From Geothermobacter ehrlichii (lineage in GTDB: Bacteria; Desulfobacterota; Desulfuromonadia; Desulfuromonadales; Geothermobacteraceae): a stretch of DNA of 64,000 nucleotides. Of the stretch, positions 1 through 64,000 are shown in pieces; position 1 is the first letter of the stretch; the number at the start of each line of letters is the position of its first letter. Below the pieces are notes generated by a model. That model did not search any database, was not told the origin of the DNA, and saw only the letters and a program-made list of their open reading frames with translations. The translations under genes were made by a program, and so were the position numbers. The stretch is taken from assembly GCF_008124615.1 (NCBI RefSeq), contig NZ_VNIB01000005.1, forward strand, positions 1 to 64,000, read 5' to 3'.

Positions 1-118
1 TGTTCTCGGCGACGACGTGCGAGAACTTGATGACGATGGGAGCTGCCATGGAGACGGTCGAGGTGACCACCAGGGCCAGGGCGGCAAACAGGGTGACGAA
101 CAACAGCTTGCTTTTCAT
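1..118 (-). CDS. dctP: TRAP transporter solute-binding protein, DctP type (5' part only)
   Basis: Only the first 39 codons lie in the window; the rest runs off the left edge. The start is ATG at 118, preceded by a GAGGAGAGGA ribosome-binding site. The N-terminus is a signal peptide (basic MKSK, then a Leu/Val/Ala-rich core ending in SMAA), followed by PIVIKFSHVVAEN, which matches the start of mature DctP-family periplasmic receptors. Such proteins deliver C4-dicarboxylates or other organic acids to a DctQM membrane transporter. A good sigma-54 promoter lies upstream, consistent with the DctB/DctD-type control known for dicarboxylate uptake. The substrate cannot be told from this fragment. Confidence 0.8.
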   Translation of the reverse strand, partial: MKSKLLFVTLFAALALVVTSTVSMAAPIVIKFSHVVAEN

Positions 119-166
119 GTCTTTCCTCTCCTCTTTTGAAATAAGTAAATGGGTTGGAATGAAGGT

Positions 167-183
167 GTTGCCCTCATGGCAAC
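167..183 (-). promoter_or_regulatory. small hairpin in the dctP leader
   Basis: GTTGCC and GGCAAC form a perfect 6-bp stem around a 5-nt loop, within the predicted dctP untranslated leader and about 50 nt before the start codon. There is no following U-run, so it is not an intrinsic terminator. Its role is unknown; it could stabilise the mRNA. Confidence 0.35.
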
Positions 184-278
184 AAAACACCTGTTGAACG
201 AACGCCGGCTGGTGTTGACTTGCACCATTAATCCTAAACTTTTTAGTTGGCCGATTGACGCCGGCGCGCACTTAATTG

Positions 279-294
279 AGCAATTTGAATGCCA
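279..294 (-). promoter_or_regulatory. sigma-54 (RpoN) promoter for dctP
   Basis: The minus strand reads TGGCATTCAAATTGCT from 294 to 279. This has the GG and GC dinucleotides of the -24/-12 elements and the required spacing (TGGCAtt, four bases, TTGCT). Transcription would begin near 268, leaving about a 150-nt leader before the dctP ATG at 118. The leader contains a small hairpin at 167-183. Sigma-54 promoters need an NtrC-family activator; one such protein is encoded at 11883-13313, but DctD is the family's usual dicarboxylate activator, so the actual partner is unknown. Confidence 0.75.
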
Positions 295-776
295 GTTCGC
301 CAGCTGCCAAGGCAGGCGAAACTGTTGCCGGACGGGCGAAACGGCCTGAAAAGGCGGTTTGGTCGGCGGAAATAAAATTTTTTTATATTCTGGCTGTAAA
401 ACCTGCCACAAGTTCGTCTCCATCTGTGTCGGATGGTTGGAATGGCCGGCCGGGAAGGATGGTTGTTTTGTCTGTTAAGTCAGCGAAAATACATAAATAA
501 TAGAGGGGAGTCTCTCGCGGTTTCACCCGATGGCGAAAGCGGGTCTGGCTGCGGTGCGCCGTCAAATCTGATTTTATTTTCCGTGTTACTGTCCGGCTGG
601 TCCTGAAGTGGCTGAAATTGGCCACACCGGTCCGGTGGGTGGCTGAAATTGTCCGCCCGCAGGCGGCAGCGGGTTGAAACCGGCCGGTCGATGGTTTAAC
701 GTGGGCTCTGTCTCTCTGGTGCCGGGCGTCGGCTGCCGGTACGCGAATTCGGTTTCGAGGAAGGTTGGCTTCACTT
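295..776. other. intergenic region between dctP and ispE
   Basis: I see no convincing gene here; the open frames are short and match nothing I recognise. The region holds a direct repeat at 608-651 (listed separately). The part near 366-384 is AT-rich (a run of A and T around the ttttttatattc stretch) and could hold promoter elements for ispE, but no clear -35/-10 pair stands out. Confidence 0.5.
608..651. repeat. two 13-bp direct repeats, possible IS-end remnant
   Basis: GTGGCTGAAATTG occurs at 608-620 and again at 639-651, a 31-bp period. The first copy is also part of a short palindrome (GTGGC...GCCAC). Repeated copies of similar sequence near an element's tip are typical of IS21-family ends. 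No transposase gene is nearby, so if this is an IS end it is a relic. The IS21 link is an inference. Confidence 0.35.
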
Positions 777-1637
777 ATGGATAGCGAAAGTCAGGTCGAC
801 AGGGTGCTGGCACCGGCGAAGATCAATCTCTGGCTGCATGTTTTGCGTCGGCGGGACGACGGCTATCACGAGCTGGACATGCTGATGCAGCGGATCGATC
901 TGTGCGACGAGCTGGAGATTCGCCTCGACGACAGCGGCGAGATACGGGTCGACTGTCCGGGGCTCGAACTGCCGCCCGGCGGCGACAACCTGGCGGCCCG
1001 CGCCGCCAGGCTGATGTTCGGGCTGGCCGGGAAGGAGCGGGCGGGATGCCGGATTGCGATTCGCAAGCGGATTCCGGCGGCAGGCGGTCTTGGGGGCGGT
1101 TCGTCCGATGCCGCCGCCGTTATGCTGGCGCTCAACGAACGACTCGGGCTGCGGCTGGCCAAGGAGGTTCTCATCCGGCATGGCGTGCGGCTTGGAGCCG
1201 ACATTCCGTTCTTTTTGCTCGACGTGCCGGCGGCCCGCGCCCGGGGGGTTGGCGAGGTGCTCGAGCCGGTCGGCGGACTCCCCGAAGTCTGGTATCTTCT
1301 CGTCAACCCGGGGGTGGCCGTTTCGACCGCCTGGGTCTTTGGAAATTTGGGGTTGACAGCCCCCCGGCAGGCGGCTAAACTGCGCGAGTTTCCCCGGACG
1401 ACAGATGCTTTGGTGCGCCTTCTGCGCAACGATTTGGAGGCGGTGACCTGCTCCCGCTATCCGCAGGTGGCAAAGGCGAGGGAAGCTCTGCTGGATCTCG
1501 GTGCGGCAGGGGTGCTGATGTCCGGCAGCGGGGCGACTGTTTTCGGGGTCTTTTCGGATGAAGGTCAGGTGCGGCAGGCCGGTGAACGGCTTGATGGCGA
1601 AAGTGACTGGCAGGTCTTTGTCGCCAGACCTTGCTGA
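777..1637 (+). CDS. ispE: 4-diphosphocytidyl-2-C-methyl-D-erythritol kinase
   Basis: IspE phosphorylates CDP-methylerythritol with ATP in the MEP route to isoprenoid precursors, in the cytoplasm. The 286-aa product has the usual length. APAKINLWLHV near residues 12-22 carries the conserved Lys of the substrate site. The glycine-rich GHMP-kinase ATP loop is at about 100-112 (PAAGGLGGGSSDA), followed by LGADIPFFL and a C-terminal GSGATVFG motif. I chose ATG 777 with GAGGAAGG 12 nt upstream. A TTG at 765 in the same frame touches that ribosome-binding site and is unlikely to start translation. It sits just before tRNA-Gln and prs, the usual order in Desulfuromonadales. Confidence 0.95.
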   Translation: MDSESQVDRVLAPAKINLWLHVLRRRDDGYHELDMLMQRIDLCDELEIRLDDSGEIRVDCPGLELPPGGDNLAARAARLMFGLAGKERAGCRIAIRKRIPAAGGLGGGSSDAAAVMLALNERLGLRLAKEVLIRHGVRLGADIPFFLLDVPAARARGVGEVLEPVGGLPEVWYLLVNPGVAVSTAWVFGNLGLTAPRQAAKLREFPRTTDALVRLLRNDLEAVTCSRYPQVAKAREALLDLGAAGVLMSGSGATVFGVFSDEGQVRQAGERLDGESDWQVFVARPC

Positions 1638-1664
1638 TATGCTGCATCGGGCTGCAGACTGTGA

Positions 1665-1739
1665 TGGGGCGTCGCCAAGCGGTAAGGCACCGGATTTTGA
1701 TTCCGGCATTCCCAGGTTCGAATCCTGGCGCCCCAGCCA
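1665..1739 (+). tRNA. tRNA-Gln (anticodon TTG)
   Basis: A 75-nt cloverleaf. The acceptor stem TGGGGCG pairs with CGCCCCA, the anticodon stem CCGGA/TCCGG encloses loop TTTTGAT with anticodon TTG, and the T arm holds GGTTCGAATCC. The 3' CCA is encoded. The U1-A72 acceptor pair is typical of tRNA-Gln. It lies 27 nt after ispE and may be co-transcribed with it and prs. Confidence 0.97.
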
Positions 1740-1903
1740 TTGTTCAAAAAAAGCGGACGGGTGTCGGTTTCGGCGGGTTGGAACGGGCGTCGGCCGCGAT
1801 TTCATGTTTTCGATATACGACCTTATTACGTCGCTAACCGAGCAGGTCATGGCGCTTCCATGGCCTTGTCGTTTTTTACGGGATGCTGTGGATGGGTGGT
1901 AAA

Positions 1904-2848
1904 ATGATTGAAAAGCTGAAGATCTTCACCGGCAACTCCAATATCGACCTGGCCCGCGAAATCTGTGCCACCCTGTCGGTGCCGCTCGGCAAGGCGAGCG
2001 TCCGTACCTTTTCCGATGGCGAAATCATGGTCGAGATCGGCGAGAATGTCCGCGGCTGCGATGTCTATATCATTCAGTCGACCTGCAAGCCGTCGAACAA
2101 CAATCTGATGGAGATGCTGGTGATGACCGACGCCCTGAAGCGGGCATCTGCCGCCAGTATCACGGCCGTCGTTCCTTACTTCGGTTATGCCCGGCAGGAC
2201 CGCAAGGTCGCGCCCCGTACTCCCATTACCAGCAAGCTGGTGGCCGACCTGATCTCGGTGGCCGGCGTCAGCCGACTGGTGACCATGGATCTGCATGCCG
2301 GGCAGATTCAGGGCTTTTTCAATGTACCGGTCGATCATCTCTATGCCGCGCCGGTCATTCTGTCGGCGATCAAGGACCGGTTCGGCGACCAGGAGCTGGT
2401 TGTCGTATCGCCGGATGCCGGCGGGACGGAGCGGGCACGTGCCTTCGCCAAGCGTCTCGATGCCGGCCTGGCGATCATCGACAAGCGGCGCAGCGGCCCG
2501 AACGTCTCCGAAGTCATGCATATTATCGGCGATGTCGAGGGGAAGGTCTGTCTGATTGTCGACGACATGATCGATACCGCCGGCACCCTCTGTCAGGCGG
2601 CCCAGGCGCTGAAGGAGAAAGGGGCGGACAAGATCTACGCCAGCGCCACCCATCCCGTGCTCTCCGGGCCGGCCCTCGACCGCATCAACGGCAGTTGCCT
2701 GGAAGAGGTCTGGGTGACCAACACCATTCCCATTGAGGACAAGCTGGAGCAGTGCGACCGGTTGCGGATTCTCTCCGTTGCCGAGCTGCTGGCGGAGGCG
2801 ATCCGGCGCATCCATGGCGATGAATCGGTCAGTTCGCTTTTTGTCTGA
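1904..2848 (+). CDS. prs: ribose-phosphate pyrophosphokinase (PRPP synthetase)
   Basis: Makes PRPP from ribose-5-phosphate and ATP for nucleotide, histidine and tryptophan synthesis. The product from ATG 1904 is 314 aa, the normal class I length, and begins [13 protein letters not shown] like its relatives. Upstream in-frame starts at 1883 and 1892 would add residues absent from the family. Visible motifs are the ATP flexible-loop region around [12 protein letters not shown], the metal-binding segment [11 protein letters not shown], and the PRPP loop [15 protein letters not shown] near residue 214. The ribosome-binding site is weak (GGTGGTAAA). rplY follows after 39 nt. Confidence 0.95.
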
Positions 2849-2887
2849 AACAGGTCAACAAACGGTAAGTCACTGGAGGATACCGAT

Positions 2888-3511
2888 ATGGCTCAAGCAG
2901 AATTGAATGTCACCGCACGGACCAGGACCGGCAAGGGTGGAGCCCGCGCGGTTCGCAGGGAAAAACTCGTCCCGGCCGTGGTCTACGGCAAGGGGATGGA
3001 GCCCTGTGCCATCACCGTCGATCCCCGGGCGCTGGACAAGGCCCTGGATGACGAGGCCGGCTGGAACACCCTGATCACTCTCAAGGGCGACGGTCCCTTC
3101 GACGGCAAGCAGGTGATCGTCAAGGATATGCAGATCGACCCGCTGCGCCGCGAAGTGCTGCATGTCGATTTTCAGGCCATCGACCTGAGCGCCAAGGTCA
3201 GCGTCATGGTGCCGGTGCATCCTGTCGGCAAGTCTGAAGGGGAGAAGCTGGGCGGCAACCTGGAGGTCATCCGCCACGAGCTGGAAGTGCTCTGTCTGCC
3301 GACCGACATCCCCTCGGCCATCGAGGTCGATGTTGCGGCGCTGAACATCGGCGATGTTCTGCATGTTGCCGATATCCAGCCGCCGGCGGGGGTCGAGATC
3401 CCCTATGATGTCAACTTCACCGTGATTACCTGCACCGGCCACAAGCCGGAAGCCGGTGAGGGTGCCGAAGGCGAAGAGGGCGCAGAGGGCGCAGAGTCGT
3501 CCGAAGGCTGA
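2888..3511 (+). CDS. rplY: 50S ribosomal protein L25, long Ctc form
   Basis: A 207-aa L25/Ctc protein binding 5S rRNA. Residues 1-95 form the L25 N-terminal domain (start AELNVTARTRTGKGGARAVRR). The second half is the C-terminal TL5/Ctc beta domain, ending in an acidic low-complexity tail of Glu, Gly and Ala (about 185-207). The start at 2888 has TGGAGGATACC in front. It is followed after 11 nt by pth; the prs-rplY-pth order is common in Proteobacteria and suggests an operon. Confidence 0.95.
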   Translation: MAQAELNVTARTRTGKGGARAVRREKLVPAVVYGKGMEPCAITVDPRALDKALDDEAGWNTLITLKGDGPFDGKQVIVKDMQIDPLRREVLHVDFQAIDLSAKVSVMVPVHPVGKSEGEKLGGNLEVIRHELEVLCLPTDIPSAIEVDVAALNIGDVLHVADIQPPAGVEIPYDVNFTVITCTGHKPEAGEGAEGEEGAEGAESSEG

Positions 3512-3522
3512 GCTGAGTTGTC

Positions 3523-4098
3523 GTGAAGCTGATTGTCGGACTTGGCAATCCCGGCGAACGTTACCGGTTGACCAGGCACAATATCGGCTTCATGGTGGCC
3601 GAGCGTCTGGCGGCTCGCAACGGCTTGTCACTGAAGCGGCGCGGACACCAGGGTATCCATGGCGTCGGTCGGGTCGGCAACGAACAGGTCACGGTGCTGT
3701 TGCCCCAGACATTCATGAATCACAGCGGCGCCAGCGTTGGTTCCGCCGTTCGGTCCCTCGGCATCGCGCCGGGAGATCTGCTTGTCATTCATGACGATCT
3801 CGATCTCGACTACGGCCGCATCCGCTTTCGGGCCGGAGGCGGTCATGGCGGTCACAACGGCCTGCGGCACATCATCCAGGTGTTGGGACACGGCGATTTC
3901 GCTCGTTGCAAGCTCGGCATCGGCCGACCGCCGGCCGGGCAGGAAGTCGTCGACTATGTGCTGCGCCCCTTCGGTAGGGACCAGGCCCGCCGGCTCGAGG
4001 AGCTGGTCGACCGAGCCGCCGAGGCGGTCGAGCTGTTTGTGACCGGCGGTCTGCAGGCCGCCATGAACAAGTTCAATAATCAGGTTCTTACGGACTGA
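3523..4098 (+). CDS. pth: peptidyl-tRNA hydrolase
   Basis: Releases tRNA from peptidyl-tRNA that has dropped off ribosomes. The 191-aa protein starts at GTG 3523 with [22 protein letters not shown], which holds the conserved Asn (GNPG) and catalytic His (RHNIG). FMNHSG and HDDLDLDYG with GGHGGHNGL further in complete the Pth signature. No strong ribosome-binding site is seen before the GTG, so translation may be coupled to rplY 11 nt upstream. Confidence 0.95.
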
Positions 4099-4132
4099 TT
4101 CTAAATCCAAAAAACAGAGAGGGAAAAAGCCA

Positions 4133-6142
<2,010 letters not shown>

Positions 6143-6169
6143 GGGGGCGGCGACAGACATCGAAACATC

Positions 6170-6205
6170 CGATAGCCGGGGCGCGGTCCCCGGCTATCGT
6201 CTTTT
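6170..6205 (+). terminator. intrinsic terminator after hppA
   Basis: A perfect 12-bp stem (CGATAGCCGGGG pairing with CCCCGGCTATCG) with a 6-nt loop, followed by TCTTTT. It separates hppA from ychF, whose ATG is at 6221. Confidence 0.9.
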
Positions 6206-6220
6206 GCACAGGATTAATAC

Positions 6221-7315
6221 ATGGGTTTCAAGTGCGGTATTGTCGGTCTGCCCAATGTCGGCAAGTCGACCATCTTCAATGCGCTGACCTCGGCTGGCGC
6301 CGAGTCGGCCAACTATCCCTTCTGCACCATCGAGCCGAATGTGGGCGTGGTGGCTGTCCCCGACCCGCGGCTGCAGGCCCTTGCCGAGATCGTCCGGCCG
6401 CAGCAGGTACTGCCGACCACGATCGAGTTCGTCGACATCGCCGGCCTGGTCCGCGGAGCGAGCAAGGGAGAGGGACTCGGCAACCAGTTTCTCGGTCATA
6501 TCCGGCAGGTTGACGCCGTGGCCCACGTCGTTCGCTGTTTCGAGGACGAGAACGTCGTCCATGTCGACGGCGCCGTCGATCCCTTGCGCGATGTCGAGGT
6601 CATCCAGACCGAGCTCAATCTCGCCGACCTGGCGACGGTCGAAAAGCGGATCGCCCGCATCGACAAGCAGGCCCGCAGTGGCGACAAGGAGATGCAGCGC
6701 GAACTCGAGGTGCTGCGCCGGGTCGAGGCGGTGCTCAACGACGGACGGCCGGCCCGCGCCGCCGGCCTCGAACCGGAGGATGCGGCGCGACTTAAGGAGC
6801 TCTGTCTCATTACCGCCAAGCCGGTCCTCTATGTGGCCAACGTCGGCGAGGACGATCTTCCCGATGGCAATGTGCTCGTGGAGAAGCTGCGCAGTCAGGC
6901 ACGGCAGGAGAACGCCGAGGTGGTGGTCATCTGCGGCAGTATCGAGGCAGAGATCGCCGAGCTCGACGGCACCGAGAAGGAGGAGTTTCTGCGCGATCTC
7001 GGGCTGGAGTCGTCCGGTCTCGATCGGATGATTCAGGCCGGTTACCGGCTGCTGGGGTTGCTGACCTATTTTACCGCCGGCGTCAAGGAGGTGCGGGCCT
7101 GGACTGTCCCCGCCGGCTGCAAGGCGCCGCAGGCCGCCGGAGTCATCCACACCGATTTCGAAAAGGGGTTCATCCGCGCCGAGGTGATTGCCTATGACGA
7201 TTTCATCCGCGCCGGCGGCGAGGCCGGCGCCCGGGAAAAGGGCCTGATGCGCCTCGAAGGCAAGGATTATGTGGTCGCTGACGGCGATGTCATGCATTTC
7301 AGGTTCAACGTCTGA
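6221..7315 (+). CDS. ychF: redox-regulated ATPase/GTPase of the Obg family
   Basis: YchF is a ribosome-associated P-loop NTPase that prefers ATP. The 364-aa length is normal. GLPNVGKST (residues about 8-16) is the G1 loop, [17 protein letters not shown] is the switch II/G3 region, and the C-terminal third is the TGS-like domain ([20 protein letters not shown], then ending in DVMHFRFNV). It stands between the hppA terminator and the rpsF leader, so it is probably transcribed alone. Confidence 0.95.
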
Positions 7316-7334
7316 GGTCTGTTGTTGCAAGCTG

Positions 7335-7363
7335 TTGCCTTTACCGGGCAATCGTGGTAAATA
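7335..7363 (+). promoter_or_regulatory. candidate sigma-70 promoter for the rpsF operon
   Basis: TTGCCT at 7335-7340 and TAAATA at 7358-7363 are 17 bp apart. The -10 match is only partial, so this is tentative; the position, 110 bp before rpsF and directly before a strong leader hairpin, is suitable. Confidence 0.4.
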
Positions 7364-7372
7364 AACCTTCTT

Positions 7373-7395
7373 TTGCGTCGGAAGGGCCGACGCAA
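7373..7395 (+). promoter_or_regulatory. strong hairpin in the rpsF leader
   Basis: A perfect 9-bp stem (TTGCGTCGG / CCGACGCAA) around AAGGG, with no U-run. A further GC-rich structured stretch follows up to 7455. Ribosomal S6 and S18 operons in many bacteria carry an autoregulatory leader that mimics the S6:S18 site on 16S rRNA. Whether this leader holds such a site is an inference needing covariance-model checking. Confidence 0.4.
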
Positions 7396-7472
7396 GCTCC
7401 TTGCTCCGGACGGTCCGGGGCTGACACCTGAGCCGGGGGTTCAGGACACAACTCACGAGGAGGAATTCTCAC

Positions 7473-7850
7473 ATGCGAAACTACGAAACCATGGTCATCC
7501 TCAATCCCGAGCTGGCGGGAGAGGAACTGGCTGCCGAGGTCGAGAGGCTCAAGGAGTTTCTCGGTAAGGTCAACGCCGAAATCCTCAAGGTCGAGGAGTG
7601 GGGCGTGCGCAAGCTGGCCTATCTGGTCAAAAAGCACGCTCGCGGCATCTACTATCTTTTCATCTACAAGGTCGATCCGGGTTCGATCGCTGAGTTCGAA
7701 CGGCGCCTGCGCATCGAGGATGCGGTGCTCAAGTTCCAGACCGTCCTGCTCGATGACGACTTCAGCGTGCCGGAAGAACAGCCTGCAGCCGAAGCCGGGG
7801 CCGGTGTGGAAGCGCCCGGCGAAGAGGCCGCCGAGCAGACCGAAGCCTGA
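7473..7850 (+). CDS. rpsF: 30S ribosomal protein S6
   Basis: A 125-aa S6 protein that pairs with S18 on the 30S platform. It begins [14 protein letters not shown] and contains [24 protein letters not shown], the conserved S6 core. The C-terminal 25 residues are an Ala/Glu-rich acidic tail. The ribosome-binding site is GAGGAGG before ATG 7473. It is first in rpsF-rpsR-DUF2232-rplI-dnaB. Confidence 0.96.
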
Positions 7851-7882
7851 ATCCGAACCGAAAAGAAGAGGAGATAGAAACG

Positions 7883-8146
7883 ATGGCGAATCCGAGACAA
7901 TCTGGAGGAAATCCGCGGCGTCGCTACGGCCGGCGCAAGGGCTGCCGATTCTGTGCCGACAAGACCCTGGTGATTGACTACAAACAGGTCGATACCCTGA
8001 AATATTTCCTGTCCGAGCGGGGCAAGATCGTTCCGCGGCGGATTTCCGGCAACTGCGCCACCCATCAGCGCAAGCTGACCGAAGCGATCAAGCGGGCGCG
8101 CAACATCGCCCTGCTGCCCTTTACCGCCAGCCAGGTGCCCGAATAG
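7883..8146 (+). CDS. rpsR: 30S ribosomal protein S18
   Basis: An 87-aa S18 with a basic N-terminus ([15 protein letters not shown]), then [19 protein letters not shown] and a conserved [20 protein letters not shown] tail. CRFC plus the later GNC resemble the zinc-type (C+) S18 set, though I can place only three cysteines. It follows rpsF by 32 nt with GAGGAG upstream. Confidence 0.96.
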
Positions 8147-8175
8147 ACCCTGGCCCGGGGGGCAGGGATCGGTCC

Positions 8176-9108
8176 ATGCTTGCACTCGTACGATTGTCCC
8201 TGTTCGGCGCCGCCGTCAGCCTCGGGTTGCAGCTTCTGGCCGGTTTTCTCGGCATGGCCGGGGTGCTGGTCAACCTGCTGGTGCCCGTCCCCCTGGCCTA
8301 CGTCGCCATGCTCGGCGGCATGCCTGCGGGTGGGCTGGCGGCCTTCATCGCCTTCGTGGTTGCCTGGGCGACCGGCGGTCCGTGGGCGATGGCGGTCTTT
8401 GCCATCCAGTTCGCTGCTCCGGCCCTGATTCTGGCCGGGCTGCTGCGCCGCTCGGTGCCTTGGGACCGGGCCATTGCCGTCGGCACCCTGCTGGTGTTCG
8501 CGGTCGGTTTCGCCGGGCTCTGGATTTACGCTTCCCGCTCCGGCGTGGGGATGATCGAAACCGTCAACGGTTATCTGCAGAGCGAAATCGATACCGCCCT
8601 GAAAATGGGGGAGGCCGGCAACCTGACGGCGGATCAGCTGGCCGAATACCGGAGGGTGGTCACCGGCATGGGAGACTTTCTCCGGGTGACCTTTCCCGGC
8701 TGGTCGGTTCTGGTGGTCGAGATTCTGATGGCCGTGCAGGTGCTTTTTCTCAATCGTCTGGCCCACGGACGGTTTCATCTGGCGGGCAGCGAGTTTCGCC
8801 GCTGGAAGACGCATGAACTGCTGATCTGGCCCCTGATCGCTGCCGGTTTCGCCGGTGCCCTGGGTGACGGGGTGCTGCGCATCGTCGGTCTGAACCTGCT
8901 GCTGGTCATTCTGCCGGCCTACTTTCTGCAGGGAATGGCCATCGTCACCTGGTTTTTCGCCCGCAAGGGGGTGCCGCCGGTCATGCGCGGCGCCGGCTAC
9001 GTGCTGATCGCTGTGATCAACCCGTTGCCCGTCATCGTGACCGGCATCGGCGTGTTCGATCTCTGGGTCGATTTTCGCCAGCCGCGTCTGAAGCGGAACA
9101 AACAGTAG
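8176..9108 (+). CDS. DUF2232 (YybS-like) multi-spanning membrane protein
   Basis: A 310-aa integral membrane protein with about eight hydrophobic segments. The N-terminal helices (about 1-110) are followed by a short loop and a soluble stretch near 125-170, then GWSVLVVEILMAVQVLFLNRL and three more helices. Placement between rpsR and rplI is the conserved position of DUF2232/YybS-type proteins in Firmicutes and delta-proteobacteria. Function is unknown; the fold resembles small-molecule or S-component transporters, which is inference. Start ATG 8176. Confidence 0.8.
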   Translation: MLALVRLSLFGAAVSLGLQLLAGFLGMAGVLVNLLVPVPLAYVAMLGGMPAGGLAAFIAFVVAWATGGPWAMAVFAIQFAAPALILAGLLRRSVPWDRAIAVGTLLVFAVGFAGLWIYASRSGVGMIETVNGYLQSEIDTALKMGEAGNLTADQLAEYRRVVTGMGDFLRVTFPGWSVLVVEILMAVQVLFLNRLAHGRFHLAGSEFRRWKTHELLIWPLIAAGFAGALGDGVLRIVGLNLLLVILPAYFLQGMAIVTWFFARKGVPPVMRGAGYVLIAVINPLPVIVTGIGVFDLWVDFRQPRLKRNKQ

Positions 9109-9141
9109 GAAACATAAATTGACTCACCGTGGAGGAGAGCG

Positions 9142-9591
9142 ATGGAAATCATTCTCACAGAAAATGTCGAAGGGCTCGGCAATATCGGCGACCTGGTGAA
9201 GGTCAAGCCCGGATACGCCCGGAACTACCTGGTTCCCAAGGGGCTGGCCGTTATCGCCAACAGCCGCAACATCAAGGAATTCGAACACCAGAAGCGCCAG
9301 GCCGAGCGCAAGTTCCAGCGTGTGGTGCAGGCCGCCGAGGTGCTCAAGGGCAAGATCGAGGCCCAGCCGCTGCAGGTCGCGCACAAGGCGGGTGAAGAGG
9401 GCAAGCTCTACGGCGCCGTCACCGCCATGGAAATTGGCGCCAAGCTGGCCGAGGCCGGCATAGAGATCGACCGCCGCAAGATCCAGATCGACGAGCCGAT
9501 CAAGAACCTGGGCGAGTACGAGATTCCTGTCAAGCTCGACGCCGGCGTGACCGCGACCATCAAGCTGACCGTCGTCGCCGAAGCCGAGTAA
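9142..9591 (+). CDS. rplI: 50S ribosomal protein L9
   Basis: A 149-aa L9. The N-terminal rRNA-binding domain has the signature GLGNIGDLVKVKPGYARNYL (residues about 12-31). A long charged helix (about 40-75) leads to the C-terminal domain. ATG 9142 has GGAGGAG 10 nt upstream. Confidence 0.96.
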   Translation: MEIILTENVEGLGNIGDLVKVKPGYARNYLVPKGLAVIANSRNIKEFEHQKRQAERKFQRVVQAAEVLKGKIEAQPLQVAHKAGEEGKLYGAVTAMEIGAKLAEAGIEIDRRKIQIDEPIKNLGEYEIPVKLDAGVTATIKLTVVAEAE

Positions 9592-9612
9592 AACAACTGC
9601 CTGCCGCGGGTC

Positions 9613-9633
9613 GGGGCCATCGGTCCCGGCCCC
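9613..9633 (+). promoter_or_regulatory. GC-rich hairpin between rplI and dnaB
   Basis: GGGGCC at 9613-9618 pairs with GGCCCC at 9628-9633, followed by ATTATTC rather than a U-run. It could be an attenuator that lowers dnaB expression relative to ribosomal genes; that role is an inference. Confidence 0.35.
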
Positions 9634-9654
9634 ATTATTCTTGTCCGGGTTGTG

Positions 9655-11022
9655 ATGTCCGATCGCGATATCCGTCTGCCGCCGCAGAGTCTCGAAGGTG
9701 AAATGTCCGTTCTGGGCGGGATTCTGCTCGACAACCAGGCACTGAACCAGGTTCTGGAAATTCTCACTCCCGACGATTTTTACAAGGAATCCCACCGGAA
9801 AATCTTCTCCGCCATCGTTGCCCTGTCCGAACGCGGCGAGCCGGCCGACATGGTGACCCTGAGCGCCGAGCTGGAGTCCCGCGGCGAAATCGAGGCCGTA
9901 GGGGGCGCGCCCTACCTTGCATCGCTGGTCGATTACGTTCCGACCGCCGCCAACATCGTCTACTACAGCAAGCTGGTCAAGGAGAAGGCGATCTCCCGGC
10001 GGCTGATCTCGACCGCCACCGAGATCGCCACCCGGGGCTTTGAGGGCGGCGACGTCGAAGAGATTCTCGACTGGGCCGAAAAGTCGATTTTCGACATCAC
10101 CGGCATGAAGACCCGGCCCTCGTACTATTCAACCCGGGAAATTCTCAAGGACACCTTCAAGGCGATCGAAGAGCTTTACAACCGCAAGGAGACGGTGACC
10201 GGCGTGCCCACCGGCTTTACCGACCTCGACCAGATGACAGCCGGCCTGCAGCCGGGTGATCTGGTCATCGTCGCCGGCCGTCCGTCGATGGGCAAGACCG
10301 CCTTCTGTCTCAATCTGGTGGAAAACGCCGCGGTGCACAACAAGGAGAAGGTGCCGACGGTCATCTTCTCGCTGGAGATGGGCAAGGAGCAGCTGGTGCA
10401 GCGCATGCTCTGCTCCATCTCGCGGGTCGACGCCAGCCGCATGCGCACCGGTCATCTGCACGAGGACGACTGGCCGAAGCTGACCACCGGGGCCGGCAAG
10501 TTGGCCGAAGCGCCGATCTTCATCGACGACACGCCGGGGATCAGCGTTCTTGAGCTGCGCTCCAAGGCGCGTCGCCTGAAATCGGATCAGGGGCTGGGAC
10601 TGGTGGTGGTCGACTACCTGCAGCTGATGCAGGGGCACAACGCCGAAAGCCGGCAGCAGGAAATCTCCGAGATTTCCCGTTCGCTCAAAGCCCTGGCCAA
10701 GGAACTGAACGTGCCGGTGGTTGCCCTGTCGCAGCTGAACCGCTCGCTGGAAAACCGCACCGACAAGCGGCCGATCATGGCCGACCTGCGCGAATCAGGC
10801 GCCATCGAGCAGGACGCCGACGTCATCATGTTCGTCTATCGTGAGGCGGTCTACTGCGAGGCCTGCCGCAACCGGGAGAAGACCTGCGACAAGGGCCACG
10901 AGATGGACGCCGAGATCATCATCGGCAAGCAGCGTAACGGGCCCATCGGCACCGTCAACCTCACCTTCCGCGGCATGTACACCCGTTTCGAAAACCAGGC
11001 AAAACGGCAGGAGGGCTACTGA
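9655..11022 (+). CDS. dnaB: replicative DNA helicase DnaB
   Basis: The ring helicase that unwinds DNA at the fork. The 455-aa protein has the N-terminal helical domain (RLPPQSLEGEMSVLGGILLDN), a linker, and a RecA-like domain. Walker A is IVAGRPSMGKTAFC (about 205-217), VVVDYLQLM is Walker B, and the DnaB hallmark SQLNRSLENR precedes RESGAIEQDADVIMF. An insertion near 400 contains CEACRNREKTC, a small cysteine pair set seen in some relatives. ATG 9655 or the overlapping GTG 9652 may be the start. The 3' end overlaps the convergent folA by 7 bp. Confidence 0.96.
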   Translation: MSDRDIRLPPQSLEGEMSVLGGILLDNQALNQVLEILTPDDFYKESHRKIFSAIVALSERGEPADMVTLSAELESRGEIEAVGGAPYLASLVDYVPTAANIVYYSKLVKEKAISRRLISTATEIATRGFEGGDVEEILDWAEKSIFDITGMKTRPSYYSTREILKDTFKAIEELYNRKETVTGVPTGFTDLDQMTAGLQPGDLVIVAGRPSMGKTAFCLNLVENAAVHNKEKVPTVIFSLEMGKEQLVQRMLCSISRVDASRMRTGHLHEDDWPKLTTGAGKLAEAPIFIDDTPGISVLELRSKARRLKSDQGLGLVVVDYLQLMQGHNAESRQQEISEISRSLKALAKELNVPVVALSQLNRSLENRTDKRPIMADLRESGAIEQDADVIMFVYREAVYCEACRNREKTCDKGHEMDAEIIIGKQRNGPIGTVNLTFRGMYTRFENQAKRQEGY

Positions 11023-11528
11023 GGCCGCCGCTGGCCGGCGATCTTTTCGTAGACCTCCCTGACGAATCCTGCGTGCCGGGTCGATTCCCGCCGGCGCCAC
11101 TGCTCCCAGTTCACTTCGGGAAAAACGACATCCCCTTCGACATCCTCTTCGACCCAGCTGATGACCATCCGCTCGCACCGGGGAAGGGCTTCCGCGTACA
11201 GGCGGACGCCGCCGATGACAAAAGCGGGGCGTTTGAGGGCGGCGGCCCGCAGCAAAGCGGCGTCCAGGGTGGGGAAGACATCGATGCCCGCGGTGGGTGG
11301 CAGGCTCATGCTGACCACGAGATTGATTCGTCCCGGCAACGGCCCCGGCAGCGACGCGAAGGTCTTGCGTCCCATGATGACGACGCCGCCCCAGGTCAGT
11401 TGCCGGAACAGGCGCAGGTCTTCGGGCAGGGACCAGGGCAGGCGTCCCGCAGCTCCGATGACGCCGGCTCGGGTCATGGCAACGACCAGAGTGGGGCCGG
11501 TCGCGGCGGTGGTTGTTTTCTCGGTCAT
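11016..11528 (-). CDS. folA: dihydrofolate reductase
   Basis: Reduces dihydrofolate to tetrahydrofolate with NADPH. The 170-aa product has the DHFR core: LVVAMTRAGVIGAAGRLPW (substrate and Met20-loop region), LPEDLRLFRQLTWGGVVIMGRKTF (including the NADP-binding turn), and a late GGVRLYAEAL. The N-terminus carries about ten extra residues before the first strand. It is convergent with and slightly overlaps dnaB. No clear ribosome-binding site precedes ATG 11528, so the exact start is uncertain. Confidence 0.9.
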   Translation of the reverse strand: MTEKTTTAATGPTLVVAMTRAGVIGAAGRLPWSLPEDLRLFRQLTWGGVVIMGRKTFASLPGPLPGRINLVVSMSLPPTAGIDVFPTLDAALLRAAALKRPAFVIGGVRLYAEALPRCERMVISWVEEDVEGDVVFPEVNWEQWRRRESTRHAGFVREVYEKIAGQRRPQ

Positions 11529-11684
11529 GGGCGATAGAATGAAGATGTAGGTGGCAGTGTCCGTGGCCGGAGGGCCACGCGGGAAACCAGTCTCCTCCGG
11601 TCAGTCTTTCAACCCTCGTGCGAAGCGGCTTATCGCGCAACCCTCCTTGCACCGCGATCGCCATCGCCTACAGGAGTTGGCGCC

Positions 11685-11879
11685 ATGATGATTCCGGTGG
11701 TCTATCAGGATGGGCGTCACGACATGGTCAAGGCCCCGCTGCTCGATCGGTTGATCGAAGAGAAGAAGATCGCCCGCTTTCGCCGTTCAGACGGCTGGGT
11801 CGACATCGAGACCGATCCCGTCCGCCGGCGCGGCCGGCAGATGTTCAGCATCCCCGAGCGGCGCTCCTCCCTGCAGTAG
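11685..11879 (+). CDS. small conserved protein, 64 aa, function unknown
   Basis: A short basic protein (MMIPVVYQDGRHDMVKAPLL...). ATG 11685 has AGGAG 10 nt upstream. The central IARFRRSDGWVDIETDPVRR is the type of motif I associate with small Geobacter-group proteins that lack a name. It has no signal peptide or membrane segment and sits alone, convergent with ntrC. Its codon use matches its neighbours, so I think it is real; no function can be assigned. Confidence 0.65.
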   Translation: MMIPVVYQDGRHDMVKAPLLDRLIEEKKIARFRRSDGWVDIETDPVRRRGRQMFSIPERRSSLQ

Positions 11880-11882
11880 CTC

Positions 11883-13313
<1,431 letters not shown>

Positions 13314-13317
13314 GGTG

Positions 13318-14427
13318 TCAGTCTCTTCTCGCTTCGGCGGTTTCATCGGGGCGGATGAAGGGGAGCATGACCTGGAACCGGGTCCCCTCTCCGACCCGGC
13401 TGGTCACTTTCAGCATCCCCTGGTGTTCGGCGACGATGCGCTGGCAGATGGCCAGGCCGAGGCCGCTTCCCTTCTCCTTGGTGGAAAAGAAGGGGGTGAA
13501 GATCTTGGCCAGGTGTTCCTCGGCGATGCCGGGACCGTTGTCGCTGACCGCGACCTCAACGAAGGGCACCGGCCGGTGCCCGGGCCTGTTGAGGCGCATG
13601 TCGGGGCTGATGCGCGATGTGACGGTCACCCGGCCACTTCCTTCGAGCGCTTCGGCGGCGTTCTTGACCAGGTTGAGAAAGAGCCGGTGCAGCAGCGCCT
13701 CGTCCCCGAGAATGGGAGGAATGCTCGGGTCGAGCAACAGCTGAAAGTCGATGGCGTCGCCGTGGTGGGCCTGGCGCTGCAGCAGGGTGATGTCGTTGAG
13801 CAGCCGGGTCAGGTCGGTCGCCCCCCAGCGCATCTTGCGCGGTCGGGTCAGGTTCATCAGCTCTTCGATGATGCCGTTGACCCGGTCGACTTCGCGGAGC
13901 ATGATGCCCGTGTACTCCGCCAGTTCTTCCCTGTCGGCCAGCTCCTTGGCCAGCAGCTGGGCCGCGCCCTTGATGCCGCCCAGCGGGTTCTTGATCTCGT
14001 GCGCCAGACCGGCCGCCAGGGTACCGATGGCGGCCATGCGGTCGGACGTCTTCTCCGTCTCTTCCAGCCCCTGCAGGCGTTGCAGGTCGCGCAACAGAAC
14101 CACCACCCCTTCCTGGCTGCCATCCTGGCGGAAGAGGGGGGAGGCGGCGACGCTGACCTGCAGTTCGCGGCCGGAGAGCGGCCGCAGGAGCATCCTTTCC
14201 GGACTGGAGATCGAGCGTCCCTGTTGCATGACCTCGCCGATCAGCTGGTCGAGGCCTTTGGAGTGCGGAAAGAGGTGGCGGTAGTGGCGGCCCGTCGCCT
14301 GCCGGTCGGAGATACCGGTGATGTTCTGCGCCGCCGGATTGAAGAGCACGATCCGGCCATCGCGGTCGAGAACGATCACCGCCAGGTCGACACTTTCAAC
14401 AATGCGCAGGTGCAGGTCAGCTTCCAT
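13318..14427 (-). CDS. glnL: nitrogen regulation sensor histidine kinase NtrB
   Basis: A 369-aa soluble kinase that phosphorylates NtrC. It has a PAS domain at about 5-115 (VIVLDRDGRIVLFNPAAQNI), a dimerisation/phospho-acceptor helix with H143 in AAGLAHEIKNPLGG, and a HATPase domain with the N box (NLVKNAAEAL) and G boxes (DNGPGI, GSGLGLAIC). No membrane segments are visible, as expected for NtrB. ATG 14427 overlaps the end of dusB by 11 bp, indicating translational coupling. Longer open frames upstream are antisense noise within dusB. Confidence 0.92.
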   Translation of the reverse strand: MEADLHLRIVESVDLAVIVLDRDGRIVLFNPAAQNITGISDRQATGRHYRHLFPHSKGLDQLIGEVMQQGRSISSPERMLLRPLSGRELQVSVAASPLFRQDGSQEGVVVLLRDLQRLQGLEETEKTSDRMAAIGTLAAGLAHEIKNPLGGIKGAAQLLAKELADREELAEYTGIMLREVDRVNGIIEELMNLTRPRKMRWGATDLTRLLNDITLLQRQAHHGDAIDFQLLLDPSIPPILGDEALLHRLFLNLVKNAAEALEGSGRVTVTSRISPDMRLNRPGHRPVPFVEVAVSDNGPGIAEEHLAKIFTPFFSTKEKGSGLGLAICQRIVAEHQGMLKVTSRVGEGTRFQVMLPFIRPDETAEARRD

Positions 14428-15418
14428 TGGCCGTCCCCGGTTGCGGCCGGCCGGCGAAGAAGTCGCGGACCAGCTGTTCCAGTTCGTCCAGGCTGCCGGT
14501 GCGGTTGACCCGGCTGCGAAAGGTGGCCGCGTCCGCCATGCCGCGCGAATACCAGCAGAGATGCTTGCGCATCTCAAACAGTGTTTTCCTGTCGCCGAAG
14601 CATTCCCGGTGGCGGGCGAGGTGACGAAGGACGACGTCCAGCCGTTCACCGGCGGTCGGCTGCCGTTCCGGCAGGCCGCACAACCTGCGGCGGATGTTGC
14701 TGATCAGCCAGGGATTGCCGTGGCTGCCGCGGCCGATCATGATCGCGTCGCAACCGGTTTCGCGCAGCATACGAACACCGTCTTCGGCGGTGACGATGTC
14801 GCCGCTGCCGATGACCGGGATGCGCAGCCGGCTCTTCAGCTCGCCGATCTGCGACCAGTCGGCCCGGCCGCCGAACCCCTGGGCGCGGGTTCGGGGGTGC
14901 AGGGTGACGGCGTCGGCGCCTTCGGACTCGGCGATGCGGCCGATCTCGACGAAGTTGAGGTTCGAGCTGTCCCAGCCGGAGCGGATCTTGACCGTCAGCG
15001 GTTTGTCGGTCGCCCGGCGCATGGCCCGCACGATGGTGGCGATTCTGCGCGGGTGCCGCAGCAGGGCGCTGCCCGCTTCGCCCCGCACCACCTTGCTGAC
15101 CGGGCAGCCCAGGTTGAGGTCGATCAGGTCACCGGCGTCGCCCAGCCGACGCACCCCCTCGGCGACGATCTCCGGATCGCCGCCGAAGACCTGGATGCCG
15201 AGGGGCCTTTCGGCGGGGCAGGAGCGGACCAGCTCCAGGGTCTTGCGGCCGTCCCTGACCAGGCCGTTGCAGCTGACCATCTCGGTGAAGACCAGGGCGG
15301 CGCCGTGTTCTTTCATGACGAGCCGGTAGGGGAGGCTGGTGATCCCCGCCATCGGGGCGAGAAAGACAGGGCACTCCAGCTCCAGGCCGGCGATTCTGAC
15401 AGGATGTGTGTTCTGCAT
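14417..15418 (-). CDS. dusB: tRNA-dihydrouridine synthase B (NifR3 family)
   Basis: An FMN enzyme that reduces uridine in the tRNA D-loop. The 333-aa length fits DusB. FLAPMAGITSLPYR near residue 19 is the FMN entrance, LNLGCPVSKV near 102-110 carries the catalytic Cys105, and GSGDIV plus IMIGRGSHGNPW bind FMN phosphate. ATG 15418 has no clear ribosome-binding site. dusB-ntrB-ntrC is the nifR3-ntrBC arrangement known from alpha-proteobacteria, which supports the three assignments. Confidence 0.93.
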   Translation of the reverse strand: MQNTHPVRIAGLELECPVFLAPMAGITSLPYRLVMKEHGAALVFTEMVSCNGLVRDGRKTLELVRSCPAERPLGIQVFGGDPEIVAEGVRRLGDAGDLIDLNLGCPVSKVVRGEAGSALLRHPRRIATIVRAMRRATDKPLTVKIRSGWDSSNLNFVEIGRIAESEGADAVTLHPRTRAQGFGGRADWSQIGELKSRLRIPVIGSGDIVTAEDGVRMLRETGCDAIMIGRGSHGNPWLISNIRRRLCGLPERQPTAGERLDVVLRHLARHRECFGDRKTLFEMRKHLCWYSRGMADAATFRSRVNRTGSLDELEQLVRDFFAGRPQPGTANGS

Positions 15419-15500
15419 AATTTTTAGGCATGCTAGCACGGAGACGGTTTTCAGGCAACGGGCAAAACGGTCCGCCGCCACCGCGCGGAGACTGGGATAC

Positions 15501-15545
15501 TGTATACAAATTTGCTTGACAAGGCGGGGGGGAGGTTGATAAAAC
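15501..15545 (+). promoter_or_regulatory. citrate synthase promoter with palindromic candidate operator
   Basis: A perfect TTGACA (-35) at 15516-15521 and TAAAAC (-10) at 15540-15545 are 18 bp apart. A perfect 8-bp palindrome TGTATACA is at 15501-15508, just upstream of the -35. It is a plausible operator for a GntR- or IclR-like regulator; the regulator is unknown. Transcription would start near 15552, giving a leader of roughly 200 nt. Confidence 0.6.
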
Positions 15546-15759
15546 GATATTTGGAATTTGCGACCAGACAAGGTTTGCCATCCACGCCTGCTCCCGCAGG
15601 CCCGCCTTGCTCGGGTTTCTGTTATCATTGACAGCTTTGTTCGCGCCGGATTTCCCGCCGGAGAGAGACAGCCGGGGGCCGGCACCCAGCTAAAGGGGCA
15701 GTATTCATATTGGGCGGGCTCGTCCCGCAAGCTTCACATTCTGTAAAGGAGAGAGAGTT

Positions 15760-17073
15760 ATGTCCACACTGAAAGAAGTCCTGCGTCAGAAGATCGAGGA
15801 GCATCGTCCGCGTACCGTCCGTCTGCTCAAGGAGCATGGCGACGTCAGCCTCGGCGAGGTGACCATCTCCCAGGCCATCGGCGGCGCCCGCGGTGTCAAG
15901 TGCCTGGTCACCGACATCTCCTACCTCGATCCCTACGAGGGAATCCGGTTCCGCGGCAAGACCATTCCGGAGACCTTCGAGGCCCTGCCCAAGGTTCCGG
16001 GTTCCGACTATCCCTATGTCGAGGGCTTCTGGTACTTCCTGATGACCGGCGAAGTGCCGACCATGGAGCAGACCCTGGAAGTGGTCGAGGACTGGAAGTC
16101 CCGGTCGCAGATTCCGGCCTACGTCATCGACGTGCTGCGCGCCATGCCGCGTGACTCGCATCCGATGACCATGTTCTCCTCGGCCATCCTTGCCATGCAG
16201 CGCGACTCGGTCTTCGCCAAGAACTACCGCGAAGGCAAGTTCAACAAGATGACCTGCTGGGAGGACATGTACGAGGACGCCACCAACCTGATGGCGAAAC
16301 TCGGTCCGATCGCCGCCTACATCTACCGCATGAAGTACAAGGGCGACACCCACATCGAGGCCGATCCGAATCTCGACATGGGCGGCAACTTCGCCCGCAT
16401 GATGGGCGTCGACAAACCTTACGACGACGTCGCCCGCATGTACTTCATCCTGCACTCCGACCACGAGTCGGGCAACGTCTCGGCCCACACCACCCACCTG
16501 GTCGCATCGGCCCTGTCCGACGCCTACTATGCCTACAGCGCCGGCATCAACGGCCTGGCCGGTCCGCTGCACGGTCTGGCCAACCAGGAAGTGCTCGCCT
16601 GGACCCAGAATTTCATGGCCAAGCTCGGCGGCGAGGTTCCGACCAAGGAGCGGCTGGAGCAGGCCCTGTGGGATACCCTCAACAGCGGCCAGGTCATTCC
16701 CGGCTACGGTCACGCCGTTCTGCGCAAGACCGACCCGCGCTACACCGCTCAGCGCGAGTTCTGCCTGAAGACCGAAGGGCTGAAGGACTACCCGCTGTTC
16801 AAGCTGGTCAGCATGATCTACGAAGTGGCTCCGGGCGTGCTGCAGGAGCACGGCAAGGCCAAGAATCCCTGGCCGAACGTCGACGCCCAGTCCGGTGTCA
16901 TCCAGTGGTACTACGGCGTCACCGAGTACGACTTCTACACCGTTCTGTTCGGTGTCGGCCGCGCTCTCGGCTGCCTGGCCAACATCACCTGGGATCGCGC
17001 TCTCGGTTATCCCATCGAGCGTCCCAAGTCGGTTACCACTGCCATGTTGGAAGAGGCTGCCGGCATCAAGTAA
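15760..17073 (+). CDS. gltA: citrate synthase, eukaryote-like type
   Basis: Condenses acetyl-CoA with oxaloacetate, the entry of the TCA cycle used for acetate oxidation in this order. The 437-aa protein resembles mitochondrial enzymes rather than the E. coli type II form. The catalytic His is in GPLHGLANQEV (H271), the second in PGYGHAVLRKTDPRY (H318), and the acid in EYDFYTVLFGVGRALG (about D391). Eukaryote-like citrate synthases are a known trait of Geobacteraceae. ATG 15760 has AAGGAGAG upstream. It has its own promoter and a strong terminator, so it is monocistronic. Confidence 0.95.
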   Translation: MSTLKEVLRQKIEEHRPRTVRLLKEHGDVSLGEVTISQAIGGARGVKCLVTDISYLDPYEGIRFRGKTIPETFEALPKVPGSDYPYVEGFWYFLMTGEVPTMEQTLEVVEDWKSRSQIPAYVIDVLRAMPRDSHPMTMFSSAILAMQRDSVFAKNYREGKFNKMTCWEDMYEDATNLMAKLGPIAAYIYRMKYKGDTHIEADPNLDMGGNFARMMGVDKPYDDVARMYFILHSDHESGNVSAHTTHLVASALSDAYYAYSAGINGLAGPLHGLANQEVLAWTQNFMAKLGGEVPTKERLEQALWDTLNSGQVIPGYGHAVLRKTDPRYTAQREFCLKTEGLKDYPLFKLVSMIYEVAPGVLQEHGKAKNPWPNVDAQSGVIQWYYGVTEYDFYTVLFGVGRALGCLANITWDRALGYPIERPKSVTTAMLEEAAGIK

Positions 17074-17098
17074 GCCGATGCGAGATGGCGAATGTGAA

Positions 17099-17131
17099 GA
17101 GGGATGCCTTCGGGCATCCCTCTTTTTTTTT
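17099..17131 (+). terminator. intrinsic terminator after citrate synthase
   Basis: A perfect 10-bp stem, GAGGGATGCC and GGCATCCCTC, capped by the stable UUCG tetraloop and followed by nine T. A textbook Rho-independent terminator. Confidence 0.97.
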
Positions 17132-17243
17132 CGGGGGGCGGTCCTTTTGCTCCGGCTTTCGCGTTGCGCCCCTCTTCGCTTGTTTTGGGATTGGGCGTCA
17201 GGCGGCAGGCGCCTGGAGTCTAGCACCCGGCACCCGATATTTC

Positions 17244-18035
17244 CTACTTCTTGTCGATGCGGGTGGCGTAGATGAGGATCTTGCGGTCGGTGTAGGCTTC
17301 GACCTCGCCGGCGAAGGTCTCGATCTGGAAGTAGTCGTGCATCTTCGCGGGAGCGTCGATGAAGAACTGGTTCAGTTTCTTTACGCCGGCGGCGTCGAGC
17401 CCCGCCCGCCGGGCCCATTCCTGGAAATCGTGGGTTTTGGGAAAGATCAGGGTTTTTTCGACCTTGAACAGGGCTTCTTCCACCATGGTTATCCATTCCT
17501 GCTCGGTGTAGGCCCGCACGTGGGTCGGGTCGCGCATCTGTTCGAAGGTCTGGTAGAATTCGGCGATTTCCGGGTCTTCCGGCAGCAGGGTGTCGATGAT
17601 CACCATGCGGCCGACGTGCCGACGCAGCACCCGGTGAAATTCGCGCAGCGCCCTTGGTACGTCGGTGAAATGGTGCGGGGCGATGCGGCAGGTCAGGGCG
17701 GTGAATGAGCCGGCCGGAAAGGGCAGATCCTCGGCGTCGGCCTCGCGGAAGGTGACGTTGTCGACGCCGCCTTCCTCGCTCAGGTATTCCTGGGCCTTTT
17801 TCAGCATCTGCATGGTCAGGTCGGAGGCGACCACCGACCTGACGTGCGGAGCGAAGAAAAGAGCAGTGTGCCCGCCGCCGCAGGCGATGTCGAGCAGGGT
17901 GTCGTCCTGGGTCGGCTTCATCAGTTCCAGCGCCGCCTCGAGGTCGGCGCCGCCGGCGAAGCCTTTGCCCCTGATGTAGCCCTCGGCTGTGCGGGAGAAC
18001 TGCTCGCGCACCCGGGTCTTGAAATCCTTTGCCAT
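17244..18035 (-). CDS. class I SAM-dependent methyltransferase
   Basis: A 263-aa cytoplasmic protein with a Methyltransf_11/UbiE-type Rossmann domain. SAM-binding motif I is LLDIACGGGHTALFF (about 47-61), followed by VVASDLTMQML (acidic end of strand 2) and ADAEDLPFPAGSFTALTC (motif II/III). The C-terminal half has a charged region typical of small-molecule methyltransferases. The substrate is not evident and no biosynthetic partner is adjacent. Start ATG 18035 with GGAGTG upstream. Confidence 0.85.
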   Translation of the reverse strand: MAKDFKTRVREQFSRTAEGYIRGKGFAGGADLEAALELMKPTQDDTLLDIACGGGHTALFFAPHVRSVVASDLTMQMLKKAQEYLSEEGGVDNVTFREADAEDLPFPAGSFTALTCRIAPHHFTDVPRALREFHRVLRRHVGRMVIIDTLLPEDPEIAEFYQTFEQMRDPTHVRAYTEQEWITMVEEALFKVEKTLIFPKTHDFQEWARRAGLDAAGVKKLNQFFIDAPAKMHDYFQIETFAGEVEAYTDRKILIYATRIDKK

Positions 18036-18293
18036 GGGTCACTCCACGAAATTTTCCCCACATTATAGCATTTGTGCAGGAAAATGGATGAAAATTGCTG
18101 ACGAAAACGGTCGGCGATCGGCGCTTTTGCGGATGATCTGTTTTGGGCTGGCGGATTGGGAACGCGATTTGCTGTGTCACAGCAGGTTTGGCCCATGGCG
18201 GGTGTTTCCGGCCGCCGGCGGGGCTGTTGGCGGCGAAAAGCTGCCGCCCTGTTGCCCGATTCGACAAAAAGCTAACCCGGAGGATGCTGTCTG

Positions 18294-19280
18294 GTGGAAT
18301 CTGTCGCCCCTACCCTGATCGAACTCGGACGCGAGCTGGTCAAGGAGTTTCTCTACATCCTGCCCTATCTGGCGGCCGGCGTGCTGCTGGAAGCCGTCAT
18401 CCGCACCTTTCGCTGGCATGTCAAGATCCGGCACGCCCTGACCCGGTTCGGAACCTGGTCGATTGTCGTCGCCACCCTGCTCGGGGTGATCAGTCCGCTC
18501 TGCGCCTGCGCCACGCTGCCGCTGGTCATTTCCCTGATGCTGGCGGGGCTGCCACTGGCGCCGGCCATGTCGCTGCTGGTGACCTCGCCGCTGATGAGTC
18601 CGGCCTCCTATTCCATGCTGTCGGGCATGCTCGGCATCGGCTGGGCCAGCACGGTGACCGTCTGCGCCGTGCTGCTCGGCCTGTTCGCCGGCCTGGTCAC
18701 CCACCTGCTGCGCGACCGGGGGTTCCGGGAGGACGAACTTTTCCGCAAGGCGCTGCCGCAAGGGGACTTTCACGATCCAGACTACCCGGTTGAAGAGCTG
18801 CGCTGCGAATGTGGCAAGCAGCTCTCGCACCGGGTCAACCGCTGCACCCACAACAAGTTTCTGGTCTTTCTGGCGCGCTTCTGGGAGGGGAGCCTGAAGA
18901 TCGGCCGCTTCGCCCTGATCGGCATGGTGATCGAGGTGCTGGCGGAATTCTTCATTCCCAACCAGTGGCTGACCGCCCTGCTGGCCGGGGAGGGCGTGAT
19001 GCCGATACTGGCCATCACCTTCGCCACTATCCCCCTGCATCTGCCGCAGGTGACCGCCGCCTCGATGATCTTCGGCTTTTTCCTGCCCGATCCGGGGCAG
19101 ACCATCCCCCTCGCCAACGGGCCCGGCATCGCCATGCTGGTCGGCGGACCGGTGACCGCCCTGCCGGTGATGGGGATTTTTCTCAGCATGTTCAAGAAGC
19201 GGGTCTTCTTCCTCTACCTGGCGCTGTGCATCAGCGGCACGTTGACGCTGGCCTTTGCCTGGCGCTGGCTGGGAGGGTAG
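18294..19280 (+). CDS. permease of the ArsP/YraQ (DUF318) family, probable metal efflux
   Basis: A 328-aa inner-membrane protein. It contains two blocks of transmembrane helices, each with the family pattern: first SPLCACATLPLVISLMLAGL then PLMSPASYSML, later IPLHLPQVTAASMIFGFFLPDPGQ. A cytoplasmic loop (about 160-185) carries RCECGK and RCTHNK, cysteines that could bind metal. Related SO_0444-type permeases are annotated as Cu/Zn or organoarsenic efflux pumps; the true substrate is unknown. I chose GTG 18294 because GGAGG lies 10 nt upstream and no ATG fits. It is a single gene. Confidence 0.75.
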   Translation: MESVAPTLIELGRELVKEFLYILPYLAAGVLLEAVIRTFRWHVKIRHALTRFGTWSIVVATLLGVISPLCACATLPLVISLMLAGLPLAPAMSLLVTSPLMSPASYSMLSGMLGIGWASTVTVCAVLLGLFAGLVTHLLRDRGFREDELFRKALPQGDFHDPDYPVEELRCECGKQLSHRVNRCTHNKFLVFLARFWEGSLKIGRFALIGMVIEVLAEFFIPNQWLTALLAGEGVMPILAITFATIPLHLPQVTAASMIFGFFLPDPGQTIPLANGPGIAMLVGGPVTALPVMGIFLSMFKKRVFFLYLALCISGTLTLAFAWRWLGG

Positions 19281-19419
19281 CAGGGGGCTGAAAAACTGTT
19301 GCTGGATGGCGATGCGGCGTTGAAAACAGCTTCAAAATGCTCATTTACCGATATTGTAAACTGCGCTTTTTCAGCCTCGCCTAGTCTCGCCTGCTCTCAC
19401 GACGTTTTTCAACACCCTG
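19281..19419. repeat. 139-bp element with imperfect terminal inverted repeats
   Basis: The left tip CAGGGGGCTGAAAAAC (19281-19296) and the right tip GTTTTTCAACACCCTG (19404-19419) are inverted with 14 of 16 matches. The interior holds GCGTT, CAG, AAA and CTC blocks and a small palindromic centre (CATTTAC ... GTAAAC). No protein is encoded. Element 41723-41843 shares the same order of blocks. This looks like a MITE- or REP-like dispersed element; mobility is inferred from its form only. Confidence 0.6.
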
Positions 19420-19449
19420 TTGGGGGGGGGACAAAGGCTAGGGGGCGCT

Positions 19450-20085
19450 TCAGTCCCGCTCGTCGAGCCGACCGGCCAGCTCCGCCGTCAGCTGCCGCAG
19501 GGCGTCACGGTGTTCCGGCCGGGTCTCTGGGAGCTCCTCCAGCAGGGTCGCCAGCCGGCGGGCCGCCGCCAGGGTGGTCTTCAGCTTCTGCTGTCGCCGT
19601 TCGTCATCATCCTGCGTCGCGTCGGCCAGGGCGCGAAACTGTCGCCGCACCGTGGCCAGCGACTTTCCCTCGTCGAGCACGGCCTGGCGCAATTGTCGGT
19701 AGTCCTCCTCGTCGGCGTCCTGTTCTTCCCTGGCCTGGCGCAGCAGGTCGACGGCGCGGAAATCCGGCAGTGGCCGCAGGCTGTCCCGCTCGGCGACCAG
19801 CCGCGGCTCCTCCCGTTCGAGAAAATGGTAGGCCCGGGTCAGCTTCATCGCCGTCTGGGTGCGGATGCGGATTTCCTGTCGACAATACTCCTCAAAGGTG
19901 GCATAACCCCAGTCTGAAAAGAGTTTCTGCTGAAGGACCCGCTGCAGCTGTTCGCCGAGGCTGACCCAGGACGACTTGAAGTCCCTGGCCGACAGCAGAA
20001 CCCGGTAGCGCGGCGAGTCGGGATCGAGCTGGCGCATGATGGTTTCGATGTGGTGTTCGGCTGCGGTCCTGGCGGTATTGGTCAT
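19450..20085 (-). CDS. conserved hypothetical protein, 211 aa, helix-rich
   Basis: I do not recognise this family with certainty. The protein is charged and almost wholly helical. A conserved-looking core sits at about 30-85 (SARDFKSSWVSLGEQLQRVL then SDWGYATFEEYCRQEIRIR). It is followed by a long Arg/Glu/Gln-rich coiled region (about 105-211). It has no signal peptide or membrane segment. Start ATG 20085, with GGGGAT nearby. It is divergent from the rRNA methyltransferase with 92 bp between starts. The layout (small folded part plus coil) would suit a DNA- or RNA-associated protein, but that is speculation. Confidence 0.65.
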   Translation of the reverse strand: MTNTARTAAEHHIETIMRQLDPDSPRYRVLLSARDFKSSWVSLGEQLQRVLQQKLFSDWGYATFEEYCRQEIRIRTQTAMKLTRAYHFLEREEPRLVAERDSLRPLPDFRAVDLLRQAREEQDADEEDYRQLRQAVLDEGKSLATVRRQFRALADATQDDDERRQQKLKTTLAAARRLATLLEELPETRPEHRDALRQLTAELAGRLDERD

Positions 20086-20177
20086 TTTTGCAATCCCCTG
20101 TCGTGCCGGCATCGATGCCGGCGGCGACCAATCTAGCATTCTTTTCGGCGGGGGTAAATTCAGGGAGTGTTTTCGCC

Positions 20178-21392
20178 ATGGCCATGAAACGGCTGAAGGT
20201 GGGCGCCGAGACGGCGCGCCAGTTGTCGACGGGGCATCCGTGGGTGATCGCCGACCGGGACACCGCCCGCTGGCCGAAGAGCCTCGGTATGGGGCAGGTG
20301 GTCGGACTGGAGTCGCCGCGGGGAGAGTTTCTCGCCACGGCCCTGGCCGAGCCGGGAGCCAGAATTGTCGCCCGCTGTCTCGACCGGCAGCCGGCGAACA
20401 TCGACCGGGAGTGGTTTCGCCGCCGGCTGCGCCGGGCGGTAGAGCTGCGCCGCGCATGCATTCCGTCCGGCCGGACCGAGGCGATGCGGCTGGTCAACGG
20501 CGAGGGGGACGGACTGCCGGGGCTGACCCTCGATCGCTACGGCGACTGGCTGATGCTGCAGTTCTACACCCCGGCCTGGCAACCGCATCTCGACACGCTG
20601 GCGGCGGCGATCGGCCAGGAACTGCGCCCGCGGGGGCTCTATCTCAAGTTCCGGCCGCAGCAGACGCGCGAGCTGGCGGCCAAAGGCGGGGATGGCGATC
20701 TGGTGCGGCTGGTGGCGGGCGAGCCGGCGCCCGAACTGCTGCCGGTACGGGAGAACGGCCTTACCTTCCTGGTGCGGCTCAACGAGGGTCTGCACACCGG
20801 ACTCTTTCTCGACCAGCGCGACAACCGCCGGCGGTTCCAGCAGGCCAGCCGGGACAGGGCGGTGCTCAACCTTTTCTGCTTCACCGGTGCCTTCAGCGTC
20901 GCGGCGCTGGCCGGCGGCGCCGCCAGCGTGACCAGCGTCGACGCCTCGCGCAGCTACCTCAACTGGTGCCGGCGCCATGTCGAGGCCAACGGTCTGCCGC
21001 AACAGCGCAGCGAGCTGGTGCGCGGCGACTGTTTTCAGGTGCTCGGGCGACTGGCGCAGCAGGGGCGCGTTTTTGATCTGGTCTTCGTCGATCCCCCCAG
21101 TTTCTCGACCGTCGGTCGGGGCCGGTTCACCACCCGGCGCGGCACCTCCGAGCTGGTGGCGGCGCTGCTGCCGGTGGTGCGGCCGGGTGGAATCATCTTC
21201 GCCTGTTCCAATCACCAGAAGGTCGACTGGGCCGAGTATCTGAAGGAGCTGCGGCGGGGCGCCGCCCACAGCGGCCGGACCCTGCAGGTGCTGGGCACCT
21301 GGGGGCAGGGTCCGGATTTTCCTTTCGCCGTCGGTTTTCCGGAGGGGCGTTATCTGAAGTGCGTCCAGCTCAGGCTGGAGCCGGAGGACTGA
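20178..21392 (+). CDS. rlmI: class I SAM-dependent rRNA methyltransferase (RlmI family)
   Basis: Homologues methylate C5 of a cytosine in 23S rRNA (C1962 in E. coli). The 404-aa product has an N-terminal PUA domain (GHPWVIADRD), an RNase H-like middle (VNGEGDGLPGLTLDRYGDW) and a Rossmann methyltransferase domain: VLNLFCFTGAFSVAAL (motif I), SVDASRSYLNW, and FVDPPSFS (the DPP motif). ATG 20178 has AGGGAG 10 nt upstream; the open frame extends 30 codons further without a ribosome-binding site. The specific target base is inferred from family. Confidence 0.88.
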   Translation: MAMKRLKVGAETARQLSTGHPWVIADRDTARWPKSLGMGQVVGLESPRGEFLATALAEPGARIVARCLDRQPANIDREWFRRRLRRAVELRRACIPSGRTEAMRLVNGEGDGLPGLTLDRYGDWLMLQFYTPAWQPHLDTLAAAIGQELRPRGLYLKFRPQQTRELAAKGGDGDLVRLVAGEPAPELLPVRENGLTFLVRLNEGLHTGLFLDQRDNRRRFQQASRDRAVLNLFCFTGAFSVAALAGGAASVTSVDASRSYLNWCRRHVEANGLPQQRSELVRGDCFQVLGRLAQQGRVFDLVFVDPPSFSTVGRGRFTTRRGTSELVAALLPVVRPGGIIFACSNHQKVDWAEYLKELRRGAAHSGRTLQVLGTWGQGPDFPFAVGFPEGRYLKCVQLRLEPED

Positions 21393-21449
21393 CCGGCGCG
21401 GATGTCCGAAACCATGCCGCGCCGTCGGTGTGCGGTCGGGATTTCCCGG

Positions 21450-21965
21450 TCAGTTGAGGCGCTCTGCCCCCTCGATCATGATGGTCTCTTTCGGCACGTC
21501 CTGGTACATGCCGCGGGTGCCCGTGGCGACCTGCCGGATGGCGTCGACCGTCTCCATCCCTTCGACCACCCGGCCGAAGACGCAATAGCCCCAGCCCTGG
21601 GGATTCTTGCCGCTGTGGTCGAGCAAATCGTTGTCGCTGACATTGATGAAGAACTGGCTGGTGGCGCTGTGCGGATCCGAGGTGCGGGCCATGGCGATGG
21701 TGCCGCGGGCGTTGCTCAGCCCGTTGTCCGCCTCGTTGCGGATGGGCGGCCGGCCGGCCGTCTTGGGGTGCAGTTCGGCGTCCAGGCCGCCACCCTGGAT
21801 CATGAAGCCGTCGATCACCCGGTGGAAAATGGTGCCGACGTAGAAGCCGTCATCGACGTAGGCGAGAAAGTTGGCGACGGTTTCCGGCGCCCTGGCGGCG
21901 TCGAGTTCGAGGGTGATGTCCCCTTTCGAGGTGCGCAGGCGGACCTGCGGGTTCTTGTCGGTCAT
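21450..21965 (-). CDS. ppiB: cyclophilin-type peptidyl-prolyl cis-trans isomerase
   Basis: A 171-aa cytoplasmic cyclophilin without signal peptide. The active-site motif [13 protein letters not shown] is at about 48-60, and [18 protein letters not shown] forms the substrate groove. [17 protein letters not shown] is the conserved C-terminal part. ATG 21965 has AAGGAGAG upstream. It converges with the rRNA methyltransferase. Confidence 0.93.
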
Positions 21966-22444
21966 CGTTGACTCTCCTTCTGCAGTAAAAGAAACCCCCG
22001 CCGAAAGTGGCGGAGGTCGGGTTGGGCCGGTGAACGAACCGGCGATTGTTCCGTGGTCAGTTTAGGCGTCGGCGGGGCGCGGGGTCAAGAGCGTAGACAG
22101 AAAAACAGGGCAATGGTCGACCTTGTTCGGCCTGGGCGAAATGTGTTGCAGCCCAGATGCTCACCCGGCTGGTCATCTGGCGGCGCAGCTTGAGCAGACG
22201 ACTATTCATTTCGGCCACGATCCTTGAAACGCTCCTGAACGATGTGGCCGATGCGACCATGTTTTCGGTTGAGGACCTGGGTATGGACTCCATTTGCCGA
22301 TGTCGGGTGGGGAGATTTCAGGTCCCGCCAAGATCTGACAGCTTAAACACGCTATCGGCATGAACCCACGGTTTCGGGCAAGACTCGGGTCTCGCTCACG
22401 TCGCGTTGTCAAGCCCCTCTTTTTAATGATAGCGCAAGGCACTG
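21966..22444. other. intergenic region, probable decayed sequence
   Basis: No real gene is seen in 479 bp. A small hairpin (CCGCC/GGCGG) lies at about 21993-22009. Short open frames on both strands around 22057-22442 match no family I know. On the minus strand a TTGACA hexamer lies near 22410 (TGTCAA on the plus strand) in a context that could be an IS or promoter remnant. Confidence 0.4.
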
Positions 22445-23773
22445 TCAGTGCTGACCAGCCAGCAGCCAGCGGCCGAGTTCGGCGTTGTCGAGGTAGGGGC
22501 CGTGGACCGGATCCTGTTTGTCGGCCAGTGATTTCAGGTCGGTAACGCCGATGCCGCGCGCCAACAGCGGGACCAGGCTGTTGCTGTGTCGGGTTGTTCG
22601 CCAGTGTCCGTCTTCAAGTCCGCCGGTTTCATGATCGGCGGTGACGATCAGCAGAGTCTGTTTCCAGCCGCCGTGCCGTTCGACCCAGTCGCTGACCACG
22701 GCAACGCTGGCGGCGAAGTCGTCCAGTTCCTCGCGCATCCGCCCCGACTGATTGGCATGGCCGGCCCAGTCGATGGCGCCGCCTTCGATCATCAGGACCA
22801 GGCCGTCGGGGTCGTCGTCAAGGGCGTTGAGGGTTGCGCGGGTCAGTTCGGCCAGGGTCGGCGTTCCCGGGTTGAATGGAATCTCCCCCGCCTTCGCCAG
22901 CGGATTGCCGGAGCGTTTCTGCTGCAGGGTTGTGGCCACCGGGGCCAGAAGCAGCAGTCGTTTCGGGGTCGGTCCGTCCGCCAGCCGCTGGATGGCCGTC
23001 CGCTGATCCACCAGCGTCCAGGGGTCGGCCGTACCATCGCCATCGGCATCGCCTCCGGCTTGCCCCGCAACAATCTTCTGCCAGAGCTTCCGGCCGCCGA
23101 CATAGAGATAGTTGTAGGCAGGCCGGGTGCGCGGTCGGCTGTCATCATCGTAACCCGGATGACCGGCCCCGGCGACGACATCGATGGGGCTTTCAAGCAG
23201 CATTTCGCGGGCGATTTCCGGGTAATTTTTGCGCGAAGGATTGTGGGCGACGAAGCCGGCCGGAGTGGCGTGGCTGATCGGCACCGTAGTGATCACGCCG
23301 GTCGCTTTGCCGAGCTTTTCGGCTGCTTCGAGCAGGTTCTCCACCGGCACCAGCCGGCCGTGATTGTCTCGGGCCATGCCGATGACCTCGCGCGCGGTCT
23401 TGTGGCCGGTTGCCAGCGTTGTGGCAGCCGCGGCGGAGTCGGTGGCCCCGGCAAACAGATAATCGGGATTTCGGGATACGCGTTCAGGGTCGTAGGAGCC
23501 TCCGGCCAGGTAGGTGCTCATGGCCGCCGCGAAGGAAAAGCAGGCGAAGGGCGGGTTGAAGCCGTCCTTCGGGCTCCAGTAGCCGGCCGCTTCGAGGTGG
23601 CCGAATCCCATGCCGTCGCCGATCATCAGAATCAGGTTTCTCGGCCGGGCAGGTTCGTTGGCGACAGCCCCGGGGGAGACGAAAAAGAGCAGCCCGCACA
23701 GGAGGATAAAAAAAAGCCGGAGCCCCGGGGTGGGACTTGCCGGCGAAGTGGTTCTGATTGGTTCTTCAGCCAT
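22445..23773 (-). CDS. alkaline phosphatase (PhoA superfamily), exported
   Basis: A 442-aa phosphomonoesterase of the metal-dependent alkaline phosphatase fold. An N-terminal hydrophobic signal (LRLFFILLCGLLFFVSPGAVA) precedes LILMIGDGMGFGH with the first metal-binding Asp. The nucleophilic Ser lies in GATDSAAAATTLATG, the later metal ligands in DWAGHANQSG and TADHETGG. Start ATG 23773 is the best fit for the signal peptide, though no strong ribosome-binding site is seen; an in-frame ATG at 23809 would add 12 residues. The protein likely scavenges phosphate in the periplasm. Confidence 0.88.
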   Translation of the reverse strand: MAEEPIRTTSPASPTPGLRLFFILLCGLLFFVSPGAVANEPARPRNLILMIGDGMGFGHLEAAGYWSPKDGFNPPFACFSFAAAMSTYLAGGSYDPERVSRNPDYLFAGATDSAAAATTLATGHKTAREVIGMARDNHGRLVPVENLLEAAEKLGKATGVITTVPISHATPAGFVAHNPSRKNYPEIAREMLLESPIDVVAGAGHPGYDDDSRPRTRPAYNYLYVGGRKLWQKIVAGQAGGDADGDGTADPWTLVDQRTAIQRLADGPTPKRLLLLAPVATTLQQKRSGNPLAKAGEIPFNPGTPTLAELTRATLNALDDDPDGLVLMIEGGAIDWAGHANQSGRMREELDDFAASVAVVSDWVERHGGWKQTLLIVTADHETGGLEDGHWRTTRHSNSLVPLLARGIGVTDLKSLADKQDPVHGPYLDNAELGRWLLAGQH

Positions 23774-23884
23774 ACGGGAAAGATAGCGAAACTGTGTACA
23801 TGCGGACACTTTTCTGCAGAGAGGGGAGGGTCCGTATCCTCAGGCGGAAATTCCGGGGTGAACATGCCGGTATCGGCCGGCGGC

Positions 23885-24469
23885 CTATTCGTCGAACAGA
23901 GATTCGGGCGAATCCTCAGTGAACAATTTTTTCGTCTGCTCGTCTGTCAACACGGCAAAAGCTTCCCTGACCGCCGCCAGGTGGCGAACTTTCATGTCCC
24001 CTTCGAATTTCGAAATCTTGCGGATCAATTGTTCCGCGGCATCCAGAGTCCAGTCCCCCTCAAGCAGATCTTCCAGTTCAAGACGGGCGATCTTCACTTC
24101 GGCGGCGGTTCGCAGGTTGTCACGACGGCAGGCAGCCTGAATTTCCTTCAGCCGTTCAACCTGGGCTTTCTGCAGTCCGAGTTCCTCGATTCGGTCGAGA
24201 AAAAACACTCTTTTCATCATGGTGTGCATCTTGCCCGGCTGCATGGGCATTTTGCCAGTGAGCATGCAGGTCATCATGTCGAGCCGGCCGGCAAGTGAAG
24301 TGGAGTTTGCCATGCAAGAAGGGCCCTGAGCGCCCCTCATTTTCATGGACATCATCGAATGCTCCATTCCCGGCCCCCGGTGCCCGTGTCCGTTTTGGGC
24401 AAAACCGGGAACGACCATGATGTTCAGAAGTAGAATGCCTGCCAGTGCGTACAGAAGTTTCTTTTTCAT
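23885..24469 (-). CDS. Spy/CpxP-like periplasmic protein, Met/His-rich
   Basis: A 194-aa exported protein. The signal peptide (MKKKLLYALAGILLLNIMVVPGFA) is followed by a histidine- and methionine-rich stretch (about 28-85; for example GHGHRGPGMEHSMMSMKM and several MxxM pairs). Next comes a helical domain with repeated L-x-x-Q/E patterns (KAQVERLKEIQ ... LTDEQTKKLF), as in Spy, CpxP and ZraP. Such proteins act as envelope-stress chaperones or bind metals. ATG 24469 has GGAGAG. Two possible minus-strand promoters lie upstream: TTGACA at 24518-24513 and TTGCTT/TACACT at 24878-24851. Confidence 0.75.
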   Translation of the reverse strand: MKKKLLYALAGILLLNIMVVPGFAQNGHGHRGPGMEHSMMSMKMRGAQGPSCMANSTSLAGRLDMMTCMLTGKMPMQPGKMHTMMKRVFFLDRIEELGLQKAQVERLKEIQAACRRDNLRTAAEVKIARLELEDLLEGDWTLDAAEQLIRKISKFEGDMKVRHLAAVREAFAVLTDEQTKKLFTEDSPESLFDE

Positions 24470-24931
24470 GATGACTCTCCTTTGGGGCTGGATCATGCGC
24501 AGGAGGTGCCGTTGTCAAGAGCTCTTCAACTCCTGCCGCGATGTTCGGATTCGCAATAACGATCTCCTCACCTTGGCAAACATTTCGGAAGACCGAAAAG
24601 GGACGATGCCCCGGTGATGGCCGCCCCTTGTGCAAGAGCGACGGGGTCAACGGACGGCCAGGTCACAGAAAATGGCCCACCTTTTCACAACGACATTCCG
24701 TGTCGGTTTCGGCTGGCGGTTTACCGGGCCGAACGGGAAGGTTGTGTTTCGTCATCGTCGCGGAAGATGGTAAGACGCTCAATCCCGCCGACAATGATGG
24801 GCCCGGCATGTCGGGGATGTTGCGTGCGAGGTTGTCCGGGCATGGATTAGAGTGTAGCGGGTTAAAGCAATAAAGCAACAGCGGTCTCCCGTCAGATGTC
24901 GCGACAGGAAAACTGCCCTGGTAGTTCCCGG
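24470..24931. other. intergenic region with minus-strand promoter candidates
   Basis: No gene is supported in this 460-bp gap. On the minus strand TTGCTT (24878-24873) and TACACT (24856-24851) are 16 bp apart. Nearer the Spy-like gene, TTGACA (24518-24513) has only a weak -10. Transcription from the distal site would leave a leader of about 370 nt with no clear ORF. Confidence 0.4.
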
Positions 24932-25537
24932 TCAATGTTCAACCAGCTTGTGCGTCAGGCGATGGATCCTTTTTCTCGTCCTGACCGATATCCTGTATTT
25001 TTCAGCGGTCACACCGCCGATCCAGACCGTGCCGACCGGTCGGGCGCCCAGGTATCGCGAAAGCGTTCGCAGGGTCTTCATCGTGTCGTTGAAATACCTG
25101 CCGATCAGAGCCGGCGCGCCGCTGGCCGATACCAGGATCGACGCTTTGCGCCTGGTTTTGACGCGAAGGACGGGTGCACGCGCACCCCATGGCCAGTAGG
25201 CGAAACCGACGCACCGCTCGAGAAACCTTCTCGTCAGGGCGTTGACGCTGCCGGCGTTGGTGGGAGCGCCGATGACCAGAACATCGGCGGCCTCGATCCG
25301 TTGCAGCAGGTTTTCCATGTCGTCTTCGTGGATGCACCGGCCGCGGGACGGTCCCGGTGTCTGGAGGCAGGAGCGGCAGTTGGTGCAGAATGCGATGGTG
25401 CAGTCCTGCAGGTAGATCTTTTCGCTTTCGATGCCTTGTTGCTGCAGGGAGCTAACGATTTCACTGACGGCGGCGTCGACCGTTCCGCCCTTGCGGTAGC
25501 TGCCGACGATGGCGATGGCGGTTTTGCTCTTCGTCAT
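24932..25537 (-). CDS. NADPH-dependent FMN reductase / iron-sulfur flavoprotein family
   Basis: A 201-aa flavodoxin-fold oxidoreductase. The N-terminal FMN phosphate loop is IVGSYRKGGTVDAA. A cysteine cluster follows (CTIAFCTNCRSCLQTPG ... GRCIHEDD), which in iron-sulfur flavoproteins holds an Fe-S cluster. VIGAPTNAGSVNALTRRFLERC is the second FMN loop. The C-terminus is unusually basic and extended (TRKRIHRLTHKLVEH). ATG 25537 or 25546 could be the start; neither has a clear ribosome-binding site. The electron partner is unknown. Confidence 0.78.
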   Translation of the reverse strand: MTKSKTAIAIVGSYRKGGTVDAAVSEIVSSLQQQGIESEKIYLQDCTIAFCTNCRSCLQTPGPSRGRCIHEDDMENLLQRIEAADVLVIGAPTNAGSVNALTRRFLERCVGFAYWPWGARAPVLRVKTRRKASILVSASGAPALIGRYFNDTMKTLRTLSRYLGARPVGTVWIGGVTAEKYRISVRTRKRIHRLTHKLVEH

Positions 25538-26068
25538 GGTATACATCCGCGGCAGAGAAGACTACTCAAGCACCGGGCGTTCAGGTCCAGCTCCTCTGCA
25601 AAGCCCTGAAAAGCACAAGTCGACCCCGAGAAATTCCTGGTATTCCCGAAACAGGCGGCGGATTTCCACGATTTCACCGGCTGTCTGTACTGGAACGATG
25701 CGTATTCTGTTCATTGGTCGAGCAAACCGGTTCTTGGTGGGTTCCCGGATTGCATACCTGGTTCCTGAATCCGATACTCCAACAAGCTATCGAAAGAATG
25801 GACTGATAACAAGGACTATCCAACAAGGAGTCAATTTTCGCCATAGATCATTGTTTTTCGGTATTCACGTGGTTTTCTCTTAAAGGTCGGGAGGCGGAGT
25901 TACTTTTAAAATTTGAATTTTCCAGGCTGAACGGCTGTTGCAGGAAGCCAGTTGACATCTCCCCGTTGCAAACGTCACTATTTTATCTGTCAAATGAATT
26001 GGGGTATGCCTTGCCACGAAGTGCAGGCTTTTTTGCGCTTGCAGAATGACGCACATGGAGGAGGGGGA
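25538..26068. other. AT-rich intergenic region
   Basis: No gene is supported in 530 bp. GC content falls well below that of the flanks, notably near 25840-25990. TTGACA occurs at 25962-25967 on the plus strand without a convincing -10; it may be part of the promoter for the delta-60 lipoprotein gene. Confidence 0.4.
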
Positions 26069-27679
26069 ATGAAATACGCCAGGACGATACTGTCTGGACT
26101 GCTGATCGTTGCACTTGGCATCCTGCCGACAGGCTGTGGTTCCGGAGGAGGGGTCCCCACTTTCACCGTTGGCGGCACGGTGACGGGGCTTGACGGCACC
26201 CTGGTATTGCAGAACAACGGCAAAGACTCTCTAACCATAACCGCGGACGGTACATTCACCTTTGCCTCTCCCCAAGCCATCGGCTCCACCTGTAGCGTGA
26301 CCATAGCCACGCAACCTCCTTCACAGAGCTGTTACGTGACGAACGGCTCCCGAACGATATCCGACGCGGATGTGGCTGATATCGAGGTGCATTGCTACGA
26401 TTCGGGTACACCCGATCCTACCTTCGGTACGGCCGGTGTGGTGGTCTACGACAACCCCACTCAGACCCTCAGCTATTGGGATGACTGGGGGTGTGCCATT
26501 ACAACCGATACCACCGGCAGAATCCTGGTTACGGGGGCGAGCTATGAATCCCATACGTTGACCGAGGATATGCTGGCCTGGCGCTACAACCCTGACGGTT
26601 CCCTTGATTCCTCCTTTGGTTCAGGTGGCGTGGTGACAGACCTCGGCGAAACTGCGAATACCGTCAACAGAGGGGTATCGGTGACGGTTGATGCAAACGG
26701 CAGGATTGTGATCATGGGAACCCGTCGCAATTTTGCCGGGAATCTGGACCTAGCCCTGTGGCGTTACAACGCCAACGGTGTCCTCGACGCCTCTTTTGGC
26801 AATGGTGGGATCGTGATTTCCGACAATGCCGCCGGCGGGAACAGGGACGATGCAGGATATGCAGGCATGATCGATTCCAGTGGCCGTATCCTGGTTGCGG
26901 GTGCCAGTGACAACGGCTCTGACCGGGACCTGGTTGTCTGGAGGTTTCGTGAGGATGGTACTCCCGATCTGACCTTTGGCAATGGGGGTGTTGTTGTCTA
27001 TGATCATGCTGGCGGAAACCTTTGGGGTGATCAGGGTGTGGCGATTGCTGAAGATGCTGACGGCAAAATTCTGGTGACAGGGTATGTCGACAATGGCAGT
27101 AACAACGATATGGCCTTGTGGCGGTTCAATGCCGATGGGAGTCTTGATGCCAGCTTCGGCAACTCCGGCGTAGTTGTCGATGACAATGCTGCCGGGGGAA
27201 ACGATAATGATGCAGGGCTGGGCTGTGCCCTCGATTTGACCGGCAGGATTCTTGTCACGGGCTGGAGCATGAACGGTCATGACGGTGACATGGTTCTCTG
27301 GGCTTTTAATGGTGACGGTTCCCCCGATATGACTTTCGGCAATGCCGGGAAGGTTGTTTTTGCCGGCCCGGATGCCAGTTTATGGGGGGACATAGGCAAT
27401 GGCCTCCTTGTCGACGCCAATGGCAGGATCGTGGTCGTCGGGGCCATAGGCCGCACTTCTGGCCCGGACATGGCGGTTTGGCGCTTCAATCCGGACGGTA
27501 CCCCTGATGTGACTTTTGGCACAGGCGGAGTTATGGTATACGATGCGGCATTCGATGCAGGGGGCATTGATGATGTGGGGTGGGCTTTAACGATCGATGC
27601 GGACGGCAAATTGCTTGTAACAGGGTACAGCCGCGGAGTTGTCAGTAGTGACATGGTCGTCTGGCGGGTGATTCCGTAG
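26069..27679 (+). CDS. delta-60 repeat lipoprotein
   Basis: A 536-aa secreted lipoprotein. The signal ends in the lipobox LPTGC, followed by a Gly/Ser linker and a small beta domain (about 30-115). From about 125 to the end are six to seven repeats of roughly 55-60 residues, each with a DANGRIVV-type turn, then LWRFN(P/A)DGS, then DxSFG(N/S)GGVV. This matches delta-60 repeats, a beta-propeller-like module of unknown function found in Myxococcus and Geobacter relatives. ATG 26069 has GGAGGAGG in front; the open frame extends further upstream without support. The gene is clearly less GC-rich than its surroundings. Confidence 0.85.
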   Translation: MKYARTILSGLLIVALGILPTGCGSGGGVPTFTVGGTVTGLDGTLVLQNNGKDSLTITADGTFTFASPQAIGSTCSVTIATQPPSQSCYVTNGSRTISDADVADIEVHCYDSGTPDPTFGTAGVVVYDNPTQTLSYWDDWGCAITTDTTGRILVTGASYESHTLTEDMLAWRYNPDGSLDSSFGSGGVVTDLGETANTVNRGVSVTVDANGRIVIMGTRRNFAGNLDLALWRYNANGVLDASFGNGGIVISDNAAGGNRDDAGYAGMIDSSGRILVAGASDNGSDRDLVVWRFREDGTPDLTFGNGGVVVYDHAGGNLWGDQGVAIAEDADGKILVTGYVDNGSNNDMALWRFNADGSLDASFGNSGVVVDDNAAGGNDNDAGLGCALDLTGRILVTGWSMNGHDGDMVLWAFNGDGSPDMTFGNAGKVVFAGPDASLWGDIGNGLLVDANGRIVVVGAIGRTSGPDMAVWRFNPDGTPDVTFGTGGVMVYDAAFDAGGIDDVGWALTIDADGKLLVTGYSRGVVSSDMVVWRVIP

Positions 27680-27846
27680 GAAAGAAGGAGAGGTAAGCCT
27701 CTTGGGATCGTTCACCTTCTACCCGGTCTTGGTCAAGCATCCCTGAAAAATTTCTAAATTTGAGAAAAACTCGATTGTACAATGACAAGGCAGTCGCTCC
27801 CGGTAAGGCAGATATCCGGGTAATTCCCTTCATTCAGGAGACCATC

Positions 27847-28131
27847 ATGTATTTCCTGCTCTTTTACGATTACGTCGAAAATGTCGTCGAGCGGCGGGCC
27901 CCCTACCGCGAGGAGCACCTTGCCCTGGCGCGGGAATTTCTTGACAGGGGAGAACTCGTACTGGGTGGAGCCTATGCTGATCCGGTAGACGGTGCCGCCC
28001 TGGTGTTCAGGGTGGAGGCTCGTGACCGGGTCGAGGAGTTCGTTCGCAGGGATCCCTATGTCGCTCACGGGATCGTGACGGGCTGGCGGATCAGGGAATG
28101 GACGGTCGTCGTCGGTACCGCCGCCCTGTAA
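27847..28131 (+). CDS. YciI-like protein
   Basis: A 94-aa single-domain protein of the YciI/ferredoxin-like fold: MYFLLFYDYVENVVERRAPYR, then the conserved HLALAREFLDRGELVLGGAY and a final DPYVAHGIVTGWRIREW. The conserved His and Asp residues suggest a small hydrolase or dimeric binding protein. AGGAG precedes ATG 27847. It stands alone between the delta-60 gene and a tRNA. Confidence 0.82.
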   Translation: MYFLLFYDYVENVVERRAPYREEHLALAREFLDRGELVLGGAYADPVDGAALVFRVEARDRVEEFVRRDPYVAHGIVTGWRIREWTVVVGTAAL

Positions 28132-28554
28132 GTGCCCGGCGCCAGGCGAAGATCACAGGCTCCAGGAATTCCCACGAACTGCGCATTGCCGACAGTTATT
28201 CTGAACCATTCTTGCGGGGTATATTGAGCCAGTGTCCCTGACACAGCCTCCCCCCGTCACAGATAGGTGGCCATCACCAGATCTTCCTGCCTCTCTACAG
28301 CCTCAACCCCCTTCCAGTGGTGTTTTGTTGCTCTGGGTGTCGAAATGTTTCAGGTGGGGGGGCAGGGAAAGGTAACGGCCACGGTGACGTGGGCGCGGCT
28401 GTAGGCATTCTGCTCCCAAGCGTTTCCGACGATGGTCACGGCGGGATGCCGAGGTTGTTGTGCACTCACTGCGGGCTGACCAAGGGCTGGATGGACATGG
28501 TGGGTTCGCTGTAGCACATTCGGGATTCAGTGCCCGCCGCCTGGGTGAAAACAA
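28132..28554. other. intergenic region, no gene recognised
   Basis: About 420 bp without a convincing ORF. A short palindrome (TGTCcctGACA) occurs near 28231. Frames on both strands are broken and of mixed codon use, as expected for decayed sequence. Confidence 0.4.
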
Positions 28555-28580
28555 GAAAACCCGCCTTCCGGCGGGTTTTC
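28555..28580 (-). terminator. intrinsic terminator (bidirectional) near tRNA-Leu
   Basis: A perfect 11-bp stem, GAAAACCCGCC with GGCGGGTTTTC, and a 4-nt loop. On the minus strand it is followed by TTGTTTTC, terminating the tRNA-Leu transcript. Confidence 0.85.
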
Positions 28581-28607
28581 TTCTGGGCCAAGGGCCCTGT
28601 CTGGTTG

Positions 28608-28693
28608 TGGTACCGAAGGCCGGATTCGAACCGGCACGCCCTGAGGGCATCGGTTTTTGAGACCGACGTGTCTACCAATTCCACCACTTCGGC
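28608..28693 (-). tRNA. tRNA-Leu (anticodon CAA)
   Basis: An 86-nt class II tRNA with a long variable arm. The anticodon stem-loop GGTCTCAAAAACC contains CAA. The T arm holds GGTTCGAATCC and CCA is encoded. The acceptor stem GCCGAAG pairs with CTTCGGT, with a G-U at the first position. It lies downstream of pabC. Confidence 0.95.
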
Positions 28694-28731
28694 AAAAGCG
28701 AAAGGAATTATAGTGAGTCGTCCGGCGGTGG

Positions 28732-29565
28732 TCAAGCCTGCGTGTCAGCGAAGGGCGGGCCGAGAGCCTGGCGAATCTTGCGGGCGACGGGGCCGGCGGG
28801 CAGTTTGAGGGCGTCGATTTTCGTCACCGGCAGCAGGCCGAACATGCTGTTGGTCAGAAAGACCTCCCGGGCCTGTGGCAGCAGATCGCGGTACAGCGGT
28901 TGCTCCAGCGTCGGCAGGCCGAGTTGCCGGGCAGCTTGCAGCACCCGGGCGCGGGCGATTCCGGGCAGCACCAGGGTGCCGGCGGGCGGGGTGAGCAGAA
29001 CGCCGTCGAGCAGCAGAAAGATGTTGCTGATGCTCCCTTCCAGCAGCTCTCCGTCCGGTTCGACGAAGACTGCCTCGAAGGCGCCGTTGGCGATGGCGTG
29101 CCGGCGGGCGTACAGGCAGTCGGCGTAGTTGCCCCGCTTCATCTGCGGCAGGTCGGATACGCTGTTGACCCGGCGGTTGGGTGCAAAGACGCAGGCGACG
29201 CCACGACGGATGTCGACGGGTGTCGGCGGCGTGTAGGGGACGGCGCTGGCGAACTGCAGGCCGCCCTGCGGTTGCAGGTCGGACCCGAGAGGGCCGCTGC
29301 CGGCGGTGAGCCGCACGCGGGCGTCGGGCCAGGGAAGGGCGGATGCCAGCCGGGCGAGGTCGTCTTCGGCCTGCCGGCGGTCGAAGGGAATGCCGCTTTG
29401 CCGGCAGCCGCTTTCGATGCGGTCGAGGTGGTCGTCGAGCCAGAACAGCTCGCGGCCGCGGGCGCGGATGGTTTCGAACAGGCTGTCGCCGTAGAGCAGG
29501 GCCGCCTGGTCGGCGTCGACCTGCGGCGCTCCTTCGCTCAGGCGGCCCAGGCAGACGCTCAGCAT
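28732..29565 (-). CDS. pabC: aminodeoxychorismate lyase
   Basis: A PLP enzyme that splits aminodeoxychorismate into p-aminobenzoate and pyruvate for folate synthesis. The 277-aa class IV aminotransferase fold shows GDSLFETIRARG, the PLP Lys region MKRGNYADCLYARR, then VEPDGELLEGSISNIF and LPGIARARVL. ATG 29565 overlaps pabB by 7 bp, so the two genes are coupled. Confidence 0.9.
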   Translation of the reverse strand: MLSVCLGRLSEGAPQVDADQAALLYGDSLFETIRARGRELFWLDDHLDRIESGCRQSGIPFDRRQAEDDLARLASALPWPDARVRLTAGSGPLGSDLQPQGGLQFASAVPYTPPTPVDIRRGVACVFAPNRRVNSVSDLPQMKRGNYADCLYARRHAIANGAFEAVFVEPDGELLEGSISNIFLLLDGVLLTPPAGTLVLPGIARARVLQAARQLGLPTLEQPLYRDLLPQAREVFLTNSMFGLLPVTKIDALKLPAGPVARKIRQALGPPFADTQA

Positions 29566-30920
29566 GCGAATCTCTCCAGGACGAGGTTGAGGGCACGCCC
29601 CTTGCCGAGGCATTCCTGCCATTCCCGCTCCGAGTCCGAATCGGCGACAATGCCGGCGCCGGTCTGGTAGCTGAGGTGATTCCCCAGGCGCTGGAAGCCG
29701 CGGATCAGGATGTTCAGGTCGAGGCGGCCGGTGACCGAAAGGTAGCCGACGCTGCCGGTGTAGCTGCCGCGGCCGACCGGCTCGAGCTCGTCGATGATCT
29801 CCATGCAGCGCTTCTTCGGCACGCCGGTGATGGTGCCGCCGGGAAACATCGCCCGCACCAGGTCGAAGGGCCCGCGGTCGGGACGCAGGCGGCCGCGCAC
29901 GTTGGAGACGATGTGGGTGACGTGGGAGTAGCGTTCCAGCACCATCAGCTCGTCGACCTCGACGCTGCCGACGCGGCAGACCTTGCCCAGGTCGTTGCGC
30001 TCCAGGTCGACCAGCATGATGTGCTCGGCCCGCTCCTTGGGATGGCCCAGCAGTTCGCGGCCGAGCCGGTCGTCCTCCGGCGGCGTGTAGCCGCGCGGCC
30101 GGGTGCCGGCGATGGGCCGGGTTTCCGCCTGCTCGCCGTGCAGCATCACCAGACGCTCCGGCGAGGCGGAGACGAGGTCGAGCTGCGGGGTGTGCAGCAG
30201 GCAGGCGAAGGGAGAAGGGTTGATCCGGCGCAGCTCCCGGTAGAGGGGCCAGGACGGGCCTTCGATGCGGCTGTCGAAGCGGCAGGAGAGGTTGGCCTGG
30301 TAGATGTCGCCGGCGGCGATGTATTCCTTGCAGCGGGCGACCATGGTGCGAAACCGCCCGGCCGGCATCACCGGCCGCGGCGCGGTCACCTTCGGCGCGG
30401 CGACCGGCAGTGGCCGCCTCGCGGCGGCGATCACCGTTTCGGCCAGGGCCTCCAGGTCGGTGTTCGGGTCGAGGCTGGCGATGTGCAGCTGCCGGGTGTG
30501 GTGATCGTAGACCGCCGTCTGGTCGACCCAGTAGAGGAGCAGTTCGGGCACTGGCAGATCGCGCCTGGCCCGACGCGGCAGCTCTTCGATCTGTCCGGCC
30601 AGGTCGTAGGCGAACAGTCCGAAGAAACCGCCGGGAAAGACGCTGGTGGCCTCACTGATCGCCGCCTGTTCCAGCCGCCTGGCCAGGTGTCGCCAGACCG
30701 GGCCGGGCAGGGCGGTGGTCGTGCCGTTTTCGCTCAGCCGCAGGCCGTCGCCGTCGAGCCGGTAGCAGGCGGTGGTGCGCAGGGGCAGGATGCTGTAGCG
30801 GCCGATGCGGACGTCGGTCATGGCGCTTTCGCAGAAGCCGGGCGGCGCCGCGCCCAGGTGCAGCCAGGCGGCCAGTGGATCGAAACTGTCGAGGGGTCGG
30901 GTCAGGGTACGAACGGTCAT
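29559..30920 (-). CDS. pabB: aminodeoxychorismate synthase component I
   Basis: A 453-aa chorismate-utilising enzyme making aminodeoxychorismate. It has the typical C-terminal chorismate-binding domain: DIYQANLSCRF, the REELLxxxKER-like REL region (LGRELLGHPKERAEHIMLVD), and MFPGGTITGVPKKRCMEII with the conserved catalytic Lys/Glu area, then YTGSVGYL. pabA is not in this window; the glutaminase may be shared with anthranilate synthase. Start ATG 30920 lacks a clear ribosome-binding site. Confidence 0.92.
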   Translation of the reverse strand: MTVRTLTRPLDSFDPLAAWLHLGAAPPGFCESAMTDVRIGRYSILPLRTTACYRLDGDGLRLSENGTTTALPGPVWRHLARRLEQAAISEATSVFPGGFFGLFAYDLAGQIEELPRRARRDLPVPELLLYWVDQTAVYDHHTRQLHIASLDPNTDLEALAETVIAAARRPLPVAAPKVTAPRPVMPAGRFRTMVARCKEYIAAGDIYQANLSCRFDSRIEGPSWPLYRELRRINPSPFACLLHTPQLDLVSASPERLVMLHGEQAETRPIAGTRPRGYTPPEDDRLGRELLGHPKERAEHIMLVDLERNDLGKVCRVGSVEVDELMVLERYSHVTHIVSNVRGRLRPDRGPFDLVRAMFPGGTITGVPKKRCMEIIDELEPVGRGSYTGSVGYLSVTGRLDLNILIRGFQRLGNHLSYQTGAGIVADSDSEREWQECLGKGRALNLVLERFAC

Positions 30921-30936
30921 CGGAATCCGGATAACA

Positions 30937-30968
30937 GAAAAGGGGTTAACCCTTTCGGATTAACCCCT
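30937..30968 (-). terminator. intrinsic terminator after tRNA-Ala
   Basis: AGGGGTTAA and TTAACCCCT form a 9-bp stem with a 10-nt loop; on the minus strand the stem is followed by TTTCTG. It lies between tRNA-Ala and pabB. Confidence 0.75.
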
Positions 30969-30978
30969 CTGTTTGGCT

Positions 30979-31054
<76 letters not shown>

Positions 31055-31113
31055 GTGAAGCGAAGGTGTTTATAACAGAGCGGAATTGCCCTGTCAATGC
31101 TTTTTTTTATCCT

Positions 31114-32400
31114 TTACAGACAGAAGCTGACCAGGGAAAAAACGGCGGCGCCGATGAGCAGCGGATCGCACTGCGCCAGCTTGCCGGTGAGGATTTTCAG
31201 CAGCACGTAGCTGATGAATCCGAAGGCCAGGCCGGTGGCGATGCTGTAGGTCAGCGGCATCAGGATGAAGGTGAGGAAGGCGGGCGCCGCCTCCTCGAAA
31301 TCGTAGAAGTCGAGCTGGCCGATGCCGCGCATCATGAAGATGCCGACCAGGATCAGGGCCGGCGCGGTGGCGTAGGCCGGCACGGCGCCGATCACCGGGG
31401 TGAAGAGGGCGGCGAGCAGAAAGAGCACGGCGGTGACGACGCTGGTCAGGCCGGTGCGGCCGCCTTCGGACACGCCGCTGGCCGACTCGATGTAGGTGGT
31501 AGTGGTGCTGGTACCGAGCAGCGCCCCGCCGACGGTGGCGACGGCGTCGGCCTGTAGCATGCGCGACAGGTTGTGCACCTCGCCCTTCTCGTCGGTCAGG
31601 CCCGCTTCGCGGCAGACGGCGAGGAGTGTGCCGAGGCTGTCGAACAGGTCGACGAACATGAAGGAGAGGATGTTCGCCCACAGGGCCAGCTTGAAGGCAC
31701 CGGCGATGTCGAGCTTGAAGGCGATCGGCCCCGGCGAGGGGGGCAGGGTCACCAGGCCGTCGGGAAAGGGAGTCAGACCGGCGATCATGCCCGCCAGGGC
31801 GGTGACCAGGATGGCGATCAGGATCGAGCCCTTGATGCGGCGGATTTCCAGCACCAGCATCAGCAGCAGACCGGCCAGTCCGAACAGGGCTGGTTTGGTG
31901 AAGTCGCCGAGCTGCACCAGCACGGCGTCGTTCTTGACGATCAGTCCCAGGTTCTGCAGGCCGATGAAGGCGATGAACAGGCCGATGCCGACGCTGGCGG
32001 CGAGGCGCAGTGTGTTGGGGATCGCCTTGGCCAGCTTCTCCCGCAGCCCGAACCAGGTCAGCACCAGAAAGAGGGCGCCGGAGATGAAGACTACGCCCAG
32101 GGCGGTCTGCCAGGGCACCTTCTGGCCGATGACCAGCGAATAGGTGAAAAAGGCGTTCAGCCCCATGCCCGGGGCCATCATCAGCGGCGCGTTGGCCCAC
32201 AGGGCCATCAGCAGGGTGGCGATGCCGGCGACCAGGCAGGTGACGGTGGTCAGCGCTCCCTTGTCCATGCCGGTCTGGCTGAGGATGGCCGGGTTGACGA
32301 AAATGATGTAGGCCGCGGTGAGAAAGGTGGTGACGCCGGCGATGATTTCGGTGCGGACGTCGGTGTTCCGCTGCTGCAGTTCGAAAAAACGCTCCAACAT
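31114..32400 (-). CDS. purine permease, NCS2/AzgA family
   Basis: A 428-aa inner-membrane transporter with about 13 helices. Family markers are TEIIAGVTTFLTAAYIIFVNP at the N-terminus, ANAPLMMAPGMGLNAFF (the substrate-site helix), and the late ALLGTSTTTTYIESASGVSEGGRTG. These assign it to the AzgA-type adenine/guanine/hypoxanthine : H+ symporters (PbuG/PbuO). The exact base transported is unknown. Start ATG 32400. It is a single gene upstream of tRNA-Ala. Confidence 0.9.
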   Translation of the reverse strand: MLERFFELQQRNTDVRTEIIAGVTTFLTAAYIIFVNPAILSQTGMDKGALTTVTCLVAGIATLLMALWANAPLMMAPGMGLNAFFTYSLVIGQKVPWQTALGVVFISGALFLVLTWFGLREKLAKAIPNTLRLAASVGIGLFIAFIGLQNLGLIVKNDAVLVQLGDFTKPALFGLAGLLLMLVLEIRRIKGSILIAILVTALAGMIAGLTPFPDGLVTLPPSPGPIAFKLDIAGAFKLALWANILSFMFVDLFDSLGTLLAVCREAGLTDEKGEVHNLSRMLQADAVATVGGALLGTSTTTTYIESASGVSEGGRTGLTSVVTAVLFLLAALFTPVIGAVPAYATAPALILVGIFMMRGIGQLDFYDFEEAAPAFLTFILMPLTYSIATGLAFGFISYVLLKILTGKLAQCDPLLIGAAVFSLVSFCL

Positions 32401-32526
32401 GACAGGCTCCTTTGATGGCTCGGTCTTTTGGTCGGGCAGAACGGGCGATTGGCGGCGCGAATCTTAGCAGATGGGGGGAGGGGGGAGCAAGGTCTGAATT
32501 TGTGTCTGGAACGTTTGCCGACGGGG

Positions 32527-33228
32527 CTAGCGCGCCGGCGGGAGGGGGGCGTTCTGAATCCTGTTCCAGAAACGTTCGATCTGGCGGCTCAGTCCCTTGT
32601 GGCTGTTGCGGTCGATGGCCAGCAGCAGCCGCTCGGTCGCCTTGTCGATTTGACCAAGCTCGGCGTAGGCCAGGGCGATGTGAAAGTGCACGAAGGCGCT
32701 TTCCGGCGCATTTTTCAGGCGGTAGGGAATCCAGTTCAGGTTCTGCAGCGCACCGCGCGGATCCTTCTTTTCGAGCAGCAGGAAGAGAGCCCGCAGGTCG
32801 TCGTAGTGCCAGTCCCAGTTGGGAATCTGCCGGAAGAGCTCCCTGGCCTTTTGTGGGTGTTTCAGCACCCGCAGTTCGAGTCGGGCCAGGTGGTAGCGGA
32901 TTTCGTTCAGCCGCTCGCCGGTCTGCTGCAGGCCCTGACGGTAGATGCGGGCGGCGTTGGCGAAGTTGCCGAGATACTCCTCGACCTCGCCGCGGCGCAG
33001 GATCAGATCGGCGTTGGCGGGCAGGTACACAGCCGCCTGCGCCAGCCTGTCGGCCGCCTGTCGGTAGTTGCGGGTGGCGTAGAGCTGCTCCGCCTCGCGG
33101 AAGAGCCGCCGGCCGAGTTCGGGGTCCGGCGTGACGGCGACACCGGCGACACCGGCGCAGCCGGTCAGCAGAAGCAGGCCGAGCAGGGCGAAAAGAACGG
33201 TGCGTCCGGTTCCTGCAGCGCGCCGCAT
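32527..33228 (-). CDS. TPR-like lipoprotein
   Basis: A 233-aa lipoprotein: signal peptide with lipobox LLTGC, then three to four helical TPR-like repeats (RLFREAEQLYATRNYRQAADRL, LILRRGEVEEYLGNFANAAR, ALAYAELGQIDKATERLLLA). Function is not evident; such proteins often scaffold envelope complexes. ATG 33228 has AGAGG at proper distance. An alternative ATG at 33246 shares a base with the purC stop and would place a charged residue cluster before the signal, so I prefer 33228. It follows purC directly, probably as an operon. Confidence 0.7.
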   Translation of the reverse strand: MRRAAGTGRTVLFALLGLLLLTGCAGVAGVAVTPDPELGRRLFREAEQLYATRNYRQAADRLAQAAVYLPANADLILRRGEVEEYLGNFANAARIYRQGLQQTGERLNEIRYHLARLELRVLKHPQKARELFRQIPNWDWHYDDLRALFLLLEKKDPRGALQNLNWIPYRLKNAPESAFVHFHIALAYAELGQIDKATERLLLAIDRNSHKGLSRQIERFWNRIQNAPLPPAR

Positions 33229-33245
33229 GTCGCCGCCTCTGGCCA

Positions 33246-37320
<4,075 letters not shown>

Positions 37321-37414
37321 TATCGCCGTCCCCGGTCCGGTTTGCCGGCGCGTCACCGCACCGCTCCGGCAAGCCGGGGGAGACGATTCCTCCTGTCGTC
37401 ACGGGCCGGAGTCT

Positions 37415-38233
37415 ATGCTCGATTTCTTTCGCAAGTACCGGATACACCTGCTGGCCGGCAGTCTCCTTCTGGCTTCGCTCCTCTTCTATTCCTACCAGTT
37501 GCGGCATCGACAGAACCTTAGCCTCTTTCATCGCGGCCTGTTGCAACTGACGGCGCCGTTTCAGCGGATGATCGATGTTTCGGTGGAAACGGTCGCCGAA
37601 ACCTGGAACCGGTACCTCTGGCTGGTCGACACCGCCGAACAGAACGAGCGGTTGAGGCGGGAAAACCGCCGCCTGCGCTCGGCTTTGGCCGATCTCGCCG
37701 AGGTGCGGCTGGCCAACGAACGGTTGCGACGGCTGCTCGATTTGAGGCAGGAGGTGACGCGGCCGGTGCTGCCGGCGCAGGTGATCGGCGAGGATGCCTC
37801 GAGCTGGTTCCGGACCGTGGTGATCGACAAGGGGGCCAGCGACGGGGTACGCGAAGGGCTGCCGGTGGTGGTGCCCGAGGGGATCGTCGGTCGCACCTTC
37901 CAGGTCGCGCCGCACGCTTCGCGGGTGCTGCTGGTCACCGACGCCTCCTCGGCGGTCGCCGTGCTGGTGCAGCCGACCCGCAGCCGGGCCATCTGTCGCG
38001 GCCGCGCCCAGCGGCTGGTTCTCGATTTCGCCCTGCGCAACGACCAGATCAGCGTCGGCGATCCGGTCGTCACCTCGGGCATGGGCGGCATCTTCCCCAA
38101 GGGGCTGATGGTCGGCATGGTTTCCGAAATCAGCCGCGGCGATTACGGCCTGTTCCAGGGAGTGGCGGTCGAACCGAGCGTCGATTTCTCCCGCCTGGAA
38201 GAAGTTCTCGTTCTGCTGGAGCCGCCGAAATGA
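37415..38233 (+). CDS. mreC: rod shape-determining protein MreC
   Basis: A 272-aa bitopic membrane protein. A basic N-terminus and helix (IHLLAGSLLLASLLFYSY) precede a coiled coil (about 70-115, NERLRRENRRLRSAL) and a periplasmic beta domain (about 120-270) with IGEDASSWFRTVVIDKGASDGV and VVTSGMGGIFPKGLMVG, the MreC core. Stop overlaps the mreD ATG (ATGA). It links MreB to PBP2/RodA. Confidence 0.93.
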   Translation: MLDFFRKYRIHLLAGSLLLASLLFYSYQLRHRQNLSLFHRGLLQLTAPFQRMIDVSVETVAETWNRYLWLVDTAEQNERLRRENRRLRSALADLAEVRLANERLRRLLDLRQEVTRPVLPAQVIGEDASSWFRTVVIDKGASDGVREGLPVVVPEGIVGRTFQVAPHASRVLLVTDASSAVAVLVQPTRSRAICRGRAQRLVLDFALRNDQISVGDPVVTSGMGGIFPKGLMVGMVSEISRGDYGLFQGVAVEPSVDFSRLEEVLVLLEPPK

Positions 38234-38763
38234 CGCGCGTGGCCGGTCTGCTGCTGCTGGCGGGGGTTTTCGCCCTGGTCGAGACTGCGCTCTGGCCGGG
38301 AGTGACCGGCTGGCAGGTCAAACCCGACCTGCTGCTGGTGCTGACGGTCTATGTCGGCCTGACAGAAAATGCCGTGACCGGCGGACTGCTGGTGCTCTTC
38401 ATTGGCAGCTGCCTCGACGCCCTGGCGGGGGCGCAGCTCGGCCTGAACGCCGCCATCCTGCTGTCGGTCTACTACCTGGTGCTGCTGATATCCCGTCACT
38501 TCAACGCCGAAAACGAGCTGCTGCTCTACTTTCTCGTCGCCTGCGGAACCCTGGTACAGGGGGGGCTGCTGGTCTTTCTCGGTCCCTTCGCCGATGTCGC
38601 CGGACTCTGGCTCGAAGTCCTTCCCACTTTCGTTCCGCAACTGGTGCTGAACCTGCTGGCAACCTGGGGGATGTTGCGTCTGGTACCCCGGCTGCGGCTG
38701 CGGCTGGCTCCGGGGCGCGGCCTGCCCGGACTGAAACGGCTGGAGAAGAGATATGGGCCTTAA
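38230..38763 (+). CDS. mreD: rod shape-determining protein MreD
   Basis: A 177-aa polytopic membrane protein with about five helices (for example VAGLLLLAGVFALVETAL and AAILLSVYYLVLLI). It overlaps mreC (ATGA) and mrdA by 11 bp. Low sequence conservation is usual for MreD; context makes the call. Confidence 0.88.
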   Translation: MTRVAGLLLLAGVFALVETALWPGVTGWQVKPDLLLVLTVYVGLTENAVTGGLLVLFIGSCLDALAGAQLGLNAAILLSVYYLVLLISRHFNAENELLLYFLVACGTLVQGGLLVFLGPFADVAGLWLEVLPTFVPQLVLNLLATWGMLRLVPRLRLRLAPGRGLPGLKRLEKRYGP

Positions 38764-40624
38764 CACCGGCTGGGACGCCGACCCGGTACATCCCAGGCGG
38801 CTGCTCTACCTGGCGGTGGCGGCGCTCCTGGTCTTTTCTCTGCTGCTGGCCCGGCTCTGGTATCTGCAGGTCATCAGCGGCGACCGTTACCGGCAGCTTT
38901 CGGAGAAGAACCGCATCCGCTACCTGTCGATTCCGGCCTCGCGCGGGCCGGTGCTCGACCGCTACGGACGGATGCTGATCGACAATCGTCCCGCTTTCGC
39001 CATTTCGGTTCTGCGGCAGGATGTGACCGATTCGCAACAACTGCTGGAGAATCTGTCCGGCTATCTGCATCTGCCGGTCGAGGAGCTGCTTCGCCGTTGG
39101 CGCGAGGGGTTGCGGTTGCCTCCCTACCGTCCGGTCCGCCTGGCTGACGACGTGTCGCGCGACATCATGGAGCAGATCCAGGAACATTCGGGTGAAATGC
39201 CCGGGGTGCTGGTCGAGGTTCATCCGGTGCGCGCCTATCCGGAAGGCGACCTGGCCGCCCACCTGTTCGGTTACGTCGGCGAGGTGACCGAAAAAGAACT
39301 GGACTCTCTGGCGGACAGGGGATATCGCCCCGGCGATTTCGTCGGCAAGCGGGGGCTGGAAAAGGAGCTCGAACCCTACCTGCGCGGCATCGACGGCGAG
39401 CGGCTGCTGGAAGTTGACGTCCGCGGCAAGCGGATGCGCATTCTGCAGACCAGGGAGCCGCAACCCGGGCATCGGGTCTTTCTGACCATCGACCGGGATC
39501 TGCAGCGTGCGGCGGAGAAGGCCTTCGGCGAGGAATCGGGGGCGGCGGTGGCCATCGATGTCAGAACGGGAGAGGTGCTCGCCTTCGTCAACCGGCCTGC
39601 CTTCGACCCTGCCCAGTTCGCGCGCGGCATTTCGGTCGAGGAATGGAAGCGGCTGGTCGATGATCCGCGGCGGCCTCTGCAGAACAAGGCGATCAGCGGC
39701 CTCTATCCCCCCGGTTCGACCTTCAAGATTGTCACCGCGCTGGCTGCCCTGCAGGCCGGCATCGCCACGCCGGGGACCACCATCGACTGCGAGGGGGAGA
39801 TCGAGCTCGGCGACCGGGTCTTCCGCTGCTGGAAAAAGAAGGGGCATGGACCGACCGACCTGAAAAAGGCGTTGCGTGAATCGTGCGATGTCTGGTTCTA
39901 CAGGGTGGCCCTCGAGCTGGGGATCGACCGGCTGTCGAAAATGGCTTTCGATCTCGGACTCGGCGCGCCGACCGGCATCGGACTGAGCGGCGAGAAGCGC
40001 GGACTGATTCCGACGCGTGAGTGGAAACGGAAGCGGTTCGGTCAGCGCTGGTACGACGGCGAGACGGTCATCGCCGCCATCGGACAGGGCTATGTGCTGG
40101 CCACGCCGGTGCAGCTGGCGGTGATGACGGCGGCCATCGCCAACGGCGGCAAGGTGTTGCGGCCGGAACTGGTCTACCGGATCGAAACCATGGACGGCGA
40201 GGCGGTCTTCAGGCGCGAAACCGACGTTGTCAGGCAGGTTGACCTTGGCGCGCGGGCGCTGCAGGCGGTGCGCCGGGGACTGGTCGCGGTGGTCAACGAG
40301 CCGCACGGCACCGGCTGGGCCACCCGGCTGCGGCAGATCGAGGTCGCCGGCAAGACCGGAACCTCGCAGGTCGTCCGACGCAAGTCGAACGAGGAGGAAG
40401 AGCGGGAGAAAGATCGCGACCGGACCCCCTGGCGTTTCCGGGATCATGCCCTCTTCGTCGGCTACGCGCCGGCGGACGAGCCGCGGATCGCCGTGGCGGT
40501 GGTGGTCGAGCACGGACGCCACGGATCGACCGCTGCCGCTCCCATCGCCCGGGCGATCTTTCGCAGCTATTTCCATCTCGCCGACGGCGAGGAGATGGAA
40601 AATCCCGGCTATCTCGGAGACTGA
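38753..40624 (+). CDS. mrdA: penicillin-binding protein 2 (peptidoglycan transpeptidase)
   Basis: A 623-aa class B PBP that crosslinks lateral wall glycan. One N-terminal helix (LYLAVAALLVFSLLLARLWY) precedes the pedestal domain and the transpeptidase domain. Active-site motifs are LYPPGSTFK (nucleophilic Ser), SCDVWFYRVA (SxN-type position), and AGKTGTSQV (KTG). Preceding rodA, its glycosyltransferase partner. ATG 38753 overlaps mreD. Confidence 0.95.
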   Translation: MGLNTGWDADPVHPRRLLYLAVAALLVFSLLLARLWYLQVISGDRYRQLSEKNRIRYLSIPASRGPVLDRYGRMLIDNRPAFAISVLRQDVTDSQQLLENLSGYLHLPVEELLRRWREGLRLPPYRPVRLADDVSRDIMEQIQEHSGEMPGVLVEVHPVRAYPEGDLAAHLFGYVGEVTEKELDSLADRGYRPGDFVGKRGLEKELEPYLRGIDGERLLEVDVRGKRMRILQTREPQPGHRVFLTIDRDLQRAAEKAFGEESGAAVAIDVRTGEVLAFVNRPAFDPAQFARGISVEEWKRLVDDPRRPLQNKAISGLYPPGSTFKIVTALAALQAGIATPGTTIDCEGEIELGDRVFRCWKKKGHGPTDLKKALRESCDVWFYRVALELGIDRLSKMAFDLGLGAPTGIGLSGEKRGLIPTREWKRKRFGQRWYDGETVIAAIGQGYVLATPVQLAVMTAAIANGGKVLRPELVYRIETMDGEAVFRRETDVVRQVDLGARALQAVRRGLVAVVNEPHGTGWATRLRQIEVAGKTGTSQVVRRKSNEEEEREKDRDRTPWRFRDHALFVGYAPADEPRIAVAVVVEHGRHGSTAAAPIARAIFRSYFHLADGEEMENPGYLGD

Positions 40625-40626
40625 GC

Positions 40627-41724
40627 ATGTTCGATCGGCGATTGCTGACCCATTTCGACTGGCTGCTGCTGATTCTGGTGCTGCTGATCGCCGCCATCGG
40701 CATCGGCAACCTCTACAGCGCCACCAGCGCCTGGGAAGCGCGGGTCGGCGGCGTCTACCTGCGACAGATCGCCTGGCTCGGGTTCGGGGTGACGCTGGCG
40801 CTGGCGCTCTGCCTGTTCGATTACCGGCGGCTGATCCACCTGAGCTTTTTCTTCTATGCCGCCAACATCCTGCTGCTGGTCGCCGTCTTCGTGATCGGCA
40901 AGACGATCATGGGGGCCACTCGCTGGATCGATCTCGGCTTTTTCAACCTGCAGCCCAGCGAGGTGATGAAGCTGGTCATCATCATGGCCCTGGCCCGCTA
41001 TTTCAGCGAGAACGCCCCCTATGGCGGTTTCAGCCTGAAGGAGCTGGGAGGTCCCTTTCTGCTGCTCGGCATTCCGGTGCTGCTGGTCGCCAGGCAGCCC
41101 GATCTCGGCACCGCCCTGCTGATCCTCTTTATCGGCCTGAGCATGGCCCTGGTCGCCGGCATCCGGCGGCAGACCCTGCTCTTTCTGACCCTGAGCGGCA
41201 TGCTCGGATGCTGGGGCGGCTGGTATCTGCTGCACGACTACCAGCGCCAGCGCATCATGACCTTTCTCGACCCCGAACACGACCCCCTTGGCGCCGGCTA
41301 TCACATCATCCAGTCGAAAATCGCCGTCGGCAGCGGTGAATTCTTCGGCAAGGGATTCATGCAGGGAACCCAGTCGCGGCTCTCCTTTCTGCCCGAGCGG
41401 CACACCGATTTCGCCTTTTCGGTCTTCGCCGAGGAATGGGGTTTTACCGGCTGCCTGCTGCTCATCGGCCTCTATCTGCTGCTGGTGCTCTGGGGGCTTT
41501 ACATCGCCCGGCGGGCCGCCGACCGCTTCGGCAGCTATCTCGCCGTCGGCGTCACCGCCATGCTCTTCTGGCACATCGTGGTCAATCTCGGTATGGTTAT
41601 CGGCCTGCTGCCGGTGGTCGGCGTGCCGCTGCCGCTCTTTTCGTATGGCGGCACCAGCATGGTGACGACGATGGTGGGGGTGGGGATGCTGCTCAACGTC
41701 AGCATGCGACGCTTTGTCTTCTAG
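40627..41724 (+). CDS. rodA: peptidoglycan glycosyltransferase RodA (SEDS family)
   Basis: A 365-aa membrane polymerase with about ten helices. SEDS markers: LGFFNLQPSEVMKLVIIMALAR, ARQPDLGTALLILFIGL, and the C-terminal LFSYGGTSMVTTMVGVGMLL. VFAEEWGFTGCLLLI includes the conserved Glu region. It completes the rod operon, 2 nt after mrdA. Confidence 0.95.
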   Translation: MFDRRLLTHFDWLLLILVLLIAAIGIGNLYSATSAWEARVGGVYLRQIAWLGFGVTLALALCLFDYRRLIHLSFFFYAANILLLVAVFVIGKTIMGATRWIDLGFFNLQPSEVMKLVIIMALARYFSENAPYGGFSLKELGGPFLLLGIPVLLVARQPDLGTALLILFIGLSMALVAGIRRQTLLFLTLSGMLGCWGGWYLLHDYQRQRIMTFLDPEHDPLGAGYHIIQSKIAVGSGEFFGKGFMQGTQSRLSFLPERHTDFAFSVFAEEWGFTGCLLLIGLYLLLVLWGLYIARRAADRFGSYLAVGVTAMLFWHIVVNLGMVIGLLPVVGVPLPLFSYGGTSMVTTMVGVGMLLNVSMRRFVF

Positions 41725-41843
41725 GGCGGCCGATAAGGGCGCATCTGCCGCGTTACGCTCAGTCTTAAATCCTCGACGTAGCAACCGCTACGCCTGCTCA
41801 TCCTTCACAAGCCTTGCATATCTGCGTCCTTCTCGACTGCCCT
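41723..41843. repeat. 121-bp element with imperfect terminal inverted repeats
   Basis: The left tip AGGGCGGCCGATAAGGGCGC and the right tip (reverse complement AGGGCAGTCGAGAAGGACGC) are inverted with about 16 of 20 matches. The centre has a perfect palindrome GTAGC-AACC-GCTAC. The interior order (GCGTT, CAG, TTAAA, CTC, palindrome) parallels the element at 19281-19419. It begins exactly at the rodA stop codon, whose TAG lies in the left tip. No protein is encoded. Confidence 0.6.
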
Positions 41844-42132
41844 GGAACGGTTTTGCCGGAAAGATTGAAAGACCGGGTTTCCCCTTCGCGTGGAAGCCAC
41901 TGAATGGAGGCGGACTGTTCCGGGAAAAAGGCCATGAATGCCCGAGGCGACAGCTGAGTTTTCAAGGCCGCCGAAACAGTCTGCCGGAGTGAAGGCACCC
42001 GCATTTCCCTTGCCTCTTCGTCTCGCTCCGGCTGCGGCATAGGGGGCTTTCGTTTCGCGATTCGTGATTCTCGATTCTTGTTTCCTGAGTCCTGTTATAC
42101 TGAGAACAGAAAACGAACAGGGGAGGTGGGTC
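41844..42132. other. intergenic region with a large hairpin and GATTC-type repeats
   Basis: GGCGGACTGTT (41909-41919) and AACAGTCTGCC (41975-41985) form an 11-bp stem with one G-U pair around a 55-nt loop that is itself partly structured. At about 42056-42083 GATTC recurs at 7-bp spacing (three times), a degenerate heptamer repeat. No gene is recognised. TATACT at about 42100 could be the -10 of the amrS promoter, without a good -35. Confidence 0.45.
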
Positions 42133-43182
42133 ATGCACGAAGCGCGGTTCTGGGAACAGGGCGAAAACGGCGATGTCCGTTGTCGGCTCTGCCGGTTTCA
42201 CTGCCGCATTGCGCCGGGGCGGGTCGGACTGTGTGGCGTGCGGGAAAACCACGACGGCACCCTCTACACCCGTGTTTACGGCCGCAGCATTACCGAGGCG
42301 GTCGATCCGATCGAGAAAAAACCCCTCTATCATGTCGAACCCGGCTCCCTGAGTTTTTCCATCGCCACCGTCGGCTGCAATTTCCGCTGCCTGCACTGCC
42401 AGAATTACCAGATTTCGCAATGGCCGAGTGAGCGGGGGCAGGTCGCCGGTGAAAGGCTGACTCCCGCCGAGGTGGTGCGGCGCGCCAGGGCCGCCGGCTG
42501 CCGCAGCATCGCCTACACCTACACCGAACCGACCATTTATTACGAGTATGCTTTCGACACGGCCGTTCTCGCCCGCCGGGCCGGCCTGCGCAACATCTTC
42601 GTCAGCAACGGCTATATCGAAACCGCGCCGCTGGAGGCGATCGCCCCCTGGCTGGATGCCGCCAACATCGACCTGAAGGGCTTTCGCGACGATGTCTACC
42701 GGAAACTGACCGGGGCCTCCCTTGACGGTGTGCTGGCGACCATGCGCGACTACCGGCGGCTCGGCATCTGGCTCGAAGTGACCACTCTGATCATTCCGGG
42801 GATCAACGACGATGACGGGCAACTGAAGGGCATCGCCGGCTTCATCGCCGATGAACTCGGCCCCGAGGTTCCCTGGCATGTCACCGCCTTCTATCCGACC
42901 TACCGGCTGCTCGACGCGCCCCCGACGTCACCCGAGATTCTGTGCCGTGCCCGCCAGTTCGGCCTGGATGCCGGTCTGCGGCATGTCTATACCGGCAACG
43001 TGCATGATCCCGAAGGAGGGCATACCTACTGTGCCGGTTGCGGCCGGAAGGTTATCAAGCGGCGTGGTTTCCAGGTGGTTTCGCTGCGGCTCGACAACGG
43101 CTGCTGTCGGCAGTGCGGAAACCGCCTGGCCGGGCTTTTCAATATCGGACCGGGAGGAGAAAAGGGCACGTCATGCGCCTGA
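42133..43182 (+). CDS. amrS: AmmeMemoRadiSam-type radical SAM enzyme
   Basis: A 349-aa radical SAM protein. The [4Fe-4S] motif is VGCNFRCLHCQNYQIS (CxxxCxxC). An N-terminal cysteine-rich part (CRLCRFHCRIAPGRVGLCGVR) and a C-terminal CAGC...CRQCG set may bind a second metal site. YTYTEPTIYYEY is a family signature. Its usual partners AmmeB (AMMECR1) and MEMO are not adjacent here. Substrate unknown. ATG 42133 has GGGAGG 7 nt upstream. It overlaps the DUF3179 gene by 10 bp. Confidence 0.88.
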   Translation: MHEARFWEQGENGDVRCRLCRFHCRIAPGRVGLCGVRENHDGTLYTRVYGRSITEAVDPIEKKPLYHVEPGSLSFSIATVGCNFRCLHCQNYQISQWPSERGQVAGERLTPAEVVRRARAAGCRSIAYTYTEPTIYYEYAFDTAVLARRAGLRNIFVSNGYIETAPLEAIAPWLDAANIDLKGFRDDVYRKLTGASLDGVLATMRDYRRLGIWLEVTTLIIPGINDDDGQLKGIAGFIADELGPEVPWHVTAFYPTYRLLDAPPTSPEILCRARQFGLDAGLRHVYTGNVHDPEGGHTYCAGCGRKVIKRRGFQVVSLRLDNGCCRQCGNRLAGLFNIGPGGEKGTSCA

Positions 43183-44090
43183 TGCTGCTGGCGCTGCTGC
43201 TCTGGCCAGGCCTGGCCTTGGCGGCCTGGGACCTTTCCCGGTCGAGCATCAATACCGAGGAAATTCTTTCCGGGGGACCGCCCAGAGACGGGATTCCGGC
43301 CCTGCTGGAACCGCAATTCGCCCTCGCGGGCCAGGTTCCCTTCATGCGCCCCGACGATCTGGTTCTGGGGGTGGAACTCAACGGGGTCGCCAAGGCCTAT
43401 CCGACCCGCATCCTTTCCTGGCATGAACTGGTCAACGATCGATTCGGCGGCCTGCCGGTCCTGGTCTCCTGGTGACCGCTGGCCTATTCGGGGGTCGTGT
43501 ACTCCCGCAGGATCGGAGCCGAGGAACTGACCTTCGGGGTATCCGGTCTGCTGTACCGAAGCAATGTGCTGATGTACGACCATCAGAGCGAATCGCTCTG
43601 GTCGCAGATCCTCAGCGAGGCGGTGACCGGCCCGCGGCTGGGCAGCCGTCTGGAAGTCCTGCCTTCGACCCTGACCCGTTGGGACAAATGGCGCCGTCAG
43701 CACCCCGGGACGCTGGTTCTGACTACCGCGACCGGTTACGACCGGGACTACAGCCGGGATCCCTACGAGGATTACTACCGCCGGCGCAGCGGCCTGTTCG
43801 GTTTTCTGAGTGCCGGTCCGGGAGAAGAGGACAAGGAACTGGTGGTCGGGATCGAGCTTGAGGGAGTCAGTCGCGCTTATCCGCTTGACTGGCTCAAACG
43901 GCGGGGCCGCCTGGTCGACACGTCGGTGCCGGGAACCCTGACTCTGAACTACGATGGAGCCACGGACCAGCTGCAGGTGCGCGACCGGGATGGCCGGCCG
44001 TTGCCGCACCTGATAACCTACTGGTTCGTCTGGAAGGCTTTTCATCCCCGGACGGAACGTTTCGCCCCTCCGGCAGAACCTTCTCGCTAG
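43173..44090 (+). CDS. DUF3179 protein, predicted selenoprotein (in-frame TGA read as Sec)
   Basis: The frame from ATG 43173 to the stop at 44088-44090 would give 305 aa if the TGA at 43473-43475 (codon 101) is read through. Residues 1-18 are a signal peptide (LMLLALLLWPGLALA). On both sides of the TGA the family match is continuous: AYPTRILSWHELVND and GGLPVLVSW before, PLAYSGVVYSR and ELTFGVSGLLYRSNVLMYD after. Relatives have a Cys-Pro-Leu-Cys motif at this point; here the TGA takes the place of the first Cys and the second is Ala. A SECIS-like hairpin is at 43490-43506. The function of DUF3179 is unknown; a redox or metal role is an inference. Overlap with amrS suggests joint expression. 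Conventional gene callers would split it into 43173-43475 and 43497-44090. A sequencing error or true nonsense mutation is the alternative. Confidence 0.85.
43490..43506 (+). promoter_or_regulatory. candidate bacterial SECIS hairpin
   Basis: GGGGG (43490-43494) pairs with CTCCC (43502-43506) through one G-U pair, enclosing the 7-nt loop TCGTGTA. A loop G is about 22 nt past the UGA, within the 16-37 nt range known for SelB-bound bacterial SECIS elements, which also need a G in the apical loop. It lies inside the coding sequence, as bacterial SECIS elements do. Confidence 0.6.
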
Positions 44091-44104
44091 CGGAGCCGGC
44101 GCTT

Positions 44105-46300
44105 TCAGGCCGGCTGGGAAACGGGGGCTTCGGGCCCCTGCGATCTGTCGGGGCGGTCTTCTTTTGCTCTCTGGTCGGTCGTTTCCTCCGGCAGCAGGAA
44201 GCGGCTGACCTCGGGGAGCAGCTGGTCGGCCAGACCACGCAACTGGTCGACGTTGTTGCCGAGGGTTTTCATGGCGTTCAGGTTGGTTTTGGCAATGTCG
44301 GAGATACTCTGCAACGATTCGACCATCGCCTTGCTCGCGGCCCGTTCCTGGTCCATGGCGGAGGCGATCTCCCTCGAGAACTCGTAGGTTTCGTTCAGGG
44401 TCCGGGAAATGATGGCGCTGCCTTCGGCCTGTTCCCGGGTGCCGGCCTTGAGCCACTCGGCGATCTCCCTGAGTTCTTCGGTCGCGGCGACGATCTGGTC
44501 GCTGCCCTTTTTCTGTTCGGCGATCATCTCCTTGATTTCCCGCACCTGGTCGCTGTTGCGGGAGATTTCCAGGCGGATGTTCTGGCTGCTGGACCGCTGG
44601 GCGGCCGCGGCTTCCGCGATTTCCCGGGCCATCCGGCCGGCCTGCCCGGAACTGTCGACGATTTCGGCGATGGTCTGGCGGGCCTGATCGACCGCGGAAA
44701 TGCTCGCGTCAGCGCCTTCGATGACCCGTTCGATCATGCTGACGGCGGTGCCGAGTTCGTTCTGGACTCCCTCGATCACCTGCTCGATCTGGTTGATCTG
44801 CCCGGTGGTGGTTTCGGAAAGATTGCGGATTTCGTCGGCGACCACGGCGAAGCTGCGGCCGTGTTCCCCGGCCTGGGCGGCGATGATGGCGGCATTGAGG
44901 GCGAGGAGGTTGGTCCGCTCGGCGACCGAGCGGATCATGGCGAGGATGTCGCCAATGCTGCTCGATTTCTTCCCCAGAGAATGGATCAGGGACCGGTAGC
45001 TGATGATTTCTTCCCGGTTCCGGGCGGTTTCCCTGGCGACCTGGTCAAGAGCCCAGGACCCCTCCTGGCCCGCCATTTCCGCGACCCTGGCCGCCAGGAT
45101 TGCAGATTCGTCGGCGCGGCGGCCGACCTGGTCGCTGCTGTCGGCCAGTTCTTCGGCGGTGTTGCGCATCTGTGCTGCCGAGCTGGCCAGGTAATCCAGA
45201 AATTCCAGGTTCTGGCCGAGGAGACTGTGCATCTGGGCCATGGAAGAGGAGATGCTCTGCACCGCTTCGGCGACCCGGTCGGAAAGTTGCGAGCCATCCT
45301 TGATGCTGGCGGCCATTTCTTCGGCGGAAACCTTCGATTCGTTGAGCGAATCGGTGAGATTCACGACTTTGGCGTTGATCTGGGTGATGATGGTTTCCAG
45401 TTCCGTGACCTTGTGAGTGACGGTGCTGATTTCCCGGGTCTGTTCGTCGGCTCCCTGGCTTACCTGGGTCGCGCAGCGATCGAGTTCGCGGGCCGTGTTG
45501 CCGACCTGCCGGGCCGAATGCTGGATACTGCGGACGGTGCCGCGCAGCTTGTCGACCATGGTGCCGATGGCATCCGCCAGCAGGCCGAGCTCGTCCTCGC
45601 TGGTACGGTTGACTTCGCGGGTGAGATCGCCTTCCGCCACGGCTTCGGAGATACGGACCAGGTCGCGGATCGGCCGGGCCAGGGCGTTGTGCAGCAGAAA
45701 GGCGATGAACACGGCGACCACGGCGCCGATGCCGCCGAACAGGATGACCAGGGTCCGGTTACGGTTGGCGTTGGCCAGGATAATGCGGTTCTGGTCGCGG
45801 ATCTGCTGCCGGAACCAGGCCTTGAATTCGGCGCCGATCTGGTGGGCTTCCTTCTCCAGCTGCAGCAGAACGTTGCCCCAGGTCCGGATCCCTTCCCCCT
45901 TGGTGCCCAGGGCCATCTCCTGCAGGTAGGCGATGGCGGCGACCCGGAACCGGCCGAGCTTTTCGCCGAAGTCGGTGATCAGTTTGCGGCTTTTGTCTTC
46001 CGGAAGCTGTTTCTGCAGTTCGGCGATCTTCGCCTGCAGCTGTTTGATTTCTGTCAGCAGCAGTTTTGGATCGCTCCGTTCCTCGATGATCATCGAGGTC
46101 ATCTGTCCGCGGATATCCAGAAAATCGGTCAGGATGGCATCGGCGCTTTCCAGGTGCTGGCGATAGGTTTCCAGCGTCTGCAGGCGCTGATCCATGGTAC
46201 TGGCCTGGTAGATGCCGCTGCCGACCATCACCATGATGATGATCACGAGCAGGCCGAGACCGAAGTTGCGGATAGCCCGGTGTGACAGTCCGGAACGCAT
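44105..46300 (-). CDS. methyl-accepting chemotaxis protein
   Basis: A 731-aa transmembrane chemoreceptor. TM1 ([19 protein letters not shown]) and TM2 ([20 protein letters not shown], about 183-202) flank a helical periplasmic domain of about 150 residues. A HAMP domain follows, then a long cytoplasmic coil. The hairpin tip reads [20 protein letters not shown], where Ile replaces the usual Glu of NAAIEAARAGE. The upstream gene (EB_dh-like protein) ends 10 nt before this start, so both are likely one transcript. The ligand is unknown. Confidence 0.93.
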
Positions 46301-46310
46301 GGGCCGTCCC

Positions 46311-47177
46311 CTACTTGAAGACCAGGGTCAGGGGTTCGGAAATGCGCCCCTGGCCGTACAGGTGCGGCTTGCTCTTGTCGACCGGTTTGCCGTAGAGACC
46401 GTAGATCGAAACCCCGAACAGGTACTTGCCGCCCTTGTCGAACTGGACGTCGTCGGCATGACCGGTCTGCAGCTTGCGGGCGAATTCGATGGTCCAGGTG
46501 CCGTCGGCCCAGATCCCCTTGGCCCTGACGTCGGCCCGGCTGCCGTTCGGCTGGCGGATCTGGTACTGCGGCTGGATATCGCCCTCGTACCTGGTCAGAA
46601 TCCGTTTTTTCGTGGTCGAGGTTCCTTCGTCGCCGAGCCGTTGCAGGAACTTCTGCGTGCCGGACTTGCTGGTGATCGCCTTGGCCTTGGGGGCCGCCTT
46701 GACCGACAGGACATGGTGCTTGTCGTCGGCGTAACCGGCAGGATTGGTGCGATTGGCCTTCCAGTACCAGACGTCCGCCCGGTAGTTGTCATCGGAGAAG
46801 TTGGACAGGTCGACCGGGTGGTCTTCCAGGTTCCACTTGAAGACGAAGCTGTCCTCGCGCTGGGGACCGAGCATGTAGGCCTCGAGATCGCTGTCCCAGA
46901 CCCAGGGCTTGTGCAGCTCGTTGGGCTGGTCGTCGGCGAAGCGGACCAGGAAATAGATCATGTCCCCGCAGGTTACGCTTTTCAGCCGGATGTCGGTATC
47001 CGCGACCTGGTCATGGATTTTGATCTCGGGTGCGGCGCGCCAGGCCGGATCGTCGGCCCGGCCGTCCACGACCGGTGCGGTGTCGACCGTGACGGCGGTG
47101 ACCGTTTGCGCGGCCAGGGCGGTTTGGGAGCAGAGCAGCAGGCTGCCGGTGAGCAGAAGCAGGGCTTGACGGAACAT
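46311..47177 (-). CDS. exported EB_dh-type (ethylbenzene dehydrogenase-related) haem-binding-like protein
   Basis: A 288-aa protein with a signal peptide ([20 protein letters not shown]). The mature part starts [17 protein letters not shown], then has beta-rich stretches including [16 protein letters not shown] and, near the end, [15 protein letters not shown] and [13 protein letters not shown]. These match the EB_dh domain, the fold of the b-haem gamma subunit of ethylbenzene dehydrogenase, which also occurs in periplasmic sensory or cytochrome proteins. Haem ligands cannot be assigned by eye. ATG 47177 has AGGAGGT. It is transcribed first, just before the chemoreceptor. Confidence 0.78.
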
Positions 47178-47353
47178 GATGGACCTCCTGGAACAAAATT
47201 GCTGTGAGCGGCGTGAAAAACTCCTTGATCGGTACGAGCACGCCGGTTCGAGACGATGCAGCAAATACCGGCTGGAATCTCCTTCGATCAAGCAAAAAAC
47301 GGGCCGTTTCAGTTGCCGGGGCAAAGCCGCAAGGCGGTGTCTGGTGCATGCAG

Positions 47354-47381
47354 ATAATAATCGAAATACCTGTTATTTCAA
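47354..47381 (-). promoter_or_regulatory. sigma-70 promoter for the EB_dh/chemoreceptor unit
   Basis: On the minus strand TTGAAA (47381-47376) and TATTAT (47359-47354) are 16 bp apart, each 5 of 6 to consensus. It is about 170 nt upstream of the EB_dh gene start at 47177. Confidence 0.65.
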
Positions 47382-47485
47382 GGAACAATGACTCGGAGCT
47401 GAATCCACCGGGCCAGGGACGGGCCGGGCTGCGTTCCGGTCGGGAATGGTCCTGAATCGTCTCCCGGTGACAATTTGCGCGGAGG

Positions 47486-48676
47486 TCAGAAATGCCAGGC
47501 CAGAAACAGGCCACCGCTGTCTTCGAACTGGCCGAATTCGCTGCGCGGGACGGCCACCGGCAGTGGGGCGGCCTGGCGCGGCTTCTCGCCCCGGAAAAGG
47601 GTCCAGAAGAGCTGCAGCTCCAGGTTGTCGGCCAGGGAGAGGACCGTCAGCGGACGCAGCTGCCAGGAGGCGTCGCCCAGGTTCCAGATCAGCAGGCCGC
47701 GCAGTTCGACCAGGGGGTGCGCCCGCCAGGCGGGAGCGGCCAGCAGGTAGTGGTGGCCGGCGAGAAAGATCATCCCTTCGGCGAAGGGGGCGGAGGCATA
47801 GACCCTGGGGTAGTCTTCCGGGTTGCCGGTTCCGGCCCCGTTGTAGAGATAGTCGACCAGCAGGGACAGGTCGCCGGCGAAGCGGTACCAGAGTTCGACC
47901 CCGGCCAGGCCGAACGTCTCTTTCGGGTCGCCGCCGGTGCGTCCGACCCGCCGGCCACGAAAGAGACTCGCTTCGACCCGCCAGCCCAGACCGCCGAGAT
48001 CGCCCGCCAGTCCGACGCCGGCCATGGGACGGTCTCGCAGGCTGCCGGCGAGTCCGAGCAGATCGATGCCCGCCACCTGGCCGCTGCCCGATACCAGATA
48101 GCTGTTCAGGCGTGCTTCCCGGCCGAAGACCAGATGCAGCCCGAGGTCGTCGCCGGAAGGAAGAAAATGCCGGATGCGGATGGCATCGACGCCGGGGCGA
48201 AACTCGCTGTCGATGACATCCGGCGCGAAAGGCGCGACAACGTCGAGGGGAGAGAAGAGGACGATGCGGCCGAAGCCGATCGCCTGCCTGCCCAGACTCA
48301 GGGCGTTGTCGGTCCCTTCCCAGTTCAGGCGCAGCCGGTCGACGGCGGTGTAGGCGCGGCCGTGGCCGCTGGTGTCGTGAGCGGTTTCCAGGTCGAGGCG
48401 CCGGTTGGCGTTGGCGGTCGGATCGCCGGCCGGAAACGGGGGAGAGGCAAAGCTGCGGAAGTGTTCGGCGGCCAGCTCCAGGGACCAGTCCGTTGTCGGT
48501 CGCAGGGTCGTGCCCAGACGCAGGCTGCCGCTGAGCAGGGTCGCCTGCGGCAGCTGGTCGGAGGCGGCGTGCGGCTGCCGCAGGCCGAAGACTTTGGCGA
48601 CGCCTTGCAGCTGCGCGAAGGCGTTCGTGCCGCCGACGGCGAAAAACAGCAGCAGGATCGCCGCCGCGCGGATCAT
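47486..48676 (-). CDS. outer-membrane beta-barrel protein
   Basis: A 396-aa exported protein. A signal peptide (AAAILLLFFAVGGTNAFA) precedes alternating amphipathic strands rich in Gly, Arg and aromatic residues; the last residues GGLFLAWHF end with the terminal Phe that marks BAM-inserted barrels. No closer family is recognised. ATG 48676 overlaps the ATPase stop (48673) as ATGA, so it is the last gene of an operon starting at 52666. It may be the outer-membrane part or a substrate of the associated ABC system. Confidence 0.78.
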   Translation of the reverse strand: MIRAAAILLLFFAVGGTNAFAQLQGVAKVFGLRQPHAASDQLPQATLLSGSLRLGTTLRPTTDWSLELAAEHFRSFASPPFPAGDPTANANRRLDLETAHDTSGHGRAYTAVDRLRLNWEGTDNALSLGRQAIGFGRIVLFSPLDVVAPFAPDVIDSEFRPGVDAIRIRHFLPSGDDLGLHLVFGREARLNSYLVSGSGQVAGIDLLGLAGSLRDRPMAGVGLAGDLGGLGWRVEASLFRGRRVGRTGGDPKETFGLAGVELWYRFAGDLSLLVDYLYNGAGTGNPEDYPRVYASAPFAEGMIFLAGHHYLLAAPAWRAHPLVELRGLLIWNLGDASWQLRPLTVLSLADNLELQLFWTLFRGEKPRQAAPLPVAVPRSEFGQFEDSGGLFLAWHF

Positions 48677-49359
48677 GGCCGCCGTCGGTCCTCGATCAGA
48701 CGGCCGTCGCGCAGGGTGATGACCCGCCGTGCCCGTTCAATGACCTGCGGATCGTGGGAAGAAAAGACGAAGGTCATGCCGTCTTCCCGGTTGAGCTGGC
48801 GCATCAGCTCCAGCAGTTCGCGGCTGTTGGTGGAGTCGAGGTTGGCGGTCGGTTCGTCGGCCAGAACCAGCGATGGCCTGGCGGCGATGGCCCGCGCCAC
48901 GGCGACTCGCTGCTGCTGGCCGCCGGAAAGATCGTCCGGGCGACGGTTTTCCAGGCCGGCGATGCCGAGGCGTTCGAAGATCTCCATCACCCGCCGTCGG
49001 CGTTCCGCCGGGGAAACGCCCTGCAGCATGAGGGTGAATTCGGCGTTTTCCAGCGCGGTCAGCACCGGAATCAGGTTGTAGGACTGGAAGATGAAGCCGA
49101 TGTGATCGCGCCGGAAGTCGGCGAGCTTCGCCGTCGACTGGCTGCCGACGTCCTGGCCGTCGATGAGCACCCGTCCCGATGTCGGCTGGTCGAGACAGCC
49201 GATCAGATTGAGCAGGGTGGTCTTGCCGCTGCCGGACGGGCCGGCCAGCACGGTGAATTCGCCGGCCTCGATGCGGGTCGAAAAATCGACCACGGCCGGA
49301 ACGTTGCGGTTGCCGGAGCGGTAGGTCTTGCCGACCTTGTCGAGTTCGATCAGGGGCAT
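48673..49359 (-). CDS. ABC transporter ATP-binding protein, LolD/MacB type
   Basis: A 228-aa ATPase. Walker A GPSGSGKTTLLNLIG (about 38-52), ABC signature LSGGQQQRVAVARAIA, Walker B LVLADEPTANLD, H-loop SSHDP. Such ATPases work with MacB/FtsX-type permeases to extrude lipoproteins, antibiotics or other envelope molecules. The start at 49359 is 105 bp from the permease gene, a gap that holds a long hairpin. Overlaps the barrel gene by 4 bp. Confidence 0.9.
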   Translation of the reverse strand: MPLIELDKVGKTYRSGNRNVPAVVDFSTRIEAGEFTVLAGPSGSGKTTLLNLIGCLDQPTSGRVLIDGQDVGSQSTAKLADFRRDHIGFIFQSYNLIPVLTALENAEFTLMLQGVSPAERRRRVMEIFERLGIAGLENRRPDDLSGGQQQRVAVARAIAARPSLVLADEPTANLDSTNSRELLELMRQLNREDGMTFVFSSHDPQVIERARRVITLRDGRLIEDRRRP

Positions 49360-49406
49360 GGTCTGTAGAATATAGCCGCAAGCTGCAGGTTGCAAGTAAC
49401 AGGCTG

Positions 49407-49448
49407 AAATCGGCAAAGGGCCATCAGCCCTTCGCCTTTCGCCGATTT
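49407..49448 (-). promoter_or_regulatory. hairpin between permease and ATPase genes
   Basis: AAATCGGC (49407-49414) and GCCGATTT (49441-49448) are perfectly complementary, with AAAGGGC and GCCCTT extending the pairing inside. No U-run follows. It could process or stabilise the operon mRNA, or be a repeat of local origin. Confidence 0.45.
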
Positions 49449-49464
49449 GACATCCCCCTCCTTT

Positions 49465-50715
49465 TCAAACCTTCCTCATCGCCTCCGCCGGCCTGATTCG
49501 CCCGGCCCGGTGGGCCGGGTAGAGGCCCGCCAGCAGCGACAGCACGACCACGTAGACGGCGATGCGAAGCATGTAGCCGAAATCCCAGGTGGCGCGCAGC
49601 ACCGGGTCGAAGACGACGCCGCCGAATTCGAGGTTTTCCGGCAGAAACCGGCGCAGGTCGATGCCGATTTCTGCGAGATAGAGGGTGGCCAGCGCCCCGA
49701 GCAGCGAGCCGACCAGACCGGCGAAACCGCCGAGCAGCAGCCCCTCGAACAGGACCAGCCTTCGCAGTCGCGCCGGGCTGCTGCCGATGGCGAGCAGGAC
49801 GCCGAATTCCCGCTGGCGTTCCATGACCGACATCAGCTGGGTGTTGACCACGCCGATGGCCACGATCAGCAGAATGATCAGAAAGATGAATTTCTGGCTG
49901 GCGTAGTCGAGCTTGATGGCGTTGGCCAAATTCGGCATGGCCAGGTCCCAGGGGACCAGGCCGAGTTCGTTGCGGCCCTCGAGCAGGCTGGCGACGGCCG
50001 GCGCGACCTGCCGGTCGCGTTCGGCAGTGTCGAGAATGACGGCCAGTTCGTGGATCGTCCCCGGTTGGCCGGCGAGGTTCGCCACCCGTTCGCGTCCGGC
50101 CATGACCAGGCTGCCGTCGATCTCCCGCAAGCCGGTTCGGATCACGGCACCGACGCGGAAGAGTTCGCTGGCCAGCTCGCCGTCGGTCCGCTGCACGGTG
50201 ATCACCAGCTTCTGCCCCGGTTTCAGCTTCAGTTCACGCAGCAGCCGTTCGCCGATGATCACCTTTCGGCTGTCCGCCCGGCTGAACGGCTCTCCGGCAA
50301 TCCGCTGTTTCAGAAAGGGATTGACCGCCCGTTCGGCGGCCGGATCGACGCCGGTCAGGACGATGCCGCGGCTTTCGCGGCTCGACTGGGCCAGCCCCGC
50401 CAGGTAGATGCGCGGCAGCACCGCGGTCACGCCGGGCAGGGCGGCGATATCGGCCGGCAGCCTTTTCGGGGACCAGAGCAGGCGTTCGTCGCGGGATTGC
50501 AGATAGCCCCGGTGGTAGATGGCGAGATGGCCGCTGCCGGCCCGCACGCCGTTGTCGATCATCTGTCGGTAGACGCCGTGCGAGAGGTTGTGAAAGGCCT
50601 GCACCAGGGTGACGCTCAGGGCGACCGCGGCCAGGGTGATCAGGGTGCGGCGGCGGTTGCGCCAGATGTTCTTCCAGGCCAGGTGCAGCAGGGGAGCGCG
50701 TTTCAGGTCAGTCAT
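49465..50715 (-). CDS. ABC transporter permease, FtsX/MacB type (1)
   Basis: A 416-aa membrane protein with four helices: one N-terminal (LITLAAVALSVTLVQAF), a large periplasmic domain (about 45-270), and three C-terminal (FIFLIILLIVAIGVVN, LFEGLLLGGFAGLVGSLLGAL, YMLRIAVYVVVLSLLAGLYPA). MERQREFGVLLAIG is the cytoplasmic loop of the FtsX domain. Overlaps the second permease by 8 bp. Pairs with it and the ATPase as a LolCDE-like complex. Confidence 0.88.
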   Translation of the reverse strand: MTDLKRAPLLHLAWKNIWRNRRRTLITLAAVALSVTLVQAFHNLSHGVYRQMIDNGVRAGSGHLAIYHRGYLQSRDERLLWSPKRLPADIAALPGVTAVLPRIYLAGLAQSSRESRGIVLTGVDPAAERAVNPFLKQRIAGEPFSRADSRKVIIGERLLRELKLKPGQKLVITVQRTDGELASELFRVGAVIRTGLREIDGSLVMAGRERVANLAGQPGTIHELAVILDTAERDRQVAPAVASLLEGRNELGLVPWDLAMPNLANAIKLDYASQKFIFLIILLIVAIGVVNTQLMSVMERQREFGVLLAIGSSPARLRRLVLFEGLLLGGFAGLVGSLLGALATLYLAEIGIDLRRFLPENLEFGGVVFDPVLRATWDFGYMLRIAVYVVVLSLLAGLYPAHRAGRIRPAEAMRKV

Positions 50716-51928
50716 GACGCAGCGCCTCCACCGGTTTCAGCCGGGCGGCGCGCCGGGCCGGAGGCAGCCCGGCGGCGAGGCTGACCAGAAACAGGCTCAG
50801 GGCCGGCAGCCAGAAATTGGCAGCGACGAACTCGGCGTGCAGCCGGGGCAGGATGGTGCCGCCGCCGTAGGTGACCGCCGTCAGGGTTGCCGAAAGGTCG
50901 ATGCCGACGGCGGCCATGGGCCAGGTCAGCAGCAGGCCCAGCGCCGTGCCGCCGGCGAGGCCGATCAGGCCCAGCAGGCCGGCCTCGAGCAGAATCAGCG
51001 AGAGGATACGCCGCGGGCGCATGCCGAGGGCGGAGAGGATGCCGAATTCCCGGCTGCGCTCGAGCACCGACATGAAGAAGGTGTTGAGGATGCCGAGGGC
51101 GGTGGCGGCGTAGAGGATGAGCACGATGATCATGCGGCTGACGTCGAAGGAGGCGACGGCTTCGCGCATCTCCGGCAGCAGCCGGCCCCAGTCGAGAATT
51201 TCGAGCTCCGGATCGACCAGGGTGCGCAGTGCCGCCGCCGTCTTTTCGGCTTCCAGCGGATCGGCGATGCGCAGGGAGATTTCGTGCACCCGTCCGGGCA
51301 GAACCAGGAAGTTCTGCAGCCAGGCGAGCTGGCAGAGAACGAGATTGTTGTCCCGTCGGCTGTCGCCGGTGGCGAAGATGCCGGTGATCCGCAGCAGGTC
51401 GTTGGCCAGCGACCCGTCGGCGGCCTGGGTGAACAGAACCAGGCTGTCGCCGACTTTCAGACCCAGCTTTTCCGCAAGTCCCCTGCCGATGAGAGCCTGG
51501 CCGGTGCCGCCGGCATTCAGGGGAGCGCCCTGTTCGAGCTGGTGCGACAGGGTGGTGACCCGCACTTCGGCCCCCGGGTCGACGCCGAGCAGTTCGACCG
51601 GCCGGCTGGCTTTGGCGCCGGAAGCCAGGCCGAAGCCGCGCAGGCGCGGAGAGAAGCCGAGAATCTCCGGTCGTCGGCGCAGAATTTCGAGCAGGGGGAC
51701 GGGGTCGAGGGTGGCGTAGAGATCGTGACTGTCCTGGTAGCCCCGGGCCGAGATGACGACATGACCGTGGTACTGCTCGGTGGCCGAGGCGAGCATGTCG
51801 TCCAGCATGCCGGAAAAGATGCCCAGGGCGAGGATCAGCAGTGACGAGCTGAGAATCATGGCCGACAGGGTCAGCTGGGTGCGGCGGCGGTTGCGCCAGA
51901 GATTGCGGTAGGCGGTGGCCAGCAGCAT
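50708..51928 (-). CDS. ABC transporter permease, FtsX/MacB type (2)
   Basis: A 406-aa homologue of the downstream permease with the same topology: N-terminal LWRNRRRTQLTLSAMILSS helix region, large periplasmic part, and three C-terminal helices (MIIVLILYAATALGILNTFF, LILLEAGLLGLIGLAGGTALG, FWLPALSLFLVSLAAGLPPA). VLERSREFGILSALG is the FtsX loop. It starts 3 nt past the LolA-like gene. Confidence 0.88.
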   Translation of the reverse strand: MLLATAYRNLWRNRRRTQLTLSAMILSSSLLILALGIFSGMLDDMLASATEQYHGHVVISARGYQDSHDLYATLDPVPLLEILRRRPEILGFSPRLRGFGLASGAKASRPVELLGVDPGAEVRVTTLSHQLEQGAPLNAGGTGQALIGRGLAEKLGLKVGDSLVLFTQAADGSLANDLLRITGIFATGDSRRDNNLVLCQLAWLQNFLVLPGRVHEISLRIADPLEAEKTAAALRTLVDPELEILDWGRLLPEMREAVASFDVSRMIIVLILYAATALGILNTFFMSVLERSREFGILSALGMRPRRILSLILLEAGLLGLIGLAGGTALGLLLTWPMAAVGIDLSATLTAVTYGGGTILPRLHAEFVAANFWLPALSLFLVSLAAGLPPARRAARLKPVEALRHD

Positions 51929-51931
51929 GGG

Positions 51932-52666
51932 TCAGGGCATTCTGAGCTGCCGGCGGGAGAAGAAGGTGCGGTCGATGTCGACGTCGAAACGCAGCTTGCG
52001 GTATTCGAGGACGGTCTGTTCGTCCGGTTGGTCGAGGGGTTGTACCCGCATGCGCAGGGGAATCTGACGGTTGCCGATCTTGGTGACCCGGTCGAAGCCG
52101 ATGCTGCGGACCCTGACGCCTTCTTCGTCGAAATAGTCGATCTGTACCGGCACCCGGCGTTTCTTCTCCACCCGATAGACGATCCGGCCCCAGATGACCG
52201 CGGCGTTTGGCTTCGGCAGGCCCTCGATGGTCCAGGTCTGCGCGTCTTCGGCCAGCAGGCGAAAATCGTAGTCCTCGTCGATGTGCGCCGCCTTGACTAG
52301 GTCGTTGTTGGTGATGTGGCTGCCCATCCACGAGCCGCCCATCATCGACGGCGGGATGCGGATGGTGCGGTCGACCTTCGGCAGGTAGTTCCAGACCTCC
52401 CGTCCGATCTTCAGGGTCGCCACGTCGCGCTCTTTCGCCGGCGCCAGAATGCGCACCAGGAAATGGTCGCGGCCGAGGGACCAGGCGTGCATCTCGGTGG
52501 TGCGGGTCCAGTGCGCGGTCCGCACCTGCATGACCATGATCGCCTCGGAGGAAACGCCCATGTACTGGTCCTCGACCTCGCGGATGAGCTGGCGCATGTC
52601 CATGGCCGACGCCGTCGGGGGCACAAGTAGAAGCAGAAACAGCAAAAGCTGGATGGATCGCGTCAT
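51932..52666 (-). CDS. outer-membrane lipoprotein-sorting (LolA-like) periplasmic protein
   Basis: A 244-aa exported protein: signal peptide (IQLLLFLLLLVPPTASA), then a LolA/LolB-like beta fold. WNYLPKVDRTIRIP and the conserved MMGGSWMGSHITNNDLVKA mark the outer membrane lipoprotein-sorting family. Such proteins carry lipid-like cargo across the periplasm. It is the first gene of the five-gene operon with two permeases, an ATPase and a barrel. Start ATG 52666. Which cargo is moved is unknown. Confidence 0.85.
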   Translation of the reverse strand: MTRSIQLLLFLLLLVPPTASAMDMRQLIREVEDQYMGVSSEAIMVMQVRTAHWTRTTEMHAWSLGRDHFLVRILAPAKERDVATLKIGREVWNYLPKVDRTIRIPPSMMGGSWMGSHITNNDLVKAAHIDEDYDFRLLAEDAQTWTIEGLPKPNAAVIWGRIVYRVEKKRRVPVQIDYFDEEGVRVRSIGFDRVTKIGNRQIPLRMRVQPLDQPDEQTVLEYRKLRFDVDIDRTFFSRRQLRMP

Positions 52667-52865
52667 GGCCGGTTCGGAAAGTAAACGTTTCAGGGTGACG
52701 GGGTGATTATAGCAGGAAAACGGCGGCCGGGTGCTTGACCTCGCATTCCCCCTGCATTAGATTGCCTCATCGACGAACAGGACGTCGAAAAGCTATGGCC
52801 TGCCCTCATCGCTTTTCCACGCCCTGTCACGAATTTCATGCCCTGCCAAGGATGACAGGAGATTC

Positions 52866-54575
52866 ATGACCGGCAAGAACGAAACCACGCGGCGGGTGGG
52901 GCATCTCGCCCTGTTGCGCAAACCGTCCCGCCTGACGGCGAAGGAGTACAACGCGCTGCCGTTCGAGGAGCGCCTGGCACTGGTACAGGAGGCTTCCGGC
53001 AAGAGGAAGTACGACCTGATCATCGATGCGGCCGACGCGCCGGCCATTGTCGAGCGGCTGCCGCTTCAGGAGATCTATCTGCTGGCCCGTGAGCTCGGCC
53101 CTGAGGACATGACCGAGCTGCTGGCGCTGGCCACTCCCGAGCAGGTAACCGGGCTGATCGATCTCGACTGCTGGACGCAGGACCGGCTGAACGGGAAGGA
53201 TGCCCTGGCCTGGCTGGCGGCGTTGGCCGAGGCCGGCGACGAGCAGGTTCTCAGGGTATTGACCGGCATGGATTTCGAGCTGCTGGCCCTGATGGTCGGC
53301 AAGTGGGTCCGGGTCACCTACACCCCGGACGATATCGAGGACGAAGAGGAGCGCAAGGCCCTCATCGCCCGCGACGGCGGTTACGGCATCGAATACCGCG
53401 ACAGCGAAACCGCCAAGCAGGTCGGGTATCTGCTCAACCTCCTCTTCCGGCACGATCCGGCCGTCTACTGGCGGCTGATGGAGACGGTGCGCGGTGAGCC
53501 GGAATCGGCGCTGGAGGAGGACGTGTTCCGCTGGCGCAACGGCCGGCTGCTCGACCAGGGCTTCCCCGAGCCGTTCGAGGCGCAGGTCATCTACGCCTGG
53601 CTCGATCCCGACAGGGCCGATCCGGACGCCTGGCGGCGGACCGTGCCCATGGCTTTCGATCCCGAGGTGCGGGCCCCCGGCTACCTGCTGGTGCGGGTGA
53701 CCCCGAAGGATCTGCTGGCCGAGGTGCTGGCCGGCGGCATCGACCAGGAGACAGCCTGGGAGCTGACCTACCTGCTGAACAAGATGTTCGTGGCCGACGG
53801 CATCGACATCGGTGATGCACGCCAGGTCGATGCCGGATTGCGGCGGCTCTACGCCACCCTCAACCTGGCCCTGGAATCCCTGGCGGGGCAGGATGTCGAA
53901 AAGGCGGCGCACCTCTTCAACGGCTGCTATCTCGAATATCTTTTCCGCCACGGTCATAGCCTGGTGCTGCGGCTGGCGCGGCGTGCCCGCGCCCTCGCCG
54001 CCAGCAGCATCGCCCCCTACATCGACGCCCCCTACCGGGCCCTGCTCGACGCCCTGTGTCGCCGGCGGCCGGAGTGCTGGGAAGGAGCGATCGAGGCCGG
54101 CCGCGGCGGCTTCCGGCCTTTCGCCCGCCTGGCCGAGCTGCGGCAGGTCGAGGAATGTCTCGAGCGGCTGGAGGGGCAGCGTCGCCTGTTCGAGGAGGTT
54201 CTTCCCTTCGAACTGCCACCGCCCGACGAACTCGATCTGGACGGCTGTCAGATCGACGACGCCAGCCAGATTTCCCTGTCAGTCTTCTTTCTGACGGCGC
54301 TGGCCAACCAGTTGCTGGGCGGTGATTTTCTGCCGCTGCCGCTGCCGGCGGCCGAGCTCGCCACCCTGCACGGGCTGATCAGCCGCGACGGCGAGCTCGA
54401 TCCCGAGCTGCGCCGCCGGCTGGTGGAGAGGTTCGAATCCGAACTGGCGGGGGGCGGAGCCTTCGCCGACTGGTGCCTGGCGGTCTGGGATGAGGAATTC
54501 TGCAACATCGATCCGGCGGACCTCGATCCGCGCTTTGTCGGCGGCATCCTGGTCCGGCTGTCCGAGCCGGCCTGA
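52866..54575 (+). CDS. DUF6178-type protein, 569 aa
   Basis: A large cytoplasmic protein typical of delta-proteobacteria, to my recognition the DUF6178 family. It is acidic and helical, with segments such as ALPFEERLALVQEASGKRKYDLI, LLARELGPEDMTELLALATPE and LDLDCWTQDRLNGKDAL near the N-terminus. These resemble HEAT/MgtE-N-like helical repeats seen in other proteins. No catalytic motif is visible. AGGAG precedes ATG 52866. The next small membrane gene starts 27 nt downstream. Confidence 0.7.
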   Translation: MTGKNETTRRVGHLALLRKPSRLTAKEYNALPFEERLALVQEASGKRKYDLIIDAADAPAIVERLPLQEIYLLARELGPEDMTELLALATPEQVTGLIDLDCWTQDRLNGKDALAWLAALAEAGDEQVLRVLTGMDFELLALMVGKWVRVTYTPDDIEDEEERKALIARDGGYGIEYRDSETAKQVGYLLNLLFRHDPAVYWRLMETVRGEPESALEEDVFRWRNGRLLDQGFPEPFEAQVIYAWLDPDRADPDAWRRTVPMAFDPEVRAPGYLLVRVTPKDLLAEVLAGGIDQETAWELTYLLNKMFVADGIDIGDARQVDAGLRRLYATLNLALESLAGQDVEKAAHLFNGCYLEYLFRHGHSLVLRLARRARALAASSIAPYIDAPYRALLDALCRRRPECWEGAIEAGRGGFRPFARLAELRQVEECLERLEGQRRLFEEVLPFELPPPDELDLDGCQIDDASQISLSVFFLTALANQLLGGDFLPLPLPAAELATLHGLISRDGELDPELRRRLVERFESELAGGGAFADWCLAVWDEEFCNIDPADLDPRFVGGILVRLSEPA

Positions 54576-54601
54576 GAGCGGAGGGGAAGGAGGAGAGGAA
54601 A

Positions 54602-54850
54602 GTGGATTTTCAGGTCATGCTCGACCAGGCGCTGGCGCTCTGGCAGCGCTGGCCCCTTCCCGTCGCCGTCGGCGGCGGGTTGCTGCTGTTGCTCTTCTTC
54701 TTTCGCCGCAAGCTGCTCTTTCAGCTGCTTGGCCTGCTGCTCTTTGTCGCCGGCGTCTTTCTCATCGTCCAGTATCTCGGCAAGGGGCTGGATACCGGCA
54801 TCGATGCCAAAAAGAGCATGATCCACAAGACCGAAAAGGCCCTTGAATGA
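54602..54850 (+). CDS. small membrane protein, 82 aa
   Basis: Starts at GTG 54602 with AGGAGAGG upstream. Two adjacent hydrophobic helices (PVAVGGGLLLLLFFF and LLFQLLGLLLFVAGVFLIV) are separated by a basic turn RRK; the tail is charged. Family unknown. The short gap to the DUF6178 gene suggests co-expression. Confidence 0.6.
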   Translation: MDFQVMLDQALALWQRWPLPVAVGGGLLLLLFFFRRKLLFQLLGLLLFVAGVFLIVQYLGKGLDTGIDAKKSMIHKTEKALE

Positions 54851-54856
54851 GCCGCC

Positions 54857-55078
54857 TCAGCGGTTGCCGATGGCGTAGACCAGGCGGACCTCGGCCCTGA
54901 CCTGCAGCTGTTGCGGCGCGGTCACCGGCGGAGCCGTCGCCGCCAGTCTTTGGGGAGTGGTCTCCAGCGCCGCCGTGCCGCGCACCTCGATCTCGGGCGG
55001 CGGAAGCTCGTCACCGGCCCGGGCGGCGAAGGGGAGCAGGACCAGCAACGCCAGCAGGGTCGACAGCGATCGTTTCAC
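54857..55078 (-). CDS. small exported protein, 73 aa
   Basis: Starts at GTG 55078 after AGGAGGAG. Signal peptide SLSTLLALLVLLPFAARA is followed by a short mature part (GDELPPPEIEVRGTAALE ...). No known domain. An in-frame ATG at 55123 would give a longer N-terminus (88 aa), arising from a 19-bp duplication next to the start. It converges on the small membrane gene. Confidence 0.55.
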   Translation of the reverse strand: MKRSLSTLLALLVLLPFAARAGDELPPPEIEVRGTAALETTPQRLAATAPPVTAPQQLQVRAEVRLVYAIGNR

Positions 55079-55086
55079 GGCACTCC

Positions 55087-55124
55087 TCCTTTGTCTGTCT
55101 TCATCTCCTTTGTCTGTCTTCATC
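55087..55124. repeat. perfect 19-bp tandem duplication at a translation start
   Basis: TCCTTTGTCTGTCTTCATC occurs twice in a row (55087-55105 and 55106-55124). On the minus strand each copy carries AAAGGAG and an ATG. The inner ATG (55104) opens a nine-codon ORF (MKTDKGGVP) whose TGA overlaps the GTG start at 55078; the outer ATG (55123) is in frame with the gene. Confidence 0.8.
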
Positions 55125-55160
55125 CTGATTCCGGCTTAACAGATTCCCTGCCGGCCGCAG

Positions 55161-56372
55161 TCAGGAGTCCGGTGAAAGCCTGCGTCCGTAGATGAGCTGT
55201 CCGCAGCGGGAGCCGTCCGGCCAGACGGCAACCTGCGGCAGCTGTCCCCAGGGCTCAAAGCCGTGTTTCTCCAGCAGGCGCTGGCTCGGCTGGTTGACGT
55301 CCATCAGAATGGCGATCAGGGTGTGAAATTCGAGGTTGCGGGCCTGGCGCATGGCTTCGGTGAGCAGCCGGGAGGCCAGCCCCCTTCCGCGAGCCGAGCG
55401 GTCGAGATAGTAGCTGACCTCGGCGACGCCCGCCAGCGCCCGGCGTCCCGGTCGCCAGGGACTGAGGCTGCACCAGCCGAGGACGCGGCCGTCGGCTTCG
55501 GCCAGCAGAATGGGATAGCGTCTGTCGAGGTGGGTTTCCAGCCAGAGGCGGCGGCTCTCCACGCTGGCCGGTTCGGTGTCGGCGGTGCAGAATTGCTCTT
55601 CCACCGCCTGGTTGTAGATGGCGACAACCGCCTGCCAGTCGTCCGGTCCGGCGCGCCGGATCAGGACGCCGGCGTCCGGTCCGGTCCGGCCGTCCGTTTT
55701 TGTTGCCGGCTGCCGCGGCGGTTCCAGGCCGAGCTGTCGGTCCTGGCAGCGGGCGAGCAGCAGCTGGCCGAGGATGGCGCCGATCAGGGCCAGCAGCATG
55801 TCCGACTGGGTGTCCCAGGCGTAGCCCTGGGTGCCGAGAAATGCCGTGGCGGCGGTGCCGGACAGTTCGGCTACCCACCATTCGATCAGCTCGTAGAAGG
55901 CGCTGAACGCCAGACAGACCGTCGTCACCAGAAAGAAGAGCCAGCCGCCGCGGCGCAGCGGCGACAGGCGCAACAGGATTTCGCGGGCGATGAGGGCCGG
56001 AACGAAGCCCTGGACTAAGTGGCCGACTTTGTCGTAGTGGTTGCGCCCCAGCTCCAGGACGTCTTTCAGCCAGTCGAACAGCGGAACCCGGGCGTAAGTG
56101 TATTTGCTGCCCACCATCAGGATGATGGCGTGCGCAAGTATCAGCCAGTAGACCAGAGGGGTAAGAGGAAAGCGGCGGCGGGTCAGGGCGATCAGGAGCA
56201 GGCCGAAGATCGCCGGCGCCGCTTCCAGCACCCAGATGTAGCGATCGTAGGGATGCCAGCCCGACCAGAACAGCACGGCGAAGAAGATCAGCAGCCAGAG
56301 CCGGACGGGGGTTGTACGGCCGTCGGGAACGGGAGGCGTGTCAGGGGTTGTGGTCGGTGTCAGGGCGGCCAT
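55161..56372 (-). CDS. DUF2238 membrane domain fused to GNAT acetyltransferase
   Basis: A 403-aa two-domain protein. Residues about 20-215 hold six or so helices of the YjdF/DUF2238 family (LVYWLILAHAIILMVGSKYTYA, DKVGHLVQGFVPALIAREIL, AFYELIEWWVAEL, DTQSDMLLALIGA). Residues about 237-395 are a GNAT domain of the phosphinothricin-acetyltransferase group (IRRAGPDDWQAVVAIYNQAV, then the acetyl-CoA loop RGRGLASRLLTEAM). Both parts are normally separate proteins. No frame break is visible between them. The acceptor substrate is unknown. Confidence 0.85.
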   Translation of the reverse strand: MAALTPTTTPDTPPVPDGRTTPVRLWLLIFFAVLFWSGWHPYDRYIWVLEAAPAIFGLLLIALTRRRFPLTPLVYWLILAHAIILMVGSKYTYARVPLFDWLKDVLELGRNHYDKVGHLVQGFVPALIAREILLRLSPLRRGGWLFFLVTTVCLAFSAFYELIEWWVAELSGTAATAFLGTQGYAWDTQSDMLLALIGAILGQLLLARCQDRQLGLEPPRQPATKTDGRTGPDAGVLIRRAGPDDWQAVVAIYNQAVEEQFCTADTEPASVESRRLWLETHLDRRYPILLAEADGRVLGWCSLSPWRPGRRALAGVAEVSYYLDRSARGRGLASRLLTEAMRQARNLEFHTLIAILMDVNQPSQRLLEKHGFEPWGQLPQVAVWPDGSRCGQLIYGRRLSPDS

Positions 56373-56469
56373 GCCTGCTCTTTAGCACGTTCTAACCGCA
56401 TGCACAAGCCGAAGGTGATAAAGTGGAACAAAGAGCGCCGACCGGGGGGCAGGCGCCGAAGGAGCGACC

Positions 56470-57084
56470 ATGAAGAACATCTTGCGACTCGCCTTGCTGC
56501 TGCTGGCGTTCTCGCCGCCGGCCCTGGCGGCGGAGAGCGGGGCGCCGATGAAAGGAAAGGACGTGGCGGTGGCGACCTTCGCCGGCGGCTGTTTCTGGTG
56601 CATGGAGCATCCGTTCGAAAAGCTCGACGGCGTGATCGCGGTCATCTCCGGCTACACCGGCGGTCACGTGAAGAATCCGACCTACCGCGAGGTGTCGGCC
56701 GGCGGCACCGGCCATGCCGAGGCGGTGCAGATAAGCTTCGATCCGGAGTGGATCGGTTACGAGCGGCTGCTCGAGGTCTTCTGGATGAACATCGATCCGA
56801 CCGACGCCGGCGGCCAGTTCGTCGATCGCGGCGACCAGTACCGCAGCGCCATCTTCTATCACAATGAAGAACAGAAACGCCTGGCCGAGGCCTCGAAGGT
56901 GCGCCTGGCTGCCAGCGGCCGTTTCGAAAAACCGATCGTTACCGAAATTATGCCTGCCTCGACCTTCTACCGGGCCGAGGAGTACCACCAGGACTACTAT
57001 CGCAAGAGCCCCCTGCGCTACTATTTCTATCGCAGCGGCTCGGGGCGCGACGAGTACCTGCAGAAGGTCTGGGGAAAGCGGTAG
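56470..57084 (+). CDS. msrA: peptide methionine sulfoxide reductase MsrA, exported
   Basis: Reduces S-methionine sulfoxide in proteins. The 204-aa form begins with a signal peptide (RLALLLLAFSPPALA). The active site is FAGGCFWCMEHPFE (C41 nucleophile, C44), with GYTGGHVKNPTYREV and GHAEAVQISFDP downstream. Here the catalytic residue is plain cysteine. A periplasmic location is inferred from the signal peptide. ATG 56470 has AAGGAG. Confidence 0.93.
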   Translation: MKNILRLALLLLAFSPPALAAESGAPMKGKDVAVATFAGGCFWCMEHPFEKLDGVIAVISGYTGGHVKNPTYREVSAGGTGHAEAVQISFDPEWIGYERLLEVFWMNIDPTDAGGQFVDRGDQYRSAIFYHNEEQKRLAEASKVRLAASGRFEKPIVTEIMPASTFYRAEEYHQDYYRKSPLRYYFYRSGSGRDEYLQKVWGKR

Positions 57085-57268
57085 CGGGCGAAACGCCAAA
57101 GAGCGGTACGAACTAAAGAGGCTGCGGAAGTTCGTCATCCCGCCAGGGGCGGAAGTGTCGGATGATAACTATCTCTGTACAATCAGTCGCTTGTCAACGA
57201 ACGAAAAGGGCTGCTCTTTTGCGTTAACGGACTTTTTTTACTCCTGACGGCCGGGTGGCTGATAAGTG

Positions 57269-57694
57269 TTAGGGGGCGTGGTGACTTTTGGATTTTCTGA
57301 AACCTCGCGGACGGATCCAGAACCAGCTGGCACAGACTACAGCACCGAATGTCATATAACAAACGACAAAGACCCATGGTGGAAGTTGATAGTACAAAAT
57401 ATTTTCCAGCCAGTGTGATATGAAAGAACCGGAATATACGGTATCACCGACCCGTGAACGTAGTTCCATTTCAATTGTAGTGAGCGGGCATATAACGCCG
57501 ATCAACGACTGAATGACGACCACTCCAATTGCTACAAGATGTATTAACCGAAACCAGGGATTGCGGATCCAGGACCATGCACGAGCTTTACCGACAAATA
57601 TAAGCACCAGGCCAATCACAACAAAGGCAACGAATAGCACGTGGAGCAGCAAGATTGTATCTGCTGCCAGTAGGATGACTGTCGATGAATCCAT
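57269..57694 (-). CDS. DUF2784 membrane protein
   Basis: A 141-aa protein with four helices (LLAADTILLLHVLFVAFVV, WFRLIHLVAIGVVVIQSLIG, a third near 100, and VFVVCYMTFGAVVCASWFW). GVICPLTTIEMELR is the recognisable DUF2784 motif. No function is known. The gene lies in a stretch markedly poorer in GC than the flanks, as does the next gene, suggesting they came in together. Confidence 0.8.
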   Translation of the reverse strand: MDSSTVILLAADTILLLHVLFVAFVVIGLVLIFVGKARAWSWIRNPWFRLIHLVAIGVVVIQSLIGVICPLTTIEMELRSRVGDTVYSGSFISHWLENILYYQLPPWVFVVCYMTFGAVVCASWFWIRPRGFRKSKSHHAP

Positions 57695-57804
57695 TTGGGC
57701 CCCCTCTAACGGATCTAGGTTAACCGGCTGCGACGTACTGACTCAAACTAGCAGGGCCCTTTTCGAAAACCGCCCCTGGTACTACAGTTCGGTTGATTGA
57801 GTTG

Positions 57805-58284
57805 TTATATTTTTTCCGAAATGAAACTCGGAATATCGAACTTTTTACCGATGTTAACAAAGTGGTTATCTAGAAAGTATGCAACTGTTTCCAGCGGTGC
57901 TTTATCATAACCGTAATTTTGTATTTCACGTATATAGCGTTCAATGAAGCCTCTGGTGCCTAACTTTTTCCACTGTGCTACGTGAACAAGTTCGTGAAAA
58001 TGAAGCCTTATGTTGTTAATAACGTGGGGGAGAATGTAATAAGTATTTTTATAGGTGATGCCGGTAATATCCATGTCTATAAAATCATCCAGCCCCATTT
58101 CCCGCAGTTCGGGGAAGGCAGGTTTTGGAATTTTGTCGACAACCACAAAAAAGGCATTGTTGAGAAATGAAACTGAATAGAATCCTTCGAAAACTTTGGA
58201 AAAACGATCACAGCAGACTCTCCGTGCTAGAAACGCAGAGTTTGTCTGGTCAATCCACTGCTCAATTTGATCTAGCATTTTCAT
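57805..58284 (-). CDS. hypothetical protein with an HExxH metalloprotease-like motif
   Basis: A 159-aa protein. The motif FHELVHVAQWKKLG (about 95-108) matches the zincin core HExxH followed by a Gln-Trp, as in DUF4157-like or putative lipid-associated metalloproteases. An acidic N-terminal part and an aromatic C-terminus (VETVAYFLDNHFVNIG-like) surround it. No signal peptide is seen. The gene is AT-rich and its codon use is foreign to the window. Confidence 0.65.
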   Translation of the reverse strand: MKMLDQIEQWIDQTNSAFLARRVCCDRFSKVFEGFYSVSFLNNAFFVVVDKIPKPAFPELREMGLDDFIDMDITGITYKNTYYILPHVINNIRLHFHELVHVAQWKKLGTRGFIERYIREIQNYGYDKAPLETVAYFLDNHFVNIGKKFDIPSFISEKI

Positions 58285-59045
58285 TCTCCGAAAGATAACA
58301 GGGAATAGGCGAAATCTTTTATATCGGATACAAAAGATTCCGTGTTATCGGATATGCTGGAACAGCCTGTAAAATGCCTATAAAACGGCTATGGCTATCG
58401 AAAATTAAAGGAAAGGAGAGGCCGGCTGGCGGCTTGATGCTGGTGGTGCGTGGATATCCCCCCTCCTGGATTCCCCGGCGTGCTGTAGAAAGCTGTTTGT
58501 CAGACTAGAAAACTTCTTAGGGCATGTCAATCTTTCGTCGATCACGGTCGGTTTGATCCTGAACGGTCGGTCTGGGTGAGGTGCCGGATCTTCTTGTCCG
58601 CCTGCAGTCCGCTGGACGGGTGAATGCCTAAATATCTTCTAACCGCCATGCCCGGCGTAAAATGGTAAAATCAATAAAAAGGTGAGGTTCCCGTCCTTTC
58701 CGTTTTGCAGGGATGACATCTTCGATGCCCAGACAAGTGAGCGTCTGAAGAGGGCTGCGAAGGGCCGGAGGGGCTCTCACCAGAATCAGTGAGCCATCGC
58801 CGGCGGATAGCCACACCTCAATTGACCTGCCTGAAGTTTCCAGAAATCGCCGGCGAATCTATGGGTGGCCTGACGATTTTTGAAAAGCCCATTCAGGTCA
58901 GGCGCTTGCACTTGCCATCCGGCATGAACTCACTGATTCAGGTTTCAGCCAAAATCGGAAAGTGCATGGGCAGTCGCTTGGGGGATCGGTTGCGGCTGCC
59001 TTCTGTTTTTTTCGGGGCCTGTCCGTGTCTCAAAGGAGATGGTCA
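58285..59045. other. 760-bp region without a clear gene
   Basis: The left third is AT-rich like the preceding islet; the rest is more typical. One minus-strand ORF (58628-58816, 62 aa, GTG start, no ribosome-binding site) could be a decayed gene but matches no family I know. Short GC-rich palindromes (CGCCGGCG) occur at about 58799 and 58849. Confidence 0.4.
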
Positions 59046-59627
59046 ATGGATAGTCGGGACCGGAACTGGGAAGGGTTGCTGCAGGCGATGCTCGATGCCA
59101 GCCCGGCGATGCTGATGGTGGTGGCGGACGAGCTGAAGGTTCTGGCCTTCAACCGGTCCGCCAGCCAGGTTGTCGATGGCAGCCGGGAAGAGCTGTCCAG
59201 TCGGCCCGGCGTGCTGAATTGCATCAACTACAACCCCAATTCCCCCGGCTGCGGCCATGCCGAGTGCTGCCGCACCTGTGTTATCCGGGAAACGGTCAAA
59301 AGGGCGCGGCGCGAGGGAAAGACCTGCCGCAGTCGGGCCATGCTCGAATTTCGCCGCGGCGAAAAGGTTGTCGCCTTCTATACTTTGCTGACGGCCGTCC
59401 CCTTTCGCCACCAGGGGCAGGAGCTGGTGCTGCTGTCGCTGGAGGATATCGACGAGCTGTCCGGCCTGTGGGAAGTGCTGCCCATCTGCTCGGTCTGCAA
59501 GAAGATCCGCGACGACCAGGAGTCCTGGTCGGAAGTGGAGCAGTACTTCAGAACCCACCACGACATGAGATTCACTCATGGTTACTGCCCCGACTGCCTG
59601 GAGAAGCTGCTGCGGGGAGAAGTCTGA
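59046..59627 (+). CDS. PAS-domain protein with two cysteine clusters
   Basis: A 193-aa soluble sensor-like protein. Residues about 12-135 form a PAS domain (SPAMLMVVADELKVLAFNRS...). A cluster SPGCGHAECCRTCVI interrupts it at about 71-85. The C-terminus ICSVCKKIRDD ... FTHGYCPDCLEKLL is a known tail found on many Geobacter-group sensory proteins, with four cysteines that could bind metal or act as a redox switch. No kinase or output domain is present. AGGAG precedes ATG 59046. It converges on hsdR. Confidence 0.8.
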   Translation: MDSRDRNWEGLLQAMLDASPAMLMVVADELKVLAFNRSASQVVDGSREELSSRPGVLNCINYNPNSPGCGHAECCRTCVIRETVKRARREGKTCRSRAMLEFRRGEKVVAFYTLLTAVPFRHQGQELVLLSLEDIDELSGLWEVLPICSVCKKIRDDQESWSEVEQYFRTHHDMRFTHGYCPDCLEKLLRGEV

Positions 59628-59636
59628 AGGAGAGGG

Positions 59637-62600
59637 TTAGCTAGTGGCCCAGGCTGCCGAAAGCACTTCCGCCTGTTCCAGCACCGTCTGTGTTGCCTTT
59701 TCCTGCTTGTCGGGCGGGTAGCCGTATTTGCGCAGGATGCGTTTCACGTAGACCCGTAGCTGGGCCCGGACATTTTCGCGGATGGTCCAGTCGATGGTGA
59801 CGTTGCGGCGGACGGTGGCGACAAGCTCGCGCGCGATCGTCTTCAGTGTTTCGTCGCCCAGCACCTGTACCGCGCTGTCGTTGGTTTCCAGCGCGTCGTA
59901 GAACGCCACCTCGTCATCCGACAAACCCAGCTCCTCGCCGCGCCTGCCGGCTTCCCGCATTTCTTTCGCCAATTGGATCAGTTCTTCGATGACCTGGGCG
60001 GTTTCGATGGCGCGGTTATGGTATTTGCGGATGGCCTGTTCCAGAAGTTCCGCGAAAGAGCGCGCCTGCACGACGTTGCGCCGCCGCCGGGTACGGATTT
60101 CGCCTTTCAGCAGTTTCTGCAGCAGTTCGACGGCCAGGTTGCGTTGCGGCATGCCGCGAACTTCGGCGAGAAATTCATCGGAGAGGATCGAAATGTCCGG
60201 TTTTTTGAGCCCCGCCGCGGCGAAAATGTCCACCACCTCGTCCGGGACAATGGCCCTGGAAAGGATCTGTCGGATCGCGTGCTCGGTTTTCTCGTCTGAA
60301 CGCGCCTTGCCCGGTGTGGACTTGGCGAGTACCGCTTGCAAAGCCTGATAGAAGCCGACCTCGTCACGGATTGCAAGGGCGTCGGAATGTGGCACCGCCA
60401 GGGCGAAAGCCTGTGACAGTTCCCGAACTGCCCGCAAAAACCTCGTCTTGCCGTCCTTCTGCGCGAGAATGTGCTCCTGGGCCGCCGGCAACAGCGAGAG
60501 GCGATCCTGTGGAGTTCCGTTGGTCCACGGGCTCCAGTCGAAGCCGTGGAGGAGTCCCCGGCAGATCTCGACCTTTTCCTGCATGACCGCAACCGCCTCG
60601 GCCTGGTCGAGGGCGGTCTTGCCCGTGCCGCCGGCCTCGGTGTAGGTGGCAAGTGCCTGTTTCAGTTCGTCGGCCAGCCCCAGGTAGTCCACCACCAGGC
60701 CGCCGGGCTTGTCCCGGAATACCCGGTTCACCCGCGCGATCGCCTGCATCAGGCCATGCCCCCGCATCGGTTTGTCGATGTACATGGTATGCAGACTTGG
60801 ACAGTCGAACCCGGTGAGCCACATGTCGCGCACAATGACGATGCGGAACGGGTCTTTCGGGTCGCGGAAGCGGTTCGCCAGCACTTCCCGTCGCGCCTTG
60901 TTGCGAATATGCGGCTGCCATTCGAGCGGATCGGAGGCCGAGCCGGTCATCACCACCTTGAGAGAGCCTGTCTCGTCAGTCTCTCCATGCCACTCTGGCC
61001 GCAGGGCAACCAGTTCATTGTAAAGCTCCACGGCAATGCGGCGGCTCATGACCACCACCATGGCCTTTCCCTCCAGGGCCTCGCAGCGTTGCTCGTAGTG
61101 CTCCACCAGGTCGCGGGCGATCAGTTTCAGGCGTTTTTCGGCCCCGACGATGGCTTCAAGCTGGGCCCACTTGCTCTTGAGCTTCTCCTTGCGCTCGACT
61201 TCCTCACCCTCGGTGGCCTCTTCGAATTCCTGGTCGATATGCGGTTTTTCGGCATCGGAGAGTTCGAGATTCGCCAGCCGGCTCTCGTAGTAGATGGGCA
61301 CGGTGGCTCCGTCGGTCACGGCGCGCTGGATATCGTAGATGCTGATGTAGTCCCCGAAGACGGCGCGGGTGTTGGCGTCGGTTTTCTCAATCGGTGTTCC
61401 GGTGAAGCCGATAAAAGAGGCGTTGGGCAGGGCGTCGCGCATGTGCCGGGCGAAGCCGTCGATGAAGTCGTACTGGCTGCGGTGCGCCTCGTCGGCAATG
61501 ACGACAATGTTGCGCCGCTCCGAAAGGACCGGATGACGATCGCCCCTTTCTTCGGGGAAAAACTTCTGGATCGTGGTGAATACCACGCCGCCCGAGGCAA
61601 CCTTCAACTTCTCCCTCAGGTCAGCCCGGTCGGTGGCCTGCGCCGGCGGCTGGCGCAGCAGGTCGCGGCAGCGGGCAAAGGTGCCGAAGAGCTGGTCGTC
61701 GAGGTCGTTGCGGTCAGTGATGACGACAATGGTCGGGTTTTCCATCGCCGGATGCACAATCACGCGCCCGGCGTAAAAGGCCATGGTCAGGCTCTTGCCC
61801 GAGCCCTGCGTGTGCCAGACCACCCCCACGCGGCGGTCACCAGGCTCCCCGCCGGGACGACGCCCTGCCTCGTAGCGCCCTTCCTCTTCCGCCACCCGAT
61901 CGCCGGCCATGACCCGCGCCGCCCGCAATGTCTCCTCGATCGCTACATTGACGGCGTGGAACTGGTGGTAGCCGGCCATCTTCTTGATCAGCTTCCCGCC
62001 GCCTTCGTCCTCGAAGACGATGAAGTGGCGCACCAGATCAAGAAAACGGCGCTTGTCGAAGACCCCCTCCAGCACCACCTGGAGCTGGGACAGGGAGGCC
62101 GGAGCATTTTTTTCGCCTGTGATGGTGCGCCAGGGTTTGAACCACTCCTTGCCCGCGCCCAGAGCCCCGATGCGAGCTTCGATGCCGTCGGAGACGACCA
62201 GGGCCGTGTTGGTGGCAAACAGATTCGGGATCTGGGCCTGGTAGGTCTGAAGCTGCTGCCAGGCCGCCCAGATGGTGGCGTCTTCGTCGGTCGGATTCTT
62301 CAGCTCGATCACTGCCAGCGGCAGGCCATTGATGAACAGCACCACGTCCGGCCGGCGGGTATGCTGACCTTCGGAGACGGTGAACTGGTTGACGGCCAGC
62401 CAGTCGTTGTTGTCTGGTTCGTCAAAGTCGATTATCTGGGACTGATTGCCCGCGATGGAGCCGTCCGGACGGCGATATTCCACTGTCACGCCGTCCACCA
62501 GCATCCGGTGTGCCGCGCGGTTGCGTTCGATGAGTGACGGCGCGTTGAGCCGGGTCAGTTTCTTGAAGGCGTCGTCCAGCGCCTCCGGCGGCAAATCCGG

Positions 62601-62783
62601 ATTCAGCCGCGTCAGCGCCTGCCGCAGCCGGCCTTCCAGCACCACGTCTCGGTAGTTCGGGGCAACGCGCTCGGCGTCCGGCTCACCAACGGCGATTTCC
62701 GGGCCGTGCCTGATCTCGTAGCCGAGGGATTCCAGCCAGGCGAGGGCAGCATCTTCGACGACGGATTCGGTGAAATGGCTCAT
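59637..62783 (-). CDS. hsdR: type I restriction enzyme, R (motor/nuclease) subunit
   Basis: A 1048-aa HsdR that translocates and cuts unmodified DNA. N-terminal nuclease motifs are [20 protein letters not shown] (PD-(D/E)xK type). The SF2 helicase core has Walker A HTQGSGKS (about 325-332), DEAH box [10 protein letters not shown] and GFTGTPIE. The C-terminal domain fits the HsdM interface. The hsdM and hsdS genes are not in this window; they may lie further right. ATG 62783 has GGAGG. A truncated relative of its 5' end lies upstream (63026-63166). Confidence 0.93.
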
Positions 62784-62986
62784 TACAGCCCCTCCCATAG
62801 AGCACGGATAGGCACGGCGTGAATTCGCTGGATGTCGCGGCAGCCTTCCGCTTTTTCCACCATGCGTGACAGTGGGGTCTTGTCTCCTTGGCACGGGCCG
62901 TGGATGAGTGCCGCCGGCCTATTCAGTGAACGACTCACGGTCCCGAGCGTCGAGCAATTGTGGAATCATCTCAAAAGCCGCCATGC

Positions 62987-63044
62987 CGGCTGATTGCAAG
63001 TTAAGACATCGGCTGATTGCAAGTTTTACCGTCCGGCTGATTGC
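62987..63044. repeat. three-copy 16-bp direct repeat, possible IS end
   Basis: CGGCTGATTGCAAGTT occurs at 62987-63002 and 63010-63025 (23-bp period), and a shortened copy CGGCTGATTGC at 63034-63044. Multiple tip repeats of this kind are typical for IS21-family ends; no transposase is present. It lies between the full hsdR and the truncated one, so it may mark a rearrangement. The IS assignment is inference. Confidence 0.55.
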
Positions 63045-63166
63045 TGATGCCGGGAGTGCGTCGCTCCCCTTGCTGACGTCCCTGGGGTGTGCTTGTTCTT
63101 GTGGCCGAGCGCCTCCAGCCAGGCCAGTGCCGTGTCTTCCACGACGGATTCGGTGAGAAATGTCAT
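63026..63166 (-). pseudogene. truncated 5' end of a second hsdR
   Basis: From ATG 63166 the frame reads MTFLTESVVEDTALAWLEAL, nearly the same as the start of the intact HsdR ([19 protein letters not shown]). The similarity ends after about 27 codons; the frame then runs into the repeat region and stops at 63026. This is what remains of an earlier hsdR copy, or of the 5' end replaced by recombination. Confidence 0.8.
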
Positions 63167-63178
63167 CGTTGTTCTCCG

Positions 63179-63793
63179 CTAGCCGCACGCCTCGGTCAGC
63201 ACTTGATACAAGGCCAGAAAGCTGGGCGATGAACTTCGGGCAGGATCGATATGGGCGCCGATCATTCTTGCCGCCTCGATTTTGGCAAGGCCGCCCCGGA
63301 AATATCCGTGCTTTTGCATAATGTTCTCGAACGCCTCCCACGTGCCGCCGCGTATGGCATCCGGGGCACGGTATTTCTGCCGCTGTGGCACGTATCTCGA
63401 TACCCGTGGATAGGCGGCGCAAACCGCGTCCCAGTTGCCGAAATACCAAGCCTCCAGCTCCTCGATGGCGATGCGGTTGACCAACTGCCATTGTGCACCG
63501 GCGGCGGATGTGCGTGTGCTCAAGCCCGCGCGCTTAGCTATGTCCTCCAGCCGGCGCTTGAGCTCGTGACAGTCGTCATCATCCCGATCGACGACGACCA
63601 CGAGGCGCCAGTCATCCGGCAACCAGGCGGCGTACCCGCGCAGGCGCTGTTCCAACCTGGCGAGCAAATCCGCCTTGCCCTGAAAGGGGTGCACTTCGAA
63701 GGTCCGATCTTGTGGCAGCAGGCGCGGCAGGAGCGCGCGCAGGAACGCCTCCATGGAGGGCTCTTCCACCAGAAACTCCAGACGACAAACCAT
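63179..63793 (-). CDS. DUF4276 (TOPRIM-like) protein of a predicted defence pair
   Basis: A 204-aa protein. LEFLVEEPSMEAFL at residues 5-18 and VVVDRDDDDC at 66-75 resemble the TOPRIM Glu and DxD metal motifs of OLD-type nucleases. QWQLVNRIAIEELEAWYFG and GGTWEAFENIM are DUF4276 signatures. Its ATG shares one base with the stop of the upstream ATPase gene (63793-63795). ATPase plus separate TOPRIM-like nuclease is the layout of PARIS/AbiL-like systems and of restriction-linked rlo genes beside type I loci. Nuclease activity is inferred. Confidence 0.8.
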   Translation of the reverse strand: MVCRLEFLVEEPSMEAFLRALLPRLLPQDRTFEVHPFQGKADLLARLEQRLRGYAAWLPDDWRLVVVVDRDDDDCHELKRRLEDIAKRAGLSTRTSAAGAQWQLVNRIAIEELEAWYFGNWDAVCAAYPRVSRYVPQRQKYRAPDAIRGGTWEAFENIMQKHGYFRGGLAKIEAARMIGAHIDPARSSSPSFLALYQVLTEACG

Positions 63794-64000
63794 CACTTGC
63801 TCCCGGCTCCCTTCAATGGCCGCGTGGGCGCGCCTTCATTGACCAACGGGTCGCCTACGCCGAGCTGCCCTTCCATCCACAAGTGGCCCAGCAGCGCACC
63901 TTCGCTCACGAACTCGGTGACGCCGGGCAGGTCGGCGGCGCGGCGCGTCTGGGTATATCCGTTCTCGTCACGCCAGAGTACCCGTACCTCTTCCGGACGC
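63793..64000 (-). CDS. AAA/ABC-type ATPase, C-terminal end only
   Basis: The last 68 codons of a gene that continues beyond the right edge (RVLWRDENGYTQTRRAADLP ... EGALLGHLWMEGQLGVGD ... PTRPLKGAGSK). This sequence is typical of the C-terminus of the AAA_21-type ATPases paired with DUF4276. The Walker motifs lie outside the window. Its stop overlaps the DUF4276 start, showing the pair is one transcription unit. Confidence 0.7.
   Translation of the reverse strand, partial: RPEEVRVLWRDENGYTQTRRAADLPGVTEFVSEGALLGHLWMEGQLGVGDPLVNEGAPTRPLKGAGSK

Follow-up and report, generated by a model that had tools for sequence, protein, structure and literature searches.

A DUF3179 gene with an in-frame UGA probably decoded as selenocysteine and a motif outside the listed UxxC/T type

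Results

Gene layout and family assignment

We analysed a 64,000-nt stretch of DNA (the window) in which a gene of the DUF3179 family runs through an in-frame TGA (Table 1). An earlier note, made from the sequence alone, had placed the start at ATG 43173 and the TGA at codon 101 and had described the frame as open to 44090. The sequence agrees on each of these points, and the stop codon of the frame is the TAG at 44088-44090. Mechanical ORF calling returned two fragments, 43038-43475 and 43497-44090, as had been foreseen for ordinary annotation, and the read-through rescues the gene from this split.

The read-through product scored 267.6 bits against PF11376 (curated cut-off 27) and belongs to the family. 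On its own, the part before the TGA matched profile positions 1-64 (E 4.5e-20); the remainder, likewise on its own, matched positions 66-227 (E 2.5e-50). These stretches of the profile adjoin, so that coverage is continuous over the TGA, and the family-like sequence that had been noticed on both sides of it was recovered for each half separately. A profile search of the genome from which the window comes (3.24 Mb, 33 contigs, 100% complete) found this DUF3179 gene only and flagged its single internal TGA.

Table 1. Coordinates of the gene, its elements and associated genes
Feature	Position	Strand	Remarks
AmmeMemoRadiSam radical SAM gene (AmrS-type), upstream neighbour	42064..43182	+	TIGR04337 E 8.8e-112
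Possible ribosome-binding site AGGAG	43155..43159	+	13 nt 5' of ATG 43173; inferred from sequence
DUF3179 CDS, predicted selenoprotein	43173..44090	+	305 aa with Sec101; PF11376 E 1.8e-79 read through
Probable signal peptide MRLMLLALLLWPGLALAA	43173..43226	+	read by eye
Duplication unit 1, with Sec101	43350..43727	+	about residues 60-185; profile-profile match to unit 2
UGA codon probably read as selenocysteine, residue 101	43473..43475	+	129 homologues: Cys 85, TGA 42
Putative SECIS hairpin CGGGGGU-CGUGU-ACUCCCG	43489..43507	+	7-bp stem; loop CGUGU 43496-43500
Duplication unit 2, shortened, without Sec/Cys site	43833..44048	+	about residues 221-292; profile-profile match
selC (tRNA-Sec)	C15:60884-60975	-	above Rfam cut-off
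selB	C15:57186-59051	-	above curated cut-off
selA	C15:59116-60483	-	above curated cut-off
selD gene 1	C4:20860-21777		one in-frame TGA; above cut-off
selD gene 2	C9:114889-115818		one in-frame TGA; above cut-off
Plasmid gene of about 200 aa	L193 4885-5487; L194 4890-5507; L195 4900-5502		adjoins DUF3179

The codon 101 column in homologues

Across 129 aligned distinct homologues, the codon 101 column held Cys or Sec in 127, Ser in one, Asp in one and Trp in none. The alignment agreed with the earlier note that the TGA takes the position of the first Cys of the family motif and that the second Cys is Ala here. The 85 Cys homologues comprised 68 CxxC, 15 CxxT, 1 CxxA and 1 CxxS motifs, and the 42 TGA homologues comprised 20 UxxA, 8 UxxS, 8 UxxT and 6 UxxC. 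Ser or Asp was seen at the column in L126 (Lewinella) and L191 (G223), and the redox residue of DUF3179 is therefore not universal.

A DUF3179 match was present in 27 of the 147 relatives searched, most with exactly one internal TGA. UPLA or UPLS was found in 20 genes extracted from the window's order, the window counted in. The other DUF3179 types of the same order (CPLT, CTLC and UPLC) were placed elsewhere in the tree. In a 23-sequence alignment 45 columns were invariant, 27 of them downstream of the TGA. Independent genomes, one of them single-contig, carry the TGA at this column too, which excludes a sequencing error of the kind that resequencing would show as TGC or TGG.

The DUF3179 gene of L164 (G400) has, in addition to the TGA of its UPLS motif, another in-frame TGA. 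This one lies in TTWKUWKK, at a column of Arg/Lys type in relatives, and reflects either an error, a mutation of recent date or an unusual second site of recoding.

The SECIS hairpin and the selenocysteine machinery

The hairpin with a 7-nt loop that had been reported downstream of the UGA is real; counting the U-A closing pair gives 7 bp and a 5-nt loop, and leaving it out gives 6 bp and a 7-nt loop. The published limits for bacterial SECIS elements are a loop of 3-9 nt, a stem of 4-16 bp, G in the first two loop positions, a distance of 16-37 nt from the UGA and an MFE of at most -7.5 (PMC13188914). A check of the region near 43473-43520 showed that the hairpin lies within all four bSECIS criteria, with a 5-nt loop, 7 bp, G at loop position 2, a loop beginning 20 nt past the UGA and a fold of -9.1 kcal/mol. 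By itself the hairpin is weak evidence, because 8.5% of the window's TGA triplets come with a stem of 7 bp or more and G at loop position 1-2. It is significant because it is conserved across genomes.

We measured this conservation on the stem of 39 TGA genes. Pairing was present in 91.2% of cells compared with at most 57.9% in slid controls, and four pairs were altered on both sides, with 14 double-changed cells. In 500 shuffles, the real values of pairing, covariation score and double-changed cell count were never reached. Cys homologues kept 3.1 of the 7 stem pairs compared with 6.1 of 7 in Sec genes (Mann-Whitney p 2e-8, with sequences that are not independent). The minimum of synonymous variation along the gene fell at codons 105-111, which correspond to the hairpin. 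RNAalifold alone gave no consensus structure at the hairpin, a null result that is outweighed by the count on the named structure, and Rfam gave no convincing match at 43489-43507.

Absence of the sel genes from the genome would have spoken against a selenoprotein, and selA, selB, selC and selD were all found. The selC, selA and selB genes form one cluster on the same strand. Both selD genes are probably selenoprotein genes themselves, as each contains an in-frame TGA. Of the 21 genomes of the order that carry the TGA and were searched, 20 gave a selA match, and the remaining one (G135) is 63% complete. Elsewhere in the phylum, G438 and G239 had selB but no selA match, and G338, which carries a divergent TGA gene of the UPLC type (L162) and is rated 100% complete, had neither selA nor selB above cut-off. 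As these three are draft genomes, gaps or misplaced contigs are the likely cause of the missing sel genes.

Protein architecture and phylogeny

The N-terminus looks by eye like a signal peptide, MRLMLLALLLWPGLALA followed by A, and the product is therefore probably exported. The two halves of DUF3179 matched each other in profile-profile comparison with a probability of 98.5%. L162 has a full-length second unit, which shares 29% identity with the first over 119 residues. On these matches DUF3179 contains an internal duplication, and its Sec/Cys site occurs in the first unit only.

The predicted structure was confident (mean pLDDT 88.6, pTM 0.87). A PDB sequence search gave no match to the DUF3179 protein, and a PDB structure search with the predicted fold gave none at E 0.001 or better, with weak WWE-like matches only. 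A predicted protein of Indivirus ILV1 (A0A1V0SD44) showed a similar predicted fold (Foldseek probability 1.0, TM 0.56/0.70) but a sequence identity of 11%.

In the tree, the window gene was placed in a supported branch of 28 rows (SH-aLRT 96), all 28 with TGA and all 28 with UPLA or UPLS. The branch keeps Sec, with no Cys form among its sampled members. The rows closest to the window gene were from two genomes of the same family, with identity up to 78%. We also considered whether Sec is tied to loss of the second Cys. The raw counts were strong, but a tree-aware count left only about 5 Sec/Cys changes, without an independent signal, and for this reason the association is not claimed. A phage search for DUF3179 relatives returned zero matches, and a plasmid search returned 27 records in which the relatives were chiefly haloarchaeal.

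Gene neighbourhood

The 3' end of the AmmeMemoRadiSam gene overlaps the DUF3179 start by 10 nt and is separate from the selenoprotein. The same gene order, with a short gap, was found in two same-family genomes, and other members of the order were without it. This neighbour was rejected as a functional hint, since an adjacency confined to the window and these two genomes carries little information on function.

A Sec relative from the 28-row branch (L052), whose genome has selA, showed a tight three-gene run of an FAD disulfide oxidoreductase, a VTT-domain (TVP38-type) protein and DUF3179. The oxidoreductase is kin to MerA and dihydrolipoyl dehydrogenase. VTT proteins also adjoin Cys-type DUF3179 in L082, L091 and L075, with ArsS and a TIGR04283 glycosyltransferase in the vicinity in L091 and an NDH-SelD fusion in L075. 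The vicinity of plasmid Cys-type DUF3179 genes held thioredoxin, GDCCVxC (seleno)protein, DsrE and azurin-type genes.

Discussion

Decoding of the UGA codon

The tests of homology, of the alignment column, of the sel genes and of the SECIS element leave Sec insertion as the sole reading that fits all of them, and we put the probability that UGA 43473 is decoded as selenocysteine at about 0.96. Sequence comparison shows that Sec and Cys exchange at the column, that the SECIS element covaries and that the Sec machinery is complete. The ribosome would reach the UGA, SelB on the hairpin would bring in Sec-tRNA(Sec), made with SelC, SelA and SelD, and translation would run on to 44090 after Sec insertion. 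The earlier reader's call from the raw sequence was right in all testable respects.

Since TGA is one base away from the Cys codon TGC and homologues have Cys at the column, the gene might be a pseudogene in which a nonsense mutation or a sequencing error broke a Cys codon. Such decay is very improbable given a TGA in 28 of 28 clade rows and in the single-contig genome, a sequence after the TGA that is under purifying selection, as its 27 invariant columns show, and a SECIS element downstream. The two mechanically called ORFs would be explained if the UGA were a true stop and the second half arose by re-initiation, for example at GTG 43497. We give this next to no credence, because the Cys homologues are single chains with both parts fused and PF11376 coverage is unbroken over the TGA; the new start codon would also fall within the hairpin, and the Sec/Cys exchange at the column would be left without a reason. 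UGA is recoded as Trp in some bacteria, and a code change or near-cognate read-through could place Trp or another ordinary residue at position 101. This is hardly credible for a column at which none of the 129 homologues has Trp, in a genome that carries selABCD, and TGA is still the main stop codon in the window, where it ends 52 of 74 long mechanical ORFs.

We infer a redox or metal role for DUF3179. If the window gene encodes a selenoprotein, Sec101 might serve metal or metalloid binding instead of redox turnover, and some relatives do lie near arsenosugar genes (ArsS, TIGR04283), an NDH-SelD fusion or azurin-type copper proteins. However, without the second Cys/Thr the motif keeps a single soft ligand, and the tightest gene run, that of L052, has a pyridine-nucleotide disulfide oxidoreductase; we regard metal binding as unlikely, though still a serious candidate. 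We favour redox chemistry at Sec101, with an external thiol as the partner. The partner is suggested by the motif without a second Cys, and the L052 operon lends weak support. The product would be exported, and its reactive nucleophile would be the Sec101 selenol, located in the first of the two homologous units. With Ala or Ser in place of the partner Cys in the clade, Sec101 would act as a redox centre with a single selenol that an outside thiol recycles, rather than as part of an intramolecular CxxC pair. We put this mechanism forward tentatively for the window protein. By extension, the Sec-only branch (28 of 28 sampled), which is without the second Cys/Thr, may possibly act as an exported one-selenol enzyme, a subtype outside UxxC/T, at slightly less than even odds.

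Relation to known DUF3179 proteins

DUF3179 is tabulated as a prokaryotic selenoprotein family with the motif UxxC/T, and the listing cites Zhang and Gladyshev 2007, the Olavius algarvensis symbiont study (PMC9312934; PMC13188914). The suspicion that a selenoprotein label already existed was thus correct, and the discovery value is limited because of this listing. The passages that we found on DUF3179 give no function for it.

The published selenoproteins (PF11376) share with the window gene the domain, Sec at the same Cys position and a SECIS element just 3', but they are listed with UxxC/T (Cys or Thr three residues past Sec), whereas the window gene has Ala and all 28 clade members have UxxA/S. 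The difference bears only on the motif subtype and leaves family membership unaffected. Cys-type DUF3179 proteins (CPLC; Nitrospira, Gammaproteobacteria and haloarchaeal plasmids) have the same domain and architecture with 40-50% identity, but Cys replaces Sec, the second Cys is nearly always present and the SECIS hairpin is missing. The UPLT selenoproteins of Desulfobacterota and the UPLC selenoproteins of Acidobacteriota have the same Sec column and an equally placed hairpin, but they lie on separate branches of the tree, and their second motif position is Thr or Cys.

The window gene is a new DUF3179 selenoprotein gene with an unlisted UPLA/UPLS motif variant, in a system that is itself already known. 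The additions are the all-Sec UPLA/UPLS subclade without second Cys/Thr and the internal duplication of DUF3179. The covarying SECIS element and the UPLA, UPLS, UPLT, UPLC and CPLC homologues are material for function tests of this uncharacterised family.

Two arrangements were observed in other genomes. Haloarchaeal plasmids have, directly 3' of DUF3179 or overlapping it, a gene of about 200 aa that lacks any Pfam match and whose product is possibly a dedicated DUF3179 partner. In L103 (Bacterium HR10), two DUF3179 genes adjoin at about 4200-7040, and each has TGA at the Sec column, one in a UPVC and the other in a UPLC motif.
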